Part shown: in pieces, positions 1 to 64,000 of the stretch | Layout: every line of letters starts with the position of its first letter | Position numbering within the stretch: position 1 is the first letter of the stretch | Source: Meiothermus sp. | Lineage (GTDB): Bacteria; Deinococcota; Deinococci; Deinococcales; Thermaceae | Length of the DNA: 64,000 nucleotides | Direction: 5' to 3' | Assembly: GCF_026004115.1 (NCBI RefSeq) | Contig: NZ_BPIM01000001.1 | Location: forward strand, 1,902,501 to 1,966,500 | Program-made: the position numbers and the translations under genes | Notes under the pieces: generated by a model | Told to the model about the DNA's origin: nothing | The model's input: the letters and a program-made list of their open reading frames with translations, nothing else | The model's database searches: none

Positions 1-140
1 GATCCTCGCGCCAGCCTTCGTATTGGGGCGCAACGAAGAGAGTACCGAATACTCCAAATTCTGTCAACACCCCTGGGCAAGAACGAGCAACAAAATACGC
101 AGGAGGTTTGAGGTCTCCTACGCGGATTATGGAATTTGCC

Positions 141-1094
141 TTACTCACCAAGCACGGCTTTGAGTTGCGGCATTTGTTTGAGTACCAGATAGCGAATGAC
201 ACCCGTTCCGCCGGTGCCCCGTAGCAAGAGCACCAGTGAAGCCTTATCGCTGATACGGTTTACCATGACGGTTTTTCCAAGGTACTCGAGGCCGAGACTC
301 TGGATAGAAGAGAGCTGGTATTTTTCACCCATAACGCTCGAGATAGAAAGCATGGTGTGGAGGTAAGTAGCCAGCAGGTCGGGCTCTTCAATAGTTTGGC
401 CCGCCCAGGACAGCAATTGACCCGTATTGCTTATCACCAGAACACTTTCAACCTCGGGCTTGTCTAAAAAAGGCCGTAGCCCTTCCATCAGCGCTTGATG
501 GGGGGGCTCTGCGTTGGCGGGCATGCTGGGCACAGGCGGAGTCGGTACAGGCGCTGCTTGGGGGAGGGTTGGGGGCTCAGCCTGGCTGGCTGTAATTGGT
601 GCAGACGCGCTTGGAGCGGGGGTAGACGCAACAGGGGTTGGGGCTGGAGCTGCCATGAAAATGGGCGTTGCGGCTGGGCTGGGAGCTGGTGATGGCTCGC
701 CGGTGGTAGGAGGTGCTTGCTTGGCGGCGCTTAGGGCACGCTCGATTTTGGGGAAAAGGTCGTCGGGGGTGAAGGGTTTGGAAACCACATCGAAGGCCCC
801 CGCTTGTTGGGCTTGAGCCACCACGCCCTCGTTGATAATGCCCGAAATCAGGATAACCGGCACCCTTTTGGTGGACTCTCGCATCTTGAGCATCTGGCAG
901 AGTTCAAAACCGCTCATGCCGGGCATGACCACATCGGCAATGACCAGGTGGGGTGTGTTGCGGCTGACCGCCTCGAGGCCTTGTTCGGCAGACTCGCTGG
1001 TCGTGACGACCAGGCCACGGGTGGACAACAGTTTCTCCAGCACTTTCCGTACGCTGGTACTGTCGTCAACAACTAGAACCTTGGCTCCTTGCAT
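141..1094 (-). CDS. Response regulator with C-terminal roadblock-like domain
   Basis: This 317-residue protein starts with a complete CheY-like receiver: acidic pair D10-D11, phosphoacceptor D54 in the IADVVMPG motif, and the conserved Lys in SKPF. A long Pro/Ala-rich linker (about residues 125-200) leads to a C-terminal domain of about 110 residues that resembles roadblock/LC7 (MglB-like) folds, ending in YLVLKQMPQLKAVL. Roadblock proteins usually act on small Ras-like GTPases, so a phosphorylation-controlled link to polarity or pilus machinery is plausible, but that is inference. It is the last gene of the chemosensory-like operon, 176 bases after the DUF4388 protein. The receiver call is secure; the roadblock call is from pattern only. 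Confidence 0.85.
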   Translation of the reverse strand: MQGAKVLVVDDSTSVRKVLEKLLSTRGLVVTTSESAEQGLEAVSRNTPHLVIADVVMPGMSGFELCQMLKMRESTKRVPVILISGIINEGVVAQAQQAGAFDVVSKPFTPDDLFPKIERALSAAKQAPPTTGEPSPAPSPAATPIFMAAPAPTPVASTPAPSASAPITASQAEPPTLPQAAPVPTPPVPSMPANAEPPHQALMEGLRPFLDKPEVESVLVISNTGQLLSWAGQTIEEPDLLATYLHTMLSISSVMGEKYQLSSIQSLGLEYLGKTVMVNRISDKASLVLLLRGTGGTGVIRYLVLKQMPQLKAVLGE

Positions 1095-1270
1095 AACTAC
1101 CTCAATGGTAGAACCATATGTGGTCTAAACTGGTGATGTGTGACCATTACCGCAAGAATGGGGTGAGAGCAACTAATCAGGCAGCCATTTCTTAAACCAA
1201 ATCCAGGGGGCACTTTCCTTCCGGTGTGTGCCTGGGGGTCAACAAACGCACTGGATTAGGGTACGTGCAC

Positions 1271-2008
1271 CTAATTGATGCCGTGTTGCCGATGATCCAT
1301 CTCCACAGCCAGGGAAAGCAGGAGCTGATCGGTACTCTTGCGAATCGTGACGGGCTCCAGAAAGAAATCGGCTTCTGTCAGGGGTTCGAAGTGAAAATGA
1401 CCTTTTTGTTGTTGCTCAGCTTGGAGCAACAGGTGTAATACTGCATCTTCGCCACTTTTTCCCATGTACTCGGCGTGGATGAGCTGGCCTTTGTTAAAGA
1501 GCCAACTGGCGCTGCTACCTTCGATCTCGACCTGCAAGCGCCCGGTTTTGGCCGATTTAGCCAGCCACTGGGCCAGCTCAAACAGGCTCATATCGCCCAA
1601 CTGCCCCTGGATGCCGTGTTGTGCGACGGAATTGGCGGGTTCGGAGATGTAGGTCTTGCGGGTGAGCTCGAGGATCAGTTTATAAGCACTGCGTACTACC
1701 TCGGCCACCGGCGTATCGAGGGGCATGATCAGGTCGAGGTCGCTGGTTCTGGGTGAGGCGGTATCGTCGAGCAGGACAAAGGGCACCAGGTTGAGCTGGG
1801 GATCGGAGCGCACCATGTCGAAAAACTCCGCGCCGCTCAGATCGCTGAGCGAGGCGGTACTGACGATTACATCGGGCCGACTGCGCTCCAGGAGGGTCAT
1901 GGCATAAAGGGCGCTGTCCTCAACCTGGACGTCAAACCCCGACAGGGAAAAACTGTCTTTGAGCGCGATGCCGCGCTCGGATTGACCGGTGAGGATCAGG
2001 GCTCTCAT
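1271..2008 (-). CDS. Pseudoreceiver-DUF4388 (PATAN-like) regulator
   Basis: Two domains are visible in about 245 residues. The N-terminal 115 residues follow the receiver fold pattern, but the acidic pair is replaced by ILTGQS and the phosphoacceptor strand reads DVIVSTASLSD, with no Asp at the usual place, so it is probably not phosphorylated. Residues about 130-240 match DUF4388 (GQLGDMSLFELAQWLAKSAKTG, WLFNKGQLIHAEY), the PATAN-type output module seen in cyanobacterial phototaxis and pilus regulators. ATG at 2008 is preferred over TTG at 2011 because AAGGAG lies eight bases upstream. It sits between CheA and the roadblock regulator. Binding to a partner rather than phosphotransfer is the likely mode of action (inference). 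Confidence 0.85.
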   Translation of the reverse strand: MRALILTGQSERGIALKDSFSLSGFDVQVEDSALYAMTLLERSRPDVIVSTASLSDLSGAEFFDMVRSDPQLNLVPFVLLDDTASPRTSDLDLIMPLDTPVAEVVRSAYKLILELTRKTYISEPANSVAQHGIQGQLGDMSLFELAQWLAKSAKTGRLQVEIEGSSASWLFNKGQLIHAEYMGKSGEDAVLHLLLQAEQQQKGHFHFEPLTEADFFLEPVTIRKSTDQLLLSLAVEMDHRQHGIN

Positions 2009-2104
2009 CAAAGAATCTCCTTTGTCAAGTCAGTGCTCCTGGTAATAGCTGTAAACGACTTTCCTGACGAACGGTTTTGTTGGGGATGCTGGATGGAGCT
2101 CCGG

Positions 2105-4873
2105 CTACACTCCCTGCAAAAACCTGTCTAATTCTACCTCGTCGGCGGGCTTGGTCAGGTAGGCATTTGCACCAAGCTCGACGGCCAGGTCGCGGTGTTT
2201 GGACGAGGCCCGGGTGGTCAGCACCGCTATGGGCAAGTGGGCGAGGTTGGGGCGTCGACGCACTTCTTCTAGCAATTCGAAGCCCGACATCCGGGGCATC
2301 TCGAGGTCGGTGACCACGGCCTGGAAGGGTTGCTGCTCCAGGAGCTCGAGGGCCTCCTGCCCGTCGGCTGCGGTAACCACCTGGTGTCCGGCCTTGCGCA
2401 GCATCTGTGCCACCACCTTGCGAACCGAGAGTGAGTCGTCCACCAACAGCACTGGCAACCGCCGGGTGGAGGCAGTCTCGATGCGGGTGTGGATGGGCAT
2501 GGCGGTATCTAAGGAGAGAAGGCCGCTTGGACTCAAGACCAGGATGACCTCCCCGCTCGGTGCGATGGTCGCACCCATCAGGTGGGTTAACTCGGAAAGG
2601 GGCCCGCTAAGGGGTTTGACCAGGGCTTGTTGCAAGCCAATAAATCGCTCGACCGCCAGTGCGACCAGGGCCCCACCCCGACCTTCCACCACGGCCAGGT
2701 CGTACTCTTCCTGCGCTATGGGGGGTAAGCCCAGCAGCTTGCTGAGTGTTTTGATAGGAATGGGGCTGCCTTCGTAGATCACTTCCCGCTGGCCGGCAGG
2801 CGCGGTGAGCAGGGTCAAAAGGCTTTCGCGCGGAAGGGCGATCACCTGCCCTCCGGTCTGGAGCAACAGAATGTCCGAAACCACCAGGTTCTGCGGGACG
2901 CGCAGGCGGACGGTAGTACCCAGCCCATGGCGGGTTTCCACAGTCAGATCGCCGCGCAGACGACGGATGGTAGCCGCTACGGCATCCATGCCCACCCCGC
3001 GCCCGGCCACATCCGAGACCACCTCGGCGGTAGAGAGCCCGGAGATAAAGATAAGCTGAACGGCTTCCTCCGGGCGCAGGGCCTCCACCTGTTCTTGTGT
3101 AAGCAGGCCCCTTTCTACCGCTTTTTTCTTGACCGCCTCGAGGTCGATGCCCCGGCCATCGTCGCTGATTTCCAGCACCAGGGTGTTGCGCTGTTGCAAG
3201 GTGCGGATGGTCAGGGTCCCCTGGGCCTCCTTGCCTTTGGCCCGGCGTTCCTCCGGGCTCTCCAGCCCGTGAATGACCGCATTGTTGACCAGGTGGATGA
3301 GGGCTTCGGACAAGCCGTCCAGTAGCACCGAGTCAATTTCGACCTGCTCCCCCTGGAACTTTATCTGGACAGGTTTTGCACCGGCGATTTGTTGTATCTG
3401 GCGGGTAAGACGCTGGTAGAAGCGGCCAATGGGAATCAGGCGTGCGCGGTTAACTTCTTCGCGTAAGCTCTGGGAGAGCTTTTCGAATAACTCCGTTTCC
3501 TGGCGGAAAGCTTTGATCTGTTCACTCAAGCTGCTGCGAACCTCGGCCAAGTCGCTGGTCATCTCCTGGATGGAGCGGGCCAGGATGTTGAGGTCGTCGT
3601 AGCGGTCGAACTCGAGCTCGGAGAAAAGCTCCTGTACGGTTTTGCCCAGGGTGCTTTGGGCCTGGGGGGATTGGCCGGGGTTCTGGGCTTCCTGCGCCAG
3701 TGAAAGACGGGGGTTGAGGTAGCGATTTTCGAAGTCGGTGGTGGTACGTAAAAGTCGCTGCCGGGCTGTTTCCAGCAGGTTATCCATTTCCTCAAAGCGC
3801 TGGGCCAGCAATTCCAGGCGGGAGCGAGCCACCAGGGTTTCACCGGCCAGGTTGAGCAGGGCATCGAGGCGCTCGAGGCTCACCCGCACCGAAGCCGTGC
3901 TGCTGGGGCGGGCCCGCCGGGCAGGGGCTGTGGCCGCCGAAGTAGTGGCAGCAGGGGCTGCTTGCGCTTCAGGTCGAACTGGGGCTTCTCGACCCAGCAA
4001 AAGCGCCAGGTGGCTTTGTAGCTCAAAGAGCTGGTCGTTAAGGCTTTGGGCGGCCTGGGGGTCTTTGTCCTCGGCTACCCCAATCATCTTGCCCAGTACC
4101 TGCGCGCCTTCCAGCATCACCTGGGCTATTTCGTGGCTCCAGGTTCTCTGCCCCTCGCGTACCTCCACCATCAGGTCTTCAAGCTGGTGGGCCAGGGCAC
4201 CGATGGGTTTGCAGCCCACCGAGTAAGCTGCGCCCTTTACCGTGTGCATGGCCCGAAACAGCGCCCGCAGGTGTTCGCCGCTCTCGTCACCGGACTGCAG
4301 GCTTGCCAGGATGTTGCCCACCTGGTCGAGGTTTTCCAGGGTTTCGGGGGCAAAAAACTCCCAGAACTCGGCGTTTTGCCTGTAGAACCCCTGTAACTCT
4401 TCCACCACCCCCGCCTTGGGGCTAGGCGGTAGTGGGACAGCTTCTTCGGTGGGTTCAGGGGTTTCTCGAACAAAGGCGTCGGGGTTGAGGGCGGTTAGCT
4501 CCTTGATCAGTTCGGCAGCCCCCAGCCGGCCTAGCTCGAGGCCTACCCGCCCTTCCTCGCCGTGGATGGCGATGTTTTCCAGTGCGGTAATCAGTACAGC
4601 CGTGACCTGGCCCATAAACTCGATGACTTTGGCCTGCTGCCCTTCGGTGTAATGGGGTGCGGCCTCCAGAATGCGCTCAGCCAGGGCCCCCAGGTTTGAA
4701 GTTTGGGGAAAACCATACAAGCCTGCCGAACCCTTGAGGCGGTGAGCCATCACCACCAGGGGCTCGTGACGACCTATGGCCAGGAACTCGGCGGCCTGCT
4801 CGAAGACCACCACAGTTTCCCAGGCCTCGTCGAGGAAACTTTGCAGCAGATCGGGTGTGGTCGTGGCGGACAT
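2105..4873 (-). CDS. cheA: Hybrid CheA-type histidine kinase with two Hpt domains and a receiver
   Basis: This is the central kinase (922 residues). Domain order is: Hpt 1 with the phospho-His motif HRLKGSAGLYGF (His44), Hpt 2 with HTVKGAA (His210), a dimerisation segment and coiled region (about 330-500), an HATPase domain with N-box HLVNNAVIHG, ISDDGRGID and GRGVGMD, a CheW-like domain, and a C-terminal receiver with VLLVDDS, TDLEMPRMSG and a YLTKP Lys. The arrangement resembles ChpA/PixL kinases of pilus-linked systems more than flagellar CheA. AGGAG precedes the ATG. It follows the MCP gene by eight bases and is clearly co-transcribed. Phosphate probably passes to the CheY-like protein and to the downstream roadblock regulator. 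Confidence 0.95.
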   Translation of the reverse strand: MSATTTPDLLQSFLDEAWETVVVFEQAAEFLAIGRHEPLVVMAHRLKGSAGLYGFPQTSNLGALAERILEAAPHYTEGQQAKVIEFMGQVTAVLITALENIAIHGEEGRVGLELGRLGAAELIKELTALNPDAFVRETPEPTEEAVPLPPSPKAGVVEELQGFYRQNAEFWEFFAPETLENLDQVGNILASLQSGDESGEHLRALFRAMHTVKGAAYSVGCKPIGALAHQLEDLMVEVREGQRTWSHEIAQVMLEGAQVLGKMIGVAEDKDPQAAQSLNDQLFELQSHLALLLGREAPVRPEAQAAPAATTSAATAPARRARPSSTASVRVSLERLDALLNLAGETLVARSRLELLAQRFEEMDNLLETARQRLLRTTTDFENRYLNPRLSLAQEAQNPGQSPQAQSTLGKTVQELFSELEFDRYDDLNILARSIQEMTSDLAEVRSSLSEQIKAFRQETELFEKLSQSLREEVNRARLIPIGRFYQRLTRQIQQIAGAKPVQIKFQGEQVEIDSVLLDGLSEALIHLVNNAVIHGLESPEERRAKGKEAQGTLTIRTLQQRNTLVLEISDDGRGIDLEAVKKKAVERGLLTQEQVEALRPEEAVQLIFISGLSTAEVVSDVAGRGVGMDAVAATIRRLRGDLTVETRHGLGTTVRLRVPQNLVVSDILLLQTGGQVIALPRESLLTLLTAPAGQREVIYEGSPIPIKTLSKLLGLPPIAQEEYDLAVVEGRGGALVALAVERFIGLQQALVKPLSGPLSELTHLMGATIAPSGEVILVLSPSGLLSLDTAMPIHTRIETASTRRLPVLLVDDSLSVRKVVAQMLRKAGHQVVTAADGQEALELLEQQPFQAVVTDLEMPRMSGFELLEEVRRRPNLAHLPIAVLTTRASSKHRDLAVELGANAYLTKPADEVELDRFLQGV

Positions 4874-4881
4874 ACGGGCTC

Positions 4882-7200
4882 CTAGTCGGGCAGGCGGAAA
4901 CGGCTCAGATTGCGGGCGAGCTCTTGTGCCAGCACGCGCATGGCCTCGGCGGACTGGCGGCCTTCCTGGCTTTCGGTTCTGGTTTGTTGGGCGGTGTGGG
5001 CAATTTTCTGCACAGCCTGATCTACCCGCTCCACCACCGATACCTGGCTCTGCGCCAGGCTCGAGATTTCCTGGGCCAGATTGGCGGACTGTGCGGCCAG
5101 CTGGGCGATTTCCTCGAGGCGACTCCCGGCGCTGTTGGCCACACCATAGCCGGTTTCTACCTCGCGCACCCCGTCTTGTACCAGCCCCACCACACGGGTA
5201 ATGTCGCTTTGTACCTGCTGTACCAGATGGCTTACCCGGTTGGTCTCGCGGGCCGACTCCTCGGCCAGCTTGCGAATTTCGTCGGCCACAATGGCAAAGC
5301 GGCGACCAGCCACGCCTGCGCCCGCTGCCTCGAAGGAAGCGTTGAGGGCCAAAAGGTTGGTTTGCGAGGCGAAGTCCTCGAGCACTTTGGTAATGCTCTC
5401 GATCTCGGCTGAGCGCTGGGCCAGTGCGGTAATGCTCTCCGCGATGAGCTGCATTTCCGTACGAATGTCGCTCATGCCCGCAAGGGTCTGGGTCACTGCC
5501 TGACGGCCAAGCTGGGCCGACTCGAGGGTCTGGCGGGCGGCCTGAGCGGTGATGCCTGCGCTCTCAGCCATTTGGCGAATGCTGGAGGTCACGACCTGGG
5601 TCTGGTTTTGCACCTGACTCACTTCTTGGGCCTGCAAAAGCGCGCCCGAGGCAATGGAAGAAGTGAGCTGATCCATCTGAGCTGCGGTTTCGTTAACCGA
5701 GTCGGCGGCTTGCTTCACACCCTTGAGCAAGTAAGCAATTTCCTCCAGGGTGAGGTTGACCGCATCTACCACGTTGCCCAGCACATCATTGCTGACCTCG
5801 CCGCGCTTGGTCAGGTCGCCCTGGGCAATCTCGGAGGCAATGTCCAGGAAACGCCGTACGTTTTGCTGGAGTTGCAGCCCCCGCTGGCGTTCTTCCTCTT
5901 GTTGCTTCATCAGGCTTCGCAGGGTAAGGATAGACTGGTTAAGAGTCTTACCCACCAGCCCCAGTTCGTCGTTGGAGCGTATGTGTACGAGTGAGGAAAG
6001 ATTACCTTCGCCCAGATGTGAGGCAGTTTTGGTTAGTTCGCGAACAGGCGCCAGGATGGAGTTGAGCACCCCCACAATCAGCCACAGAGCCAGTACCAGG
6101 GTCGAGACCACGATGAACAAGCTGAGTACCTGGTTGTTGACCAGCTGCCCCAAACGCTGATCGAGAACCACATTGAGCTGGGACAAACCCGCGTTGTTAA
6201 CAGCAAAATAGGCATCGACAGGGCGGCTGAGTTGTTCGAAATATAGTGTGGGCCCCAAGGCAAACTGCTTGCTCAGCACTTCCCGCCGGGTCAGATCGGC
6301 CGCCGATTCGGTGATGGCCCGGGCCGAGTTCACACGTTCACTCAGGGTATTTCCCAGAATAGGATTGGCGGTCAGGGCATTTTGAACTGTCCGCTCTAAA
6401 GGGGCTGTAAGCGAGGCAATCTCGCCTAAGTTGGTGCCCCGGTTTGCCAGAGTGGCCAACAGGCCGCTCAAGCGCTTTTCTTGCTCAGGGGATAGCGCTT
6501 TGGATTGCAACGCGGTTGTGCCCAGGCCCTGGATTTGACTCAGCGCTTCCATCACCGGAGGTAGACGATAAACCACCGCGTCTACAAGCCAGTAACTTTG
6601 TTTGGTTGGATCGAGAAGGAGGTTAGAGCCGGAGGCAATCCTTTCGTTGAGGCTGAAGACCTGCTGTATCAGACGGGTATGCTCTATAAAGCTGCGATTT
6701 GTGCTTTGATTTACAGCCTGGAGGGTGTTCCAGTTGACTTTGAGCGTCTCCAGATCCTTGTCTAGACCGAAGGGATCGCCCTCCGCGCGGTTGATTTGTT
6801 GTAAGAGGGAAAGGCTGCGTTGTACTTCTTCGGCTTTCTTGCTGCGCTCTATGGCCAAATCCTGATTGCCCGACAGTACCGCAGCGCTCATTCCACGATG
6901 CTCGGCCAGGGCCTTAATCACACTGCTGGTGTACTGTAAGAAAAGCACGCCCTGCTTTTCCGCTCGCACAAAATTGATGTCGCTCTGCTGCTCGGAAACC
7001 AGTGAGAAGAGCAGATAAAAGATGGGGAAGAGCAAGGGGATCACCAGCAGGGCCAGCTTGTAGGAGACGCGAAGGTTGCCGAAAAACCCCGTGCTGGGGG
7101 CCTCGAGGGTTTCGGCATCCACGCGTACCTTTCGGCTCTGGGCCCCCAGGAGCCCCACTTGCTTAATCTCCACCTCTCGGAAGTCGCGCTGTAAAGCCAT
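4882..7200 (-). CDS. Methyl-accepting chemotaxis-like transducer
   Basis: This is a 772-residue transmembrane receptor. A cytoplasmic N-terminal stretch of about 45 residues precedes the first membrane helix (LALLVIPLLFPIFYLLFSLV). A periplasmic region of about 300 residues, rich in helices, ends at a second helix near residue 355-380 (LFIVVSTLVLALWLIVG). A HAMP-like linker and the coiled-coil signalling domain follow, with tip sequence [17 protein letters not shown]. That tip differs from the common EAARAGE form. The C-terminal RFRLPD is shared with the neighbouring receptor, pointing to duplication. It lies between cheA and the second receptor. The ligand cannot be deduced. Start: ATG with GGGGAAC upstream. 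Confidence 0.93.
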   Translation of the reverse strand: MALQRDFREVEIKQVGLLGAQSRKVRVDAETLEAPSTGFFGNLRVSYKLALLVIPLLFPIFYLLFSLVSEQQSDINFVRAEKQGVLFLQYTSSVIKALAEHRGMSAAVLSGNQDLAIERSKKAEEVQRSLSLLQQINRAEGDPFGLDKDLETLKVNWNTLQAVNQSTNRSFIEHTRLIQQVFSLNERIASGSNLLLDPTKQSYWLVDAVVYRLPPVMEALSQIQGLGTTALQSKALSPEQEKRLSGLLATLANRGTNLGEIASLTAPLERTVQNALTANPILGNTLSERVNSARAITESAADLTRREVLSKQFALGPTLYFEQLSRPVDAYFAVNNAGLSQLNVVLDQRLGQLVNNQVLSLFIVVSTLVLALWLIVGVLNSILAPVRELTKTASHLGEGNLSSLVHIRSNDELGLVGKTLNQSILTLRSLMKQQEEERQRGLQLQQNVRRFLDIASEIAQGDLTKRGEVSNDVLGNVVDAVNLTLEEIAYLLKGVKQAADSVNETAAQMDQLTSSIASGALLQAQEVSQVQNQTQVVTSSIRQMAESAGITAQAARQTLESAQLGRQAVTQTLAGMSDIRTEMQLIAESITALAQRSAEIESITKVLEDFASQTNLLALNASFEAAGAGVAGRRFAIVADEIRKLAEESARETNRVSHLVQQVQSDITRVVGLVQDGVREVETGYGVANSAGSRLEEIAQLAAQSANLAQEISSLAQSQVSVVERVDQAVQKIAHTAQQTRTESQEGRQSAEAMRVLAQELARNLSRFRLPD

Positions 7201-7214
7201 ACAAGTTCCCCTGC

Positions 7215-9482
7215 TTATGCTGGCAGCCGGAAGCGGGTGAGGCTCTGGCTCAGCTGCTGCGCCAGAACCCGCAGTTCCTCGGCGGTCTGGCGGCCTTTGC
7301 GGCTTTCCTCGTCGGTTTGCAGGGCAGTGTTGTAAATATCCTGCACCACATTCGTCACTTCCTCTACCCGGCTCACCTGTTCCTGGGCCACTTCAGCTAC
7401 GCGGCGTGCGGCCTCGGCGGATTGCTGGGCTAAGGCTGCGATTTGCTCGAGCTTGCTGCCAGCTTCGGTAGCGATGCGATAGCCCTGTTCCACCTCGCGG
7501 GTACCGCCTTCTACCGAGATCACTACGCCTTGAATCTCGGTCTGAATCCCCTTAACCAGAAGGCTGACACGCTGGGCTGCACGGGCCGAATCCTCGGCCA
7601 GCTTGCGTACCTGATCGGCCACCACCGCGAAGCGGGCACCGGCCTCACCGGCCCCGGCCGCCTCGATGGCAGCGTTCAGGGCCAGCAGGTTGGTTTGCTT
7701 GGCAATACGTCCAATGGTGTCCACCACCTCGGAAATCTCCAGAGAGCGGTCTGAAAGACCCTTGATGCTCTTGGAGATGCTCTGCACCTCGCGGCGAATG
7801 TTTTGCATGCCGCTCAGGGTGTTTTGCACCGCATCCTTACCTTCCAGTGCGGCTTCTTTGGCCTGCATAACCAGACCAGTGCCCTGCACGATTTGACCGG
7901 CCATGCTGCGAATAGTTTCGGTGGCATCGAGGGCTTCGATGCGTGCCCTGGCCGAAAGCTCGGCCTGCGATTCGGCTTTTTCCAGCACGCTTCCCGAGCT
8001 CAGGGCCATCTGCAAGGCACCCTGGTTTACCATCTCGGTCGCATTCTGTACCTGCTTGAGCAGGTAGGCGATCTCCTCAACCGTCAGGTTCACTGCGTCT
8101 ACCACGTTGCCCAGCACGTCCTCGGTCACACGCCCGCGCTTGGTCAGGTCGCCTTGGGCAATGTCCATGGCCACGTTCAGGAAGGCCCCGATGTTTTCTT
8201 GCAGGAGCTGGCTTTGCCGGAGTTGTTCGGCGTCCGCTTCGGCTTTGGCCTTGAGCTGCGCGGTGGTTTCGTTGAAGGTGCGGGCCAGCGAACCGAGTTC
8301 GTCGGAGGATTGAACGGGTATCTGCACCCCAAGGTCGCCTTTGCGCAAGCGAAGCGAGGCGCTAAACAACTGCCCTAGTGGTCGAGTAATCGAGCGGGCT
8401 ACCGCCCCAACCAGGCCAAAAGTAAGGGCCAGGAACAGAGCGAAGAGTACAAAGGTGATGAGCTGACCCCGTTGAAGTAAGAAAATGCGCTCTTCAAGAC
8501 GGTTATCTAACTGGACAAGTGCCGCAAAGCCAAATTGGGTGAGAATATCTATGGCGGCACCTAAGGCTTGGTTGTAATCCTTGGCCGAGAAGCTCAGGCG
8601 TGTGGGCGAGACAATTTCGTTGATGGCCAGGACATAGGCTTCTCGAACCAGTCCCTCGGTCTGGCTGAGGGGCCCCGACAAGACCCTGGCGATCCTGGCG
8701 TCTTTTTCTGCTGCAAATGCGATCTGCTGTTTCAGCTCGAGGAGGTTCTGGCCAATCTTTACGGCCAGAGCGTTCACCTCGGCACGCTCATATGCGTTGG
8801 CAGTGCCTTTCTTGAGGATATTGAGGCCCAGGTTGTGCAGGCGGGCCAGATCTTCTCGCATGGCAGGGATGAGATTGACGGTGGAGGTGACGAGGTAATA
8901 GGTGTTGAGTTCAGGGTCGAGGATTAGTTGAGAGTTGTTGGCAACCCGAACAATCAGTTGTTGGATTTCGGCTAATAATGCGCCATGCTCTTCGAAATTG
9001 CTGACAGAGTCCAGGCCGATGGCTTGATCCTTGAGCCGGGTCCAGCTTCTCTTCAGGCTGGCAATTTGATCGCTGACAGCCATTTGGCCTTTGAGCTTTT
9101 GGTCAAGCTGGCTCAACGCCTCGAGGGCAGCGTCAACCTCGGCAGCTTTGCTGGAGATTTCCTCTTTAGAACCCTGCCCCACGAGGAACCGGTCTACGTT
9201 TCGGCGGTGCTGACCGATTTTCACCATGCTCTCGTAGAGTGCGGTGACGTACTGAGCACCGTCCGCCTCGTTCCAGGCGGAGTTGATACGGTATTGCTGG
9301 GCGTTGTGTACAGAAATGACCATTAGCGAAACCGGAATCAAGAATGCAACGCTGATAAGCAGCAGTTTTTGCCAGATTTTGAGCGAACCGAGCAGGCCCC
9401 CTACCTGCATCATCTGGGTAGGGGCTGCTGGGGTGGGGCGACGGGCCGGGCGTACGGCGGTTTTGGGGGTACGGCGGGTCAT
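7215..9482 (-). CDS. Methyl-accepting chemotaxis-like transducer coupled to MHYT protein
   Basis: This is a 755-residue paralogue of the adjacent receptor. It has a Pro/Thr-rich cytoplasmic start, membrane helix 1 ([19 protein letters not shown]), an external helical domain of about 300 residues, helix 2 near 345-365, HAMP, and a coiled-coil signalling domain with tip [18 protein letters not shown] and [14 protein letters not shown]. It ends TRFRLPA, parallel to RFRLPD in its neighbour. Its ATG overlaps the TGA of the MHYT gene by four bases (ATGA), so the two are probably translationally coupled and may form one sensory unit. No obvious C-terminal CheR-docking pentapeptide is present, in keeping with the absence of CheR from the operon. 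Confidence 0.93.
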
Positions 9483-10234
9483 GCTTCAGCCTCCTGGGCT
9501 TTTTCTGCGGAGGTCTCGAGCAGCGAGGTCAGGAACATCGGCAGCCCCACGACCGCTACGGCCAGCAGCAAGAAGAGGTTGAGCGAAAGCAGGCTTCCAC
9601 TGGCCACCATGCTGTGAATTTCTTCAGTGCCCGTTGCGGTAAAACGGGCTGCCAGCATGGCAGTGTAGTGCATGAAGGGGATGGCCGAGCCGGTGATGAT
9701 GGCGGTGATCAGGTGGCGAAAAGGAACCAGATTAAATGCCGGGCTGGTGAGCGTCCAGATGCCAAAGGTACCCAGTGCGACTGCCACCAAAACCGAGAGC
9801 GCGACCATGGGAAGGTCGAAGGTCAGCCTGGCATCCAGGCGCATGGCGAACATACCCACGTAGTGCATCACACCGATGCCCGCACCCAGAAAAAACCCTG
9901 CACCCAGCACCTGGGTAAAGCTGACCTTAGATTTGCTGACCAACTGGAAGGCCGCCGCAGCGCCAAAAATAGCGAAGAACACCGAGGCCAGGGTAAGGAG
10001 GGGGTCGTAGGCTACCAGCATGTCGAGCTGTAAGGCGGTCATGGCAGTGAAGTGCATGGCCCAGACCCCCAGCCCAAAGGTGGCGGCGCCCATCCAGAGC
10101 CAGCCCCCACCGGTGACCCCTTGTCGCAGGCGGTTGATGACGGCCAGTGCGGCATAGGATGTAAAAATGGCAATCAGGAACGAAGCGCCCACCAGCAGGG
10201 GGTCGTGGTTCATGGGAAGATGTGTTTGTTCCAT
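9479..10234 (-). CDS. Stand-alone MHYT-domain integral membrane sensor
   Basis: This 251-residue protein is almost entirely membrane-embedded, with about seven hydrophobic helices. It carries three MHYT motifs: MHFTAM near residue 59, MHYVGM near 127 and MHYTAM near 193. The MHYT family is predicted to bind copper and to sense a diatomic gas such as O2, CO or NO; it is normally fused to GGDEF, EAL, kinase or adenylyl cyclase outputs. Here there is no output domain, only a short acidic tail. The stop codon overlaps the start of the downstream chemoreceptor (ATGA), so signal is likely passed to that receptor in trans (inference). AAGGAG precedes the ATG at good spacing. Confidence 0.93.
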
Positions 10235-10246
10235 TAGGACAACTCC

Positions 10247-10717
10247 TTAGGCTTGAGGCAGGGGCCTGTTGAGGGTGTCGGGGGCCTGTGCCTGTGAAGA
10301 TATCTGTACACAGAGCTGCGCGAAGAGATTGCGCACCTCGAGGATTTGCACGGTTTTGCCGTCCTCATCCAGAACTGCACTAAAAAGCGGATTGGGGCTG
10401 GGGGCAATCCAGGCGCCGCTCAGGTTGGTGCGCAGCCCCACCACCTCGTCAATCATGAAAGCCAGGGGTTGCCCTTCGAACTCGAGCAAGGCCGCAATAC
10501 CTGAACCTGCGGGCGTGATTTGCAAAATGTGACTCAAGTCGAATACCGACACAATCTGGCCCTGGTTGCTCAAGAGCCCCAGCAAGGGTGGGGGGGCCAG
10601 CGGGACGGGAGCGGGCTGGGTCACTTCCAGAACCTCTTTGAAGGTTTTTGGTTCCACCCCCAGAAAAGTGTTGCCCAAGCGCAGCACCCAAATTTTGTCA
10701 ACAGTGGTATTGATCAT
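10247..10717 (-). CDS. cheW: CheW-like adaptor
   Basis: This is a 156-residue single-domain CheW-like scaffold linking receptors to CheA. Recognisable parts are the N-terminal LRLGNTFLGVEPKTFKEVLE, the PPLLGLLSNQGQIVSVFDLS core and the MIDEVVGLR strand. It ends 12 bases before the MHYT gene and starts 54 bases after the cheY-like gene. It is slightly shorter than enteric CheW (167 residues). It likely assembles the two transmembrane receptors and the hybrid CheA into an array. No second CheW is present in the window, although CheA carries its own CheW-like domain. Confidence 0.9.
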   Translation of the reverse strand: MINTTVDKIWVLRLGNTFLGVEPKTFKEVLEVTQPAPVPLAPPPLLGLLSNQGQIVSVFDLSHILQITPAGSGIAALLEFEGQPLAFMIDEVVGLRTNLSGAWIAPSPNPLFSAVLDEDGKTVQILEVRNLFAQLCVQISSQAQAPDTLNRPLPQA

Positions 10718-10771
10718 AGCCTGGCCCTTATGCCTTATCGGGTAGATCCGAATGGCTGGCTTACACTCCGC

Positions 10772-11128
10772 TTAGAGCAGTTCCTGGACTGCTTTGCGCA
10801 GGGCTTCGGGGGTGTAGGGCTTGGTCAGATAGCCATTGGCACCCTGGCGCTTGCCCCACTCAATATCGGTAGGCTCGCCCTTGGAACTAATGACCAGTAC
10901 CGGGATGTGTTTGGTGGCCTCACTCCGGCGCAGGGAGCGCAGCACCTCGTAGCCATTGCGGCCCGGCATGACCACATCCAGCAACACCGCATCAGGCTTT
11001 TCGGCTTCGATGCGCTGCTCGACATTCTCGCTGCCCTGGTATAGCACCACCTGGTGGTACTGCGAAAGCGAGTGTTCAATGAGCTTCAGGTCGGCCAGGG
11101 AGTCGTCTACTGCGATCAGTTTTGCCAT
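10772..11128 (-). CDS. CheY/PilG-like single-domain response regulator
   Basis: This 118-residue receiver protein has D8-D9, phosphoacceptor D51 in LLDVVMPGRNG, the conserved Ser in VLVISSK and Lys in YLTKPYTPE. No output domain follows, so it works by protein binding, as CheY or PilG/PilH do. It is the first gene of the minus-strand operon and has GGAGG ahead of its ATG. The probable phosphodonor is the hybrid CheA four genes downstream. There is no flagellar gene in the window but a pilT gene lies 11 kb away, so control of type IV pili is a reasonable guess, unproven from the sequence. Confidence 0.92.
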   Translation of the reverse strand: MAKLIAVDDSLADLKLIEHSLSQYHQVVLYQGSENVEQRIEAEKPDAVLLDVVMPGRNGYEVLRSLRRSEATKHIPVLVISSKGEPTDIEWGKRQGANGYLTKPYTPEALRKAVQELL

Positions 11129-11386
11129 ATTTTCCCTCCATCTTTGCGTGCGGAGAAGGTATGTCTGCCGAGAGGTATTTCCGCCCGCAATGTAATCTCA
11201 AGTTACGCGAAGCGTTACGCACACCCCGTGATGAATGCACACCGCAGTGGCACCCAGGCGTTACGTGCGGATACCCCCAAATGGGGGGTGGCTGTGGTGC
11301 AGGCTAGTGCAGGACGAGAATACGGCCTGTAGAACTTAATTTGCGCGGAACCCTATACAAGCACCCTCATATGGCTGGATTCAGCT
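11129..11386. other. Intergenic region upstream of the chemosensory operon
   Basis: This gene-free stretch must hold the promoter of the minus-strand cheY-like gene. I could not pick a convincing -35/-10 pair. No coding signal is seen on either strand. Confidence 0.4.
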
Positions 11387-11662
11387 TATACCGGATTCAA
11401 AAAGATAATCATCCAAACCAAAGATCCCCCAGAGGCTAACTTTTTGAATCCTAGAGCACACCCCTCCCGAACGGTCGGCGAAGAAAGCGTCTGCCTTCCA
11501 AAGGGGCTTACGCCCTCCGCAACGCGGATAACTTCCAAGGGGCGGTATCGCCCTCCGCAACGCGGATAACTTCCAAGGGGCGGTATCGCCCTCCGCAACG
11601 CGGATAACTTCGGCCCGGTTAGTTCACCGCCATCCGGCGCCTAACTAACCGAATCTGGTATA
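11387..11662 (-). repeat. Intergenic structured repeat, copy A (inverted orientation)
   Basis: This is a copy of a repeat family found six times in the window. It begins TATACCGGATTC and ends GAATCTGGTATA, an imperfect 12-base terminal inverted repeat. It holds three internal units of about 38 bases, each with a CCGC/GCGG and a GGGCG/CGCCC hairpin, then a terminal stem GGTTAGTT/AACTAACC. It is reversed relative to the copies at 14571, 43171, 45224 and 49205. Any coding seen across it is repeat-derived. Confidence 0.85.
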
Positions 11663-11702
11663 ACATGGCCAACCCGAAGACACCATCTTGGATTTTACGG
11701 TA

Positions 11703-13349
11703 TCAGCCCATCCGACGGCGCAGCTCGAGGGCCTCTTGTCTCAGTGCGTCGGTTTGCTGCATTTGGGCTAATGTAGTATCGCGGCTAGACTCCAGCCGGG
11801 CGCAAGGTGTGCGGTACAGGCTATTGAAGCGTTCACGGGTGCGCTGCATCTCGGTGTCCAGGGTCTCGCTCAAAGCCCGCTCGAGGGTGCTGCGTAACTC
11901 CGCCAACCGTTCGCGCAGGCGGGCTTTGGCGGTCTCTTTGCGACGGGGCAGGATGGAGGTAGCCAAAATGGCGCCAAACACCGTGGCGAAAATGCCCAAA
12001 ATATCGAAGGCAATTTTTTGCGCCACCAGCAGGATGGTCAGGCCCAGCCCCATCACCCCCACTTCGGCCAGGGCGGTGCCGCGCAGGCTCTCCTGGATGA
12101 AGTCGCGCAACTGAATGGCCTCGGCCTCGGCATCGAAGGAGCGCAGGGCTTCTTCCAGGTTGCCTGCAATGGCGCGCTCTTCTGAACCGACCTGCTCGGT
12201 TTGCCGCAGGCCAGGTGCCTCACGCAATAGCGAGAGGGCATCCTCGAGCAGTTCGCGATCGCGCTTGGCCAGCCAGTTCATGGCCTCGAGTACCCGGCGC
12301 TCTATATCCTGGTTAGCCCCTTTGACCACATCGTCAATAAAGCTCTGCTTGAGTTTGCTGGATTGCAGCAACTCGAGAAATTTGGAGAAACGCACTTTTT
12401 CGTCCAGCCAGCGTTCACCCCTGCTGCGCACCTCGTCAATGGCTTGCAGCGCCAGTGCAACCTGTCCGCTAAAGTCGCGGCGGGTGCGTTCTTCATGTCG
12501 CCTGAGCAGGTTATCCAGCTCGCGGCAGGTAGCCAGCTGCTTCTCGGCTTCTTTGAGCTTATTTTCCAGGGCAGGTCTGGCTTCCTCGCAGAGCCGCGCC
12601 AATACCCCTAAGGGCGAGCCCAGCTTGAGGAGAGCAGCCTCGCGGGTAAGCACCTGCCGGATGTGGGCCTCGAGTTCAGGAATATGGCTTTGCGCCGCGT
12701 TGCCTTGCCGTGCCCGCCGTGCCGATACCGAAAAGATGGGAGGGATGTGTCCGAGGGTCTGATCGGCGCCTTTTTGCACGAACTCGAGCACCTGCCGCAA
12801 CTCGGCCTCGGTGAGCAGGTCGATCTTGTTGATGACAAGCGCCACTTTCTTCCCCCAGGATCGAATGAAATTGAGAAAGTCGGCCTCGGACTGGGTGAAG
12901 GGACGGTCGGCGCTGGTAACGAACAAAATCAGGTCGGCGCGGGGGAGAAATTTCTCTGTCAAAACCTGATGGTGTTGCAAGATGGCGTTGGTGCCGGGGG
13001 TATCGACCAGCCGCACATCCTTGAGAAGCGGGTGCGGCAACAGAATGAGCACCAGCTCGGGGGACTGCGGCTCGAGTTTGGGTTCGGGGCCGTAGCCAAT
13101 CAGGTTGATGCGGTCGGTGGTGGGCGTGACCCCCTCCTTCAAAAAATCGCCCCCCAGGAGCGCGTTGAGCAACGACGATTTGCCGCTATTGAACTCGCCA
13201 GCAACTACCAACAAGAAAGGGCCCTCCAGATCCAGCAAGGCTTGCTTGAGGGGCTCGGTTTCGATCCCCACTCGAGCCAATGCATCCAGCCCTCTGGCCA
13301 GCAACGCACGCACATCTTGGGCCAGGGCCAATGTTTTGGAATCCAACAT
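11703..13349 (-). CDS. Bacterial dynamin-like GTPase
   Basis: This 548-residue protein has a large GTPase domain: P-loop GEFNSGKSS near residue 52, G2 region GVTPTT, G3 VDTPG, and G4 NKID. Long helical stalk segments follow (about residues 260-430). A hydrophobic paddle with two membrane segments (VGVMGLGLTILLVAQKIAF, ILGIFATVFGAILATSIL) lies near 455-495, then a second coiled coil. This is the layout of bacterial dynamin-like proteins, which remodel membranes upon GTP hydrolysis. A TAGAAT box lies seven bases before the ATG, suggesting a leaderless mRNA. It stands alone, flanked by repeat copy A downstream and an AT-rich region upstream. The specific cellular role is not deducible. Confidence 0.9.
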   Translation of the reverse strand: MLDSKTLALAQDVRALLARGLDALARVGIETEPLKQALLDLEGPFLLVVAGEFNSGKSSLLNALLGGDFLKEGVTPTTDRINLIGYGPEPKLEPQSPELVLILLPHPLLKDVRLVDTPGTNAILQHHQVLTEKFLPRADLILFVTSADRPFTQSEADFLNFIRSWGKKVALVINKIDLLTEAELRQVLEFVQKGADQTLGHIPPIFSVSARRARQGNAAQSHIPELEAHIRQVLTREAALLKLGSPLGVLARLCEEARPALENKLKEAEKQLATCRELDNLLRRHEERTRRDFSGQVALALQAIDEVRSRGERWLDEKVRFSKFLELLQSSKLKQSFIDDVVKGANQDIERRVLEAMNWLAKRDRELLEDALSLLREAPGLRQTEQVGSEERAIAGNLEEALRSFDAEAEAIQLRDFIQESLRGTALAEVGVMGLGLTILLVAQKIAFDILGIFATVFGAILATSILPRRKETAKARLRERLAELRSTLERALSETLDTEMQRTRERFNSLYRTPCARLESSRDTTLAQMQQTDALRQEALELRRRMG

Positions 13350-13356
13350 GCTCAGT

Positions 13357-13362
13357 ATTCTA
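13357..13362 (-). promoter_or_regulatory. -10 box for dynamin-like gene (leaderless)
   Basis: On the minus strand this reads TAGAAT and is followed after seven bases by the ATG, with no Shine-Dalgarno sequence between. Transcription should begin at or just before the start codon. Confidence 0.5.
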
Positions 13363-14062
13363 TCGTAGGGTTTTGTAAACGCCTCATGTCATTGCACTCT
13401 CCTGGGCTCATGTCAGCAGATCAGGTGGCGGAGAGTAACTTCCATGCATTAGCAGTAACACCCATGGACTCGCTTGATTGCCGCGTAGGATTCTACGATT
13501 TGGACAGAACATTTCAGCACCGATGCTTTTGACTCGAGTTGAGCGGCGCAGCTTCGAGCCAACGAGGCAACAGTCGGCATAGACGACTTTGTTTTGCAAT
13601 CCTTCCTGTACCTGCGCTTGATTGAGGTGAAGGGGTGATGAAAATTTCGCGATGCGTTTATCTCGACAGATACTGGACGAGTAGTGATTTATAACTGTGG
13701 AACCTCGAGCATCCCCAAATACCGACAACTCAAATTCACTAGATGCCGGCGCAATTGATTAAGATATTCTCGCGGAAAATTTAACATCAAGAAAATGCGA
13801 TGCGAAAGGCAAAAAAACGACTTTTTCGACTTCTATCGGCTGAATTGAAAATTCACCCAGAGGTTGTACTTGACATGCGAAAACTACACAACATGTAGTA
13901 TAGTAATTGGCAGTGGAGAAACAATCTAACAGCAACGCTCGTCCACATTTCGCACAATGCCTGAATCCTGGGTATGTGCAATGGGCGAATCATCCGCTGG
14001 ATGGCGCATGATTCGAGGGTCTCTGCTGGGATGGCTCCACTCTAATCTAAGGAGGAATCTAC
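13363..14062. other. AT-rich gene-poor region upstream of the histone-like gene
   Basis: The stretch is visibly richer in A and T than its neighbours and has no ORF with family resemblance. Its 3' part carries TTGACA at 13870-13875, an inverted repeat ACTACA/TGTAGT (13883-13888 and 13894-13899) and TATAGT at 13899-13904, with a spacer too long for a standard promoter. A strong AAGGAGGAA ribosome-binding site lies at about 14049-14057. Confidence 0.5.
13870..13904 (+). promoter_or_regulatory. Candidate promoter/operator of the histone-like gene
   Basis: TTGACA is followed 23 bases later by TATAGT, or 20 bases later by TAGTAT; both spacers are long. A perfect six-base inverted repeat (ACTACA...TGTAGT) lies between and overlaps the -10 region, as an operator might. 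A leader of about 150 bases would precede the gene. Confidence 0.35.
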
Positions 14063-14416
14063 ATGACTGAACAACCAAAACCTGCACCTGCCAAAAAGCC
14101 CGCTGCCAAGAAAGCTGCTGCTAAGCCCGCAGCCAAGAAGCCTGCCGCTAAGGCTGCTGCAAAACCTGCACCTGCCAAAAAGCCCGCTGCCAAGAAAGCT
14201 GCTGCTAAGCCTGCAGCCAAGAAGCCTGCTGCGAAAGCCGCTGCCAAGCCTGCTGCCAAGGCCGCTGCGAAACCCGCCGCCAAGGCTGCCCCTAAAAAAG
14301 CCGCTGCCAAGCCTGCCGCTGCGAAACCCGCCGCCAAGGCTGCTCCTAAAAAAGCCGCTGCCAAGCCTGCTGCTGCGAAAAAGGCTGCTCCCAAGAAGGC
14401 GGCTGCCAAGAAGTAA
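14063..14416 (+). CDS. Histone H1-like Lys/Ala/Pro repeat DNA-binding protein
   Basis: This 117-residue protein is composed almost only of Ala, Lys and Pro in repeats such as AAKPAAKKPAAKAA after a short MTEQPKPAP start. This resembles the C-terminal tail of histone H1 and bacterial H1-like proteins that bind and compact DNA through lysines. There is no folded domain, so it is tail only. The gene contains an 84-bp direct duplication (from 14081 and again from 14165) and a 54-bp one (from 14267 and again from 14321), so its length probably varies between strains. A strong AAGGAGG site precedes it and a classical terminator follows. The opposite strand shows a long open frame that is only a composition shadow. 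Confidence 0.85.
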   Translation: MTEQPKPAPAKKPAAKKAAAKPAAKKPAAKAAAKPAPAKKPAAKKAAAKPAAKKPAAKAAAKPAAKAAAKPAAKAAPKKAAAKPAAAKPAAKAAPKKAAAKPAAAKKAAPKKAAAKK

Positions 14417-14432
14417 ATCGCTAAATTTTTGT

Positions 14433-14466
14433 AACCGACTCCGCACAGGAGTCGGTTATTTTTTTT
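14433..14466 (+). terminator. Rho-independent terminator after histone-like gene
   Basis: A perfect 10-bp stem (AACCGACTCC / GGAGTCGGTT), a five-base loop and a run of T residues lie 17 bases after the stop codon. Confidence 0.93.
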
Positions 14467-14570
14467 GACCTCGAGAACTCTTCAACCGAAGATTGGCGCT
14501 TCTACAACATATTGTTCACCGAATCCAAAATTCGGCGCATGTATGGGTAACACACTTTTGATCGTGGTGT

Positions 14571-14807
14571 TATACCAGATTCGGTTAGTTCGGCGCCGGA
14601 TGGCGGCGAACTAACCCGACCGAAGTTATCCGCGTAGCGGAGGGCGATACCGCCCCTTGGAAGTTATCCGCGTAGCGGAGGGCGATACCGCCCCTTGGAA
14701 GGGAGACGCTTTCTTCGCCGACCGTAAGGGAGGGGTGTGCTCTAGGATTCAAAAAGATAGCCTCTGGTGGTCTTTGGTTTGAATGATTATCTTTTTGAAT
14801 CCGGTAT
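14571..14807 (+). repeat. Intergenic structured repeat, copy B
   Basis: It starts TATACCAGATTC and ends GAATCCGGTATT. It has two internal 38-base units, and near the right end an inverted repeat GGATTCAAAAAGATA / TATCTTTTTGAATCC. It lies between the histone-like gene terminator and the acyl-CoA synthetase stop. Confidence 0.88.
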
Positions 14808-14940
14808 TAGAAAGGTAGCGAGGCATTTGAACAACTCAAGCAGGGTGCGGTTTGCACAGGTGCTTCTAGAAGGATGTTTCCTTGCCGTCTCGCCCAGGGT
14901 GATGGGCAGACGCGATTTACGTTCTTGAAGCGATGCAGCA

Positions 14941-16866
14941 TTAGCTGGAGGATTTCTGAATGGCCTCTACTGCTTGAGGGTTCTCGAGGGCCGATAAGTC
15001 GCCGGGGTTTTGTCCCAAATAAGCAGCTCGAATCACCCGACGCATCACTTTGGCGTTGCGGGTTTTGGGTAGGTCGGGGACGAAAAGAATTTTTTCTGGC
15101 TTGAGGGCCTTGCCTAGGCGATTGGAGATAGTTTCGCTGATGGATTTCTCCATTTCACTGCTGGGGGTATTCTCTTGTCGCAACACCACAAACACCACGG
15201 CGGCCTCACCCTTGACGGGGTGGGGAATGCCAATGGCGGCGGCTTCCTTCACCGCTGGATGCTCGACGGCAGCACTCTCGTATTCGGCAGGGCCGACCCT
15301 TTTGCCAGCAATTTTGAGGGTGTCGTCGCTGCGCCCTTGGATCATCCAGTGACCCTCCCGATCCAAAATGGCCCAGTCGCCGTGCACCCAGATATTCTCG
15401 AAACGACTCCAGTAGGTGTCCAGGTAGCGCTCGGGAGCCTTCCAGAAACCTTTGGTCTGCCCGGGCCAGGGCCCCATCACCGCCAGCTCGCCTACCTCGT
15501 CCCGCACGGGCTGTCCGGTACTGTCCAGTACTTCAGCATGAATCCCAGGCACGGCGGTGTTGAACCCCATGGGCTTGATGGGCCGCCAGGCCGTGCAGCC
15601 CAGGATACCCCCACCAATTTCGGTGCCGCCGGAGTAGTTGATGATGGGGACGCGACGCTGGCCAACAGTTTTGAAGAACCAGAGATAAGGCTCCAGGTTC
15701 CAGGGCTCGCCGGTGGAGCCCAGCATCCTTAGCTTGGACAAATCGTGTTTGAGAACGTGTTCGTCACCCGAGGGCATCAAGGCCCGCACCAGGGTGGGGG
15801 AGAGGCCCAGGTGCGTGACCCCGTGCCGCTCGCAGAGGGCCCACAACCGGCTCGCATCTGGGTAGTCGGGGGCCCCTTCGTAGAGCAGCACCGTACCGCC
15901 GATGGTCAGTGCACCCAGGATGGCCCAGGGTCCCATCATCCAGCCCATATCGGTAAACCAGAACAGGGTCTCGTGCTTTCGCAGGTCGAAGAGATGGGCC
16001 ATGTCCTGAGCGGCTTTGATGGGAAAACCGGCATGGTAATGCACGGTGCCCTTGGGTTTGCCGGTGGTGCCGGAGGTGTAGATCAGCATGAAGGGATCCA
16101 TGCTGTCCATGGGTTCATAAGGGGCCCTCGAGGGCTGTTGGGGAACGATTCGATCCCAGGCCACCTCGTTGGGCGCTAGCTCTACGTTCCCAAAGCGGCG
16201 TACTACCAGGAGCTTTTCCACGCTGGGCGAAAGGGCGGCGGCAGTGCGGGCGTTGCCCAGCAGCTCGACCCGGCTCCCCCGACGGTAGAAGCCATCGGCG
16301 GTGATAATCAGCCTGGCCTCGGCATCCTGAAGGCGGGTGGCGGCTGCCTCGGCGGCATAGCCCGAGAAGATGGGTACAAAAATCGCGCCGATCTGGGCCA
16401 CGGCCAGGGCACTGATGGCGGTCTCGGGGAGCATGGGCAGGAAGAGGCCCACCCGGTCTCCTTTACCGATACCCAGTTCTTTTAGCGCATGGGCAGCCTG
16501 GGCTACGCTGGCCTCGAGCTCGCCATAACTCAACCTCACAACAGCGCCGTCTTCCCCTTCCCAAACAAGGGCCGGGTCGTGGGGCCGGGTTCTGGCATGG
16601 TGAAGGGTGTTATAGGCCAGGTTGAGCTGCCCCCCCACAAACCATCGAGGCCACTGTGGGCCCTGCGAAACATCGAGTACTTCTCGATACGGAACCAACC
16701 ACTTAATGCCCAGAAGTTGTAGGGTGGCTTCCCAGAAGGCCTCGGGCTGCTCGATGCTAAAGCGGTATAGCGCTTCGTAGCTAGCCAGCTTCAGGTGCTT
16801 CAGCATGGCTTCGACGTGACTGCCGTGTTTGTAATTGTCAGATGGGAACCAGATGGGTTCGCTCAT
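14941..16866 (-). CDS. Acetyl-CoA synthetase-like short-chain acyl-CoA ligase
   Basis: This 641-residue AMP-forming synthetase activates a short carboxylic acid with ATP and CoA. An N-terminal ACAS_N-like segment precedes the adenylation domain, which has P-loop TSGTTGKPKG near residue 265, the TDMGWMMG motif, YSGGTE and WVHGDWA. The hinge reads GRSDDTLKIAGKRVGP, and the C-terminal catalytic Lys is in KTRNAKVMRR. Length and the ACAS_N part place it with acetyl/propionyl-CoA synthetases and their relatives, but the pocket sequence does not let me assign the acid. It is monocistronic, with a 305-base gap upstream to the kinase gene. Confidence 0.9.
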   Translation of the reverse strand: MSEPIWFPSDNYKHGSHVEAMLKHLKLASYEALYRFSIEQPEAFWEATLQLLGIKWLVPYREVLDVSQGPQWPRWFVGGQLNLAYNTLHHARTRPHDPALVWEGEDGAVVRLSYGELEASVAQAAHALKELGIGKGDRVGLFLPMLPETAISALAVAQIGAIFVPIFSGYAAEAAATRLQDAEARLIITADGFYRRGSRVELLGNARTAAALSPSVEKLLVVRRFGNVELAPNEVAWDRIVPQQPSRAPYEPMDSMDPFMLIYTSGTTGKPKGTVHYHAGFPIKAAQDMAHLFDLRKHETLFWFTDMGWMMGPWAILGALTIGGTVLLYEGAPDYPDASRLWALCERHGVTHLGLSPTLVRALMPSGDEHVLKHDLSKLRMLGSTGEPWNLEPYLWFFKTVGQRRVPIINYSGGTEIGGGILGCTAWRPIKPMGFNTAVPGIHAEVLDSTGQPVRDEVGELAVMGPWPGQTKGFWKAPERYLDTYWSRFENIWVHGDWAILDREGHWMIQGRSDDTLKIAGKRVGPAEYESAAVEHPAVKEAAAIGIPHPVKGEAAVVFVVLRQENTPSSEMEKSISETISNRLGKALKPEKILFVPDLPKTRNAKVMRRVIRAAYLGQNPGDLSALENPQAVEAIQKSSS

Positions 16867-17171
16867 AGCGGGCCTCCGTACGCCTTTCTACAGTTTATTG
16901 CGAGGAGGAAGGCGACATTGCAACTGGAGTATGTAGATTGCTTTTTAGGGCGGCTCCCACAAATACTCGGTATGGGGGATTTGCCAGTACAGGTGCGGCT
17001 ACCCTCTCTCGCTACAGGCAGAGGAAGAGCGTTCAACAATAAAAGCCTTTTATTCAGCGCGTTATTTAGGAGGCCTGTCCCGAGCAAGAGCGCGGTCAGG
17101 ATGCTCTCAAGGTAGACGACGTTCGAATCAGACGGTGGGGGCCGGTTGATCGGGCTCCTTGAGGCCCAAGT
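16867..17171. other. Intergenic region between kinase and acyl-CoA synthetase
   Basis: There is no coding signal on either strand. It should hold the promoter of the minus-strand acyl-CoA synthetase. I saw no terminator with a T tract and no repeat copy. Confidence 0.4.
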
Positions 17172-18032
17172 CTAGCGTTTGCGAAACAAGCCGAACAACC
17201 CTTTGCCCTTGGGGGGTTTGTCCTCCCCGGTGGTTTTGTTGTTGGGTTCGGCCTGGGGGGTGCCGCGTACCACTTGCAGAAAGGCTTTGGGGGTGGCGCG
17301 GATGGCAGGGTCTTTGGTCAGGAGGTTGCGCACGATCCGGTCCAGATGAGGGGGAAGGTTGGTCGGCGGAGGTAGCTTATGCAGGTGGGCATAAGAGAGT
17401 TCTTCCAGGTTTTCGCCCACAAAGGGCCGTTTGCCCACCAGCAGCTCGAAGGCCATCACTCCAAATGAATAGGCGTCCGAGGCAGGGGTTGCGGGCTCGC
17501 CCAGGAATAGTTCAGGGGCCATGTAGAAGGGGCTTCCGGCCCGCTCCAGGGGCTTGGGGTTTTCGCGGGTTTTGGCCACCCCAAAGTCGCCCAGTTTGAA
17601 TAGCAGACCGTCAATGAAAATGTTGGAGGGCTTAACATCCTGGTGGATGATGCCGCGGTCGTGGAGGTAGATGAGGGCCTGGGCAATTTGACACAGGCAC
17701 TCGAGGGCCACCTCGTGGCTCAGGGGGCCTTTTTTGAGGCTATCCTCGAGGGTGCCTTCCTCGAAATACTCCAGCGCTAAAAAAGCCCCTTCCCCTTCGG
17801 GCCGGCCCGAAAGCCCGCGCACCAGGTTGGCGTGGTTGAGCGTCAGCGACAGCGCCACTTCCTGGGCAAAGCGCTCGGTAAGGGCCCGGTCGGTGCGCAC
17901 TTCGCGGCGGGGTACCTTGAGGGCTACCTTGGTGCCGTCGGGGGCGTGGGCCAGGTACACCTGTGACGACCGTCCCAGGCCCAGGAGCATCTCGAGCTTG
18001 TAGTGTTGGCGGGTCAGTCGGCGATAGTCCAT
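17172..18032 (-). CDS. Serine/threonine protein kinase (HQD type)
   Basis: This is a compact 286-residue eukaryotic-like kinase. It has a Gly-rich loop LGLGRSSQVY, VAIK-type Lys in VALKVPRR, catalytic loop IIHQDVKPSN, DFG in LGDFGVAK, and MAPE. The catalytic motif is HQD rather than HRD; the catalytic Asp and Asn are kept, so it should be active but probably not controlled by activation-loop phosphorylation. No sensor or membrane segment follows, only a basic tail (LFGLFRKR) that could touch membranes or nucleic acid. It lies upstream of the acyl-CoA synthetase on the same strand, but the 305-base gap argues against one operon. Targets are unknown. Confidence 0.92.
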   Translation of the reverse strand: MDYRRLTRQHYKLEMLLGLGRSSQVYLAHAPDGTKVALKVPRREVRTDRALTERFAQEVALSLTLNHANLVRGLSGRPEGEGAFLALEYFEEGTLEDSLKKGPLSHEVALECLCQIAQALIYLHDRGIIHQDVKPSNIFIDGLLFKLGDFGVAKTRENPKPLERAGSPFYMAPELFLGEPATPASDAYSFGVMAFELLVGKRPFVGENLEELSYAHLHKLPPPTNLPPHLDRIVRNLLTKDPAIRATPKAFLQVVRGTPQAEPNNKTTGEDKPPKGKGLFGLFRKR

Positions 18033-18072
18033 GCGGTTTCCAGGTACGCTTGGTATTTCAACACAGGTTGCG

Positions 18073-18750
18073 TTACGAAAGGGTTATGTGCTCCCCTGGC
18101 TGGAGAGCCTTTCCACCTACCCCCAGCAGGCCTGCCCGCTGGACAAAGGCCGCGCCATCCTGAGCAATGGGAGGGAAGGTGTTGTAGTGCACAGGTAAAA
18201 CTTGCTTGGCACGGATCAGCTCGAGGGCTTTCAAGGCATCGTCGGGCCCCATGGTGAAGTGGTCGCCGATGGGCAGAATGGCCAGATCCACACTATACGG
18301 GGCCACCAGCGCCATATCGCTGAAGAAAGCTGTGTCGCCGGCGTTGTAGATTCGCTTGCCAGCCAGTTCCAGCACGAAGCCCTGGGCCAGCCCGCCGTAG
18401 GTTCCGTCCGGGAACGACGAGGAATGCCAGGCCGGAAACCACTTCAGCCAGCCGCCCTTAAACTTGTGGGTGCCGCCCAGGTTCATACCCACGCCCTTGC
18501 CTCCCTGCTTTTCGGCGTAGCTCACGATTTCATAGTTGGAGACAATGGGGGCTCCGGTGCGCTGGCTAAGAGCCACGCTGTCGCCATAGTGGTCGCCGTG
18601 GGCGTGGGTCAGCACAATCAGGGTGGCCTCCACCTGGTCAGCACTCAGGGCCGCCTTGGGGTTACCGGTGAGGAAAGGATCCACCACAATGCGGGTGGTG
18701 CCGTCGCTAAAGAGAAGGGCTGAGTGTCCCAGATAGCGTACTTCGACCAC
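18073..18750 (-). CDS. UPF0173 family metallo-beta-lactamase-fold hydrolase
   Basis: This 225-residue protein has the MBL-fold metal motif THAHGDHYGD near residue 50, an N-terminal YLGHSALLF strand, GMNLGG, YNAGDTAFF and LPVHYNTFPP. These are typical of the UPF0173 metal-dependent hydrolases, whose substrate is not established. GTG is the start, with GGAGG about seven bases upstream and TATACT further up. The insertion sequence at 18820 lies directly in the region upstream of this gene, so its native promoter may have been displaced. Confidence 0.92.
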   Translation of the reverse strand: MVEVRYLGHSALLFSDGTTRIVVDPFLTGNPKAALSADQVEATLIVLTHAHGDHYGDSVALSQRTGAPIVSNYEIVSYAEKQGGKGVGMNLGGTHKFKGGWLKWFPAWHSSSFPDGTYGGLAQGFVLELAGKRIYNAGDTAFFSDMALVAPYSVDLAILPIGDHFTMGPDDALKALELIRAKQVLPVHYNTFPPIAQDGAAFVQRAGLLGVGGKALQPGEHITLS

Positions 18751-18810
18751 GGTTCCACCTCCAAGTGCTACCAGTATAAGCTGCTGGCGGGTTTCAGTTG
18801 TACCTCTCTA

Positions 18811-18819
18811 GGCTTTGCG
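18811..18819 (+). repeat. 9-bp target-site duplication, left copy
   Basis: GGCTTTGCG abuts the left end of the insertion sequence and is repeated exactly at 20023-20031. Confidence 0.75.
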
Positions 18820-20022
18820 TAGGCTTTTATCATATGCAGTATGAACGAGCCAAGAGAAGCGAAAGGTATACCCAGCCCAATACCGTACTTGATGGAAGTA
18901 CCCGACTTGAGAGCACATAACCGTAGGTATGACTGGCGAATGCTGTTCATGCTGGTGCTGATGGGTTTGGGGAGTGGTCGAACGAATATTCTGGCCATAG
19001 CCCAGTGGATCGAAGATCAACGGGACTGGCTGCTGGTGATGGGATTTGGTCGAGGAAAAACAGGCCGGGCACTGCCCGCTCAGGCGACTCTTTATCGGTT
19101 CTTGTGGGCCTTGGAGAAAGAAGCAGAGGCTTTGGAAAGGGCCTTGAAGGCCTGGGTAAAGGATGTGTTGAAGGTGTTGGGTCAAGGCGGTGGGCTCAAA
19201 GAGTTGGGTTTGTTGGAGATCAGCCTGGATGGTAAACACCTCAAGGGCAGTGCCAGGGGCGGGGTGGGGGATAAGGCCATCGTATTGGTCTCAGCCTATC
19301 TGAGCCGGTTGGGTCTAAGCCTGTTGCAAAGCAAAGCTGTGGGAGATGAGGCGGTAGCCGGACAGCAGTTGATGATGCAGTTGGGGGCTGACTTGTCGGA
19401 GATCAGCATCCCTTGGGTGTTGACGGGGGATGCCGCCCATACGGAGAGCCAGACCGCCAAAGCCATCTTGCAAAAGGGGGGCACTACTTCCTCGCGCTCA
19501 AGAATAACCAGGCCGAGTTGAAGGATTGGGCTGAACATTTGATGCGATACCCCGTTGACGATGAACACGCGTACCATCAGGTACGCAGTGGCTCGCTGTG
19601 GGTTTGGCGGGTCCGCTCCACCGCTCAAATCCCGGTCGAGAAAGATTTATCCTTTCCTGGTCTACAACAAATCGTTCAAATCTATCGCCACAAGACCCAC
19701 AAACGCACCGGTGCCATCTCCGAAGAGACTCACCTTGCCGTCACCAACCTAAGCCCTACTCAAGCGGATGCCGCTACCCTGGCCCTCATCAGCCGTAACC
19801 ATTGGGCTATCGAGAACAAGCTCCACCACAAACGGGACTCCGTCCTTGCTGAAGATGCTTGTCGCACCCGCAAAGCTGCCCAAGCCCTGGCGGCTTTGCG
19901 CAACCTCCTCCTGGGCTTCCTTCACCAACTCAGCAGACCCGTCCTTCGCAGCGTTCGCAGCTTTTCCGTCCAACCCATGCTACTGTTTCGCTGGCTCAAT
20001 GGTTGTATATGATAAAAGCCTG
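18820..20022 (+). mobile_element. ISAs1-like insertion sequence
   Basis: The element is 1203 bp, bounded by 16-base inverted repeats matching at 15 positions (TAGGCTTTTATCATAT at 18820-18835; the reverse complement of 20007-20022 begins CAGGCTTTTATCATAT). A direct repeat GGCTTTGCG flanks both ends, fitting the 8-10 base duplications of the ISAs1 family. It carries one transposase gene that needs a -1 frameshift. Exact TSD and near-identical ends suggest a fairly recent insertion. Confidence 0.85.
18841..20012 (+). CDS. ISAs1-family transposase, two frames joined by a -1 frameshift
   Basis: The first part (18841-19521) contains the family's N-terminal region (YDWRMLFMLVLMGLGSG) and the first catalytic region (ISLDGKHLKGS). 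The second frame resumes with GGHYFLALKNNQAELKDW and continues with the C-terminal part (RNHWAIENKLHHKRDSVLAEDACRTR), which holds the last catalytic Glu. The shift falls at the run AAAAGGGGGGC near 19471-19482. In frame 0 this reads CAA AAG GGG, matching a slippery heptamer A AAG GGG, so programmed frameshifting or a one-base loss are both possible. Joined, the product would be about 390 residues, normal for the family. The reported length of most relatives as a single ORF favours a broken copy. Confidence 0.82.
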
Positions 20023-20031
20023 GGCTTTGCG
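20023..20031 (+). repeat. 9-bp target-site duplication, right copy
   Basis: This is the exact copy of GGCTTTGCG at 18811-18819, directly after the right inverted repeat of the insertion sequence. Confidence 0.75.
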
Positions 20032-20043
20032 AGGACATGAGCT

Positions 20044-20475
20044 TCAGACCTGCGCCAACCGCGCCAAGACCCGCTCCACATTGCGCTCGAAAGCAGCCTC
20101 GGCCAGGCGTCCCAAAGCCCGCCCCCCCCATTTTTCTCCCTGGGGCAAGGTGGCATGGATGCGCAGGGTAAGCCGGTAGTCAATCCCTCCCGCAACCACC
20201 TCACCAAAGCCCTCGAGCTCGGCCCAGAAGGCCGGTGGATCGGGGAGGGGCAGGGCCTCCAGTTGGGCTGCAAGGCCCTCTGGATGAATACGGCTATGGA
20301 AGGGAAAATGGATTTCCCCAAACAGGGGGGCCTCGGCCACCAGATAGCCCCGCAGGCTGGTGTCCTGGCGGGTCAGCTCACCAAAAGGGGGCTTGCCGGC
20401 GAACACCCGCTCGGGCATGAGCAGATGTTCGGGGGGTTCGGGCAAGTGCAGGCTGAAAGATTTTTCCAGGACCAT
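20044..20475 (-). CDS. Conserved Thermus/Deinococcus-type protein (DUF3809-like)
   Basis: This 143-residue soluble protein contains alternating strands and a long C-terminal helix (LGRLAEAAFERNVERVLARLAQ), an arrangement seen in START/SRPBCC-type folds. Wording such as GEIHFPFHSRI and YRLTLRIHATLP resembles proteins annotated DUF3809 in Deinococcus-Thermus; I recall this from family knowledge and could not check it. Its ATG overlaps the TAA of the upstream 67-residue gene by one base, so the two form an operon. The insertion sequence lies just downstream of its stop. Function is unknown. Confidence 0.75.
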   Translation of the reverse strand: MVLEKSFSLHLPEPPEHLLMPERVFAGKPPFGELTRQDTSLRGYLVAEAPLFGEIHFPFHSRIHPEGLAAQLEALPLPDPPAFWAELEGFGEVVAGGIDYRLTLRIHATLPQGEKWGGRALGRLAEAAFERNVERVLARLAQV

Positions 20476-20678
20476 CAGTTAACCCACTCAATCCGAAATT
20501 TTCCAGCCTGTGCGAGCTGTTCGATTTCCTCGTCGGTTACATTTCGCAGGCGGGCCAGGTGGCCAAACTCGGGGGCCGCCGAGGCCAGCCCCACCCGCAC
20601 GACCAGCACCTCCTCGCCTTCGGCCTTGCCGATGCGCCAGACCAGATGATTCCCCAGCCGCTCGAGCAGGTCGTCCAT
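20475..20678 (-). CDS. Small conserved protein (DUF3248-like)
   Basis: This is a 67-residue protein (MDDLLERLGNHLVWRIGKA start, FRIEWVN end) with alternating strands and one helix. It resembles the short Thermus/Deinococcus family DUF3248, from recall only. On the minus strand TACGCT lies seven bases before the ATG, fitting a leaderless start in a divergent promoter shared with the nucleotidyltransferase gene at 20747. It is coupled to the DUF3809-like gene by a one-base overlap. No function can be named. Confidence 0.72.
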   Translation of the reverse strand: MDDLLERLGNHLVWRIGKAEGEEVLVVRVGLASAAPEFGHLARLRNVTDEEIEQLAQAGKFRIEWVN

Positions 20679-20734
20679 AGCCTATAGCGTATCGGGTGGT
20701 GGGGGTTGGGTAAAGAGAGCGGGGTGACCAAGGG

Positions 20735-20740
20735 TAAACT
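20735..20740 (+). promoter_or_regulatory. -10 box for nucleotidyltransferase (leaderless)
   Basis: TAAACT lies six bases before the GTG start, without a Shine-Dalgarno sequence. Confidence 0.45.
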
Positions 20741-20746
20741 GAGCGG

Positions 20747-21454
20747 GTGGAAGCGATTGTGTTGGCCGGGGGCAGCCCCCAAGACCCCCTGGCCCAAAAG
20801 TTTGCTGTAGCCAGCAAAACCCTGGTGCCCCATCGGGGCCGTCCGCTGGTGGAGTACACCCTCGAGGCTCTGATGCAGGCTGGGCTGGAGGTGATTCTGG
20901 TGGGCCCTCCGGCCCCCTTGAATCCGCCACCTAAGGTATCCCTGCCCGACCAAGGCAGCCTGATAGCCAACCTCGAGGCCGGCCTCCGCGCCGCCCAGGG
21001 CGAGAAAGTGCTGGTTGCAACCGGCGATATGCCCTTTTTGAACGTGGAAGCCGTGCGCTGGGTGCTGGAACATGCGCCCCAGGCGGGTTTTGTATATACC
21101 ATTATTGCCAAGCCCACCATCGAGCAACGCTTTCCCAGCATGCGCCGCACCTACGCCCGTGTGCGCGAGGGCTCTTTCACGGGGGGCAACATCGTTATTA
21201 TTGACAAAAAGCTCTTTTTTACCGCCCTTCCTTTGCTCAAGCGGGCCCTGGAACTGCGCAAAAAGCCCCTGGCCCTGGCCCAGATGATCGGCTTCGGAAC
21301 CCTTCTAAAGGTGCTACTGGGCCAGGCCGAGATTGAGGGGCTCGAGGCCCGGGTCTCGCAGATCATCGGGTTTCCGGCCAGGGCGCTCATCACCCCCTAT
21401 GCCGAAGTGGGGGTAGATATAGACAAGGAAGAGGATTTACGGTGGTTGGGGTAA
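20747..21454 (+). CDS. MobA-like NTP transferase family protein
   Basis: This 235-residue protein has the nucleotidyltransferase signature IVLAGG at its start, ASKTLVPHRGRPLVEYTLEAL for substrate binding and VLVATGDMPFL for the metal-binding Asp. The variant ASKTL in place of the usual KPLL segment and the C-terminal FPARALITPYAEVGVDIDKEEDL resemble a subgroup related to MobA/IspD and GlmU N-domains. It probably transfers a nucleotide to a phosphorylated small molecule or cofactor; the substrate is undetermined. GTG start with a -10-like TAAACT just upstream. It is divergent from the DUF3248-like gene. Confidence 0.85.
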   Translation: MEAIVLAGGSPQDPLAQKFAVASKTLVPHRGRPLVEYTLEALMQAGLEVILVGPPAPLNPPPKVSLPDQGSLIANLEAGLRAAQGEKVLVATGDMPFLNVEAVRWVLEHAPQAGFVYTIIAKPTIEQRFPSMRRTYARVREGSFTGGNIVIIDKKLFFTALPLLKRALELRKKPLALAQMIGFGTLLKVLLGQAEIEGLEARVSQIIGFPARALITPYAEVGVDIDKEEDLRWLG

Positions 21455-21663
21455 CGCCGATTGAGTCTGGTGCCCAGAAAATGAAGCGGTAAACCAGAAA
21501 TATGCTTGGCTCATGCGACGTGCTCAGTGCTGCCCTGGGCATATGTCTATACATCGATACCTGCGGCACTTTCGGGCTTCAGCGTTAGGCTTACGGCCTG
21601 GCTTTCAGCTACCGGAAAGCAGCGATGCCGGATGTGCTGGCCTGTAGCTCCCTGAGAGCGGTG

Positions 21664-21669
21664 TAGACT
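21664..21669 (+). promoter_or_regulatory. -10 box for membrane CBS-like gene (leaderless)
   Basis: TAGACT lies nine bases ahead of the ATG at 21679, without a Shine-Dalgarno sequence. Confidence 0.4.
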
Positions 21670-21678
21670 GGAAATCAG

Positions 21679-22218
21679 ATGCGAACGGTTCGTGATTTAC
21701 GCCTGGCGGGTTTGATTGCTTATCTTGCTGCCCTGATTGCAGGGCTGGTTGTTTCGGGGCTCATACACTGGGCTTTGGGTGGGCGCGGACAGTTTGGCTG
21801 GGAGGGTTTCAACTTTTTTGGCATCCTCGAGGGCCTTTCCTTCCTGCTGGTTTTCACCCTGAGCCTCTGGATCGCCAAGCGAGCGGTCAAGGTAACCACT
21901 ACTACCCTTCTCTCAGCCGGAATTTTTGCCCCTACCTCGGCCCGCAAACTGGCCAGGCCGGTACCGGTCATTCATGCCCTTCAATCCTTCGAGGGCAACA
22001 TCGCGGTGCTGCTCGAGGCCGGGCATCCGGTAGGCGTCATTGGCATCGCCGACTCGCTGGTACCCTGGGACGAGGCCCCGGTGGTGCCTGGCGAGACCGC
22101 AGCCAGCGAACTAAGCTCGATATTCCGCCAGCACCAGATTGTCTTCGTGGCTGATGGAGACAAAGTCCATGGCATGATTACGCGCGAGCGCTACTTCAAA
22201 TATTTGGGAGCAAAATAG
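21679..22218 (+). CDS. Two-helix membrane protein with CBS-like C-terminal domain
   Basis: This is a 179-residue protein. Two hydrophobic helices (LIAYLAALIAGLVVSGLIHW and FGILEGLSFLLVFTLSLWIA) are followed by a soluble domain with strands resembling a CBS domain: VIHALQSFEGNIAVLLEAGHPVG, GVIGIADSL, and the final IVFVADGDKVHGMITRERYFKYL. CBS pairs usually bind adenosyl ligands; only a partial pair is apparent here. It is a single gene, followed by a fossil ABC-F fragment on the other strand. Function cannot be assigned; the CBS reading is moderate. Confidence 0.7.
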   Translation: MRTVRDLRLAGLIAYLAALIAGLVVSGLIHWALGGRGQFGWEGFNFFGILEGLSFLLVFTLSLWIAKRAVKVTTTTLLSAGIFAPTSARKLARPVPVIHALQSFEGNIAVLLEAGHPVGVIGIADSLVPWDEAPVVPGETAASELSSIFRQHQIVFVADGDKVHGMITRERYFKYLGAK

Positions 22219-22229
22219 CTTTTCTTGCT

Positions 22230-22320
22230 TGATCTGCCTGTCCGACGTCCGCTCGGCTGGATAACGGTCGTGCGAGATGAAAAGCACGGTTCCGGCAAAT
22301 TCTTGAGCTTTGCTAGTGGC
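22230..22320 (-). pseudogene. Fossil fragment of an ABC-F ATPase gene
   Basis: On the minus strand a short stretch reads AQEFAGTVLFISHDRYPAERTSDR, a clear match to the H-loop end of ABC-F family ATPases (typically FPGTVLFVSHDRYFLDRVA). Walker motifs and linker are not found nearby, so only a remnant of the gene's end survives. A frame of 87 codons runs through it but its other parts have no family resemblance. Confidence 0.7.
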
Positions 22321-22495
22321 AAAAGTCGAGTAACTGGCCCAAAGAAAACGCAGCTTATCACGCTCTAACTGCAAAATGTGACCGGTTGCGAATTAGAAGT
22401 AACCCAGAACCCATAACTAGATAGAGAGCCAAAGCGGTATATGAACATACCTTGCCGTTGGCTTGACGTATCCTAGTTGGTAACTGGAGAGACGC

Positions 22496-23602
22496 ATGAC
22501 CAAAGCCCCGGATATTGTAGATTTGCTCAACCTGGCTGTAGACCGAAGCGCCTCGGACCTGGTTATTACGGTGGGTCTTCCGCCCATGGTCAAAATTGAC
22601 GGTGAGTTTCATCCCACCGAGTATGAGCCCCTGACCCCACAGGAAACCCGTCGCTTGACCTATGCCCTGATGGACGAAAAGCAGCAACGGGTCTTCGAGG
22701 AAGAGAAGGAGCTCGACTTCTCCTTCAGCCTGCCGGGTAAAGGCCGCTTTCGCGTCAATATCTTCTTGCAGCGCGGTAGTGTGGGCGGGGTGTTGCGGGT
22801 GGTGCCTTCCAACGTCAAGAGCTTCGAAGAATTGGGCCTGCCCAAAAATGTGGCTGACATCGCTATGAACCCACGGGGTCTGGTGCTGGTGACCGGGCCT
22901 ACGGGCTCGGGGAAGTCCACCACCCTGGCTTCGATGATCGACTACATCAACGAGCGTAAGCGCTGCCACATTGTCACCATCGAAGACCCTATCGAGTTCT
23001 TCCACCGCCATAAATCCTCCATCATCAACCAGCGTGAAATCGGCTCCGATACCCATGGTTTCGATAAAGCCCTGCGTTCGGTGCTGCGCCAGGCCCCGGA
23101 TGTGATTCTGGTAGGCGAGATGCGGGACTATGAAACCATCTCAGCAGCCATTACTGCTGCCGAGACCGGCCACCTGGTCATGGGAACCTTGCACACCAAC
23201 AGCGCACCCGAGACCATCGACCGTATCATCGATGTGTTTCCAGAGTCTCAGCAGGAGCAGGTGCGGGTACAGCTTTCCAACAACCTGGTGGCCGTCCTGA
23301 CCCAGCAGCTTCTGCCCAAGGCTTTCGGGGGAGGGCGTGTTCTGGCCTACGAACTCATGATTGCGACGCCGGCGGTGCGGGCGCTCATCCGTGAAGGCAA
23401 GAGCCACCAGCTAGTTAGCGTGATTCAGACTGGCGGGCAGTATGGCATGATTACCATGGATGCCTACCTGGCCGACCTGTTTAAGCGCAAGCTGATTACC
23501 TATGAAATGGGGCAATCGCGCTCGGTAGACCCTAAGGAGTTTGCCCGTCTGGCGGGTGCGGGCAGCGCTGCGTCCTCGGCCGTAGGAGCGCGTCGGCCGT
23601 AA
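22496..23602 (+). CDS. pilT: Twitching motility/retraction ATPase PilT
   Basis: This 368-residue hexameric ATPase powers type IV pilus retraction. An N-terminal PAS-like domain (VDLLNLAVDRSASDLVITVG) precedes the Walker A motif GPTGSGKST (K140), an Asp box, Walker B VILVGEMRDYET, and a His box (GTLHTNSAPETIDRI). The C-terminal AVRALIREGKSHQ parallels the AIRNLIRE motif characteristic of PilT rather than PilB. Length fits PilT (about 345-380). GGAGAG lies just upstream of ATG. It is not next to other pil genes, but the chemosensory-like operon in the same window could regulate this motor. It converges with the M3 peptidase gene, with stops two bases apart. Confidence 0.95.
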   Translation: MTKAPDIVDLLNLAVDRSASDLVITVGLPPMVKIDGEFHPTEYEPLTPQETRRLTYALMDEKQQRVFEEEKELDFSFSLPGKGRFRVNIFLQRGSVGGVLRVVPSNVKSFEELGLPKNVADIAMNPRGLVLVTGPTGSGKSTTLASMIDYINERKRCHIVTIEDPIEFFHRHKSSIINQREIGSDTHGFDKALRSVLRQAPDVILVGEMRDYETISAAITAAETGHLVMGTLHTNSAPETIDRIIDVFPESQQEQVRVQLSNNLVAVLTQQLLPKAFGGGRVLAYELMIATPAVRALIREGKSHQLVSVIQTGGQYGMITMDAYLADLFKRKLITYEMGQSRSVDPKEFARLAGAGSAASSAVGARRP

Positions 23603-23604
23603 AT

Positions 23605-25632
23605 TCAGTCCAGCAACCCTGAACGGGCCAGCAGGGCCTTGGGGTCGGGGTCGCGCCCCAGGAAGCGGCGGAAGAGCTCGGCGGGGTCTACGGCGTTGCC
23701 TTTGCTCAGAATGTGGGCAATGAAGTCCTCGCCGGTCTGGCGGCTGAAGATGCCCTCGGACTTAAAACGCGAGAAAGCGTCGGCATCGAGCACCTCTGAC
23801 CATTTGTAGGAGTAGTAGCCAGCGGCATAGCCCACCGGATGACCAAAAAGATGGGCAAACCCAGCCACAAAAGCATAGTCCTGGGGAAGCGGGGCCGGCA
23901 TGAAGGGTTGCATAACCTGCCGGGCGTACTGCATCACGTCGCCATCGCCTGGGCTGTAGTGCACGTGTAAAGAGAGGTCAAGCATTCCGAAGGCCAGCTG
24001 GCGCATGCCCAGGTTGGCGGCCCAGTAGTTGCGGGCCTGCATCATCTTTTCAAACAGCGCATCGGGGATGGGTTCGCCGGTCTGGTAGTGGCGGGCGAAG
24101 AGGTCGAGGGCCTCGCGCTCCCAGCACCAGTTCTCCATGATCTGGCTGGGCAGCTCTACAAAGTCGCGGGCGACCTGAGTGCCAGCCAGGCTCCGCGCCT
24201 CGACGCTCGAGAGAGCCAGGTGAAGCAGGTGGCCAAACTCGTGGAAGACGGTTTCGACCTCGCGGTGGGTGAGCAGGGCGGGCTGGTCGCCTACCGGGGG
24301 CGTCAGGTTGCCGCACATCAGGCCCAGGTGGGGCTCGGTGGTCTCGCCGATGCGCACGCCCCGGATGAGCGAGTTCATCCAGGCCCCACCGCGCTTGTTT
24401 TCGCGGGGGTGCCAGTCGGTGAAGAATCGGCAGATGCGCTTTCCGTCTCGGTAAATCTCGTAGGTCTTAACCTCGGGGTGCCAGGTATCCACCCCGTTAA
24501 CCTCGCGCACCTCGAGGCCAAACACCCGCCGGACGATTTCGAACAGCCCAGCGAGTACCTGGGGCAAGGCAAAATAAGGGCGCAGTTCTTCTTCGTCGAA
24601 GTCGTAGAGGGCCTTGCGCTGCTTCTCGGCGTAGTAGGCGATGTCCCAGGGTTCCAGCGGGGGTGCCTGGGGGCCCTCGAGCTCACGGCGAAAGGCCTCG
24701 AGGGCCGCCAACTCCCTGGTGAAGTAGGGCTCGTAAGCTGCCTTCAGGTCGTGCTCGAATTGCAGGGCTCGTTCGGCTTTGCCGGCCATGCGGTTTTCCA
24801 GCACGAAGTCGGCAAAGTTGGCATAGCCCAGGAGGGCGGCTTTTTCGCGGCGCAGGGCCAGGATTTCATCTATCAGGGGCCGGTTGTCGCGCCCCGGCTC
24901 GGTGGCGCGGGTGTAGTAGGCCAGGTAGACCTGCTTGCGGATCTCGGCATTGTCCAGGTAGGTTTGTACCGCCAGGAAGCTGGGCTGTTGCAGGGTAAAG
25001 CGGTAGCCGTCGCGCCCTTTAGAGCGGGCGCTCTGGCGGGCGGCCTCGAGGGCGCTTGGAGGCAGACCCGCGATCTGGGTTTCGTCCAGGTAGAGTTCCC
25101 AATCGGCGGTGGAGTCGGTAAGGTTTTGCTCGAACTGGGTGGTGATTTCCGAAAGCCGGGTGTTGAGGACCTCGAGGCGGGCCTTCTTTTCTGCCGGAAG
25201 GTCGGCCCCCTGGCGGCGAAACTCGTCTAAGCGCAGCTTCAAGAACCGCGCCCAGTCGGGGCTCAGGGTCTGGGCTTCTGGTGAAGCGGCCAGGTCTTTG
25301 AGGGCCTGATAAAGCTCGGTTGAGAGCTGCACCCGGGTACTAAAGGCGGTGATGGGCGGGATGATGGCGTTGTAGGCGGCGCGTAGTTCGGGGCTCGAGA
25401 CCACGCTCTCGAGGTGGGCCACCAGCGTAAAAGCATAGCCGAGCCTCTCGCCCAGCCGGTCCAGGGCCAGCAGGGTATTCTCGAAGGTGCGCGGCCCCTC
25501 TACCCTCAGAATGGCCCGAAACTCTTCTTCAGCCTGGGCCAGGAGGGTTTGGACGGCGGGTTCGATGTGCTCAGGGCGGATTTCGCTAAAAGGAATGTCG
25601 TAGCGAATCTCCAGCAGGGGGTTCTTCGACAT
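23605..25632 (-). CDS. M3 family oligopeptidase (oligopeptidase A/Dcp type)
   Basis: This 675-residue cytoplasmic zinc metallopeptidase degrades short peptides. The zinc site is HEFGHLLH near residue 460, with the third ligand Glu expected downstream in MENWCWE. Other M3A features are [14 protein letters not shown] and the C-terminal [16 protein letters not shown]. Length matches PrlC/Dcp enzymes (about 680). ATG start, no signal peptide. It is monocistronic and convergent with pilT. Whether it acts as an endo-oligopeptidase or a dipeptidyl carboxypeptidase is not resolvable here. Confidence 0.94.
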
Positions 25633-25677
25633 AACAACTCAGTATAAGCGGGGGTGGCGTGGGCAAATGTGCAGTAA

Positions 25678-26814
25678 TTAGGCGTAACTTTGCACAGCCC
25701 GAATTACCGCTTCAACCTCGGCCTCGGCTAAGAAAGGGTGCATGGGCAGGCTCAGCACCTCGCGGGCGGCGGCCTCGGCAGCGGGGAGGGCACCTGCGGG
25801 GGCCAGACCGCGGTAGGCCGGTTGCAGGTGTGCCGGAACCGGGTAGTGGACGCTGCTGCCGATGCCCTGGTCTTTTAGATAAGCGGCCAGCCGGTCGCGC
25901 TCGAGGTGGCGCACGGTGTACTGGTGATAGATGTGCAGGGCGTAGGGCATTTCGCAGGGAACCAGCACCTTGTCCCGAAGTCCCTGGTTGTACATCTGGG
26001 CGATTTGTCGGCGGCGGGTGTTCCAGGCTTCCAGGTAGGGCAGTTTCACCCGCAGTATGGCTGCTTGCAAGGCGTCGAGCCTCGAGGTGTACCCCGCAGG
26101 CCGCACATGGTGGTAGCGCACCCTGGAGCCGTGGGCGGCCAATAGGCGCGCTTCTTCGGCAATGGAGTCGCTGTGGGTGGCGATAAAACCCCCGTCGCCA
26201 TAGGCCCCCAGGTTTTTGCTGGGATAAAGGCTAAAGGCTCCGGCATCGCCCAGGGTGCCGGCCTGGGGGTTGGAGCAGTTGCAGGCATGGTCTGCCGGGT
26301 GCTGGCAGCCAGAAGCGCAGTAGCGGGCCCCGATGGCCTGCGCGGCGTCTTCTAGTATCCGCAGGCCGTGTTTTTGCGCAAAATCTCGGATTTCTTTCAT
26401 GGGCGCGACCTGCCCGTACAGGTGCACCGGCAAGATGGCCCGGGTGCGCGGCGTGAGGGCTTCCTCGAGGAGCGCCGGGTTCAGGTTGAAGTTTTGGGGG
26501 TCGATGTCTACCAGAACGGGCCTGGCCCCAGCGTGCAGGATGGCCTCGAGGGTGGCAATAAAGGTAAATGGGGTGGTGATGACCTCGTCCCCTGGCCCAA
26601 TGCCCATGGCCTTTAGGGCAATGTAAAGCGCATCCGTGCCAGAGCCGCACGTTACCACATGGGGCACCTTCAGATAGCCTGCTAGCTCGCTTTCCAGGGC
26701 GGCTACCTCGGGGCCCCCCACAAACCAGCCGGAGGTGAGCACCCGTTCAATAGCTGCATCAATGGATGGTTTGAGCTCGAGGTACTCCCGTTTGAGATCT
26801 AGAATCGAGATCAT
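25678..26814 (-). CDS. DegT/DnrJ/EryC1/StrS-family sugar aminotransferase with Cys-rich insert
   Basis: This is a PLP-dependent aminotransferase of the family that makes amino sugars for surface polysaccharides (about 378 residues). Visible are LDLKREY, GSGTDALYIALKAMGIGPGDEV, the DIDP strand, LEDAAQAIGA and the PLP Lys in LYPSKNLGAYGDGG. Between the last two lies an unusual insert of about 19 residues with four cysteines (YCASGCQHPADHACNC). ATG at 26814 is preferred over GTG at 26823, because AAGG lies eight bases upstream of it. No glycosyltransferase genes adjoin it. The sugar substrate is unknown; QdtB/WlaRG/FdtB-type 3-keto sugar enzymes are the nearest in feel. Confidence 0.9.
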   Translation of the reverse strand: MISILDLKREYLELKPSIDAAIERVLTSGWFVGGPEVAALESELAGYLKVPHVVTCGSGTDALYIALKAMGIGPGDEVITTPFTFIATLEAILHAGARPVLVDIDPQNFNLNPALLEEALTPRTRAILPVHLYGQVAPMKEIRDFAQKHGLRILEDAAQAIGARYCASGCQHPADHACNCSNPQAGTLGDAGAFSLYPSKNLGAYGDGGFIATHSDSIAEEARLLAAHGSRVRYHHVRPAGYTSRLDALQAAILRVKLPYLEAWNTRRRQIAQMYNQGLRDKVLVPCEMPYALHIYHQYTVRHLERDRLAAYLKDQGIGSSVHYPVPAHLQPAYRGLAPAGALPAAEAAAREVLSLPMHPFLAEAEVEAVIRAVQSYA

Positions 26815-26896
26815 GCAGTACACCTTAGGTTTAGCTTAGTGTAAGGGGCTTCTTTATGCATGGGTAGCGAAACCTCAGCCAAAGCGAAGGCCCATT

Positions 26897-28030
26897 TCAA
26901 CGATAGATGCCCTTCCCCAGCCAGAAACCCACCACCAAACCCAGCAGGTTCGCGCCCCAGGCCCCAGCTTCGGGGGGCAGGGGGCCCGTGAGGGCCAGTA
27001 CCTTGCCGGTGCTAAAGGCCACGTAGTAGGCAATGGTGAGCACCAGGGCCAGCGCCAGCGCGGTGCCGGGGCTGGTGGCCCGCCGCACCGCTACCGGTAG
27101 GGCGAGCACCAGCACCATCAGGTTGGCCAGGGCCAGGGCAATGGTGGAGTGCCACTGGGCTTTGGCTTCGCGCAACTCGCGGAGTGGGGTGCGGGGGTCT
27201 CGGAGTTTGCGCCACCACTCCGAAAGCGAGACCGGCGTCTCGAAGCCGCCCCCGGCGTACTGGGCTTCCAGGTCTTCGCGGCTGCGGGAAAGCCGTACCG
27301 AGAGTTCCGCACCCGGCTGGCCGATGTTCTGGGCCCGAAACACCCCCCGCAAGCCAGCTTCGGCCTGCTCGAGGGTGCTGAAGTCAGGGAGGGGCAACTG
27401 GGCAAAGTCCAGGGTGAAGACCTTGTAATCGCGGAACACGATCGTGGAGCCCTGCAAGCGGGCGGTTTGAGCCAGAATTACAGTCATGACCGGGCCCTGC
27501 CAGCGCTCGAGGCGCACCTGCTGCAGCTCGTCCTTAGCTGCATCGAAGCCATCGTAGCGCAGGGTGTACTCGCCCACCGAAAGCTCCCGCCCCACCAGGT
27601 TGAACTGTGGGGTGCGCTCCGGAATTAGCTCGTTCCAGTACACCAGCGCCGTAGCTCGGTTGGCCCAGGGCACCACCCATTCTGAAAGCATGAGCGAAAG
27701 CCCACTCATGAAGAGCCCCCCCAGCAAAAACAGCCGGGCGGTGCGAAGCACCGAAATGCCACCGGCCTGCATGACCATCAGCTCGTTTTCCCGCGCCAGC
27801 CGCCCAAAGGCCAGCATCACGGCCAACAATCCAGCGATGGGCAGGGCTTGCACGGCGGCGTAGGGCACCTGTAAGGCCAGCCATTTGAGGATGCTGGTCA
27901 GTTCGGCGGTGCCCATCCACTGGGCCCTGGGCAGGACGTTGCTGATGAGCCCAAAGCCCACATACAACACCAGCCCGAACAAAAAGATGGGCACGGCCTC
28001 GCGCAAAATGTAACGATCCAGGTGGGTCAT
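26897..28030 (-). CDS. LptF/LptG-family permease (YjgP/YjgQ)
   Basis: This 377-residue inner-membrane protein begins LDRYILREAVPIFLFGLVLY, has three N-terminal helices (including GLLAVMLAFGRLARENELMVMQAGG, a hallmark of the family), a large periplasmic beta domain (about residues 130-270) and three C-terminal helices. LptF/G with LptB drive lipopolysaccharide extraction in Gram-negative bacteria. Its ATG overlaps the stop of the LptD-like gene by four bases (ATGA), so the two are coupled. Thermaceae lack classical LPS, so the cargo is probably another outer-membrane glycolipid (inference). Only one LptF/G copy is in this window. Confidence 0.92.
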   Translation of the reverse strand: MTHLDRYILREAVPIFLFGLVLYVGFGLISNVLPRAQWMGTAELTSILKWLALQVPYAAVQALPIAGLLAVMLAFGRLARENELMVMQAGGISVLRTARLFLLGGLFMSGLSLMLSEWVVPWANRATALVYWNELIPERTPQFNLVGRELSVGEYTLRYDGFDAAKDELQQVRLERWQGPVMTVILAQTARLQGSTIVFRDYKVFTLDFAQLPLPDFSTLEQAEAGLRGVFRAQNIGQPGAELSVRLSRSREDLEAQYAGGGFETPVSLSEWWRKLRDPRTPLRELREAKAQWHSTIALALANLMVLVLALPVAVRRATSPGTALALALVLTIAYYVAFSTGKVLALTGPLPPEAGAWGANLLGLVVGFWLGKGIYR

Positions 28031-29724
28031 CGGATTTCCAGCCCAAAAGTAAGTTTGCCGTTGGCCACCTCGTCGGGATGTTGAGCCAGGCGGATTTCCT
28101 GATAGCCCAGCCGCCAGACGAAGCAGCAGTCAGCGTAGCGCAGTTCCAAACCCCAGCGGCTTACGCCCTGGCGCAGGAAATCATACCCGAGGAAAGGCGT
28201 CAGGTTGAGGTCGTAGGTACACGAGAGTGGAACCGGCGTGAAGCCCACCACCAGTTCCCGGCGCTCCCAGTCGTCGCGTCCGTTGCTCAGGGTTTTGCCC
28301 ACGCAGTTCCAGCAGGCGTGAAGCTGGGCCCATACCTCGCCGTAGTCCTGCACGAGGCCAATCCGCAGGCTGGCCTCGGTCTGGGCCTTGAGGAAGTCGT
28401 GCTCGGCTTCCAGGCCGAGTCCTCTGTAGCGCAGGCTGCCCGAGAGCTTCTGGGTGGCCTCGCGGCGCTCGAGCCAGAAGCGCCCCGGGGTGGACTCGAT
28501 GGCCCAGGTATAGCCTACCTGCAGGATGAAATCGCCCTCGTAGCGGCCCTCGGCGTATCCGCCGTAGGCCAGATACTGCTGGGGCTGGTTGTAGAAACCC
28601 AGCACCCCGAAAGGCTCGAGGCGGAAGCGAAAGGGCCCCTCCTGCACCTCGAGGTTGTAGCGCAGCTCAGCACCGGCAGCCAGACCTTGCGTCTGGCTGG
28701 TGGGGGTGCCGTCGGGCCAGTCCTGGGCCATCCAGCCGTAAGGAGTTAGGGTAAAGCGATCCAGGGCAAAAGCCTGCTTCAGGCCAAAAGCATAGCGCCC
28801 TTTTTCGCTATCGTGCACAAAAAATAAAGGGCCATCCACCACCTCGCCCCGGCTGGCCACGCCGCTGGATTTGCTATCGAGTTGCAGGCTGACCCGGCGG
28901 TTTTTTTCCTGGGCGGCCAGGCCCAGCCGCAGGATGGGGTCGGGGCTGCCGAGGCGCAGACCCAGCAGGGTCAGCCGGGTGGAGAACTTGCCCGAACGAC
29001 CCCCCGCATCGGGCAGGGGAAACTCGCTCAGGCCCACATTCAAGCCCTGATCGAAGTCGAAACGAACCGGCAGGGCCAGGGGGGCTTCGGTGCCCGCTGG
29101 GGTGAGCCCCAGGTTCTCACCCAAGGGCTGGTTGGGATCGAGCCGAAGCTCGCTGAAGCGGGCCAGGCCAAACGCATACACCTCGAGCCGGCTATCCTCC
29201 AGCACCACCTCGCCGGTCTGGGTGTCGAAGTACAGGGTTTCGGACAAAAGCCGCAGGTCATCGCCACACCTGCAGGTCGTGGCCCGAATCCCGCTGGCCC
29301 GCAAGACCTGGCCTTTGATGTGGCTCTCTTCCGCCCAGAAGCGGTAGCGGGGGGTTTCTACCTCGATTTGCTGGGCAGTTAGCTCGCCACTGGCCTGGTC
29401 GTAGCGCAGGCTGGGGGCTTGCAACAACAAACCTTTGGTCTGCAAACAGGCTCCGTCGCTGAAGAGGGCTACCTCGCCATCAAATTCAAGGTTTCCTCCC
29501 CCCGCCAGCCCCTCGGGGGTCTCGAGGGTGTAGGGCTGCTCCGCACAGGGGACTGGGCTGGTCGGAGAGGCCCAGGCCAGGGCGCTGAACAGCAGGGCTA
29601 AGGGGAGAAGCAAAGGGGAGAGGGCGCAGGGGAGAGGGGGTTTCGCTGCCCCCGGGCCCACTGCGCCTGTACCTGTCGTGGGCCCCACACCCGGAGCCCT
29701 GTACCCTTCTCTCCCCATCCACAC
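28027..29724 (-). CDS. LptD/OstA-like outer-membrane assembly protein
   Basis: A 565-residue frame with a signal-like segment (ALSPLLLPLALLFSALAWA, about residues 33-52). An OstA-like jellyroll follows: repeated strands such as LEFDGEVALFSDG, LTAQQIEVETPRYRF, IKGQVLRASGI and LYFDTQTGEVVLEDSRLEV. A C-terminal region of amphipathic strands ends in FGLEIR, as an outer-membrane beta barrel would. It is shorter than E. coli LptD (784). GTG at 29724 or ATG at 29718 could start it, only a few bases after the upstream gene. Several Cys (CRCGD, CWNC, CC) are unusual for this type. It is placed between LptC-like and LptF/G genes, supporting an Lpt role. Confidence 0.8.
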   Translation of the reverse strand: MWMGREGYRAPGVGPTTGTGAVGPGAAKPPLPCALSPLLLPLALLFSALAWASPTSPVPCAEQPYTLETPEGLAGGGNLEFDGEVALFSDGACLQTKGLLLQAPSLRYDQASGELTAQQIEVETPRYRFWAEESHIKGQVLRASGIRATTCRCGDDLRLLSETLYFDTQTGEVVLEDSRLEVYAFGLARFSELRLDPNQPLGENLGLTPAGTEAPLALPVRFDFDQGLNVGLSEFPLPDAGGRSGKFSTRLTLLGLRLGSPDPILRLGLAAQEKNRRVSLQLDSKSSGVASRGEVVDGPLFFVHDSEKGRYAFGLKQAFALDRFTLTPYGWMAQDWPDGTPTSQTQGLAAGAELRYNLEVQEGPFRFRLEPFGVLGFYNQPQQYLAYGGYAEGRYEGDFILQVGYTWAIESTPGRFWLERREATQKLSGSLRYRGLGLEAEHDFLKAQTEASLRIGLVQDYGEVWAQLHACWNCVGKTLSNGRDDWERRELVVGFTPVPLSCTYDLNLTPFLGYDFLRQGVSRWGLELRYADCCFVWRLGYQEIRLAQHPDEVANGKLTFGLEIR

Positions 29725-29727
29725 GCC

Positions 29728-30351
29728 CTACAGTTTATCGGCGTAGGGGCGCAGGCGGTTCAAGATTTCGGCCGGCACGCGGGTGCTGGCCCGTACCTTG
29801 CCGTTGGCAGAGTTCAGCAGCAGGGTGCTATCGGGCCGGTTGCCGCGCAGGGTGGTGGCACCATCGCGGAACGTAAAAACCCCCAGCACCAGGGCCTGGT
29901 TGTTGGCGGTGTCCACCACCAGGGTACTGGCCTCGAGCACGGGGTCGCTCGAGCGCACCTCACCTTTGAGCACCAGCACGTCCTCTTTGAGCAGCAAGCC
30001 CTGCTGGGCCGTGAGGGCCTTGAACTCTTTGGAGCTAAAGCGCACCCCGTTCATGCGCAGGGTGTCGGGCTTTTGCAGGTACTCGAGGCTTGCAGCGGCA
30101 AATTCGCCCTCCCTGGCCTTGAGGGTGGCTCCCTGGGCCTTGATAAAGTCGCCATCGCGGTACTGGATGTAGCGGGCTTCCAGCACCAGCCCGCTCTTGT
30201 TGTCGCTGATGGTGCCGCCGGTCGGCAAAGTATAGACGCCGGTGCCCACATCGAGCTCCGAGTTGCCCCGGGGCCTCACCTCGAAGCCGGCGAACCTCGA
30301 GGCCAATCCCACCAGCGATAGAAGAATGAACAGAACCAGCCAACGCTTCAT
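29728..30351 (-). CDS. LptC/LptA-like periplasmic bridge protein
   Basis: About 207 residues: a single N-terminal membrane anchor (MKRWLVLFILLSLVGLASRFA) is followed by an OstA-type beta jellyroll with repeats (GTISDNKSGLVLEARYIQYRD, FIKAQGATLKAREGEFAA, LKGEVRSSDPVLEASTLVVD). This fits LptC or an LptC-LptA hybrid that passes lipid across the periplasm. ATG at 30351 has a TAGGAT box seven bases upstream (leaderless); GTG at 30357 is the alternative. It is the first gene of the Lpt-like group, three bases from the next. Confidence 0.82.
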   Translation of the reverse strand: MKRWLVLFILLSLVGLASRFAGFEVRPRGNSELDVGTGVYTLPTGGTISDNKSGLVLEARYIQYRDGDFIKAQGATLKAREGEFAAASLEYLQKPDTLRMNGVRFSSKEFKALTAQQGLLLKEDVLVLKGEVRSSDPVLEASTLVVDTANNQALVLGVFTFRDGATTLRGNRPDSTLLLNSANGKVRASTRVPAEILNRLRPYADKL

Positions 30352-30566
30352 CCCCACAATCCTAGAGCCTGGGGCATGAAGCGAATGAGCAAACCATCAA
30401 CACGACCACCAGGCCTGACGAAACCACGACAAAGCCCAAAAACCGAAGTCCGATAGCTGCAAGTAGCCCGCACACTGGCCAAAAGCAAACTGTTCATCGG
30501 TGGTTGAGGTTTAGGAGCCTACTCAGGCCAGGGTCAAATTTTCAAAAAAAGCCTCTCCATTTCGGC

Positions 30567-30572
30567 TATACT
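30567..30572 (+). promoter_or_regulatory. -10 box for amidase (leaderless)
   Basis: TATACT lies eight bases before ATG at 30581, with no Shine-Dalgarno sequence. AT-rich sequence lies upstream. Confidence 0.5.
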
Positions 30573-30580
30573 CCAAACAG

Positions 30581-31663
30581 ATGCGCTTATTGGCCTTCCT
30601 GATCGTAATTCTGGCCCCCGTTTTGGCCTTTCCCCGGCTGGGCCTGCACGAAGGCTACACCCGCTTAGTCTTCGACCTCGAGGCCAACGCGCAGCACCAG
30701 GTTACACAAACACCCGACACCCTGACCCTGCGCTTTAGCGGTATTAGCGTGGGGGCTGCCGATGAAGACGTTAGTTCGCCCCAGGTGGCATCCTATCAGG
30801 TGGTGCCTGGGCCGGGCGGTGCGACGGTGTTTGTACGCCTGCGCCCAAACGTAGAGGTTAAGACCTCTGTGCTGAATGATGGAAATCGGCGACGACTGGT
30901 GGTGGACGTGGTGGAGGTGGCGCGGCCCACCCCAAATTCACCCCAAGCCTCGAGCCGCCCAGAACCCCCCAAGCCCCGCACCCAGCCCAAGATTGTGGTG
31001 ATTGACCCCGGACACGGCGGCATAGACCCCGGCGCGGTGGGTTTTGTCGTAGAAAAGGAGGTCACCCTAGACCTGGCCCTGCGCTTGCGGCAACTGCTGC
31101 AAAAAGAGGGCGTCGAGGTGGTGCTTACCCGCAGCAGCGATACCCACCTCTCCCCCGACAAGGCCACCGACTTAGGCCTGCGGGCCGATATGGCCCACTC
31201 CAAGCGCAACCTGTTCATCTCCATTCATGTCAATAGCGCCCCCAACGTGGCCCAGGGCATCGAGACCTACTACTTTGGTCATACCCTGGAGCCCAGCTTG
31301 CTGGCCCAGGTGATCCGCGAAAACGGTGGCGGTGAGCTGGGCCGCCGCCTGACCCGCGAGGCCCAGAGTGTGGGCGAGCGCCTGGTACGCGATCTGATTG
31401 CCCAGTCAAACCTTAAATTCTCGCGCCAACTGGCCCATCTGGTGCAGGGGGGCATGCTCCAGGCCACCGGCGCGGTAGACCGGGGGGTGCGCCAGGCGCC
31501 GTTCTATGTCATCCGCAATGCGCGCATTCCGGCCATTCTGGTAGAGGTGGGCTTTGCCAACCACCCCGAGGAAGGCCGTCGGCTCCAGACCAGCGCGTAC
31601 CGACAGGCCCTGGCGACGGCCATGGCCCGGGCTATCCTGCGCTTTCTAAATAACGGGGAGTAG
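30581..31663 (+). CDS. N-acetylmuramoyl-L-alanine amidase with AMIN domain
   Basis: This 360-residue secreted cell-wall hydrolase has a signal peptide (LLAFLIVILAPVLAFP), an AMIN-like domain (GYTRLVFDLEANAQHQV, FVRLRPNVEV; about 20-110), a Pro-rich linker, and an Amidase_3 catalytic domain from about 137. The zinc site includes His in VVIDPGHGGIDPGAVG, the Glu in VEKEVTLDLA, the His in FISIHVNSA, and the catalytic Glu in ILVEVGFANHPEE. AmiC-type enzymes split septal peptidoglycan and are targeted by AMIN. It converges with the HAD gene; the two overlap by 32 bases at their ends. Confidence 0.93.
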   Translation: MRLLAFLIVILAPVLAFPRLGLHEGYTRLVFDLEANAQHQVTQTPDTLTLRFSGISVGAADEDVSSPQVASYQVVPGPGGATVFVRLRPNVEVKTSVLNDGNRRRLVVDVVEVARPTPNSPQASSRPEPPKPRTQPKIVVIDPGHGGIDPGAVGFVVEKEVTLDLALRLRQLLQKEGVEVVLTRSSDTHLSPDKATDLGLRADMAHSKRNLFISIHVNSAPNVAQGIETYYFGHTLEPSLLAQVIRENGGGELGRRLTREAQSVGERLVRDLIAQSNLKFSRQLAHLVQGGMLQATGAVDRGVRQAPFYVIRNARIPAILVEVGFANHPEEGRRLQTSAYRQALATAMARAILRFLNNGE

Positions 31664-32330
31664 ACCTGGGTTGCTTGCCCCGCGCGATGCGCAGCAAATC
31701 CCACAGCGCCAGGTCGCTCAGGCTGGAAAGCAGCAGGTCGGCCTGGCCCAGGTTCAGGTGCCGGGTGATGGCGTTGGGAACCGCCACCGTAAAGGCTCCG
31801 GCTGACTTGGCCGCCCGCACCCCGTTCAGGGAGTCCTCGAGCACCAGGGTCTCTTGAGGCAGCACCCCGAGCCCTTCGGCAGCCCGTAAAAATAGGGCCG
31901 GGTCGGGCTTGGTCAGGGCCACATCTTCTTTGGTTCGAATCACCTGAAAATAACCCAGCAACCCCAGCCGCTCGAGGTGTCCTTCCACCCAGGCCCGCCT
32001 CGAGCTGCTGGCTACCGCCAGCTTCAGGCCCATGGCCTGGGCGGCCTCGAGGTAGTCCAGCACCCCCGGCAGGGGTTCTAGCGTCTGATTGAGGGCTTGT
32101 TTGCGCTGCTTAACCCAGCCTTCGATGCCTTTCTTGTCCAGTGTTGTTCCCAGCAGCTTCTCCAGGTGGCCCGCAGGGTCGAAGGGAATCGAGTTGTTGC
32201 CAATAAAGGGGAGCCAGTAGTCCAGGGAAAGCTCGGCCCCGTGTTGCTGGTAGACCTCCTGCCAGGCCTGGAACTCGGTGCTCTCGGTGTCGAGTATGGT
32301 GCCGTCGAAGTCGAAGATAAGGGCTTGCAT
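31632..32330 (-). CDS. HAD-superfamily phosphatase, beta-phosphoglucomutase-like
   Basis: This HAD hydrolase (about 232 residues from the ATG at 32330) has motif I DFDGTILDTES, motif II Ser in AVASSSRRAW, Lys in ALTKPDPALF and motif III VLEDSLNGVRAAKSAG. A helical cap follows motif I, as in beta-phosphoglucomutase, phosphoglycolate phosphatase and related enzymes. The open frame extends 20 codons further upstream (to 32390), but the conserved start MQALIFDFDG marks the true beginning. The end overlaps the convergent amidase gene by 32 bases. Substrate unknown. Confidence 0.88.
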   Translation of the reverse strand: MQALIFDFDGTILDTESTEFQAWQEVYQQHGAELSLDYWLPFIGNNSIPFDPAGHLEKLLGTTLDKKGIEGWVKQRKQALNQTLEPLPGVLDYLEAAQAMGLKLAVASSSRRAWVEGHLERLGLLGYFQVIRTKEDVALTKPDPALFLRAAEGLGVLPQETLVLEDSLNGVRAAKSAGAFTVAVPNAITRHLNLGQADLLLSSLSDLALWDLLRIARGKQPRSTPRYLESAG

Positions 32331-32488
32331 CTGTGCGATTGTACTTCTTTCGTAAGGCTTGCTGGAGAACTCGAGTAACCCCAAAAACAACCTCGCTCGA
32401 GGACAATTGTTTCAGATATGATTAGCCCACAAACTAAATCCAGGCCAAATAAAACTTTGACCTGATTCAATTCTGACAGAAGCTGGTG

Positions 32489-32494
32489 TAGGCT
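32489..32494 (+). promoter_or_regulatory. Possible -10 box for phnD-like gene
   Basis: TAGGCT lies nine bases before the ATG at 32504; no Shine-Dalgarno sequence is visible. There is no -35 match at normal spacing. Confidence 0.3.
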
Positions 32495-32503
32495 AAGCGG
32501 CGT

Positions 32504-33379
32504 ATGAAACGCAGCTTGCTTTTCCTTCTGGCCATACTGGCCTTTGGCTTGTCGGTTGGTTTTGCGCAGAACCCGGTTAAGGTGCGCATCGGCTTCAACC
32601 CTACCCAGAACTCCGACCAGCTCCGCCCGGCGGCCCAGGCCATCGCGGACTACCTCGAGCGCCGTTTCCAGGGGGCCATCGAGGTCGAAATCTTCATCCC
32701 CACCGAGTACCGGGGCCTCATCGAGGCCATGCGCGGTGGTAACCTCGACTTTGCTTTCTTTCCCCCCGACGGCTACGTGATTGCCAACCAGGATGTGGGG
32801 GCCCAGGTGCTTCTTAAGAGCGTGCGCGGCACCAGCCCCTTCTACTGGAGCGCCATCGTGGTTCGCAAGGACTCCGGTATCAAAAACCTTCAGGGGCTCG
32901 ATGGCAAAAGCATCGCCTGGGTAGATAAGAACTCGGCGGCGGGCTATGTCTTCCCGCGTGCGGCGGTGGTGGGGGCTGGCCTAGATCCGGATAAGCTCTT
33001 TGCCAAGCAGACCTTTGCGGGCCGCCACGATGCTTGCGTGCTGGCTGTGCTAAACAAATCGGTAGATGCCTGCGCCACCTTTGCCAACGATACGCGCAAC
33101 AAGAGCGGGGCCTGGACGCAGTTCCTCAAGCCCGAGGAGGCCGCCCAACTAACCGCTATCTTCTACTCCAAGCCCATCCCTGGCGATACCTTCTCGGTCT
33201 CCAAGCAGTTTTACAGCAAGAACCCCACCCTTTCGCGCGGTATTGCAGCAGCTTTGCAGGGCATCCGTACACCCGAGAATAAGCTACTGTTCAACCTCTA
33301 CCGCATCGATTACATGATTCCTGCCCAGGACTCCGACTACGACGTGGTACGTCAAGCCCGTAAAGTGGCCGGTCAGTAG
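32504..33379 (+). CDS. phnD: PhnD-type phosphonate/phosphate/phosphite ABC substrate-binding protein
   Basis: This 291-residue secreted binding protein has a signal peptide (SLLFLLAILAFGLSVGFAQ) and a PhnD-family body: IGFNPTQNSDQLRPAAQAIADYLE, GNLDFAFFPPDGYV, VVRKDSGIKNLQGLDGKSIAWVD, NSAAGYVFPRAA, FAGRHDACVLAVLNKSVDA and KPIPGDTFSV. There is no lipobox Cys, so it is probably periplasmic. It is first in a phnD-phnC-phnE transporter. No C-P lyase or phosphite dehydrogenase genes follow, so the ligand might be phosphate, phosphite or a phosphonate. A hairpin 26 bases after the stop separates it from the ATPase gene. Confidence 0.92.
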   Translation: MKRSLLFLLAILAFGLSVGFAQNPVKVRIGFNPTQNSDQLRPAAQAIADYLERRFQGAIEVEIFIPTEYRGLIEAMRGGNLDFAFFPPDGYVIANQDVGAQVLLKSVRGTSPFYWSAIVVRKDSGIKNLQGLDGKSIAWVDKNSAAGYVFPRAAVVGAGLDPDKLFAKQTFAGRHDACVLAVLNKSVDACATFANDTRNKSGAWTQFLKPEEAAQLTAIFYSKPIPGDTFSVSKQFYSKNPTLSRGIAAALQGIRTPENKLLFNLYRIDYMIPAQDSDYDVVRQARKVAGQ

Positions 33380-33405
33380 GCCCAGAAATTCATCGAAGCG
33401 CCAGC

Positions 33406-33428
33406 GCCCCCAGGTTTACGCTGGGGGC
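33406..33428 (+). terminator. Hairpin between phnD and phnC
   Basis: GCCCCCAG and CTGGGGGC form a perfect 8-bp stem with a seven-base loop, followed by TTATGATTT. The T tract is weak, so partial termination or 3' protection of the phnD message is likely, a common way to make excess binding protein. Confidence 0.6.
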
Positions 33429-33493
33429 TTATGATTTGATGACATGGAACCGATGTGGAAAGTGATGAAAGTGATGTTTGATGGGGAGGACGC

Positions 33494-34252
33494 ATGATTG
33501 AAGTTCGCAACCTCAACCAAACCTTCTACACGGCCAAAGGGCCCCTGAAGGTGCTCATGGATATCAACCTGGAGATTCCCCGAGGCGACTTCGTGGCCGT
33601 TATTGGGCGCTCGGGGGCAGGCAAGAGCACCTTCTTGCGCACCCTGAATGGGCTGCTGATTCCCACCACCGGCTCGGTGGTGGTGAACGGCACCGACATT
33701 ACCAAGCTGCCTAAGCGTGAGCTGCAAAAGTACCGCCGCACGGTGGGCTTTATCTTTCAGCAGTTCAACTTAGTCAACCGCCTGAGCACCCTGGACAACG
33801 TGTTGCATGGCCGCCTGGGCTACCTCCCGACCTGGCGCGGCTTGCTGGGCCTGTATGGCGAGACCGATTACCGCATCGCCCGGCAACAGTTGGAGCGCGT
33901 GGATCTGGCGGCCAAGGAAAACGCTCGAGTCGACTCGCTCTCGGGGGGGCAGCAACAGCGGGTGGCCATTGCCCGGGCCATGGCCCAGCAACCTACCCTG
34001 ATGCTGGCCGACGAACCCGCCGCCAACCTCGATCCGGTGCTCTCGGAGGAAGTGATGCGCACCCTCAGGCGCTTCAACGAGCAGGACGGTGTGACGGTGG
34101 TGATTAACATCCATGCCCTCGACCTGGCCCTCAAGTACGCCAAGCGCATCGTGGCTTTCAAGCGGGGACGGGTGGTCTATGATGGCTCGCCTGCACAGCT
34201 TTCCGAAGAAGCGGTGGACGACCTCTACGAACGCAAGGAGATGCTGGCATGA
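33494..34252 (+). CDS. phnC: PhnC-type ABC transporter ATPase
   Basis: This 252-residue ABC ATPase has Walker A GRSGAGKST near residue 37, Q-loop FIFQQFNLVNRLS, signature LSGGQQQRVAIARA, Walker B LMLADEPAANLD and H-loop VNIHALDLALKYA. The sequence around the Q-loop (LVNRLSTLDNVLHGRLG) is typical of PhnC. It energises the PhnE permease, whose start codon overlaps its stop (ATGA). GGGGAGGA lies ahead of the ATG. Confidence 0.95.
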   Translation: MIEVRNLNQTFYTAKGPLKVLMDINLEIPRGDFVAVIGRSGAGKSTFLRTLNGLLIPTTGSVVVNGTDITKLPKRELQKYRRTVGFIFQQFNLVNRLSTLDNVLHGRLGYLPTWRGLLGLYGETDYRIARQQLERVDLAAKENARVDSLSGGQQQRVAIARAMAQQPTLMLADEPAANLDPVLSEEVMRTLRRFNEQDGVTVVINIHALDLALKYAKRIVAFKRGRVVYDGSPAQLSEEAVDDLYERKEMLA

Positions 34253-35880
34253 CCGAGTTGCTCCTCTACGCCTTTTTTGGGATGCTGCTGGCGGCGCTGG
34301 CCGGCCTGGCCAAGGGTTCCATGCGGCGCTGGGTAATTGGTGCCGGGCTGGCTTTGCTGGTGGTCTTTGCAGCCTTCCCCTTTAGCCGGGCCCGGGGCTT
34401 TTTGAGCCGCGATACCATAGACCCTACCCTGCTGGCCCTGGTTCCCCTTTTTCCGCTGTTGCTCATGATTCCCCTGGGGGTGCTGCTGGCGCTGGTGCTG
34501 GCCCGCCGAGGTGGGCAGGCGGCGGGGCTGGGCGGGGTATTGGGCGGTGCAGCGGCCCTTGTTGCTGCCGCTGGGTGGTATGTCCAGCCTGTGCAGATCG
34601 CTAAACTCTATCCGGTCGAGGGCCTGATTGAACTGCTTTTGGCCCTGGGGGTGGCGGGCTCGGTGGCCCTGCTGTCCTATAGCCGCCCAAACCAGCGGGT
34701 TCCCATCCTGATAGGGGCGATGGTGGCTGGGGTGCTGGCCTTCTGGTGGTTTCATGCGCCCCAGGGGGGTGGAGCCTACCTCCCCAAGAGCCTGGGCTAT
34801 TACAAACTGCTCCTTCCCACGCCCCCAGACACCCAGCAACAGATTGCCGATGCCTACAACCGGGCGCTGCCCGAACTCAACGCCATCCGCAAGGAACTGG
34901 GCCAGGACGAGCTAAAACCCATTCGGGGCCTGGCCGACCTGCAAGGGGCCATTCCTCAGCAGGCCTCGAGCGAAGGCTACCGCCTGGTGCAGCCGGCCAC
35001 CACCCAGTACGGGGCTTTTGCGGTCTTCTTCCTGGCAGGGCTAATGTTGGGAGCGGGGCTGATGCAACTGCGCAACGCCAGCCTGCAAGAACCCGACGAC
35101 TTCCGCGCTGGCATCCTGATTGCCCTGGTAGCGAGCTTTCTGATTCCGGCCTTTGACGCCACCGAGTTCGACCTGAACAAGCTGGTGGTGGGCTGGCCTT
35201 TCTTGCAGCAGTTTGCCGACAAAGCCTGGCCGCCTCTGCTGGCCGACCCTGGTACGGAGCGCTATCCCTTGCAAGAGGTCTTGAGCCAGATTGCAGTCAC
35301 GGTGCAGATGGCCCTGGTGGGCACCTTTTTGGCCGCGGTCTTTGCCATGCCCCTCTCGTTCCTGGCGGCGCGCAATGTGACCTCCGGTACGCCCCTGATG
35401 CGCTCGGTGTTCTATGTAACCCGCCTTTTTTTGAACGTGCTGCGGGGGGTTCCCACTCTGATTATTGCCCTGATTCTGGTGGCGGCAGTGGGCCTGGGGC
35501 CTTTTGCCGGGGTGATGGCCATTGCCATCCACTCCCTCACCGAACTGGGCAAGCTATACTCGGAGGCCATCGAGAACGCCGACAAGGGGCCAGTGGAGGC
35601 CCTCGAGTCCACCGGCGCCTCGGGTGTGAATGTGGTACGCTGGGCCATTTTGCCCCAGGTCTTGCCGCTGTTTGTGTCCTACACGGTCTACAACTTCGAG
35701 ATCAACTTCCGCTCCTCGCTGGTGCTGGGGCTGGTGGGGGCCGGCGGAATCGGCTACTTCATCAACGAGAAGATGGCCTCGGGGCAGTACGACCAGATGA
35801 TCGTGGGGGTGATTGCGATTGTGATTGTGGTGAATATTATCGACTTTGCTTCTTCGTGGCTGCGTAGCCGGTTGGTCTGA
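34249..35880 (+). CDS. phnE: PhnE-type permease with extra N-terminal membrane domain
   Basis: At 543 residues this is about twice the usual PhnE length. The C-terminal half (about residues 330-543) is a normal binding-protein-dependent permease: SQIAVTVQMALVGTFLAAVFAMPLSFLAARN, LRGVPTLIIALI and the EAA-type loop EAIENADKGPVEALESTGAS. The N-terminal part has about six further hydrophobic helices, then a soluble stretch (about 195-265) rich in helices. No second EAA loop is visible there, so it is not a simple fused pair of permeases. Start ATG overlaps the phnC stop. The extra domain might bind a regulator or stabilise the dimer; no function is known to me. Confidence 0.88.
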   Translation: MTELLLYAFFGMLLAALAGLAKGSMRRWVIGAGLALLVVFAAFPFSRARGFLSRDTIDPTLLALVPLFPLLLMIPLGVLLALVLARRGGQAAGLGGVLGGAAALVAAAGWYVQPVQIAKLYPVEGLIELLLALGVAGSVALLSYSRPNQRVPILIGAMVAGVLAFWWFHAPQGGGAYLPKSLGYYKLLLPTPPDTQQQIADAYNRALPELNAIRKELGQDELKPIRGLADLQGAIPQQASSEGYRLVQPATTQYGAFAVFFLAGLMLGAGLMQLRNASLQEPDDFRAGILIALVASFLIPAFDATEFDLNKLVVGWPFLQQFADKAWPPLLADPGTERYPLQEVLSQIAVTVQMALVGTFLAAVFAMPLSFLAARNVTSGTPLMRSVFYVTRLFLNVLRGVPTLIIALILVAAVGLGPFAGVMAIAIHSLTELGKLYSEAIENADKGPVEALESTGASGVNVVRWAILPQVLPLFVSYTVYNFEINFRSSLVLGLVGAGGIGYFINEKMASGQYDQMIVGVIAIVIVVNIIDFASSWLRSRLV

Positions 35881-36285
35881 TCGCGATTCCCTACATCACA
35901 TCCTTAACTGAGGGTAAGCAAGCCTTGTCGGTGCGATGAAGCCGCAAGCCGATGAAGCAATCCAGAAGGAGAGTTCAAGGAAGAGGGCCTGGGATTGGTG
36001 CAGGGCTCGCCGATTGATGGAGCTTTGGGCGCAGGCTTCTAGCGCCCGCAGAACAGGTCATACCAGATTCGGTTAGTTCGCCGCCATCTGGCGGCGAACT
36101 AACCGAATTTGCTATAAATCGTTTCTTGCCCACCAGTCGGGAATAACGAAAGAAATAACGGGGCGAATGTCCCGAATTCAGCTAAAATAAATTAGACACG
36201 CATTACATCAAGCTAAATCTTTGATAAATACATGGCAGCCCATTTAGATAAATGACACAGCCGGGAAGCGGCCGGGGGTTTGGAT
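35881..36285. other. Intergenic region with hairpin repeat, upstream of the oxidase gene
   Basis: There is no coding signal. It contains the short repeat copy C at 36060-36116, then an AT-rich stretch (about 36117-36245) that should hold the promoter of the galactose-oxidase-like gene. I could not fix a -35/-10 pair. Confidence 0.5.
36060..36116 (+). repeat. Hairpin-only repeat, copy C (possible terminator of phnE)
   Basis: It contains only the left-end hairpin of the repeat family: a perfect 19-bp stem at 36067-36085 and 36090-36108 with loop ATCT, between ATACCAG and TTTGCTATA. The internal 38-base units are absent. Its position after phnE would also allow it to stop transcription in either direction. 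Confidence 0.8.
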
Positions 36286-39200
36286 ATGATGTCGTATTGG
36301 AACAACAAACTTTGGCTTTTGATGTTGGGGGTGGTTCTGGCGGCGTGCTCGAGCCCTGGTTCCAACGTCCCTCAACCCTACCGATTAGGGCCCAAGCTCT
36401 GGGAAGACCGCAACCTGAGCATCATGGCTGCCCCTACGGGCAATGTATTCCTGAGCGACTTGAACTGGGTAACCGCCACCAACGGCTGGGGGCCGGTGGA
36501 GCGTGACCAGAGCAATGGCGAGACGGTGGCAGGTGATGGTCGTACCCTCACCCTCAACGGGGTGACCTATGCTAAAGGATTGGGTGCACACGCCAGTTCG
36601 GAGATTGTATACAGCCTGGAGGCCAACTGTAGCCGGTTTCAAGCCGTGGTGGGCCTGGATGATGAGATAGATACCCAGACCCAGTGGGGCTCGGTGGTGT
36701 TTCAGGTATTCGCCGATGGTGTGAGCCTGTTCAACTCTGGGGTAATGCGGGGCAATAGCCCAAGCCAAGCAATTGATGTAGACGTGACCGGGCGACAGCA
36801 ACTGCGCCTGGTTATCAGCGATGGGGGAGACAACGTCTACTACGATCACGCCAACTGGGCCAATGCCCGGCTGGTGTGCGCGGGAAGCACCGGCCTCCTC
36901 AACCCGACCGGTTTTACAGCTTCGGCTACCTCGCCTACCAGCATTGCGCTAAGTTGGAACCCCTCTAGCGGAGCCACCGGCTATATCCTCGAGCGCCGCA
37001 CCCCCAGCACCAGCTTTACCCAGATTGCCACCCCCACCGCCACCACCTTTACCGATACAGACTTGACGGCCAGCACCACCTACACCTACCGGGTAAAAGC
37101 GACCAACGGCACAGAAATTACCACCGGGGTCGAGACCAGTACCACCACCCCTGCCGCTAACCCCCAGCAAACCCCCTATGGCCGCAGCACCCCCTGGCCA
37201 GTTCCCGGTCTGATTCAGTTCGAAGACTTCGATGCGGGCGGTCAGGGTATCTCTTTCTCCGATAGCGACACCCTCAATCGGGGCGGGAGTTACCGCGATA
37301 CCCCGGTAGACGTGCTGGCCGGTACGGGGTGGGGCCTGGTGGGCTGGACTGCGGCGGGCGAGTGGCTCGAGTACACCGTGGCCGTGGCCCAGACCGGCAA
37401 CTACGACCTGCGGGTGCGGGTCAATAACCGGATGGCCGGAGCCCGGTTCCGGGTTCTGGTAGACGATCAGGATGTGACCGGCTTGTTGGACGTGCCGGCG
37501 ACGGGCGACTGGAATACCTACAACACCGTCACCCGCGCCGCCATTCCCCTGACTGCCGGCACCCGGGTGGTGCGATTTTCCTTTGAGGCGGTTTCAGCCA
37601 CCGACTTTGCTGCCGGAAACTACGACTGGTTTGAGTGGGTTGCTGGCTCGAGCCAGCCCCAACCCCCGGCCAATCCCTCCACCTTTACGGCCAACGCCAC
37701 CTCGGCCTCGAGCGTGGTGCTGAACTGGAGTGCGGTCACGGGGGCGACTAGCTATGCCCTGGATCGCCGGGTGGGAACGGGCAGCTACAGCGTACTGGCC
37801 AGCAACCTTACGGCCCTTACCTACACCGACAACACCGTCACGGCCAACACCACCTACACCTACCGGGTGCGGGCCGTCAATGCCGCCGGTAGCAGCGGGG
37901 GTGTGGAGCAACAGGTGACCACTCCGGCAGCCGCCACAGGCGGGAATGGCCTTTCGGGGCGTTACTACGACAACATAGACTTTACCGGCACCAGCTTCAC
38001 CCGCACCGATGCCACCATCAACTTCAACTGGGGTACGGGCTCTCCTGATCCCCGGATTGGCCCGGATACCTTCAGCGTGCGTTGGACAGGTCAGCTCGAG
38101 GCCCGCTTCAGTGAAACCTATACTTTCATCACCCGCACCGACGATGGGGTGCGTTTGTGGGTCAACAACCAACTCCTCATTGATAGATGGGTGAACCAGT
38201 CTCCCACCGAACGCAGTGGAACGATTACTTTGGTTGCTGGACAACGCTACACTGTTCGAATGGAATATTACGAGAGTGGGGTTGGGGCGGTAGCCCAACT
38301 CTTCTGGAGCAGTCCCAGCCAGCCCAGAGAAATCATTCCCCAGCGCTACTTGTACTCTGATAGCAACCAGCCCGACCCCGTTGCAGCCCCAACCGACCTG
38401 ATTGCCGTAGGGCTTTCGGCAGGTAGCGTCTACCTGGACTGGTCGGCTGTGAGCGGGGCGAGCAGCTACATTGTGGAGCGGCGCACCGGTAGCTCGGGTT
38501 CTTTTGTACAGGTGGGGTCGCCGACGGCCTCGAGCTTTGTGGACAACGGCCTCTCGGCCAGCACAACCTATAGCTATCAGGTCGTTGCGTTGGTGAACGG
38601 GGTTCGGGGTTCAGCCGCCAGTGCCAGTGTGACCACACCGCCCATCGAAGCCCCGATCAACGGAGGCAGCACTGCCAGTACCCGGGGGGTCTTTGGCCCG
38701 GTGCGCGACTTCCCGCTGGTGGCGACCCATGCGGCACTCTTGCCCGACGGCAAGGTGATTGCCTGGTACAGCTACGACCGCATTGGGGTCTACCGCGATA
38801 TGCAGGATGCCAATGCGGCCTTCCACCAGAGCTCCATCGTGACCCTGTGGGATCCGGTCACAAACACCTTCGAGGAGGTTAACAACAACACCACCGACCT
38901 CTTCTGCGCGGGCTGGGCCGTCATGCAGGATGGGCGCCTGCTGGTAGCCGGGGGCAACCTGGGCACGCCCAACGGCAGCCTGCACACCAACATCTTCGAC
39001 CCGGTCTCCAAAACCTGGACTCGAGGCCCCAACATGCGGGCCGGACGCTGGTATCCAAGTGTCACGCCATTGCCCAACGGCGAACTGCTCATTACCGGCG
39101 GCCAGACCGAGACCGGGGCCAACAACACCCTGCACGAAGTCTGGCAGACCAACGGCACCTTGCGCCAGCTTACTGGGGCGACTACCAACGGGCGCGATTT

Positions 39201-40119
39201 CGAGCACTACTTCCCCTGGATGCATGTCGCACCCAACGGCCTGGTCTTCCACGCAGGCTGGAACAACACCATGTCTTACCTCAATACAGCCGGTGCCGGC
39301 TCGTGGAGTAGCCAGACCTGGGTTCGTCAGGGCCCGGGCCGCTATTACGGCTCGTCGGTGATGTATACACCCGGTCGCATCATAACCATTGGCGGGGGCG
39401 GAACGGCCACCGCAACCACTACCCTGATCGAGCTTGGCGGAACCGGTGTAACCTCGGTGGCGGGCCCCTCGATGGCCTTTGCCCGCACCCACCTTAACGC
39501 TACCTTGCTGGCGAACGGTCGAGTTTTCGTCAATGGTGGCAATAGAGGCCCCCTCTTCGACGACTCGAGCTCGGTTTTCGACAGCGAGATCTGGAATCCC
39601 GCCAGCAACACCTGGACGACAACAGCTCGGGCCCAGCGTCCGCGCAACTACCATGCGGTAGCCTTGCTGTTGCCCGATGCCACCGTTTGGACCGCCGGGA
39701 GCGGTGGTTGTGGGGCCGAATGCCAGCCGGGTAGCGGGAGCGCCAGGGCCGGGGTGAATCAACTCAACTACGAGATTTACTACCCGCCGTATCTTTTCAA
39801 CAGCAGCGGTTCACTGGCAGCGCGCCCCACCATCAGCAGTATGCCGAGCAGTATTCGTTATGGCCAGAGCTTTTCCATCGTGACCCCCGATGCGGCCAAT
39901 ATTCAATCGGTCACGTTGTTGGGCCTGGGTGCTTCTACCCACGCCTTCAACTACACCCAGCGGTTCCTGGCCCTCCCGATTCAGTCCAGGGACGCCTCCA
40001 GCCTAACGGTAGCTGCACCTGCCAGCGCCAACCTGGCCCCTCCTACTTACTATATGGTATTCATCATCAACCAAAGTGGCGTGCCTTCGGTGGCGCGAAT
40101 CGTGCGGGTCGAACCATAA
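36286..40119 (+). CDS. Secreted galactose-oxidase-like radical copper oxidase lipoprotein
   Basis: This 1277-residue lipoprotein has signal and lipobox (LWLLMLGVVLAACSS). Apparent domains: NPCBM-like (about 40-200, YAKGLGAHASSEIVYSL), fibronectin III (about 205-290), CBM6-like (about 305-455), fibronectin III (about 465-545), PA14-like (about 550-685, FITRTDDGVRLWVNNQLLIDRW), fibronectin III (about 700-780), then a kelch-type oxidase domain and a C-terminal DUF1929-like domain. Ligands of galactose oxidase are all found: Cys874 (LFCAGWAVMQDGRLL), Tyr923 (GRWYPS), Tyr1122-His1123 (RNYHAVALLLPD) and His1219 (STHAFNYTQR). It likely oxidises sugar or aldehyde substrates with O2, giving H2O2. ATG at 36286 is spaced well from GGGGG; TTG at 36280 is less likely. 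It stands alone. Confidence 0.9.
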   Translation: MMSYWNNKLWLLMLGVVLAACSSPGSNVPQPYRLGPKLWEDRNLSIMAAPTGNVFLSDLNWVTATNGWGPVERDQSNGETVAGDGRTLTLNGVTYAKGLGAHASSEIVYSLEANCSRFQAVVGLDDEIDTQTQWGSVVFQVFADGVSLFNSGVMRGNSPSQAIDVDVTGRQQLRLVISDGGDNVYYDHANWANARLVCAGSTGLLNPTGFTASATSPTSIALSWNPSSGATGYILERRTPSTSFTQIATPTATTFTDTDLTASTTYTYRVKATNGTEITTGVETSTTTPAANPQQTPYGRSTPWPVPGLIQFEDFDAGGQGISFSDSDTLNRGGSYRDTPVDVLAGTGWGLVGWTAAGEWLEYTVAVAQTGNYDLRVRVNNRMAGARFRVLVDDQDVTGLLDVPATGDWNTYNTVTRAAIPLTAGTRVVRFSFEAVSATDFAAGNYDWFEWVAGSSQPQPPANPSTFTANATSASSVVLNWSAVTGATSYALDRRVGTGSYSVLASNLTALTYTDNTVTANTTYTYRVRAVNAAGSSGGVEQQVTTPAAATGGNGLSGRYYDNIDFTGTSFTRTDATINFNWGTGSPDPRIGPDTFSVRWTGQLEARFSETYTFITRTDDGVRLWVNNQLLIDRWVNQSPTERSGTITLVAGQRYTVRMEYYESGVGAVAQLFWSSPSQPREIIPQRYLYSDSNQPDPVAAPTDLIAVGLSAGSVYLDWSAVSGASSYIVERRTGSSGSFVQVGSPTASSFVDNGLSASTTYSYQVVALVNGVRGSAASASVTTPPIEAPINGGSTASTRGVFGPVRDFPLVATHAALLPDGKVIAWYSYDRIGVYRDMQDANAAFHQSSIVTLWDPVTNTFEEVNNNTTDLFCAGWAVMQDGRLLVAGGNLGTPNGSLHTNIFDPVSKTWTRGPNMRAGRWYPSVTPLPNGELLITGGQTETGANNTLHEVWQTNGTLRQLTGATTNGRDFEHYFPWMHVAPNGLVFHAGWNNTMSYLNTAGAGSWSSQTWVRQGPGRYYGSSVMYTPGRIITIGGGGTATATTTLIELGGTGVTSVAGPSMAFARTHLNATLLANGRVFVNGGNRGPLFDDSSSVFDSEIWNPASNTWTTTARAQRPRNYHAVALLLPDATVWTAGSGGCGAECQPGSGSARAGVNQLNYEIYYPPYLFNSSGSLAARPTISSMPSSIRYGQSFSIVTPDAANIQSVTLLGLGASTHAFNYTQRFLALPIQSRDASSLTVAAPASANLAPPTYYMVFIINQSGVPSVARIVRVEP

Positions 40120-40126
40120 GCAGGGC

Positions 40127-41074
40127 TCAGGTCTGGTAGCGCCCCAGGCCCCTGAAGCGCCGGTAACGGTCTTCGAAAAGTTCTTCGGGGCCCAGCCTCG
40201 AGAGCTCTTCCAGGGTGGCCACCAGGGCTTGCTGGATACTCGCCAGGGTGGCGGCAGGGTTGCGGTGGGCGCCTCCGCCTGGTTCGGGGATGATTCGGTC
40301 TACGATACCCAGGCTCAGCAGGTCGGGAGCTGTGAGCTTGAGGGCTTCGGCAGCTTTGGCGGCTTCCTTGGCGTCGCGCCAAAGGATGGCCGCGCAGGAT
40401 TCAGGCGAGATTACGGAGTACCAGGCATTTTCCAGGATGAGCACCCGGTTGCCCACTCCAATGGCCAGTGCCCCACCCGAGCCGCCCTCGCCAAGAATGA
40501 CGGCAATGGCCGGTACCCGCAGCCGAGCCATGCGCTGGATGCTCTGGGCAATTACCCAGGCCTGGCCACGTTCTTCAGCAGAAATGCCCGGATAGGCCCC
40601 AGGGGTATCAATAAAGGCGATGAAGGGACGGCCAAAGCGGTCGGCCAGATCCATCAGGCGCATGGCCTTGCGGTAGCCCTCGGGGTGGGGCATGGCAAAG
40701 TTGCGCTTGATGTTTTCCTTGGTGTCGCGGCCCTTTTGGTGGCCCACCACTACCACCGAGGTACCCTCGAGCCGGGCCAGCCCCCCCACCACCGCGGCGT
40801 CCTCGCCAAAGGTGCGGTCGCCATAAAGCTCCACGAACTCGGTCATGGTGCCCTCGATCACATCGAGGGTGGTGGGGCGGCCCGGGGCGCGGGCCAGTTG
40901 CACCCGCTCCCAACGGGACAGGTTTTCAAAAGTATCCGATTTGAGCTGGGCCAGGCGCTCCCGCAGAACCTGCAACTCGCCCGAGAGGTCTACCCCGCTG
41001 CTGGCAGCGAAGCCCTCGAGCTCGGCAATTTTGGCCTCGAGCTCTTCAATGGGCTTCTCAAACTCAAGCGGCAT
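40127..41074 (-). CDS. accA: Acetyl-CoA carboxylase carboxyltransferase alpha subunit
   Basis: About 315 residues. AccA with AccD transfers CO2 from carboxybiotin to acetyl-CoA, giving malonyl-CoA for fatty acid synthesis. Typical segments are [84 protein letters not shown] and [15 protein letters not shown]. The open frame extends upstream, but ATG at 41074 has AGGGAG at proper spacing and begins at the conserved [12 protein letters not shown]. It follows accD by 83 bases on the same strand, as one operon. Confidence 0.95.
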
Positions 41075-41157
41075 GGACGCTCCCTTTAGGAGTGACGGGT
41101 ATCGGCCACCCCGGCCCGAGCGCAAAAGCCCAACCCCCGAACCCCGACCCCTGGCCC

Positions 41158-42012
41158 CTACCCGGCATGGCTCACCGTCCTGGGGTGCAATAGTTTCAGA
41201 ACCCGTGCCACGGTTTCCTTGAGCCGGCGGCGGTCTACCACCTGGTCAACCATGCCGTGCTTGAGCAGAAACTCGGCGCGCTGGAAGCCTTCGGGCAAGT
41301 CCTGGCGGATGGTCTGCTTGATGACCCGGGGCCCGGCAAAGCCGATCAGGGCGCCGGGCTCGGCCAAAATCACATCGGCAATAGCAGCAAAGCTGGCCGT
41401 TACCCCCCCGGTGGTGGGGTCGGTGAGGATCGAGACATAGGGCAGCTTGCGGGCCCAGAGCCGATCGAGGGCCAGGGTGGTCTTGGCCATCTGCATCAGG
41501 GAGAGGGCGGCTTCCTGCATCCGCGCCCCGCCCGAGACCGAGACAATTACCACCGCCCGGTTTTCCTGGGCGGCCAGCTCGATGCCGCGGGTAATCTCCT
41601 CGCCCACCACGCTGCCCATCGAACCGCCAGCAAAGGCATAGTCCATCACCAGCAGCACACTCTCCACACCGCCAATGGTGCACCGCCCACCCACAATGGC
41701 GTCGGGGCGCCCGGCTTCTTTTTGGTAGCGCTCGAGGCGCTTTGGATAGGGCTCGGTATCCACAAAGCCCAGGGGGTCGGTGGGTTTGAGGCCGGTGATC
41801 TGCTCGAAGCTGCCCGCATCGGCCAGCATCTCGATGCGCTTGTCGGCGGACAGCCGCAGGTGATGCTCGCACTTGGGGCAGACGTGCAGGTTAGTCTCGA
41901 GGTCTTTCTTGTAAATTTGCGCGTCGCACTTGGGGCACTTGACCCACAGCTCAGGGATGTCCCTGGCCTCCCCTTGTGCCCGGCGACGGCGGAAAAGCCG
42001 CTCTAAGGCCAT
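41158..42012 (-). CDS. accD: Acetyl-CoA carboxylase carboxyltransferase beta subunit
   Basis: This 284-residue AccD has the N-terminal four-Cys zinc finger ([20 protein letters not shown] with a following PKC) near residues 25-47, a [15 protein letters not shown] segment, and the crotonase-like core with [35 protein letters not shown] and [12 protein letters not shown]. It pairs with AccA directly downstream. On the minus strand TAAGAT lies eight bases before the ATG, suggesting a leaderless message for this operon. Length is as usual. Confidence 0.96.
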
Positions 42013-42020
42013 AACGCCCT

Positions 42021-42026
42021 ATCTTA
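42021..42026 (-). promoter_or_regulatory. -10 box for accD-accA (leaderless)
   Basis: On the minus strand this reads TAAGAT, eight bases before the ATG at 42012. An overlapping TATAAG two bases upstream is an alternative. Confidence 0.4.
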
Positions 42027-42109
42027 TACCCCAGAATGAGAATCGTACGAAACCCCCCTTGCTTGAACGAGGTTCAAACTTTTTACCGAAAAATCGCGCC
42101 GTGCAAAAA

Positions 42110-43084
42110 CTACCGGCTAGAGGCAATACCTACGTAAGGCATGGGATCCACTGCTACCCCGTAGCGGTAGACTGTGTAGTGCAGGTGTGGCCCGGTGGAG
42201 CGCCCAGTGGAGCCCACTGCCCCAATCAAGCTGCTTTGCTCGACCTGCTGACCTTTTTCCACATACGTTGAGGAGAGATGACCATAAAGGGTGTGCAGGC
42301 CGTTGCCGTGGTCAATCAGCACCATCAGCCCGAAGATGGGGTTCCAGCCCATCTCGCTCACCCTACCGGCGGCCGTGGCATAAACCGGGGTGCCCTCGGG
42401 AGCAGCCAGATCGACCCCGTTGTGGAATTCGTAGGCCCCACCGCCAAAAGGGTTGGAACGGTAGCCGAAGGTGGAGGTAAGGCGGGTCTCGGCCAGCAAG
42501 GGCAGACCGCTGGGCGTAAATTGTGTCGGGTCGGGGGTGTGGGTTTGGGGCGCGCGGGCTAGGGCAGGGGGGGAGCGCCGAAGAATGCGCCCTGGGCGGG
42601 GGTCGGGGGGGAGGGGGTTGTTGAGGGCCAGGGCGGTGGCCTCGAGCTCCGCAGCAAACCCTTCTACCTGCGAGCGTAAGCTGAGCAGCAGCTCGCCCAG
42701 CTCAATGGGTTCGCCCGCGCCCCTAGGAGCATTTTCCGGCCTGGGTGGGGGCTGGTTGGGCTGGACGGGTTCAGGAACCAGGCGAACCCTGGGCAGGCCC
42801 GCCTTGACCCGCAAACGGTTGATCTCGGCCTCTAACACCTGGAGGCTTTGTTGTAACTGCACGGCTTCAGTGCTGTAAGCTTCGTTGCGGCTTTTTTCGG
42901 CCTCGAGTTCTAGAGTGAGCTTGCGGGACTGGGCCTCGAGCCGGGCTAGTTGTTCGCGCCCGCTCGAGCTACGCTCCCACAAAAAAAGTACCGCTGCAAT
43001 CAGCAGTACCGGCAACAGGGCCACCCCCCAGAGCGGTACTGTAAGGGTAACGCTCGAGGCGAGGGGGTGGGGCTCTTTGGCCAT
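42110..43084 (-). CDS. M23 family peptidoglycan endopeptidase, paralogue 1
   Basis: This 324-residue envelope protein has one membrane anchor (VPLWGVALLPVLLIAAVLFLW, about 15-37), a coiled coil (about 40-95), a Pro-rich linker and a LytM domain with zinc motifs HNGVD, GLHTLYGHLS and HLHY near the C-terminus. M23 enzymes cut peptide cross-links of peptidoglycan. It is clearly paralogous to the gene at 44074, with the same coiled-coil phrases (LEAEINRLRVKAGLPRVRL versus LESEINTLRERAGMPKIRL). A bactofilin gene lies between the two, an arrangement known from other bacteria where bactofilin positions an M23 enzyme. Confidence 0.92.
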   Translation of the reverse strand: MAKEPHPLASSVTLTVPLWGVALLPVLLIAAVLFLWERSSSGREQLARLEAQSRKLTLELEAEKSRNEAYSTEAVQLQQSLQVLEAEINRLRVKAGLPRVRLVPEPVQPNQPPPRPENAPRGAGEPIELGELLLSLRSQVEGFAAELEATALALNNPLPPDPRPGRILRRSPPALARAPQTHTPDPTQFTPSGLPLLAETRLTSTFGYRSNPFGGGAYEFHNGVDLAAPEGTPVYATAAGRVSEMGWNPIFGLMVLIDHGNGLHTLYGHLSSTYVEKGQQVEQSSLIGAVGSTGRSTGPHLHYTVYRYGVAVDPMPYVGIASSR

Positions 43085-43170
43085 AACCCTACCAGCCTAC
43101 TGCGGAAGAGGGCGGGGCCAGGTGATTCCTGACCAAGTGAAGCTCAACCGCAGTCCAGCCACAATAAGTA

Positions 43171-43406
43171 ATACCAGATTCGGTTAGTTCGGCGCCGGAT
43201 GGCAGCGAACTAACAGGGCCGAAGTTATCCGCGTAGCGGAGGGCGATACCGCCCCTTGGAAGTTATCCGCGTAGCGGAGGGCGTAAGCCCCTTTGGAAGG
43301 GAGACGCTTTCTTCGCCGACCAACAGGGAGGGGTGTGCTCTAGGATTCAAAAAAAAGCCTCTGGGGGATCTTTGGTTTAGATGATTATCTTTTTGAATCC
43401 GGTATA
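43171..43406 (+). repeat. Intergenic structured repeat, copy D
   Basis: It begins ATACCAGATTC and ends GAATCCGGTATA. Two internal units are present; the second has the hairpin form GGGC-GTAA-GCCC instead of GGGCG-ATAC-CGCCC. It lies between M23 paralogue 1 and the bactofilin gene. Confidence 0.88.
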
Positions 43407-43476
43407 AGGCCAGTAGAGGTCGACGCTCGGGGGGCCCCACGGATCTCAGCAACGCTCAGCTTTTGGCCCTCGACTT

Positions 43477-43869
43477 TCAGCTATTACCGGCTTTGGTGCT
43501 CTGGGGTAAAGCCCTGGGTTCACCGGTTTGGCTGCGGCCGACGAATACTGCGCCCGCCTCTACATCGAGCGACATGGCCCGCACGTCGCCCTCCACGCGT
43601 GCGCTTTTGGTGATGTGCAGTTTGCCACTGGCGATGACCTGGGCATTGATCTGACCATGCACGATGATGTTGTTGGCCTTGACCTGCTCGCCTTCGATGT
43701 GGGCGTTGCTGCCGACCTCGAGGTCGCCCTCGACAACTATCGAACCCTTGATCTTCCCGTCGATGCGGGCGCTGCCTCCCGCCTTCAGGTTGCCCTCAAT
43801 CTCGCTGCCCTCGCTCACGTAGGTGAGCGCCGCCGGGTTGGTTTTACGTCCTCCGCCTAACACCGCCAT
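43477..43869 (-). CDS. Bactofilin
   Basis: This 130-residue protein has the bactofilin beta-helix: repeated six-residue rungs such as EIEGNLKAGGSARIDGKIKG, VEGDLEVGSNAHIEGEV-like turns and KSARVEGDV. Disordered tails lie at both ends. Bactofilins polymerise into nucleotide-free filaments that set cell shape and position cell-wall enzymes. The two M23 peptidases with coiled coils on each side are the likely clients. AGGGG lies eight bases before the ATG. Confidence 0.93.
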   Translation of the reverse strand: MAVLGGGRKTNPAALTYVSEGSEIEGNLKAGGSARIDGKIKGSIVVEGDLEVGSNAHIEGEQVKANNIIVHGQINAQVIASGKLHITKSARVEGDVRAMSLDVEAGAVFVGRSQTGEPRALPQSTKAGNS

Positions 43870-44073
43870 AGTCTACACCCCTGCTTTCACTTTCATATGC
43901 GAACTTTTCACTTTCAAGCGAGCCCTTGCAGACCAACCCCCAGATCATACCCTGCGGAATCGGTCTATAGAGCGCGTACATCTCCGGGCGGACAAGCGAA
44001 CCAAATTATCGCTCGAAAATTGTGCCCAGTAGATAGTTATCACAAAAGCCTTGACCTTTATCGTGCATGATGA

Positions 44074-44976
44074 TCAGTCCAGATACGCGGTGGGATTCAC
44101 TTCACCTCCGTTGCGGAAGATTGTGTAGTGCAGGTGCGGGCCGGTGGAACGACCGGTCGAGCCTACCAACCCCACCAGGTCGCCGCGCTCGAGGCTTTGT
44201 CCCACCTGTACCGAAATTGAGGACAGGTGGCCATACAGGGTGCGGTAGCCGTAGCCGTGATCCACCACCACGGCCAGACCAAAAGGCCCTTTCCAGCCAG
44301 CCTCAATCACCTCTCCGGCTCCCGTGACCCGCACGGCGGTGCCGTAGGCGGCAGGGAAATCTATGCCATTGTGAAACTCGAACCCCCAGCCGAAAGGGTT
44401 GCGACGGTAGCCAAAGTACGAGGTGATGCGGGTTTGTCCCCGAAGGGGGTAGCCATAGGGCATGGCCGCTTCCCGCTGGAGGGTTTCGGTGAGAGCGGGA
44501 GAGACTTCGCTCAGCTTGCTGGTAAAGGCCGCCGTCTGCTGGCTGGCATACTTGAGAACGTCCTCGAGCTCCGCCGGTACCGAGGCGCCGCCGCGCCCTC
44601 CGCCTTCGTTGCGGGTGGGCAGGAGCCTGATTTTGGGCATTCCGGCGCGTTCGCGCAGGGTGTTGATCTCGCTTTCCAGTACCTGCAACTGCTTGAGGAT
44701 GCTCTGGGCATCCTGACTCAGGGCATTGTTGCGGGTGCGCTCGGTGGCAAGCTGATTGTTGAGCTTGCGGGCCTGATCCGACAAACTAACCAGCTGAATC
44801 TGCAAACTGCGCATCTCGGCCGTGCGCTGCCATAGCCATAGATTAAGCCCGCTCCAAGCCACCAGCACCAACAGCACCGCCGCGGGAATCCATACCGGCA
44901 GGGATAGGGTTTTGGGGGCAGCGCCAGTTCGGGCCAACCACAAGGTGTAACGCACGGGGTGACGGCGAATCGGCAT
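44074..44976 (-). CDS. M23 family peptidoglycan endopeptidase, paralogue 2
   Basis: This is a 300-residue relative of the gene at 42110. A basic N-terminus (MPIRRHPVRYTLWLARTG) precedes one membrane helix (LPVWIPAAVLLVLVAWSGL), a coiled coil (about 50-115) and a C-terminal LytM domain with HNGID, YRTLYGHLS and HLHY, so both zinc and catalytic residues are kept. GWKGPFGLAVVVDHG is very like GWNPIFGLMVLIDHG of the partner. It precedes the bactofilin gene on the same strand, 204 bases apart, and probably acts on the wall at sites set by the filament. An AT-rich TTATAAC lies just upstream of the ATG. Confidence 0.92.
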   Translation of the reverse strand: MPIRRHPVRYTLWLARTGAAPKTLSLPVWIPAAVLLVLVAWSGLNLWLWQRTAEMRSLQIQLVSLSDQARKLNNQLATERTRNNALSQDAQSILKQLQVLESEINTLRERAGMPKIRLLPTRNEGGGRGGASVPAELEDVLKYASQQTAAFTSKLSEVSPALTETLQREAAMPYGYPLRGQTRITSYFGYRRNPFGWGFEFHNGIDFPAAYGTAVRVTGAGEVIEAGWKGPFGLAVVVDHGYGYRTLYGHLSSISVQVGQSLERGDLVGLVGSTGRSTGPHLHYTIFRNGGEVNPTAYLD

Positions 44977-45223
44977 CGGGGTTATAACTAACGCAAAGGC
45001 GTAACAAAAGTCAAGGGAGCTTTAATCCGTTACACTAAAGCTCTCATGTGAATCCCTCTGTGAATTTGCCTTGTAATTGCTAGAATTTCATAACTCCCGG
45101 CCATGCCAAAATGAGAATTAGCTAGCGATGGGTGGGCGTTACATGAAAAGGGGTATTTTGTAGCGCATATTTCAATTTTGATCCAACCAGGTCAAGGTAT
45201 TCCCGATAGGCGTTGTGCCCGGA

Positions 45224-45420
45224 ATAATGCCGGATTCGGTTGATTCGTTGCCGTTCGGTAACGAATCAACGGGGCCAAACTCATCCGCGCAGCGGAGGGC
45301 GATACCGCCCTGGAGAGCAAGACGTTTTTCGCCGACCGACCGGGAGGGCCGCTCTAGGATTCAACAAGGACAACTTTTGGGGCTTTTGGTTTTGTATAGT
45401 TTCTTTTTGAATCCGGTATA
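45224..45420 (+). repeat. Intergenic structured repeat, copy E (diverged)
   Basis: This is the most diverged copy, with one internal unit. Its left stem reads GTTGATTCGTT / AACGAATCAAC (45239-45249, 45260-45270) where other copies read GTTAGTTCG / CGAACTAAC, so both arms changed together. It ends GAATCCGGTATA. The region from 44977 to its left end holds no gene. Confidence 0.8.
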
Positions 45421-45605
45421 AAACGCGGGGGCTTGAAGTTGGAGCGCTGCTGGTCGGTGCGGCAGCGGTTCCGGCTGTGAGGGTCGGCTAGCAAGTAGGT
45501 GGGCTTGAGGAAGTAGAGCAGTGCCCCGGCCACCACCCATCTTAACCCTCCAACCAGGGGGGTGTCGTCCATCAATTCCCGCGATGCCCTCCTTAGACCG
45601 CACAT
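45354..45605 (-). CDS. Doubtful small ORF running into repeat E
   Basis: An 83-codon frame starts with an ATG that overlaps the apaG stop (ATGA-type), which suggests translational coupling and a real gene. It has one hydrophobic segment (PLVGGLRWVVAGALLYFL). The last 20 or so codons lie inside repeat copy E, so the original 3' end was probably lost when the repeat arrived. The hydrophobic part is loosely like DUF1232 proteins, too weak to name. Treat as a truncated remnant. Confidence 0.35.
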   Translation of the reverse strand: MCGLRRASRELMDDTPLVGGLRWVVAGALLYFLKPTYLLADPHSRNRCRTDQQRSNFKPPRFIPDSKRNYTKPKAPKVVLVES

Positions 45606-46072
45606 CAGTTGAGCGTCCGCGGGCCTGCCTCAGGAAGCCTCAGCGCAAAGGCCGGTATCTCGACACGAAACAGCTCGCCTAGGGTGTTCTGGAAGGTGTA
45701 GTACCCCTGCATGGAACCCGGTGGGTGGGCAATCGGGCAAAAGCTATTGTATCGGTAGCTTTGCCCCGGCTCGAGGATGGGTTTTTCGCCCACCACCCCC
45801 TCGCCCTGCACGTGTCCCACCTCGCCGTTGCCCTCATGGATGAACCATTCACGGCTCAAAAGTTGTACGGTCTCGTGGCCGCGGTTTTCCAGGGTAATGA
45901 AGTAGACGAACACATGCTGCCCCGGCCTCGAGTGCTGCTCGGCATACACCACCTCCACGTGAACGTGGATGTTGTCGCGGATGGGTAAGTTTACTTCCTG
46001 CACACCACCAGCATAAGCGGCCCGCAATTTATAAGCGATAACCTCTCCTTCAGAGGGTGGATTGTACACCAC
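45605..46072 (-). CDS. apaG: ApaG-like protein
   Basis: A 155-residue frame whose core matches ApaG (DUF525): VEVVYAEQHSRPGQHVFVYFI, ITLENRGHETVQLLSREWFI, EVGHVQGEGVVGEKPILEPG and PPGSMQGYYTFQN. ApaG is a fibronectin-like domain linked to cobalt/magnesium tolerance in enterobacteria; its biochemical role is uncertain. ApaG is usually about 125 residues, so the true start may lie later: GTG at 46003 would give about 132. GTG at 46072 has an AATAAA stretch just upstream, so a leaderless start there is also possible. It is divergent from the DinB-like pair. Confidence 0.88.
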   Translation of the reverse strand: MVYNPPSEGEVIAYKLRAAYAGGVQEVNLPIRDNIHVHVEVVYAEQHSRPGQHVFVYFITLENRGHETVQLLSREWFIHEGNGEVGHVQGEGVVGEKPILEPGQSYRYNSFCPIAHPPGSMQGYYTFQNTLGELFRVEIPAFALRLPEAGPRTLN

Positions 46073-46140
46073 GATTTATTCTGCTATCTTCAGAAAAGTT
46101 GGGCAAATTTATAGTCTTTTTTTGCCGTCGGGAGGTTTGG

Positions 46141-46620
46141 ATGGAGTATTCAGAGCAGGAAAAGTTTGTCCATGCGGGCTTGACCAAAGCCTTGCTGAGC
46201 GGCCTCGAGATGGCCTTCGAGGGCGATGAGACGAACCAGAGCTACGGCTGGTACAACGGGCTTTTGTTCAGCCTCGAGCCCCTTAGCGCTGTTCAGGCTG
46301 GTCAATCCATTACCGAGGGGGGTAGCACCATTGCAGCCCACGCCGACCATGCCCTGCTGACCCTACGCGTGGTGCTGGCCATGTTCAATAACCAGCGCAT
46401 CGAGGCCGACTGGCAATCATCGTGGAAGCTGCGGCAGTTAAGCGAGGCCGAGTGGAACCATCTCAAGTCCGAACTGCGACAACAGTACCAGGCGACCCGG
46501 GCGCTCATCCAGGAAAAACCCTTCTGGCGCGAGGCAGAGCTCACGCAGATGATCCACCATATTGCCCATACCGCCTACCACGCCTCGGCGATTCGGCAGA
46601 TTTTGCGGAGTGCCCCTTGA
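46141..46620 (+). CDS. DinB-superfamily protein 1
   Basis: This is a 159-residue helical protein of the DinB/YfiT four-helix type. Likely metal ligands are in HADHALLTLRVVL and the C-terminal HIAHTAYHASAIRQIL. DinB-fold proteins include thiol-S-transferases and bacillithiol-related enzymes; the substrate here is unknown. ATG at 46141 with GGGAGG seven bases upstream is the right start, not the upstream in-frame codon at 46057. Its stop overlaps the TTG start of a second DinB-like gene. Confidence 0.85.
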   Translation: MEYSEQEKFVHAGLTKALLSGLEMAFEGDETNQSYGWYNGLLFSLEPLSAVQAGQSITEGGSTIAAHADHALLTLRVVLAMFNNQRIEADWQSSWKLRQLSEAEWNHLKSELRQQYQATRALIQEKPFWREAELTQMIHHIAHTAYHASAIRQILRSAP

Positions 46621-47162
46621 TCCGGCTCGAGACCTACCTGGCCACCCATTTGCGCTATACGGTTTGGGCTACCAGACGAACCCTGGCTGCTGTTGGGGGG
46701 TTATCTAAAGAGGAATACTTGCACAGCCTGGCGGCAGGGTGTGCGAGTGTGCGCGATATTTTGGAGCAGATGTTCCGCGCCGATTGGGATTGGTACGAAC
46801 TGCTGGCCGGAGAGCCCTCTGGCCTGAGCGAGCCTCCCGATCCCGAATATTACATCGAGTTTGGTCACTTGGAAACCGACTACCACGTGATTCTGGCCCG
46901 CTACGAGCAGCTTGCCAGTTTCCTCCACGACCCCGAACTGGCCACCTACTTTGCCCAGAGCCAGGTCTACGTGCCCTGGTTAGGGGCCCGGTTGCCCAAG
47001 TGGCAAGGTGTCTTGGGTGCTGTTAATCAGGCGGCCCATTTCCGGGGGCAGTTGTTTGGTCTGATGCGCCAGCCGGGGCACCAGAGCGCTCAAACTGCGC
47101 TTGCCGACTATTTTGCGGAACTCGGATGGCCCCTCTCTAGAGCGGATCGTCCTGAAAAATGA
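46617..47162 (+). CDS. DinB-superfamily protein 2
   Basis: This 181-residue protein starts at TTG 46617 (GGAG six bases upstream, overlapping the previous stop), reading [20 protein letters not shown]. The pattern [19 protein letters not shown] and the C-terminal [20 protein letters not shown] matches DinB (usual form HxxNHxxxHRGQ). Some usual His ligands look replaced (QMFRAD, AVNQAA), so metal binding is doubtful. The frame continues upstream inside the first gene, but that part is a shadow. The 3' end overlaps the convergent methyltransferase gene by 26 bases. Confidence 0.82.
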
Positions 47163-48294
47163 CCGTCTTGAGGTAAAGCGACTCCGGCACGTGCAGGCTC
47201 CAGGGGTGGTCGGGGGGATTGTAGTGGATGGCATGAACCCGCAGGCGACGGCCTTCATCGGCGGCGGCTCGGCGGGTTACCTCGAGCAGCTCGTCCACCC
47301 CCAGATAGTAAGCGCAGCTCGAGAGCCACAGCCACCCCTTAGAATCCAAAATCCGCAGGGCAGGCCGCAATAAATCTACCAGGAGCCGCTTGACCCTGGG
47401 CAGTTCATCGGGCTTCTTGACCAGGGTGGGGGGGTCGAGCAGTACGTGTTGGAAGGGTGGAGTTTTGCTTCGGGTCAGGCTTTCCAACACTTCCAGGGCG
47501 TCTCCCTGGCGAATATCTACCCGTAGCCCCAGCCTGGAGGCAGTGCGATCCAGCACCCCCAGGGCCTCCAGGTCTTTGTCTATCGCCAGGGCGTAGGCCC
47601 CTTTGCGGGCCGCCCGCAGCGCGAAGGCTCCTGCGTAGCTGTACACATCCAGTACGCGCTGGCCCGGCTCTACCATGTGCTCGAGCAACCTGCGGTTCTC
47701 GCGCTGGTCCAGGTAATAGCCGGTCTTTTGCGCCAGGGCAATGGGGATCTGGAAGACCAGCCCATCCTCGTCTACTTCCAACACCTGCGGCACTTCTCCG
47801 TAAATAACGCCAATCTTCTCAGGCAGCCCCTCCTGCCGACGGCTGTCCATGTCGGAGCGTTCGTAGATGCCCACTGGCTCCACCACCTCAATTAGGGCGG
47901 GCAGCCAGGTTTCCCGCAGAACCTCCATGGCTCGGTTACGCACCTGCACTACCAATATTTCCCCAAAACGATCCACCACCAGCCCCGGCAAACCATCGGC
48001 CTCGGCGTGTACCAGACGGTGAAAATCGCCCATCCGAGCCCGTTTTTCTTTGGCCTGCGCAAAGCGGTGCAGAAAGAATTTCTTGTCCAGCGGCCCATCC
48101 TCAAAGCGGTAGACCCGCAGGGCCACACGGCTCCTGGGGTCGTAGTAGCCCACGCCCAGGAGGTCATTATGAATTGAAAACACCTGTACCACGCCCGGTC
48201 TGTCCGGAGCTGACTCCAGTTCATCGGCGAATAGCCCTGGATAGAAATTGCGTACCTTCTTTTCCTTGCCTGCTTTGGCGACGACGCAGTCCAC
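47137..48294 (-). CDS. RlmI/RlmO-like 23S rRNA m5C methyltransferase
   Basis: This 385-residue protein has an N-terminal PUA-like region ([31 protein letters not shown]), a central domain (about 75-185) and a Rossmann methyltransferase fold with [40 protein letters not shown], and the catalytic-Cys segment LSSCAYYLG. These match the RlmI/YccW family. In T. thermophilus a homologue modifies C1942 of 23S rRNA (RlmO); which base is used here cannot be read from sequence. It is monocistronic. Confidence 0.9.
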
Positions 48295-48385
48295 GCCATG
48301 AGCATAAAGAAAAATGTCTATCTTGGGGTCGGATCGAGTCTTGTTTGGTAAAAAAATTGTTTGGGCTAAACCAGCGCAGGAATGC

Positions 48386-48391
48386 CATAAT
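48386..48391 (+). promoter_or_regulatory. -10 box for nucleoside phosphorylase (leaderless)
   Basis: CATAAT lies six bases before ATG at 48398. TTGGGC at 48361-48366 (19-base spacer) may serve as -35. Confidence 0.45.
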
Positions 48392-48397
48392 AAGTAA

Positions 48398-49165
48398 ATG
48401 GCAGCCTTTTACCACATCGGCTTTGGGCCTGAAGACTTGGGCGACACCCCTCCCACCCTGGCCATCCTGAGCGGCGATCCCAACCGCGCCACCCTGATCG
48501 CTCGAGCCAAGCTGAGCCAGGTCAGGATCCTCTCGGAAAACCGGGGACTAAATAGCTACCTGGGGTTCTTGCCCAACGGGCGACCTGTTCTCTCGGCTAC
48601 CAGCGGCATGGGCGCCCCGAGTCTGAGCATCGTAGTAAACGAGCTCGTGCAGGTCGGTATCCGCACCATCATTCGCGTAGGCACCAGCGGCTCCATTCAA
48701 GACGATGTGTTGCCGGGCAGTGTGGTCATATCCAAGGCCGCCCTGTGCCGACAGGGGGCCGCGAACGATATTGCACCGCCCGAGTATCCTGCGAGCGCCG
48801 ACCCTTTTCTCACGGTGGCGCTGGTAGAGGCTGCCAGGCGGCTAGGCGTTGACCATGCCATGGGGATTACCGCCTCGGTGGATACCTTTTACGAAGGGCA
48901 GGAGCGCACCGCTTCGGCCAACCCCCACCTGCTACGGACGCTACAGGGCATTACTGAAGAGTATCGCAACCTGAGGATCCTGAACTACGAGATGGAGGCC
49001 GGAACCCTGTTCAAGATGGGGAATGTATATGGGTTCGCCGCGGCTTGCATCTGCGGCATTATTGCCCAGCGCACCCGGGCCGAACAGCCCATCCTGGAGG
49101 CCAAGGATCAGGCCGTGCAAAGAGCCATTGATGTGGCCATGATGGTAGCAGAACAGTTTGCCTAA
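48398..49165 (+). CDS. Uridine phosphorylase-like nucleoside phosphorylase
   Basis: This is a 255-residue member of the PNP/UDP family. Visible features are the phosphate-binding GDPNR and RVGTSG, the [17 protein letters not shown] helix, and [12 protein letters not shown] with the substrate-contacting Met-Glu. It splits a nucleoside with phosphate to base and ribose-1-phosphate. EMEAGTLF and the Udp-like length favour uridine over purines, though I cannot be sure. It has a leaderless-type promoter and is followed by repeat copy F. Confidence 0.88.
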
Positions 49166-49204
49166 GGCGGTTTCAGGAAATAACCTTGGGATGAGATGAG
49201 CACT

Positions 49205-49479
49205 AATACCAGATTCGGTTAGTTCGGCGCCGGATGGCAGCGAACTAACAGGGCCGAAGTTATCCGCGTAGCGGAGGGCGATACCGCCCCTTGGAAGTTA
49301 TCCGCGTAGCGGAGGGCGTAAGCCCCCTTGGAAGTTATCCGCGTAGCGGAGGGCGTAAGCCCCCTTGGAAGGGAGACGCTTTCTTCGCCGACCGTTCGGG
49401 AGGGGAGTGCTCTAGGATTCAAAAAGATAGCCTCTGGGGGATCTTTGGTTTGGATGATTATCTTTTTGAATCCGGTATA
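49205..49479 (+). repeat. Intergenic structured repeat, copy F
   Basis: It begins ATACCAGATTC and ends GAATCCGGTATA. Three internal units start at 49256, 49294 and 49331 (spacing 38 and 37); the first has GGGCG/CGCCC and the other two GGGC/GCCC. The rest of the gene-free stretch up to 49595 shows nothing else. Confidence 0.88.
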
Positions 49480-49595
49480 CCTACCCATCAATATAAAGCT
49501 TTAGTGAGATCCAAAATGCAAATTTTGAACCGGGAGTCTGCTATTTCCGTCCCGGACAAAGTAATTTCTTTTCGCTATGGATGGAGTGCCCTCTG

Positions 49596-50567
49596 CTAGG
49601 GCTCTGAGGATGTCTGGCTTGTGCTGGAAGCCCGCCGCAAGCGATCCATAATGGCCCGGCCCAACCCCTCCTCGGGCACCGGCTCGGCATAGATGGCCTC
49701 CAAACCCAGCCGGTCAAGCTGGTGCAGAGCCTCAAATAAATGGGCCGCCGCTTCCAGCATGTTGCCCGTTGGCGACAGTACCTTGACCACCTTGAAACCC
49801 TTGGGCACATCCCGGAAGGCCAGATAACCGCTTTGCTTGCGGGCTTCCTGGGGAATGCTTTCTGGAGGGGCTATACGAATGGGCGTGCGTGGTGCATAGT
49901 GCTGGGGCAACTGGCCGGGAACCAGGGGTTTTTGAGTTTCGCCTACCTGTAACTCGAGCGAGCCTACCATCTCCTCGAGGGCTTCAACCGTTATCGCACC
50001 GTAACGCAGCAGGACGGGCCTTTCCGCTAACAAAACGATGGTGGATTCCACGCCATAGGCTGTCCTTCCGCCGTCTAGAATGAGGTCTACCCGCTTCCCC
50101 AACATGCGCTCGACATGCTCGGCCCGGGTCGGGCTCAGGTAGCCAAACGGGTTGGCGCTGGGCGCGGCGATGGGCACCCCGGCACGCCGTATCAGTTCCA
50201 GGGCTACCGGATGAGCGGGCATTCGCACCGCCACCGTGGGCAGCCCCGAGGTCACAATGCCCGGAACCCGCTCCGACCTGGGCAGCACCAGCGTGAGGGG
50301 GCCCGGCCAGAAGCGCGCCATCAACTTTTCGGCCATTGCCGGAACCTCCCGCACCACCTGCTGTAGCATCGCCCGATCCGAGACATGAACGATGAGCGGA
50401 TCAAAGCCGGGACGCTCTTTGGCTGCAAAGATTTTGGCCGCAGCTGTCGCATCCAGGGCATTGGCCCCCAGGCCATATACGGTCTCGGTGGGAAAGGCCA
50501 CCAGGCCGCCACTGCGGATAATCTGAGCGGCTCGCTCGAGGTTTTCGGGGGTGGGGGGCACAACCAT
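49596..50567 (-). CDS. L-threonylcarbamoyladenylate synthase, Sua5 type
   Basis: About 323 residues. It forms threonylcarbamoyl-AMP from Thr, bicarbonate and ATP, the first step in t6A37 modification of tRNA. The N-terminal YrdC domain has GGLVAFPTETVYGLGANA, KERPGFDPLIVHV, WPGPLTLVL, VAVRMPAHPVAL and APSANPFGYLSPT. After about residue 200 comes the Sua5 C-terminal domain (PGQLPQHYAPRTPI). Having both makes it Sua5 rather than short TsaC. ATG at 50567 is chosen because the frame upstream lacks conservation. Confidence 0.93.
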   Translation of the reverse strand: MVVPPTPENLERAAQIIRSGGLVAFPTETVYGLGANALDATAAAKIFAAKERPGFDPLIVHVSDRAMLQQVVREVPAMAEKLMARFWPGPLTLVLPRSERVPGIVTSGLPTVAVRMPAHPVALELIRRAGVPIAAPSANPFGYLSPTRAEHVERMLGKRVDLILDGGRTAYGVESTIVLLAERPVLLRYGAITVEALEEMVGSLELQVGETQKPLVPGQLPQHYAPRTPIRIAPPESIPQEARKQSGYLAFRDVPKGFKVVKVLSPTGNMLEAAAHLFEALHQLDRLGLEAIYAEPVPEEGLGRAIMDRLRRASSTSQTSSEP

Positions 50568-51010
50568 ACAACCCCGACATGATAGCAGAGCAATCTGGTA
50601 TTGGCAGTTTCCGGGCGCTTCCATTGTGGGTCGGCTATTGCGCGCGACTCGACGTGCCTGTGGATACTACGTTTTTGTGCATAGCATAGATGAAATCAGA
50701 AAGGGTGGTGCGCAGGGGGAAGCCTGGCAGCAGTTGGTAGACTTCCTGCAACGCAACCTCGAGCAGCGGCCACGTTCTGAGGCGGAGCCTCTCCTGACCA
50801 CCTGCTGACCGCTATGGCAATCCCACACCGGGGAACCTGCTCGAGGTCACCCTGGCCCACCGGAACCATCGCTCTTCTCGTGTACACCAGCACTGAGCTC
50901 GACCCCTACCAAGGAGGCCAAACCTATGAGGGGCATCTACCGGGTTGCTCAACCCTATCCAGTGGAACGACTTGGTGACTCCTGCCCGGTAAACGTTCAA
51001 CGCTCGGCGG
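50568..51010. other. Gene-free region between sua5 and ftsY
   Basis: No frame shows family resemblance. Short open frames on the plus strand (50551-50808) have no matching partner and look like chance or decay. The ftsY promoter lies at the right edge. Confidence 0.4.
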
Positions 51011-51016
51011 TACACT
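51011..51016 (+). promoter_or_regulatory. -10 box for ftsY (leaderless)
   Basis: TACACT lies seven bases before the ATG at 51024, with no Shine-Dalgarno sequence. Confidence 0.5.
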
Positions 51017-51023
51017 ATCCTTT

Positions 51024-51938
51024 ATGAGCTGGTTTCAGCGCCTCAAAGAGGGCCTTAGTAAGACCCGTGACAACCTGATCAAATCTGTTCCCTGGAGCCA
51101 AAGCCCCGAGGAGGTGCTGGAGGAACTCGAGTTCGCCCTTATTTCTGCCGATGTGGGCGTCGAGGCCACCCAGGAGGTACTGGAGGAGGTGCGACAGTCG
51201 GGTAAAAAAGACCTGCGAGAAGCCCTCAAACAAGCCCTCACGGTGCAGCTCGAGCCCGACCGCTTCCGGGCCAAAATCCGCAAGGCTGGCTTCAACCCAA
51301 ACGCCAAAAAATCCGTTGTAGAGCCTCAAGGAAAGGTCATCCTGATGGTGGGGGTGAACGGGGTGGGCAAGACCACCACCATTGCCAAGCTGGGCCAGTA
51401 TTACCAAACCAAGGGCAAGAGTGTGATGTTCTGCGCGGGCGATACCTTCCGCGCGGCAGGTGGGGCCCAGCTGGGCCTGTGGGGCGAGCGGCTGGGCATC
51501 CCGGTCATCCAGGGCCCCGAAGGCTCCGACCCCGCCGCCCTGGCCTTCGATGCGGCCTCGGCCCGCAAGGCCCGGGGCCTTGATCTGCTGCTGGTAGACA
51601 CCGCCGGCCGCCTGCACACCAAGCACAACCTGATGGAGGAGCTGGCCAAGGTTAAGCGCTCCATTGCCAAGGCCGACCCCGGTGAGCCAGGTGAAGTCTG
51701 GCTGGTGCTGGATGCCGTCACGGGCCAGAACGGCCTCGAGCAGGCTAAAAAATTCAACGAGACCGCAGGCCTGACCGGGGTTATCGTGACCAAGCTCGAC
51801 GGCACCGCCAAGGGGGGCGTACTGGTGCCCATCGTGCGCGAGCTGGGCGTGCCCATCAAGTTTATCGGCGTGGGCGAGAAGGCCGACGACCTGCAACCCT
51901 TCGACGCCGGGGAGTTTGTCGAGGCCTTGCTGGGTTGA
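51024..51938 (+). CDS. ftsY: Signal recognition particle receptor FtsY
   Basis: This 304-residue SRP GTPase docks ribosome-nascent chains at the membrane. An N-domain of about 85 residues (WFQRLKEGLSKTRDNL) precedes the G-domain with GVNGVGKTTT (near residue 113), DTFRAAG, LLLVDTAGR and TKLDGTAKGG, ending VGEKADDLQPFDAGEFVEALLG. The long acidic A-domain of E. coli FtsY is absent, as in Thermus. In place of DTFRAAAVEQL the sequence has GDTFRAAGGAQL. A -10 box directly upstream suggests a leaderless mRNA. It is followed by a GNAT-like gene and a disulfide oxidase gene in one run. Confidence 0.96.
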   Translation: MSWFQRLKEGLSKTRDNLIKSVPWSQSPEEVLEELEFALISADVGVEATQEVLEEVRQSGKKDLREALKQALTVQLEPDRFRAKIRKAGFNPNAKKSVVEPQGKVILMVGVNGVGKTTTIAKLGQYYQTKGKSVMFCAGDTFRAAGGAQLGLWGERLGIPVIQGPEGSDPAALAFDAASARKARGLDLLLVDTAGRLHTKHNLMEELAKVKRSIAKADPGEPGEVWLVLDAVTGQNGLEQAKKFNETAGLTGVIVTKLDGTAKGGVLVPIVRELGVPIKFIGVGEKADDLQPFDAGEFVEALLG

Positions 51939-51947
51939 GTACATAAG

Positions 51948-52595
51948 GTGACACCAATCAACCTCCACGAGCTATATCGCCTCCTGGCCTCCGGTGCGCA
52001 CGCCGGCGAGGTGGCGGGCATTCCCTACCTGCTTCAACCCAACTTTCCCCTGCTGCTCAGTAACACCGCCTTTGGCTACACTGAGGCCGCAAGAACTGAG
52101 CTCGAGGCCCGTTTTCGGGCCATCGGTGCGCCGCCCGCCTTCACCGTGCCGGAGGGTCAGGACGCCTCCGCGCTTTTGGCCCAGGGTTACCGGCCCTCGG
52201 CCATTTTCGAATTCTGCCAGTCCGAGTCCAGCCCCCGTGCCTACTGGACGGAACAGGTGCCCTGGTCGGAAGCCTGGAGCATCTCGCGTATCCTCACCGA
52301 GGCTTACCGCACCCCCGAGTGGCGGTTTCCCTTCTCCCATGCAGTGGGCAAGCTGCTCCAGAACCCCCACAGTCAGGCCTTTGTGGCTTATCTGTATGGC
52401 GAGGCCGTGGGTGCCATCCTCACCTACCAGGAGGTGGGGCTTCTGGCAGGGGTCGTGCCCAGGCGGCTGGACAGCGGGGTTGGAGCTGCGTTGATAGGGC
52501 GCATCCACCCCAGGCCTTTCATACGTCTGGCCGGAACCGGGGCCGAACTGCCCGGGCAGGTTCAGAGCCGTTTCGTCCGCTTCGCTTTAGAATGA
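51948..52595 (+). CDS. GNAT-fold acetyltransferase-like protein
   Basis: This 215-residue protein has a C-terminal half with the GNAT pattern: FVAYLYGEAVGAILTYQEVGLLAGVVPRRLDSGVGAALI, resembling acetyl-CoA motif A (R-x-x-G-x-G/A). The N-terminal half has no clear family resemblance and may be a second, degenerate GNAT. The start is GTG, nine bases after the ftsY stop. Its stop overlaps the next ATG (ATGA), so the three genes are one transcription unit. Substrate is unknown. Confidence 0.72.
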   Translation: MTPINLHELYRLLASGAHAGEVAGIPYLLQPNFPLLLSNTAFGYTEAARTELEARFRAIGAPPAFTVPEGQDASALLAQGYRPSAIFEFCQSESSPRAYWTEQVPWSEAWSISRILTEAYRTPEWRFPFSHAVGKLLQNPHSQAFVAYLYGEAVGAILTYQEVGLLAGVVPRRLDSGVGAALIGRIHPRPFIRLAGTGAELPGQVQSRFVRFALE

Positions 52596-53023
52596 GTCCG
52601 ATGCAGACCCCGTCTTCTTCGCTCGACCGCAACGCGCTGCTGCTGGCTTTGGCCTGGCTGGTCGCACTGGTTGCGACGCTGGGTAGCCTCTACTACTCTG
52701 AGGTACGCAACTTTATTCCCTGCACCCTCTGCTGGTACCAGCGTATTGCCATGTACCCGCTGGTTTTCCTGCTGGGCATGGCTACCTGGCGCAACGACGC
52801 TGGCATTCGACCCTATGCCCTCACCCTATCGCTGCTGGGGCTGTTCTGGAGCAGCTATCACCTTCTGGAGCTATGGGTTCCAGGGTTGGCGCCCAATGTT
52901 TGCAAGGGTCCGATTCCCTGTAACGTCGAGTACGTGCCCAGCTTTCCCATTCCGCTTCAGGCGTGGATAGCCTTTTTGCTCATCTCGATCGCGCTTTTTT
53001 GGGTGCGCCCGCCCCGGCGGTAG
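52592..53023 (+). CDS. Disulfide bond formation protein (DsbB/BdbC type)
   Basis: This 143-residue, four-helix membrane oxidase has the first Cys pair CTLCWYQRIAMYPL after helix 1 and the second pair CKGPIPC in a periplasmic loop before the last helix. It reoxidises a DsbA-like partner and passes electrons to quinone. The short C-x5-C loop and length of about 143 fit BdbC rather than enteric DsbB (176). ATG overlaps the preceding stop; a second ATG nine bases on is possible. No DsbA partner gene adjoins it. Confidence 0.92.
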   Translation: MSPMQTPSSSLDRNALLLALAWLVALVATLGSLYYSEVRNFIPCTLCWYQRIAMYPLVFLLGMATWRNDAGIRPYALTLSLLGLFWSSYHLLELWVPGLAPNVCKGPIPCNVEYVPSFPIPLQAWIAFLLISIALFWVRPPRR

Positions 53024-53031
53024 GGGTGGGG

Positions 53032-53509
53032 TCAGGCCCATTTGCGTACCCAACGTGGCAGCCACAGGGTGCAAAACAAAGCTGCTAAAAACGGCAGGGT
53101 AAATGTAAGCGCCAAGGTAGGGTCGCCGAATCCAAGCAGTGCTCCCAAGCCCATCAGTAGCAAGGTCAAGAAGGCAAAGGCCCGGTATCCGGCAAGTTGT
53201 AGGCGCTGGAGTAGCTCGCTCAGACGGGCAAACCCTCGAGCCTTTGGCAGGCTGCTTTGGGTCATGGCTTTGGTCAGGCCCAGCATGCCATACCAGGCCA
53301 GCAGCAGCATGACCGAAATTACCAGCAACGCATCGCGCCAGGTGCCTACTGTTTGTACCGATAGCACATACACCGCCTGAATCGCTACGGTAAACCCGAC
53401 ATTGATGGCGCTTTGCACGCGGTTTTGGGCTTTGCTCAGGCTCACCTCTGCCGAGACCCACAGCGCCATGGCCCAGGCCCCCACCGCAAACACCAGGGCC
53501 AGCAGCAGA

Positions 53510-53520
<11 letters not shown>
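53032..53520 (-). CDS. Hypothetical integral membrane protein
   Basis: This 162-residue protein has about five hydrophobic segments (LLLALVFAVGAWAMALWVSA at the start, VGFTVAIQAVYVLSV, DALLVISVMLLLAWYGML, FAFLTLLLMGLGALLG and LALTFTLPFLAALFCTLWL). A basic cytosolic loop (SLPKARGFARLSELLQRLQLAG) lies between the third and fourth. I do not recognise a family. Its start overlaps the stop of the dehydrogenase gene by about ten bases, so the two are co-transcribed and may be coupled. It converges with the disulfide oxidase gene. Confidence 0.7.
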
Positions 53521-55557
<2,037 letters not shown>

Positions 55558-55570
55558 CGGTAAAGAAATT

Positions 55571-55592
55571 GGGCCCCGGTTTTCCGGAGCCC
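55571..55592 (-). terminator. Terminator of initiator tRNA gene
   Basis: The arms GGGCCCCGG and CCGGAGCCC (one mismatch) enclose TTTT. Read on the minus strand the hairpin follows the tRNA by seven bases and is followed by AATTTCTTT. It may also serve fni from the other side. Confidence 0.7.
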
Positions 55593-55598
55593 TCTGGC

Positions 55599-55675
<77 letters not shown>

Positions 55676-55956
55676 ACGGTGGCTGCATGTGACAGCTTTT
55701 ACATATTAGCGGCGGAGACCTGTTTGGTCAAGGTGCTTGTTTGCAATACGCTAAAAACGTCAGCAAGGAAGGGCTCCTAGGACGCGTCCATCGGTATGCT
55801 GAATGCTGAGCGATAGGCTTATTTCTTTGCAACCACCTACAGATTTAGGGTTAGAATCTTGTAAAGATTGGGCTTGACAAGTGCATTTGCCGCTTGTGCA
55901 TTTTCTTCACGTGCTACAATGGGCGGCAAGATGAGGATTAACCTGAAGGAGACGCT
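55676..55956. other. Intergenic region upstream of TPR gene
   Basis: It contains the tRNA promoter (minus strand) and a plus-strand promoter candidate: TACAAT at 55915-55920 with TTGTGC at 55894-55899 (15-base spacer). GAAGGAGA lies just upstream of the TPR start. No gene is seen. Confidence 0.45.
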
Positions 55957-57399
55957 ATGAAACAACTTTTTTGCGCGGCGCTTCTGATTCTTTCGCTGGG
56001 CTGGGCGCAGCAAAGTCAGCCGGCCCCTGCTGTTCAGCAGACGCTGCAACAGGCCCAGGCGGCCCTCGAGGCGGGGCGCCTCAACGAGGCCGTGCAGGGC
56101 TTTGAGGCGGTCATTGCCCGGGACTTCTCCAATTACAGCGCTCATTTTGGGCTGGGTCTGGCCCTGTACCGCCTGGGCGACCTTCGGGGAGCCGCCTTCG
56201 AGTTCACCCAGCTCACTGCTCTTGACCCCAATCGTTTTGAAGGGTGGTTCAACCTGGGCGTAGTGCGCGACCGCCAGGGCCAGGCCGCCGAGGCTGCCCA
56301 GGCTTTTGCCAGGGCGGTCGAGGTGGGCGAGAAAGCCAGTCTGAGCGCCGCTGACCTTAAATCTGCATACATCGGCCAGGTTAAGGCCCTGCGCACCCAA
56401 GGCCAGCACGAGGCCGCTGCGGCTGCCGCCCGCAAGGGCCTGGAAAAAGTCTCCGGGGACGCCGAGCTGACCTCTTTGTTGGCCGATAGCCTGGTTAGGG
56501 CCAACAAGCCCCTGGAAGCCCTACCGGTGCTATACCAGATCCTGGGCAACGACCCCGCCAATGTGCAGGCCATCTCGCAAATTGCCGACATCTACGTAGC
56601 CCAGGGGTTGCCCCTGCGGGCGCTGCGCGAGATTGACCGGGGGCTCGAGGCTGCCAAAGACAACTCGGCGCGGGCCCAACTGCTGCTCAAAAAGTCCACC
56701 CTGCAACAAGGCCGTGAGCAACAGGCTTCGCTGCAAGAAGCTGCTCGGCTTGACCCCAAGCTGTGGGCGGCTCACTACAACCTGGGGGTCGCTCGCTTGC
56801 GCGACGGAAATGCTCGAGGGGCCTTGGAGTCCTTTCAGAATGCCTATGCCCAGAACCCCGATGAGCCCAAAGTGCTGTTGGGACTGGCCACTGCCTATGA
56901 CCGCCTGGGCCAGGCTGCCGAGTCGGGCCGCTTTGCCGCTATGGCCGCCAAGGCCAGCCAGGGGGCGGACAGGGTAGATGCTTTGTTCCTGCAGGGTAAA
57001 TCTTCGTATGCCTTGCGACGCTACGCCGAGGCAGTCGAAACCCTCTCCCAGGTTACCCAGCAAAAAGCCGATAACGCCGAAGCCTGGTTCTTCCTGGGGG
57101 TTTCGCAGTTCAACCTGAAGGATTACGCGGCTGCTGTCGAGTCGCTGGAAAAAGCCCAGGCCCTGGCGCCCAGTGCCTCCACAGCAGCCAACCTGGGGGC
57201 GGCGCTGTACTCTGCGGGCAAATACTCCGACGCGGAACGGGTGCTCTCGCAGGCGGTGGCCCTGGATGGCCGCAACTCGGTAGCGTGGTACAACCTGGGT
57301 CTCACCCTGCGCTCCTTGGGCCGGGTAGCCGAAGCCCGGCGGGCCTGGCAGCGCTCTGCCGATCTGGGCTATGCGCCTGCCCGGGACTTATTGCGGTAG
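55957..57399 (+). CDS. Secreted TPR-repeat protein
   Basis: This 480-residue protein has a signal peptide (LFCAALLILSLGWAQQ) and a body made of tetratricopeptide repeats, about twelve, with phrases such as ALEAGRLNEAVQGFEAVIA, SAHFGLGLALYRLGDLRGAA, GWFNLGVVRDRQGQAAEAA and VAWYNLGLTLRSLGRVAEARR. TPR arrays bind partner proteins; exported ones often serve envelope or pilus assembly. It is first in a run with a SPOR protein, Rex and a lipoprotein; only ten bases separate it from the next gene. A GGAG site precedes the ATG. Partners unknown. Confidence 0.9.
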   Translation: MKQLFCAALLILSLGWAQQSQPAPAVQQTLQQAQAALEAGRLNEAVQGFEAVIARDFSNYSAHFGLGLALYRLGDLRGAAFEFTQLTALDPNRFEGWFNLGVVRDRQGQAAEAAQAFARAVEVGEKASLSAADLKSAYIGQVKALRTQGQHEAAAAAARKGLEKVSGDAELTSLLADSLVRANKPLEALPVLYQILGNDPANVQAISQIADIYVAQGLPLRALREIDRGLEAAKDNSARAQLLLKKSTLQQGREQQASLQEAARLDPKLWAAHYNLGVARLRDGNARGALESFQNAYAQNPDEPKVLLGLATAYDRLGQAAESGRFAAMAAKASQGADRVDALFLQGKSSYALRRYAEAVETLSQVTQQKADNAEAWFFLGVSQFNLKDYAAAVESLEKAQALAPSASTAANLGAALYSAGKYSDAERVLSQAVALDGRNSVAWYNLGLTLRSLGRVAEARRAWQRSADLGYAPARDLLR

Positions 57400-57408
57400 A
57401 TTGGTGGC

Positions 57409-58329
57409 ATGGGTTGGCTTAGAACAAATTGGCTCGATGCACTGATCTTCCTGCTGGTCGCAGCCATCATGGCGGGTGTGGTGCTTTTTTTGACCGGGGT
57501 TAACCCGTTTGCCGGATCACGGGGGGGGGCTACGCCCCCTTCTAGCGTTTCACCGCCAGCCCCGCAGGCCCAACCCCCAACCCCTCCACCTGCGCAGCCC
57601 CAGCCGCAAACTACCCCGGCAACCCCACAGCCCAGGCCCCAGACCCCGCCTGCCGCGCGGCCTCAGCCCCAGCCTGAACCCGAAACCGTGGTCACGGTGC
57701 TGCCCATTCCGCAGGCCCCCACGGCCCCAGCCCCCGTCGCCAAACCCGTTCCGGCTCCCCCCAAGGTAGAGGACAGGCAATCGCAACCGGTACAGCCGGA
57801 GACGGCCCGCCCTGTGCCCGCTCCCAGACCTGAGCGTCCAAACCTTACCGCCGATGCAGGTGGTACTTGGCGGGTAGCGGTGGGCTCATTTGGCAACCGC
57901 GAAAACGCCGAACGCCTGGCCGCGACCCTGCGCCGGCAAGGCTATCCGGTGCGCCTCGAGACCTCTGGAAGCCTTACCCGTGTTTGGGTGGGCCCCTACG
58001 ATAGCCAGGCTCGAGCCCGCACCATCGCCAGCACGCTGGGTCAGTACCAGCCCCAGGTCGCTCGAATGACGGCCAGTTCCCCTTCAGCCCCCACCCCCCA
58101 ATCCCAGACCGAACCCGCCCCCAGCGCTAGCCGCTTCCTTCAGGTAGGGGCTTTCCGCAACACCCAGAGCGCTCAGTCGGTGGTCGAGACGGTGCGGCAA
58201 GCAGGCTATCCGGTGGTGCTGGTGGAGGAAGGCGGCCTGGTGAAGGTGCGCGTGGGCCCCCTGGACGATGCTTCGTCGGCTGCGGCGGCCCTGCGGGCCA
58301 GGGGCCTCGAGGTTCTGGAGGTTCGCTAG
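57409..58329 (+). CDS. Membrane-anchored SPOR-domain protein
   Basis: 306 residues: one N-terminal membrane helix (ALIFLLVAAIMAGVVLFLTG), a long Pro/Ala/Gln-rich linker (about 40-150) and two SPOR-type domains, WRVAVGSFGNRENAERLAATL (about 162-230) and FLQVGAFRNTQSAQSVVETV (about 243-306). SPOR domains bind denuded glycan strands at the division septum. Tandem SPOR in one protein is less common than a single copy. It lies between the TPR and rex genes. Confidence 0.9.
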   Translation: MGWLRTNWLDALIFLLVAAIMAGVVLFLTGVNPFAGSRGGATPPSSVSPPAPQAQPPTPPPAQPQPQTTPATPQPRPQTPPAARPQPQPEPETVVTVLPIPQAPTAPAPVAKPVPAPPKVEDRQSQPVQPETARPVPAPRPERPNLTADAGGTWRVAVGSFGNRENAERLAATLRRQGYPVRLETSGSLTRVWVGPYDSQARARTIASTLGQYQPQVARMTASSPSAPTPQSQTEPAPSASRFLQVGAFRNTQSAQSVVETVRQAGYPVVLVEEGGLVKVRVGPLDDASSAAAALRARGLEVLEVR

Positions 58330-58351
58330 ATGGTTTCAACAGGAGTTTTCT

Positions 58352-58993
58352 ATGGCTAAAGTACCCAGTGCGGCCATCTCCCGCCTGGTCACCTACCTGC
58401 GGATTCTGGAAGACCTCGAGGCCAGGGGCATTAACCGCACCTCCTCTGAACAACTGGCCGAGGAAGCCCAGGTCACCGCTTTTCAGGTGCGCAAAGACCT
58501 CTCGTACTTTGGTAGCTACGGAACCCGGGGGGTGGGCTACACGGTGCAGATTTTACGCCGGGAGCTGCGGCAAATTTTGGGCCTCAACCGCCGCTGGGGG
58601 CTTTGCATTGTGGGTATGGGCCGGTTGGGCCAGGCCATCGCCGACTACCCCGGCTTCAGCGAGATTTTCGAGCTAAAGGGTCTTTTTGACCGCGATCCCT
58701 CCAAAGTCACTGCCACCTTCAGGGGCTTGCAAGTCGAAAGCATGGACAATCTTCCCCGGGCCGTAGCCGAAAGACGCATCGAGTTCGGCCTTCTGGCAGT
58801 TCCTGCTGATTCGGCCCAAGCGGTGGCCGATCGTCTGGTAGAGTCAGGGATAAAGGGCATCCTGAATTTTGCTCCGGCAGTTCTGGAAGTGCCCAAGGAA
58901 GTGGCAGTGGAGAACGTAGATTTCCTGGCCGGACTGAGCAGGCTCTCGTTCTTCGTGCTCAACCCCAAGTGGAGAGAGGAGATGATTGGATGA
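58352..58993 (+). CDS. rex: Redox-sensing transcriptional repressor Rex
   Basis: This 213-residue repressor has a winged-helix N-domain (AISRLVTYLRILEDLEARG, TAFQVRKDLSYFGSYGTRGVGY) and an NAD(H)-binding Rossmann domain (CIVGMGRLGQAIADYPGF, LKGLFDRDPSKV, GLLAVPADSAQAVADRL), with the swapped C-terminal helix. Rex senses the NADH/NAD+ ratio and derepresses fermentative and respiratory genes. ATG at 58352 with AGGAG at good spacing starts it, not the in-frame codon at 58268 within the SPOR gene. It overlaps the lipoprotein start by four bases. I found no clear Rex operator in the adjacent promoters. Confidence 0.95.
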   Translation: MAKVPSAAISRLVTYLRILEDLEARGINRTSSEQLAEEAQVTAFQVRKDLSYFGSYGTRGVGYTVQILRRELRQILGLNRRWGLCIVGMGRLGQAIADYPGFSEIFELKGLFDRDPSKVTATFRGLQVESMDNLPRAVAERRIEFGLLAVPADSAQAVADRLVESGIKGILNFAPAVLEVPKEVAVENVDFLAGLSRLSFFVLNPKWREEMIG

Positions 58994-59385
58994 AAAAACT
59001 TATTGCCCTGGTGGTGGCCGCTTTTATACTGGCGGGGTGCGGCAACTTTGTAACCGATTTTGGGATCCCTACGGTGCGGTTTCACTCGGTATCGTTTGGG
59101 CCCTCAGCGAGCGGCTACGAGGTCGTTTTTGAAGCGCAGCCCTTGCCTGGCAGCCCATCTGCGTATGTTACCCAGCTCAACCTGACTGGAGGCCCCGCGC
59201 TTAGCGGGTTTGGTGTGCCCGAGTGCCCGCCCCCCACCGCTGCTGACGACTGCCCTAAGCTAGTAAAATCCATACCGTTTAGCGCAAACCCCGGTACGCT
59301 GGCCATTACCGGTTATGTGGCTCAAAGCCTCAACGGAACGGTACGCACGGTTACGCTGCCTGCGCCGGTAGTTATCAATCCGTAA
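58990..59385 (+). CDS. Small secreted lipoprotein
   Basis: This 131-residue lipoprotein has a signal peptide and lipobox MKKLIALVVAAFILAGCGNF. The remainder is rich in beta strands, with one Cys pair in a loop (CPPPTAADDC) and an ending TVRTVTLPAPVVINP. I do not recognise a family. It is translationally coupled to rex (ATGA overlap), an odd partner for a cytoplasmic repressor. Confidence 0.82.
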   Translation: MKKLIALVVAAFILAGCGNFVTDFGIPTVRFHSVSFGPSASGYEVVFEAQPLPGSPSAYVTQLNLTGGPALSGFGVPECPPPTAADDCPKLVKSIPFSANPGTLAITGYVAQSLNGTVRTVTLPAPVVINP

Positions 59386-59695
59386 GCACGGTAAAGATGA
59401 CCCTCTGAAAAACGACCAACCGCCGCTCTGGCAACCCCAGTTTAATAACCAGGCCAGGCCGCGCCCGGCCCTCAGCCAGCTAAATGGGTCAGGATCGGTG
59501 TGTAAACCCCTGCAAACCTTAGCTAAGTGCGCTTTAGACGGCCGGTGTTGCAAAAAAACGCTGCTAGGCAGGCCACCTGGCCGGGTATTAGGCCCCCACC
59601 TAGCCTCCCCCGTTGGGGGGGGAAGTAGAGTTCTTACTTTATGCACCGGCCCTGAAAAATGGATGCGAACCTAGGTTGCGCCGGGAGATGAGGTC
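59386..59695. other. Intergenic region upstream of polyprenyl synthase
   Basis: No coding sequence is evident. A CCCCC/GGGGG hairpin lies near 59602-59620. There is no repeat copy. The promoter of the synthase lies at the right edge. Confidence 0.4.
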
Positions 59696-59701
59696 TATAA
59701 T
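59696..59701 (+). promoter_or_regulatory. -10 box for polyprenyl synthase (leaderless)
   Basis: TATAAT, a perfect consensus, lies seven bases before ATG at 59709. TTGCGC at 59676-59681 is close for a -35 (14-base spacer). Confidence 0.6.
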
Positions 59702-59708
59702 CGTTGGG

Positions 59709-60668
59709 ATGAGTATCCAGCCCTTCACCCTCGACCTTGAAGCCCAGCTATCGGAGTTCGAATCCCGCCTGCGGGCGGTGGTGCGGTCAGAGGTGGAGTT
59801 TGTTCAGCTCATCGAGGAAGACCTGGTAACCGCAGGGGGCAAGCGGGTGCGGCCCCGGCTGGTGTTTCTGGCCAGCAACGCGCTGGGCGGGGTTCCGGGC
59901 GCGATGGAGCTGGCATTGGCGGTGGAACTGCTGCACTCGGCCTCGCTCCTGCACGACGACTTAGTAGACGATGCCGAGACAAGGCGCGGCAAAGAGGCTG
60001 CTTTTCGCAAGTACGGCAACGCGGTCTCGGTGCTCTCGGGCGACTATCTGCTCTCGCGTCTGATGGCCCTCCTGGCCCAGACCGGGCGCATGGAGCTGGT
60101 GGCCATGTTCGCCGAGACCGCCCGGCAGCTTTCCGAGGCCGAGGTCTTGCAGTTTCAGGTGGCCGCTTTACACGATTACTCGCTGCAAAACTACGAGCGC
60201 ATCATAGATGGCAAGACGGCCTCGGTGATGCGGGTGGCCTGTGAAGGGGCGGCGGTGCTGGGGGATGCACCAGTGGAAGAGCGGAAGGCCCTGGCCCGCT
60301 TTGGCTCCTTGTATGGGCAGGCCTTCCAGATGCGCGATGACTACCTGGACTTGATGGGTACCCCAGAGGTGCTGGGCAAACCGGCGGGCGGCGATGTGCG
60401 CGAGGGTAAGGTGACGCTTATTACCTTGCGGCTGTTGGAGGCCTATCCCCAAGAGGTGGAAGCCATCTTCAAACGTCGGGCCAGCGAGCCACACGATATT
60501 GCCCGCCTGCAGGAACTGGCGGAGCTTTCTGGGGCCGGCCTCGAGGTCACCCGGGCCATTGCGGCGCGGGTCGAGCAGGCCATTGCGGCCCTGCGGGTAC
60601 TGCCCCATTCGGTTTACCGCGACGAACTCGAGGCCCTGGCCCGACGTGAGCTGGTGCGGGTAAAGTAG
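59709..60668 (+). CDS. Trans-polyprenyl diphosphate synthase
   Basis: This 319-residue prenyltransferase elongates DMAPP/FPP with IPP. The first Asp-rich motif is LLHDDLVDDAETRRG (near residue 83) and the second MRDDYLDLMG (near 214), with GGKRVRPRL and DGKTASVMR. Residues before the first motif (HSASLLHDD) suggest a medium- or long-chain product, such as for menaquinone, but chain length cannot be fixed. Start ATG 59709 has TATAAT immediately upstream. It works downstream of Fni. The next gene converges. Confidence 0.93.
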   Translation: MSIQPFTLDLEAQLSEFESRLRAVVRSEVEFVQLIEEDLVTAGGKRVRPRLVFLASNALGGVPGAMELALAVELLHSASLLHDDLVDDAETRRGKEAAFRKYGNAVSVLSGDYLLSRLMALLAQTGRMELVAMFAETARQLSEAEVLQFQVAALHDYSLQNYERIIDGKTASVMRVACEGAAVLGDAPVEERKALARFGSLYGQAFQMRDDYLDLMGTPEVLGKPAGGDVREGKVTLITLRLLEAYPQEVEAIFKRRASEPHDIARLQELAELSGAGLEVTRAIAARVEQAIAALRVLPHSVYRDELEALARRELVRVK

Positions 60669-60676
60669 GGGGTTAT

Positions 60677-61036
60677 CTACCCATCGACTGGGGTAGGCTT
60701 TCCGGTTTCGTCCACCGCGACATAGGTGAGGTTGCCCTTGGTCGCGAGCATTCTGGGTTCCCGCAGGTTTTCGCGGTAGACCTCGACCTCCACCGTGAGC
60801 GAGGTGCGGCCCACCCGCACGACCCTAGCAACCACCTCGAGCAAGTCGCCCACCTTAATGGGCACTTCGAACACCACCTCGCCCACCCGCACGGTCACGC
60901 AGCGCTTGCGGGCCCGGCGGATGGCCGCGTAGGAGCCCACCTTGTCCATCAGGCCCAGTACAAACCCCCCAAAGGCGTTGCCGCCAGGGTTGGCATGTTC
61001 GGGAAAGACCAGTTCTAGTGTGCGGGCTTCGCTCAT
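60677..61036 (-). CDS. YciA-like acyl-CoA thioesterase (hotdog fold)
   Basis: This protein of about 119 residues has the single hotdog domain of the YciA/BFIT type: LELVFPEHANPGGNAFGGFVLGLMDKVGSYAAIRRAR, with the catalytic Asp in the LMDKVG helix and VEVEVYRENL later. It hydrolyses acyl-CoA to free acid and CoA; chain length is undetermined. ATG at 61036 is chosen; GTG at 61051 in frame is an alternative. It converges with the polyprenyl synthase. Confidence 0.88.
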   Translation of the reverse strand: MSEARTLELVFPEHANPGGNAFGGFVLGLMDKVGSYAAIRRARKRCVTVRVGEVVFEVPIKVGDLLEVVARVVRVGRTSLTVEVEVYRENLREPRMLATKGNLTYVAVDETGKPTPVDG

Positions 61037-61248
61037 ACCATCACCGCTCACAGCCTACCGCTTGGCTGCAGGGGTCGGCAATCTACTTGATACCGAAGTT
61101 TGTGCGCGATACCCACACTTTACCCTCGAGCCTTTTTGTTTCTTCAAAATCAGCCTGCGGGTATACTCATGAGCGTCGAAATTAGGGTCAAACGCCCATG
61201 TGGGCTGTGACAAAATGGCCCCAAGACCTACGAAACGGAGGTTCTTTA

Positions 61249-62523
61249 ATGCCGCTCAGAAACGCTTACTGCCCCCCTGGAGATGCAAGCCTGTGGGATA
61301 GCTTCTTGCGCCGCCTCGAGGCTACCATCAAAGTAGCCAAGATTCACCCCGCCACCATCCAGTACCTGACCCACCCCAAGCGCCTGGTGGGGGTCTCGCT
61401 GCCGGTGGTGATGGACGACGGCAGTGTGCGGAACTTTACGGCTTACCGGGTGATCCACAACATCGCCCGGGGCCCGGCCCTGGGGGGGGTGCGCTACCAC
61501 CCGGAGGTAGGCTTGGGCCAGACCTGTGGCATGGCCGCCTGGATGACCCTGAAGTCGGCGGTGTTTGGCCTGCCTTTTGGGGGGTCGGCGGGCGCGGTGG
61601 AGGTAGAACCGGACAAGCTCTCGAGGCGCGAACTCGAGCGCCTCTCGCGCCGCTACGTCACGGAACTCATCGAGCTGATTGGCCCCGATGAAGACGTGCT
61701 GGCCCCCGATGTGGGCACCAACGAAACCGTGATGGCCTGGTTTCAGGACACCTTCACCATGACCCGGGGCCAGACTTCCCTGAGCGCGGTGACCGGCAAA
61801 CCACCCCAGCTTGGGGGGGTCGCCACCAAAGACGAAGGCGGTGGGCAAGGGCTGGTGTATGCGCTTTCCGATCTGGCCCAGGCCAAAGGGTGGCCGGTGG
61901 TGGGCGCCCGCATGGCCATTCAGGGTTTTGGGCAGGTGGGCAGTGCGGTGGCCCGGTATGCGGTCAAGGAGGGCATCCGGGTGGTGGCCATCTCCACCAG
62001 TCGGGGCGGGGTCTACAACCCCGAAGGGCTGGATATAGCGGCCCTTGAGCGCCACTACGCCGAGCATGGCCACCTCGAGGGCTTCTCCGGCGGGCAGTAC
62101 ATCACCAACCACGAGCTGCTCACCCTGAAAGTTGACTACCTGGTTCCGGCGGCGGTAGAAGGCGTCATCCACGAGGGCAACGCCAAGCAAATCGCCGCAC
62201 AGGTGGTCCTGGAGGGGGCCAACGGGGCCATCACCCCCGAGGCCGAATACCTGCTCAAACTCCAGGGCGTCCAGATTGTCCCGGACATCCTGGCCAACGG
62301 TGGCGGGCTGGTGCTGTCGTATCTGGAGTGGGTGCAAGACCTCTCCATGCTTTTCTTTGAAGAAGGCGAAGTGCAGCAAAAACTGCGTGAGTTCATTCAC
62401 CAGAGCTTGCAGGCGGTGCTCGAGCGGGCCAAACCCTTGCAGGGCGACCTGCGGGCGGGGGCCTATGCGCTGGCTCTCGAGCGCATTAACGAGGCCAGCC
62501 GCTTACGTGGGGTATACCCCTGA
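61249..62523 (+). CDS. gdhA: Glutamate dehydrogenase regulatory subunit
   Basis: This 424-residue GDH-family protein lacks key catalytic residues: where the partner has AKGGIRYH and PYGGGKGG, this one has ALGGVRYH and PFGGSAGA, so the glutamate-binding and catalytic lysines are gone, while APDVGT is retained. The NAD domain still has IQGFGQVGSAVAR. This fits T. thermophilus GdhA, a regulatory subunit that forms a hetero-oligomer with catalytic GdhB and mediates leucine activation. ATG at 61249 has GGAGG seven bases upstream. It is 88 bases ahead of gdhB, in one operon. Confidence 0.93.
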   Translation: MPLRNAYCPPGDASLWDSFLRRLEATIKVAKIHPATIQYLTHPKRLVGVSLPVVMDDGSVRNFTAYRVIHNIARGPALGGVRYHPEVGLGQTCGMAAWMTLKSAVFGLPFGGSAGAVEVEPDKLSRRELERLSRRYVTELIELIGPDEDVLAPDVGTNETVMAWFQDTFTMTRGQTSLSAVTGKPPQLGGVATKDEGGGQGLVYALSDLAQAKGWPVVGARMAIQGFGQVGSAVARYAVKEGIRVVAISTSRGGVYNPEGLDIAALERHYAEHGHLEGFSGGQYITNHELLTLKVDYLVPAAVEGVIHEGNAKQIAAQVVLEGANGAITPEAEYLLKLQGVQIVPDILANGGGLVLSYLEWVQDLSMLFFEEGEVQQKLREFIHQSLQAVLERAKPLQGDLRAGAYALALERINEASRLRGVYP

Positions 62524-62611
62524 ACAGAGGCCGCTTTAGCAGTACATCACATACAGCAGTACATCATATACCAGCTATGAGCCATGAACCATCCGCTCCG
62601 TGGAGGAACGC

Positions 62612-63889
62612 ATGAAATCCGAACCCCTTTCCTATCTTTGCAGCGATAACATCGGCCCCTGGGAAATCTATCTGGCCCAGGTTGACCGCGTCACCCCTTA
62701 CCTGGGCAAACTGGCTTTCTGGGTCGAAGACCTCAAACGGCCCAAGCGCATCCTGATTGTGGATGTGCCGGTGCAAATGGACGATGGCTCGGTGGCCCAC
62801 TTCGAGGGCTACCGGGTTCATCACAACACCTTCCGCGGCCCCGCCAAGGGGGGGATTCGCTACCACCAGGACGTGACCCTCTCCGAGGTGATGGCGCTAT
62901 CGGCCTGGATGACCATCAAGAACGCCGCTGTGGGCCTGCCCTACGGGGGTGGCAAGGGGGGCATCCGGGTGGATCCCCGTAAGCTCAGCCCCGGCGAGAT
63001 CGAGCGCCTGACCCGGCGCTACACCTCCGAGATTGGCATCATCATCGGCCCGGACAAAGACATTCCGGCGCCCGACATGGGCACCGGGGCCCGCGAAATG
63101 GCCTGGATGATGGACACCTACTCCATGAACGTGGGGCGCACCGCACCGGGGGTGGTCACCGGCAAGCCCATCGCGGTGGGGGGTTCGCTGGGGCGACAGG
63201 ACGCCACGGGCCGCGGGGTATTCGTAACGGCGGCGGCGGCGGCGGAAAAAATTGGCCTGCCCGTAGAAGGCAGCCGGGTTGCGGTACAGGGCTTTGGCAA
63301 CGTGGGCAACGCAGCGGCCCGCATCTTCCACGACCACGGGGCCAAAATCGTGGCGGTCTCGGATGTGACTGGAGCGATTCGCAACGATGCCGGTATAGAC
63401 CCCTACGACCTCACCGCCCATGTCAAGCAGATGGGCGGCGTGAAGGGCTACCCCAAGGCCGAGCCCATTCCTGCCGCCGAGGTACTGACTACCCCCTGCG
63501 AGTTCCTGGTTCCGGCTGCCCTGGAAAAACAAATAACCGAAGCCAACGCCTGGAAGGTGCAGTGCAAAATCATCGCCGAAGGGGCCAACGGCCCTACCAC
63601 CCCTGCTGCCGACGACATCCTGAGTGAGCGGGGGATTCTGGTCATCCCCGATGTGATTGCCAACGCAGGCGGCGTCACGGTGAGCTACTTTGAATGGGTG
63701 CAAGACTTCAACAGCTTTTTCTGGACCGAAGATGAAATTAATGCCAAGCTCGAGCGCCTCATGCGCCAGTCATTTGAGGCGGTCTGGCAGGTGGCCCAGG
63801 ACAAAAAAGTCTCGCTGCGCACGGCGGCTTACATTGTGGCAGCTACGCGGGTACTGGAAGCAAGGTCTTTACTGGGGTTGTACCCGTAG
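62612..63889 (+). CDS. gdhB: Glutamate dehydrogenase catalytic subunit
   Basis: This 425-residue GDH makes glutamate from 2-oxoglutarate and ammonia, or the reverse. Catalytic residues are present: [24 protein letters not shown] and IPAPDMGTG. The cofactor domain has [15 protein letters not shown] followed by VAVSDVTG, whose acidic end (Asp) favours NAD. ATG at 62612 has GGAGG five bases upstream; the GTG at 62600 is less likely. It works with GdhA, 88 bases upstream. Confidence 0.96.
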
Positions 63890-63950
63890 CTAGGGGTCTT
63901 TGGTCTCCAACCCCAATGGGTATCTGTACATCAACGGATTTGAGCTTCTC

Positions 63951-63976
63951 CGGGGTGGTTGATCAAATCCACCCCG
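63951..63976 (+). other. Hairpin downstream of gdhB
   Basis: The arms CGGGGTGG and CCACCCCG (8 bp) enclose TTGATCAAAT. There is no T tract, so termination is uncertain. No gene is seen from here to the window end. Confidence 0.4.
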
Positions 63977-64000
63977 ACCTATCCGCTCAAAACGCGGTAG

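Follow-up and report, generated by a model that had tools for sequence, protein, structure and literature searches.

To what does a membrane sensor report when its own chain ends without an output domain? The question is raised by a gene in a 64,000-nucleotide stretch of Meiothermus sp. DNA, the whole of which is called the window here, that encodes a stand-alone MHYT protein among chemotaxis genes. The assignment of the window to Meiothermus agrees with its near-identical named relatives, among them M. hypogaeus (93%). In the fused MHYT signaling proteins, the same chain carries a C-terminal output (GGDEF/EAL, LytTR, or kinase), whereas the window protein ends with its last helix and a short acidic tail, and no output domain is present in the Pfam matches or the AlphaFold2 model of the chain. 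With no output domain of its own and no second MHYT gene in the 3.35 Mb genome, the protein needs a partner. The conservation of the gene throughout the genus and its occurrence in a comparable operon of Acidobacteriota point to a real partnership with CheA arrays of this kind.

The MHYT protein and its operon

The MHYT gene (9479-10234, (-) strand) encodes 251 aa and starts with an ATG preceded by the Shine-Dalgarno sequence AAGGAG. PF03707 is the sole Pfam domain of the protein, matched in four stretches with an E value of 1.7e-45 and a score of 153 bits against a cut-off of 21. An earlier note on this DNA had described a sensor-only protein with three MHYT motifs, which agrees with the Pfam result and with the seven predicted helices. 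The motifs, of the form M-H-[YF], are M60-H61-F62..M65, M123-H124-Y125..M128, and M188-H189-Y190..M193; all three are intact in 18 of 18 Deinococcota sequences, and their residues are mostly invariant or near-invariant in alignments of 21 and 27 sequences.

The AlphaFold2 model, built from the 27-sequence alignment, consists of seven long helices (mean pLDDT 85.2, pTM 0.80), with the motif at 60 near the end of helix 2, that at 123 near the end of helix 4, and that at 188 near the end of helix 6. The helix order would place the N-terminus outside and the C-terminus inside, and, together with the basic loop between TM1 and TM2, it suggests that the motifs lie near one face of the predicted seven-TM bundle. 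A Foldseek search with the model returned no match at E <= 1e-3, the best Z values being helical-bundle noise; the same noise level applies to the comparison with retinal proteins, which belong to a different Pfam family. Since no solved MHYT structure was found in the PDB, this small, thermostable, and output-free protein is a good structural target for the study of metal and gas binding.

The operon runs on the (-) strand in the order response regulator, CheW, MHYT, receptor 1, receptor 2, CheA, DUF4388 protein, and receiver protein. The single-domain response regulator (10772-11128 (-), 118 aa; Response_reg E 3.5e-21) has a PilG/PixH-like position and is 79-100% identical across Meiothermus. 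It is followed by a CheW-like adaptor (10247-10717 (-), 156 aa; Pfam CheW E 3.8e-14), with 12 nt between the end of its gene and the start of MHYT. Receptor 1 (MCP1; 7215-9482 (-), 755 aa; Pfam HAMP and MCPsignal) and receptor 2 (MCP2; 4882-7200 (-), 772 aa; Pfam HAMP and MCP signaling domain) are the only MCPs in the genome, which leaves one array to serve. The CheA-type kinase (2105-4873 (-)) comprises two Hpt stretches, a kinase domain, a CheW domain, and a C-terminal receiver, all detected by Pfam. The last two genes encode a DUF4388 (PatA-type) protein (1271-2011 (-), 246 aa; Pfam DUF4388 E 8.3e-15) and a receiver-domain protein (141-1094 (-); Pfam Response_reg E 1.2e-27), the C-terminal part of which looks roadblock-like by eye and is free of Pfam matches.

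An Hpt-bearing CheA with a C-terminal receiver, a CheW, MCPs, and a single-domain response regulator within one operon are the features of the type-IV-pilus class of chemosensory systems. The gene order is that of such operons (Pil-Chp, Pix), and the succession of response regulator, CheW, MCP(s), and Hpt-bearing CheA with receiver is shared with Pseudomonas Pil-Chp and cyanobacterial Pix/Hmp/Pil. Unlike these systems, Meiothermus has additional MHYT, DUF4388, and receiver genes, and no match to the CheR family was detected in the genome despite the two MCPs and the CheA; the Meiothermus array may operate without methylation-based adaptation. The operon probably controls surface movement. Surface (twitching) motility is reported for M. 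ruber, and T. thermophilus is devoid of Pil-Chp and MCPs (PMC12393216), which makes Meiothermus a practical test organism.

The junction with receptor 1 and its conservation in Meiothermus

The MHYT stop codon (TGA) and the receptor 1 ATG share a 4-nt ATGA overlap at 9479-9482 (-), as the earlier note had read it; the junction sequence is ...CCCAGGAGGCTGAAGCATGACCC, also given as AGGAGGCTGAAGCATGA. The proposal that the two genes are translationally coupled is borne out by the overlap but is weakened by a strong Shine-Dalgarno sequence (AGGAGG) that belongs to receptor 1 itself, located 7 nt upstream of its ATG, within the terminal part of the MHYT gene. The genes are coupled, and the receptor's own Shine-Dalgarno sequence means that an independent start is also possible. 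True 4-nt overlaps are found in 3 of ~25 close same-strand ORF pairs of the 64-kb window, and because such overlaps are common, the overlap alone is no evidence of interaction.

The kept adjacency, unlike the overlap itself, is not ordinary. The MHYT gene is present in 16/16 Meiothermus genomes of >90% completeness, the two genomes that lack it being just 84-85% complete, and the slot between CheW and receptor 1 is unchanged in all 16. The junction is a 4-nt overlap in 14 of these (13 ATGA, one GTGA), and in the other two the genes are 1 and 3 nt apart. A separation of MHYT genes from receptors in all relatives, which would have spoken against the arrangement, is thus not what is seen. The dN/dS values of 0.10-0.27 for three close pairs indicate that the MHYT gene is under purifying selection.

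Receptor 1 consists of a TM helix, an all-helical periplasmic domain, a second TM helix, a HAMP domain, a second HAMP-like stretch, and the MCP signaling domain. Across the genus, mean identity is 68% for the MHYT protein versus 32-38% for the periplasmic domain of receptor 1. The stability of the MHYT protein while the input domain of the receptor changes fast argues that MHYT does not act through that domain.

The receptor sequences display further variation of their own. Among the orthologs of receptor 1 in the genus, the periplasmic domain is hypervariable, with identities falling to ~15-20%, and the second HAMP-like and signaling parts are ~90% identical. This periplasmic domain has no Pfam match at E <= 5, NIT included. 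A model of residues 1-420 is all-helical (pLDDT 83.5), and its nearest structures in the PDB, both of them weak matches, are NasR (NIT domain) and NarQ; the best Foldseek match, NasR 4akk, combines a probability of 1.00 and a TM score of 0.51 with an E value of only 1.6e-3. A nitrogen-oxide theme for the receptor 1 input is no more than possible. The input architecture of receptor 2 differs between species, with lengths from 644 to >900 aa, and the receptor 2 of the window contains a NIT-like stretch (HRGMSAAVL) by eye.

Two candidate signs of contact between MHYT and receptor 1 were rejected. Conservation of the receptor 1 TM helices had been suggested by an earlier mixed receptor set, in which several MCP2 rows were of other architecture; in 11 matched genomes, the values are 0.64/0.58 for receptor 1 versus 0.83/0.80 for receptor 2. 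The TM helices are thus better conserved in receptor 2 than in receptor 1, and a maintained contact surface on receptor 1 is not indicated. As for the tails, the basic N-terminus of receptor 1 and the acidic C-terminus of MHYT appear complementary, but the same basic tail is present in receptors without MHYT.

Stand-alone MHYT genes in other lineages

In a set of 111 Deinococcota genomes, clear MHYT genes are confined to Meiothermus and two genomes of another family, G024 and G025; weak matches in G084, G086, and G087 (one stretch, E ~1e-4) were excluded from the count of MHYT proteins. Meiothermus is the only member of Thermaceae with the gene, and a Deinococcus strain outside the set has MHYT genes on plasmids. 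Sister genera and more distant families possess the che operon without MHYT. Orthologs of receptor 1 are found in such operons in G041 and, more distantly, in G022, G023, and G025, and the receptor therefore does not require MHYT.

The position of the gene varies between lineages. The homologous operon of G024 has MHYT flanked by its second and third receptors. In G025, a DUF4388 gene and the gene for a 420-aa transmembrane protein ending in HAMP lie upstream of MHYT. The stand-alone MHYT proteins of Meiothermus, G024, and G025 form one clade, with support of 99/97 and 100/98 in two trees. The pairing of MHYT with the 755-residue receptor, as put forward in the earlier note, holds for the junction throughout Meiothermus and loses its force in relatives in which MHYT is flanked by two other receptors or closes the operon at its 3' end. 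Given this variable position, MHYT is better described as an array sensor than as one half of a pair with that receptor.

The G025 cluster (L070, 8161-12271) encodes a 340-aa protein of unknown identity, the DUF4388 protein, the output-free transmembrane HAMP protein, and the stand-alone MHYT, and is situated away from any MCP or CheA. The 420-aa HAMP protein was considered as a headless or truncated receptor 1 and rejected, as the similarity is confined to the HAMP region.

A survey of 199 sampled Acidobacteriota genomes revealed two stand-alone MHYT genes. One of these, in G717 (L150, 17692-18429), is the last gene of a che operon, 5 nt past its neighbor, in the order response regulator, CheW, MCP, CheA, CheW, CheW, DUF4388, receiver protein, and MHYT; the MCP has a weak sCache match. 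The G717 protein groups with other stand-alone proteins outside the Meiothermus clade, with moderate support for the joining branches. This placement outside the Deinococcota clade suggests that stand-alone MHYT proteins were probably recruited into such operons at least twice. A DUF4388 gene is common to all four contexts, namely Meiothermus, G024, G717, and G025.

Stand-alone MHYT proteins are also found in Actinomycetota, Pseudomonadota, Acidobacteriota, and Deinococcus; the loci read in the first two phyla, in the Acidobacteriota genome G580, and on the Deinococcus plasmid have no chemotaxis genes nearby. Among ~11 stand-alone MHYT contexts other than that of Meiothermus, two are in an operon of this type versus ~0.03 expected, a rough binomial probability against genome size of 4e-4, or 0.03 when only one phylogenetically independent case is counted. 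The survey behind these values is small, and neighbors outside the Pfam-scanned loci were called by BLAST to the window proteins. No MHYT-MCP fusions were seen among the annotated plasmid matches.

Possible partners and role of the MHYT protein

Comparison with characterized systems provides insights into what the protein may sense and how it may signal. CoxC of Afipia carboxidovorans, an MHYT-LytTR protein, is CO-responsive and copper-dependent, with O2 as a competitor (PMC11347149). The window protein shares with CoxC a seven-TM MHYT domain with three motifs, here predicted in TM2, TM4, and TM6; CoxC has a DNA-binding output of its own, whereas the window protein has none and has chemotaxis genes as neighbors. 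In the same paper, NbdA and MucR of P. aeruginosa (MHYT-GGDEF-EAL) are cited for NO/nitrate responses. Both contain the MHYT input module of the window protein, but they have a fused c-di-GMP output and no link to chemoreceptors. A separate seven-TM partner is exemplified by sensory rhodopsin II, which forms a 2:2 membrane complex with the HAMP-bearing transducer that it drives (PMC5292967). Like sensory rhodopsin II and HtrII, MHYT and receptor 1 are a seven-TM sensor and a two-TM, tandem-HAMP transducer encoded as separate proteins. Sensory rhodopsin II differs in being a retinal protein of another family with a proven physical complex, whereas an MHYT-receptor 1 complex is putative. HtrII is devoid of a large periplasmic domain, unlike receptor 1 with its 280-residue domain. 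The arrangement was proposed to be new, and no paper on an MHYT-chemoreceptor link was found in the open-access literature searched; the novelty does not extend to single-domain MHYT proteins as such, which are already recognized in the introduction of PMC11347149.

The reading favored here, with moderate confidence, is that MHYT serves the single type-IV-pilus-type (Pil-Chp/Pix-like) array as a stand-alone sensory subunit and would act laterally on a chemoreceptor. We infer the receptor contact, the direction of the signal, the ligand, the metal, and the pilus output. The ligand would most plausibly be a diatomic gas bound at a copper site; this putative gas/copper role is carried over from CoxC by analogy. 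The resulting change would be relayed laterally, inside the membrane, to a receptor's TM helices and HAMP domain, a contact for which sensory rhodopsin II and HtrII offer the best model, and the receptor input would then alter CheA activity and twitching. The receptors are the candidate partners because they are the membrane-bound members of the operon, and the fixed junction would make receptor 1 the default; other partners, such as the whole array or a DUF4388 branch, are possible because the position of MHYT varies between lineages.

That variation is an argument for a different and rather unlikely reading, in which MHYT serves the whole array or another component (CheA, the DUF4388 protein, or receptor 2) and the ATGA overlap sets the expression ratio only. 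MHYT precedes receptor 1 in Meiothermus, lies between receptors in G024, ends the operon in G717, and occurs without an MCP in G025, with DUF4388 as a constant companion; in addition, the periplasmic domain of receptor 1 varies strongly and MHYT does not. Against an array-wide role, the receptor 1 junction stays within 3 nt in 16/16 Meiothermus genomes, and the membrane location of MHYT makes a receptor the simplest partner.

The remaining readings remove MHYT from signaling altogether. A membrane copper or redox factor for maturation or scavenging, co-expressed with the operon, would account for the missing output domain and for conserved Met/His motifs that suit metal handling, and the PDB search gave no solved MHYT structure for comparison. 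This role is improbable, as the characterized MHYT proteins in the literature covered are all sensor inputs (PMC11347149), and repeated placement in che operons of two phyla is unexpected for copper handling. More improbable still, and already disfavored, is a chance rider that entered the operon by a single insertion in the Meiothermus ancestor with no functional tie to chemotaxis. The restriction to Meiothermus within Thermaceae and the frequency of 4-nt overlaps agree with such an event; the presence of MHYT in every near-complete Meiothermus genome with dN/dS well below 1, a second occurrence in a related family, a third in another phylum, and the excess of such operons over expectation in the context survey do not.

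If MHYT is a sensory subunit of the array, as favored above, the array gains a membrane-embedded input besides the periplasmic domain of the receptor, a widespread gas-sensing membrane domain can function in a chemoreceptor array as a subunit of its own, and the rhodopsin-transducer pair has a bacterial, non-photosensory counterpart. A broader and tentative proposal is that stand-alone MHYT proteins are general, exchangeable gas/copper subunits that dock on the HAMP receptors of type-IV-pilus-class arrays, joined these arrays in Deinococcota and in Acidobacteriota by independent events, and add a second, membrane-embedded input.

The surroundings of the operon contain two further genes. A dynamin-like GTPase gene (11703-13349 (-)) is located upstream of the che operon, a neighborhood that recurs in the majority of Meiothermus genomes and in some of the sister genera. 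At 14063-14416 (+), a short ORF with Lys/Ala/Pro repeats (KPAAKKAAAKPA...) resembles a histone H1-like or DNA-binding tail protein.
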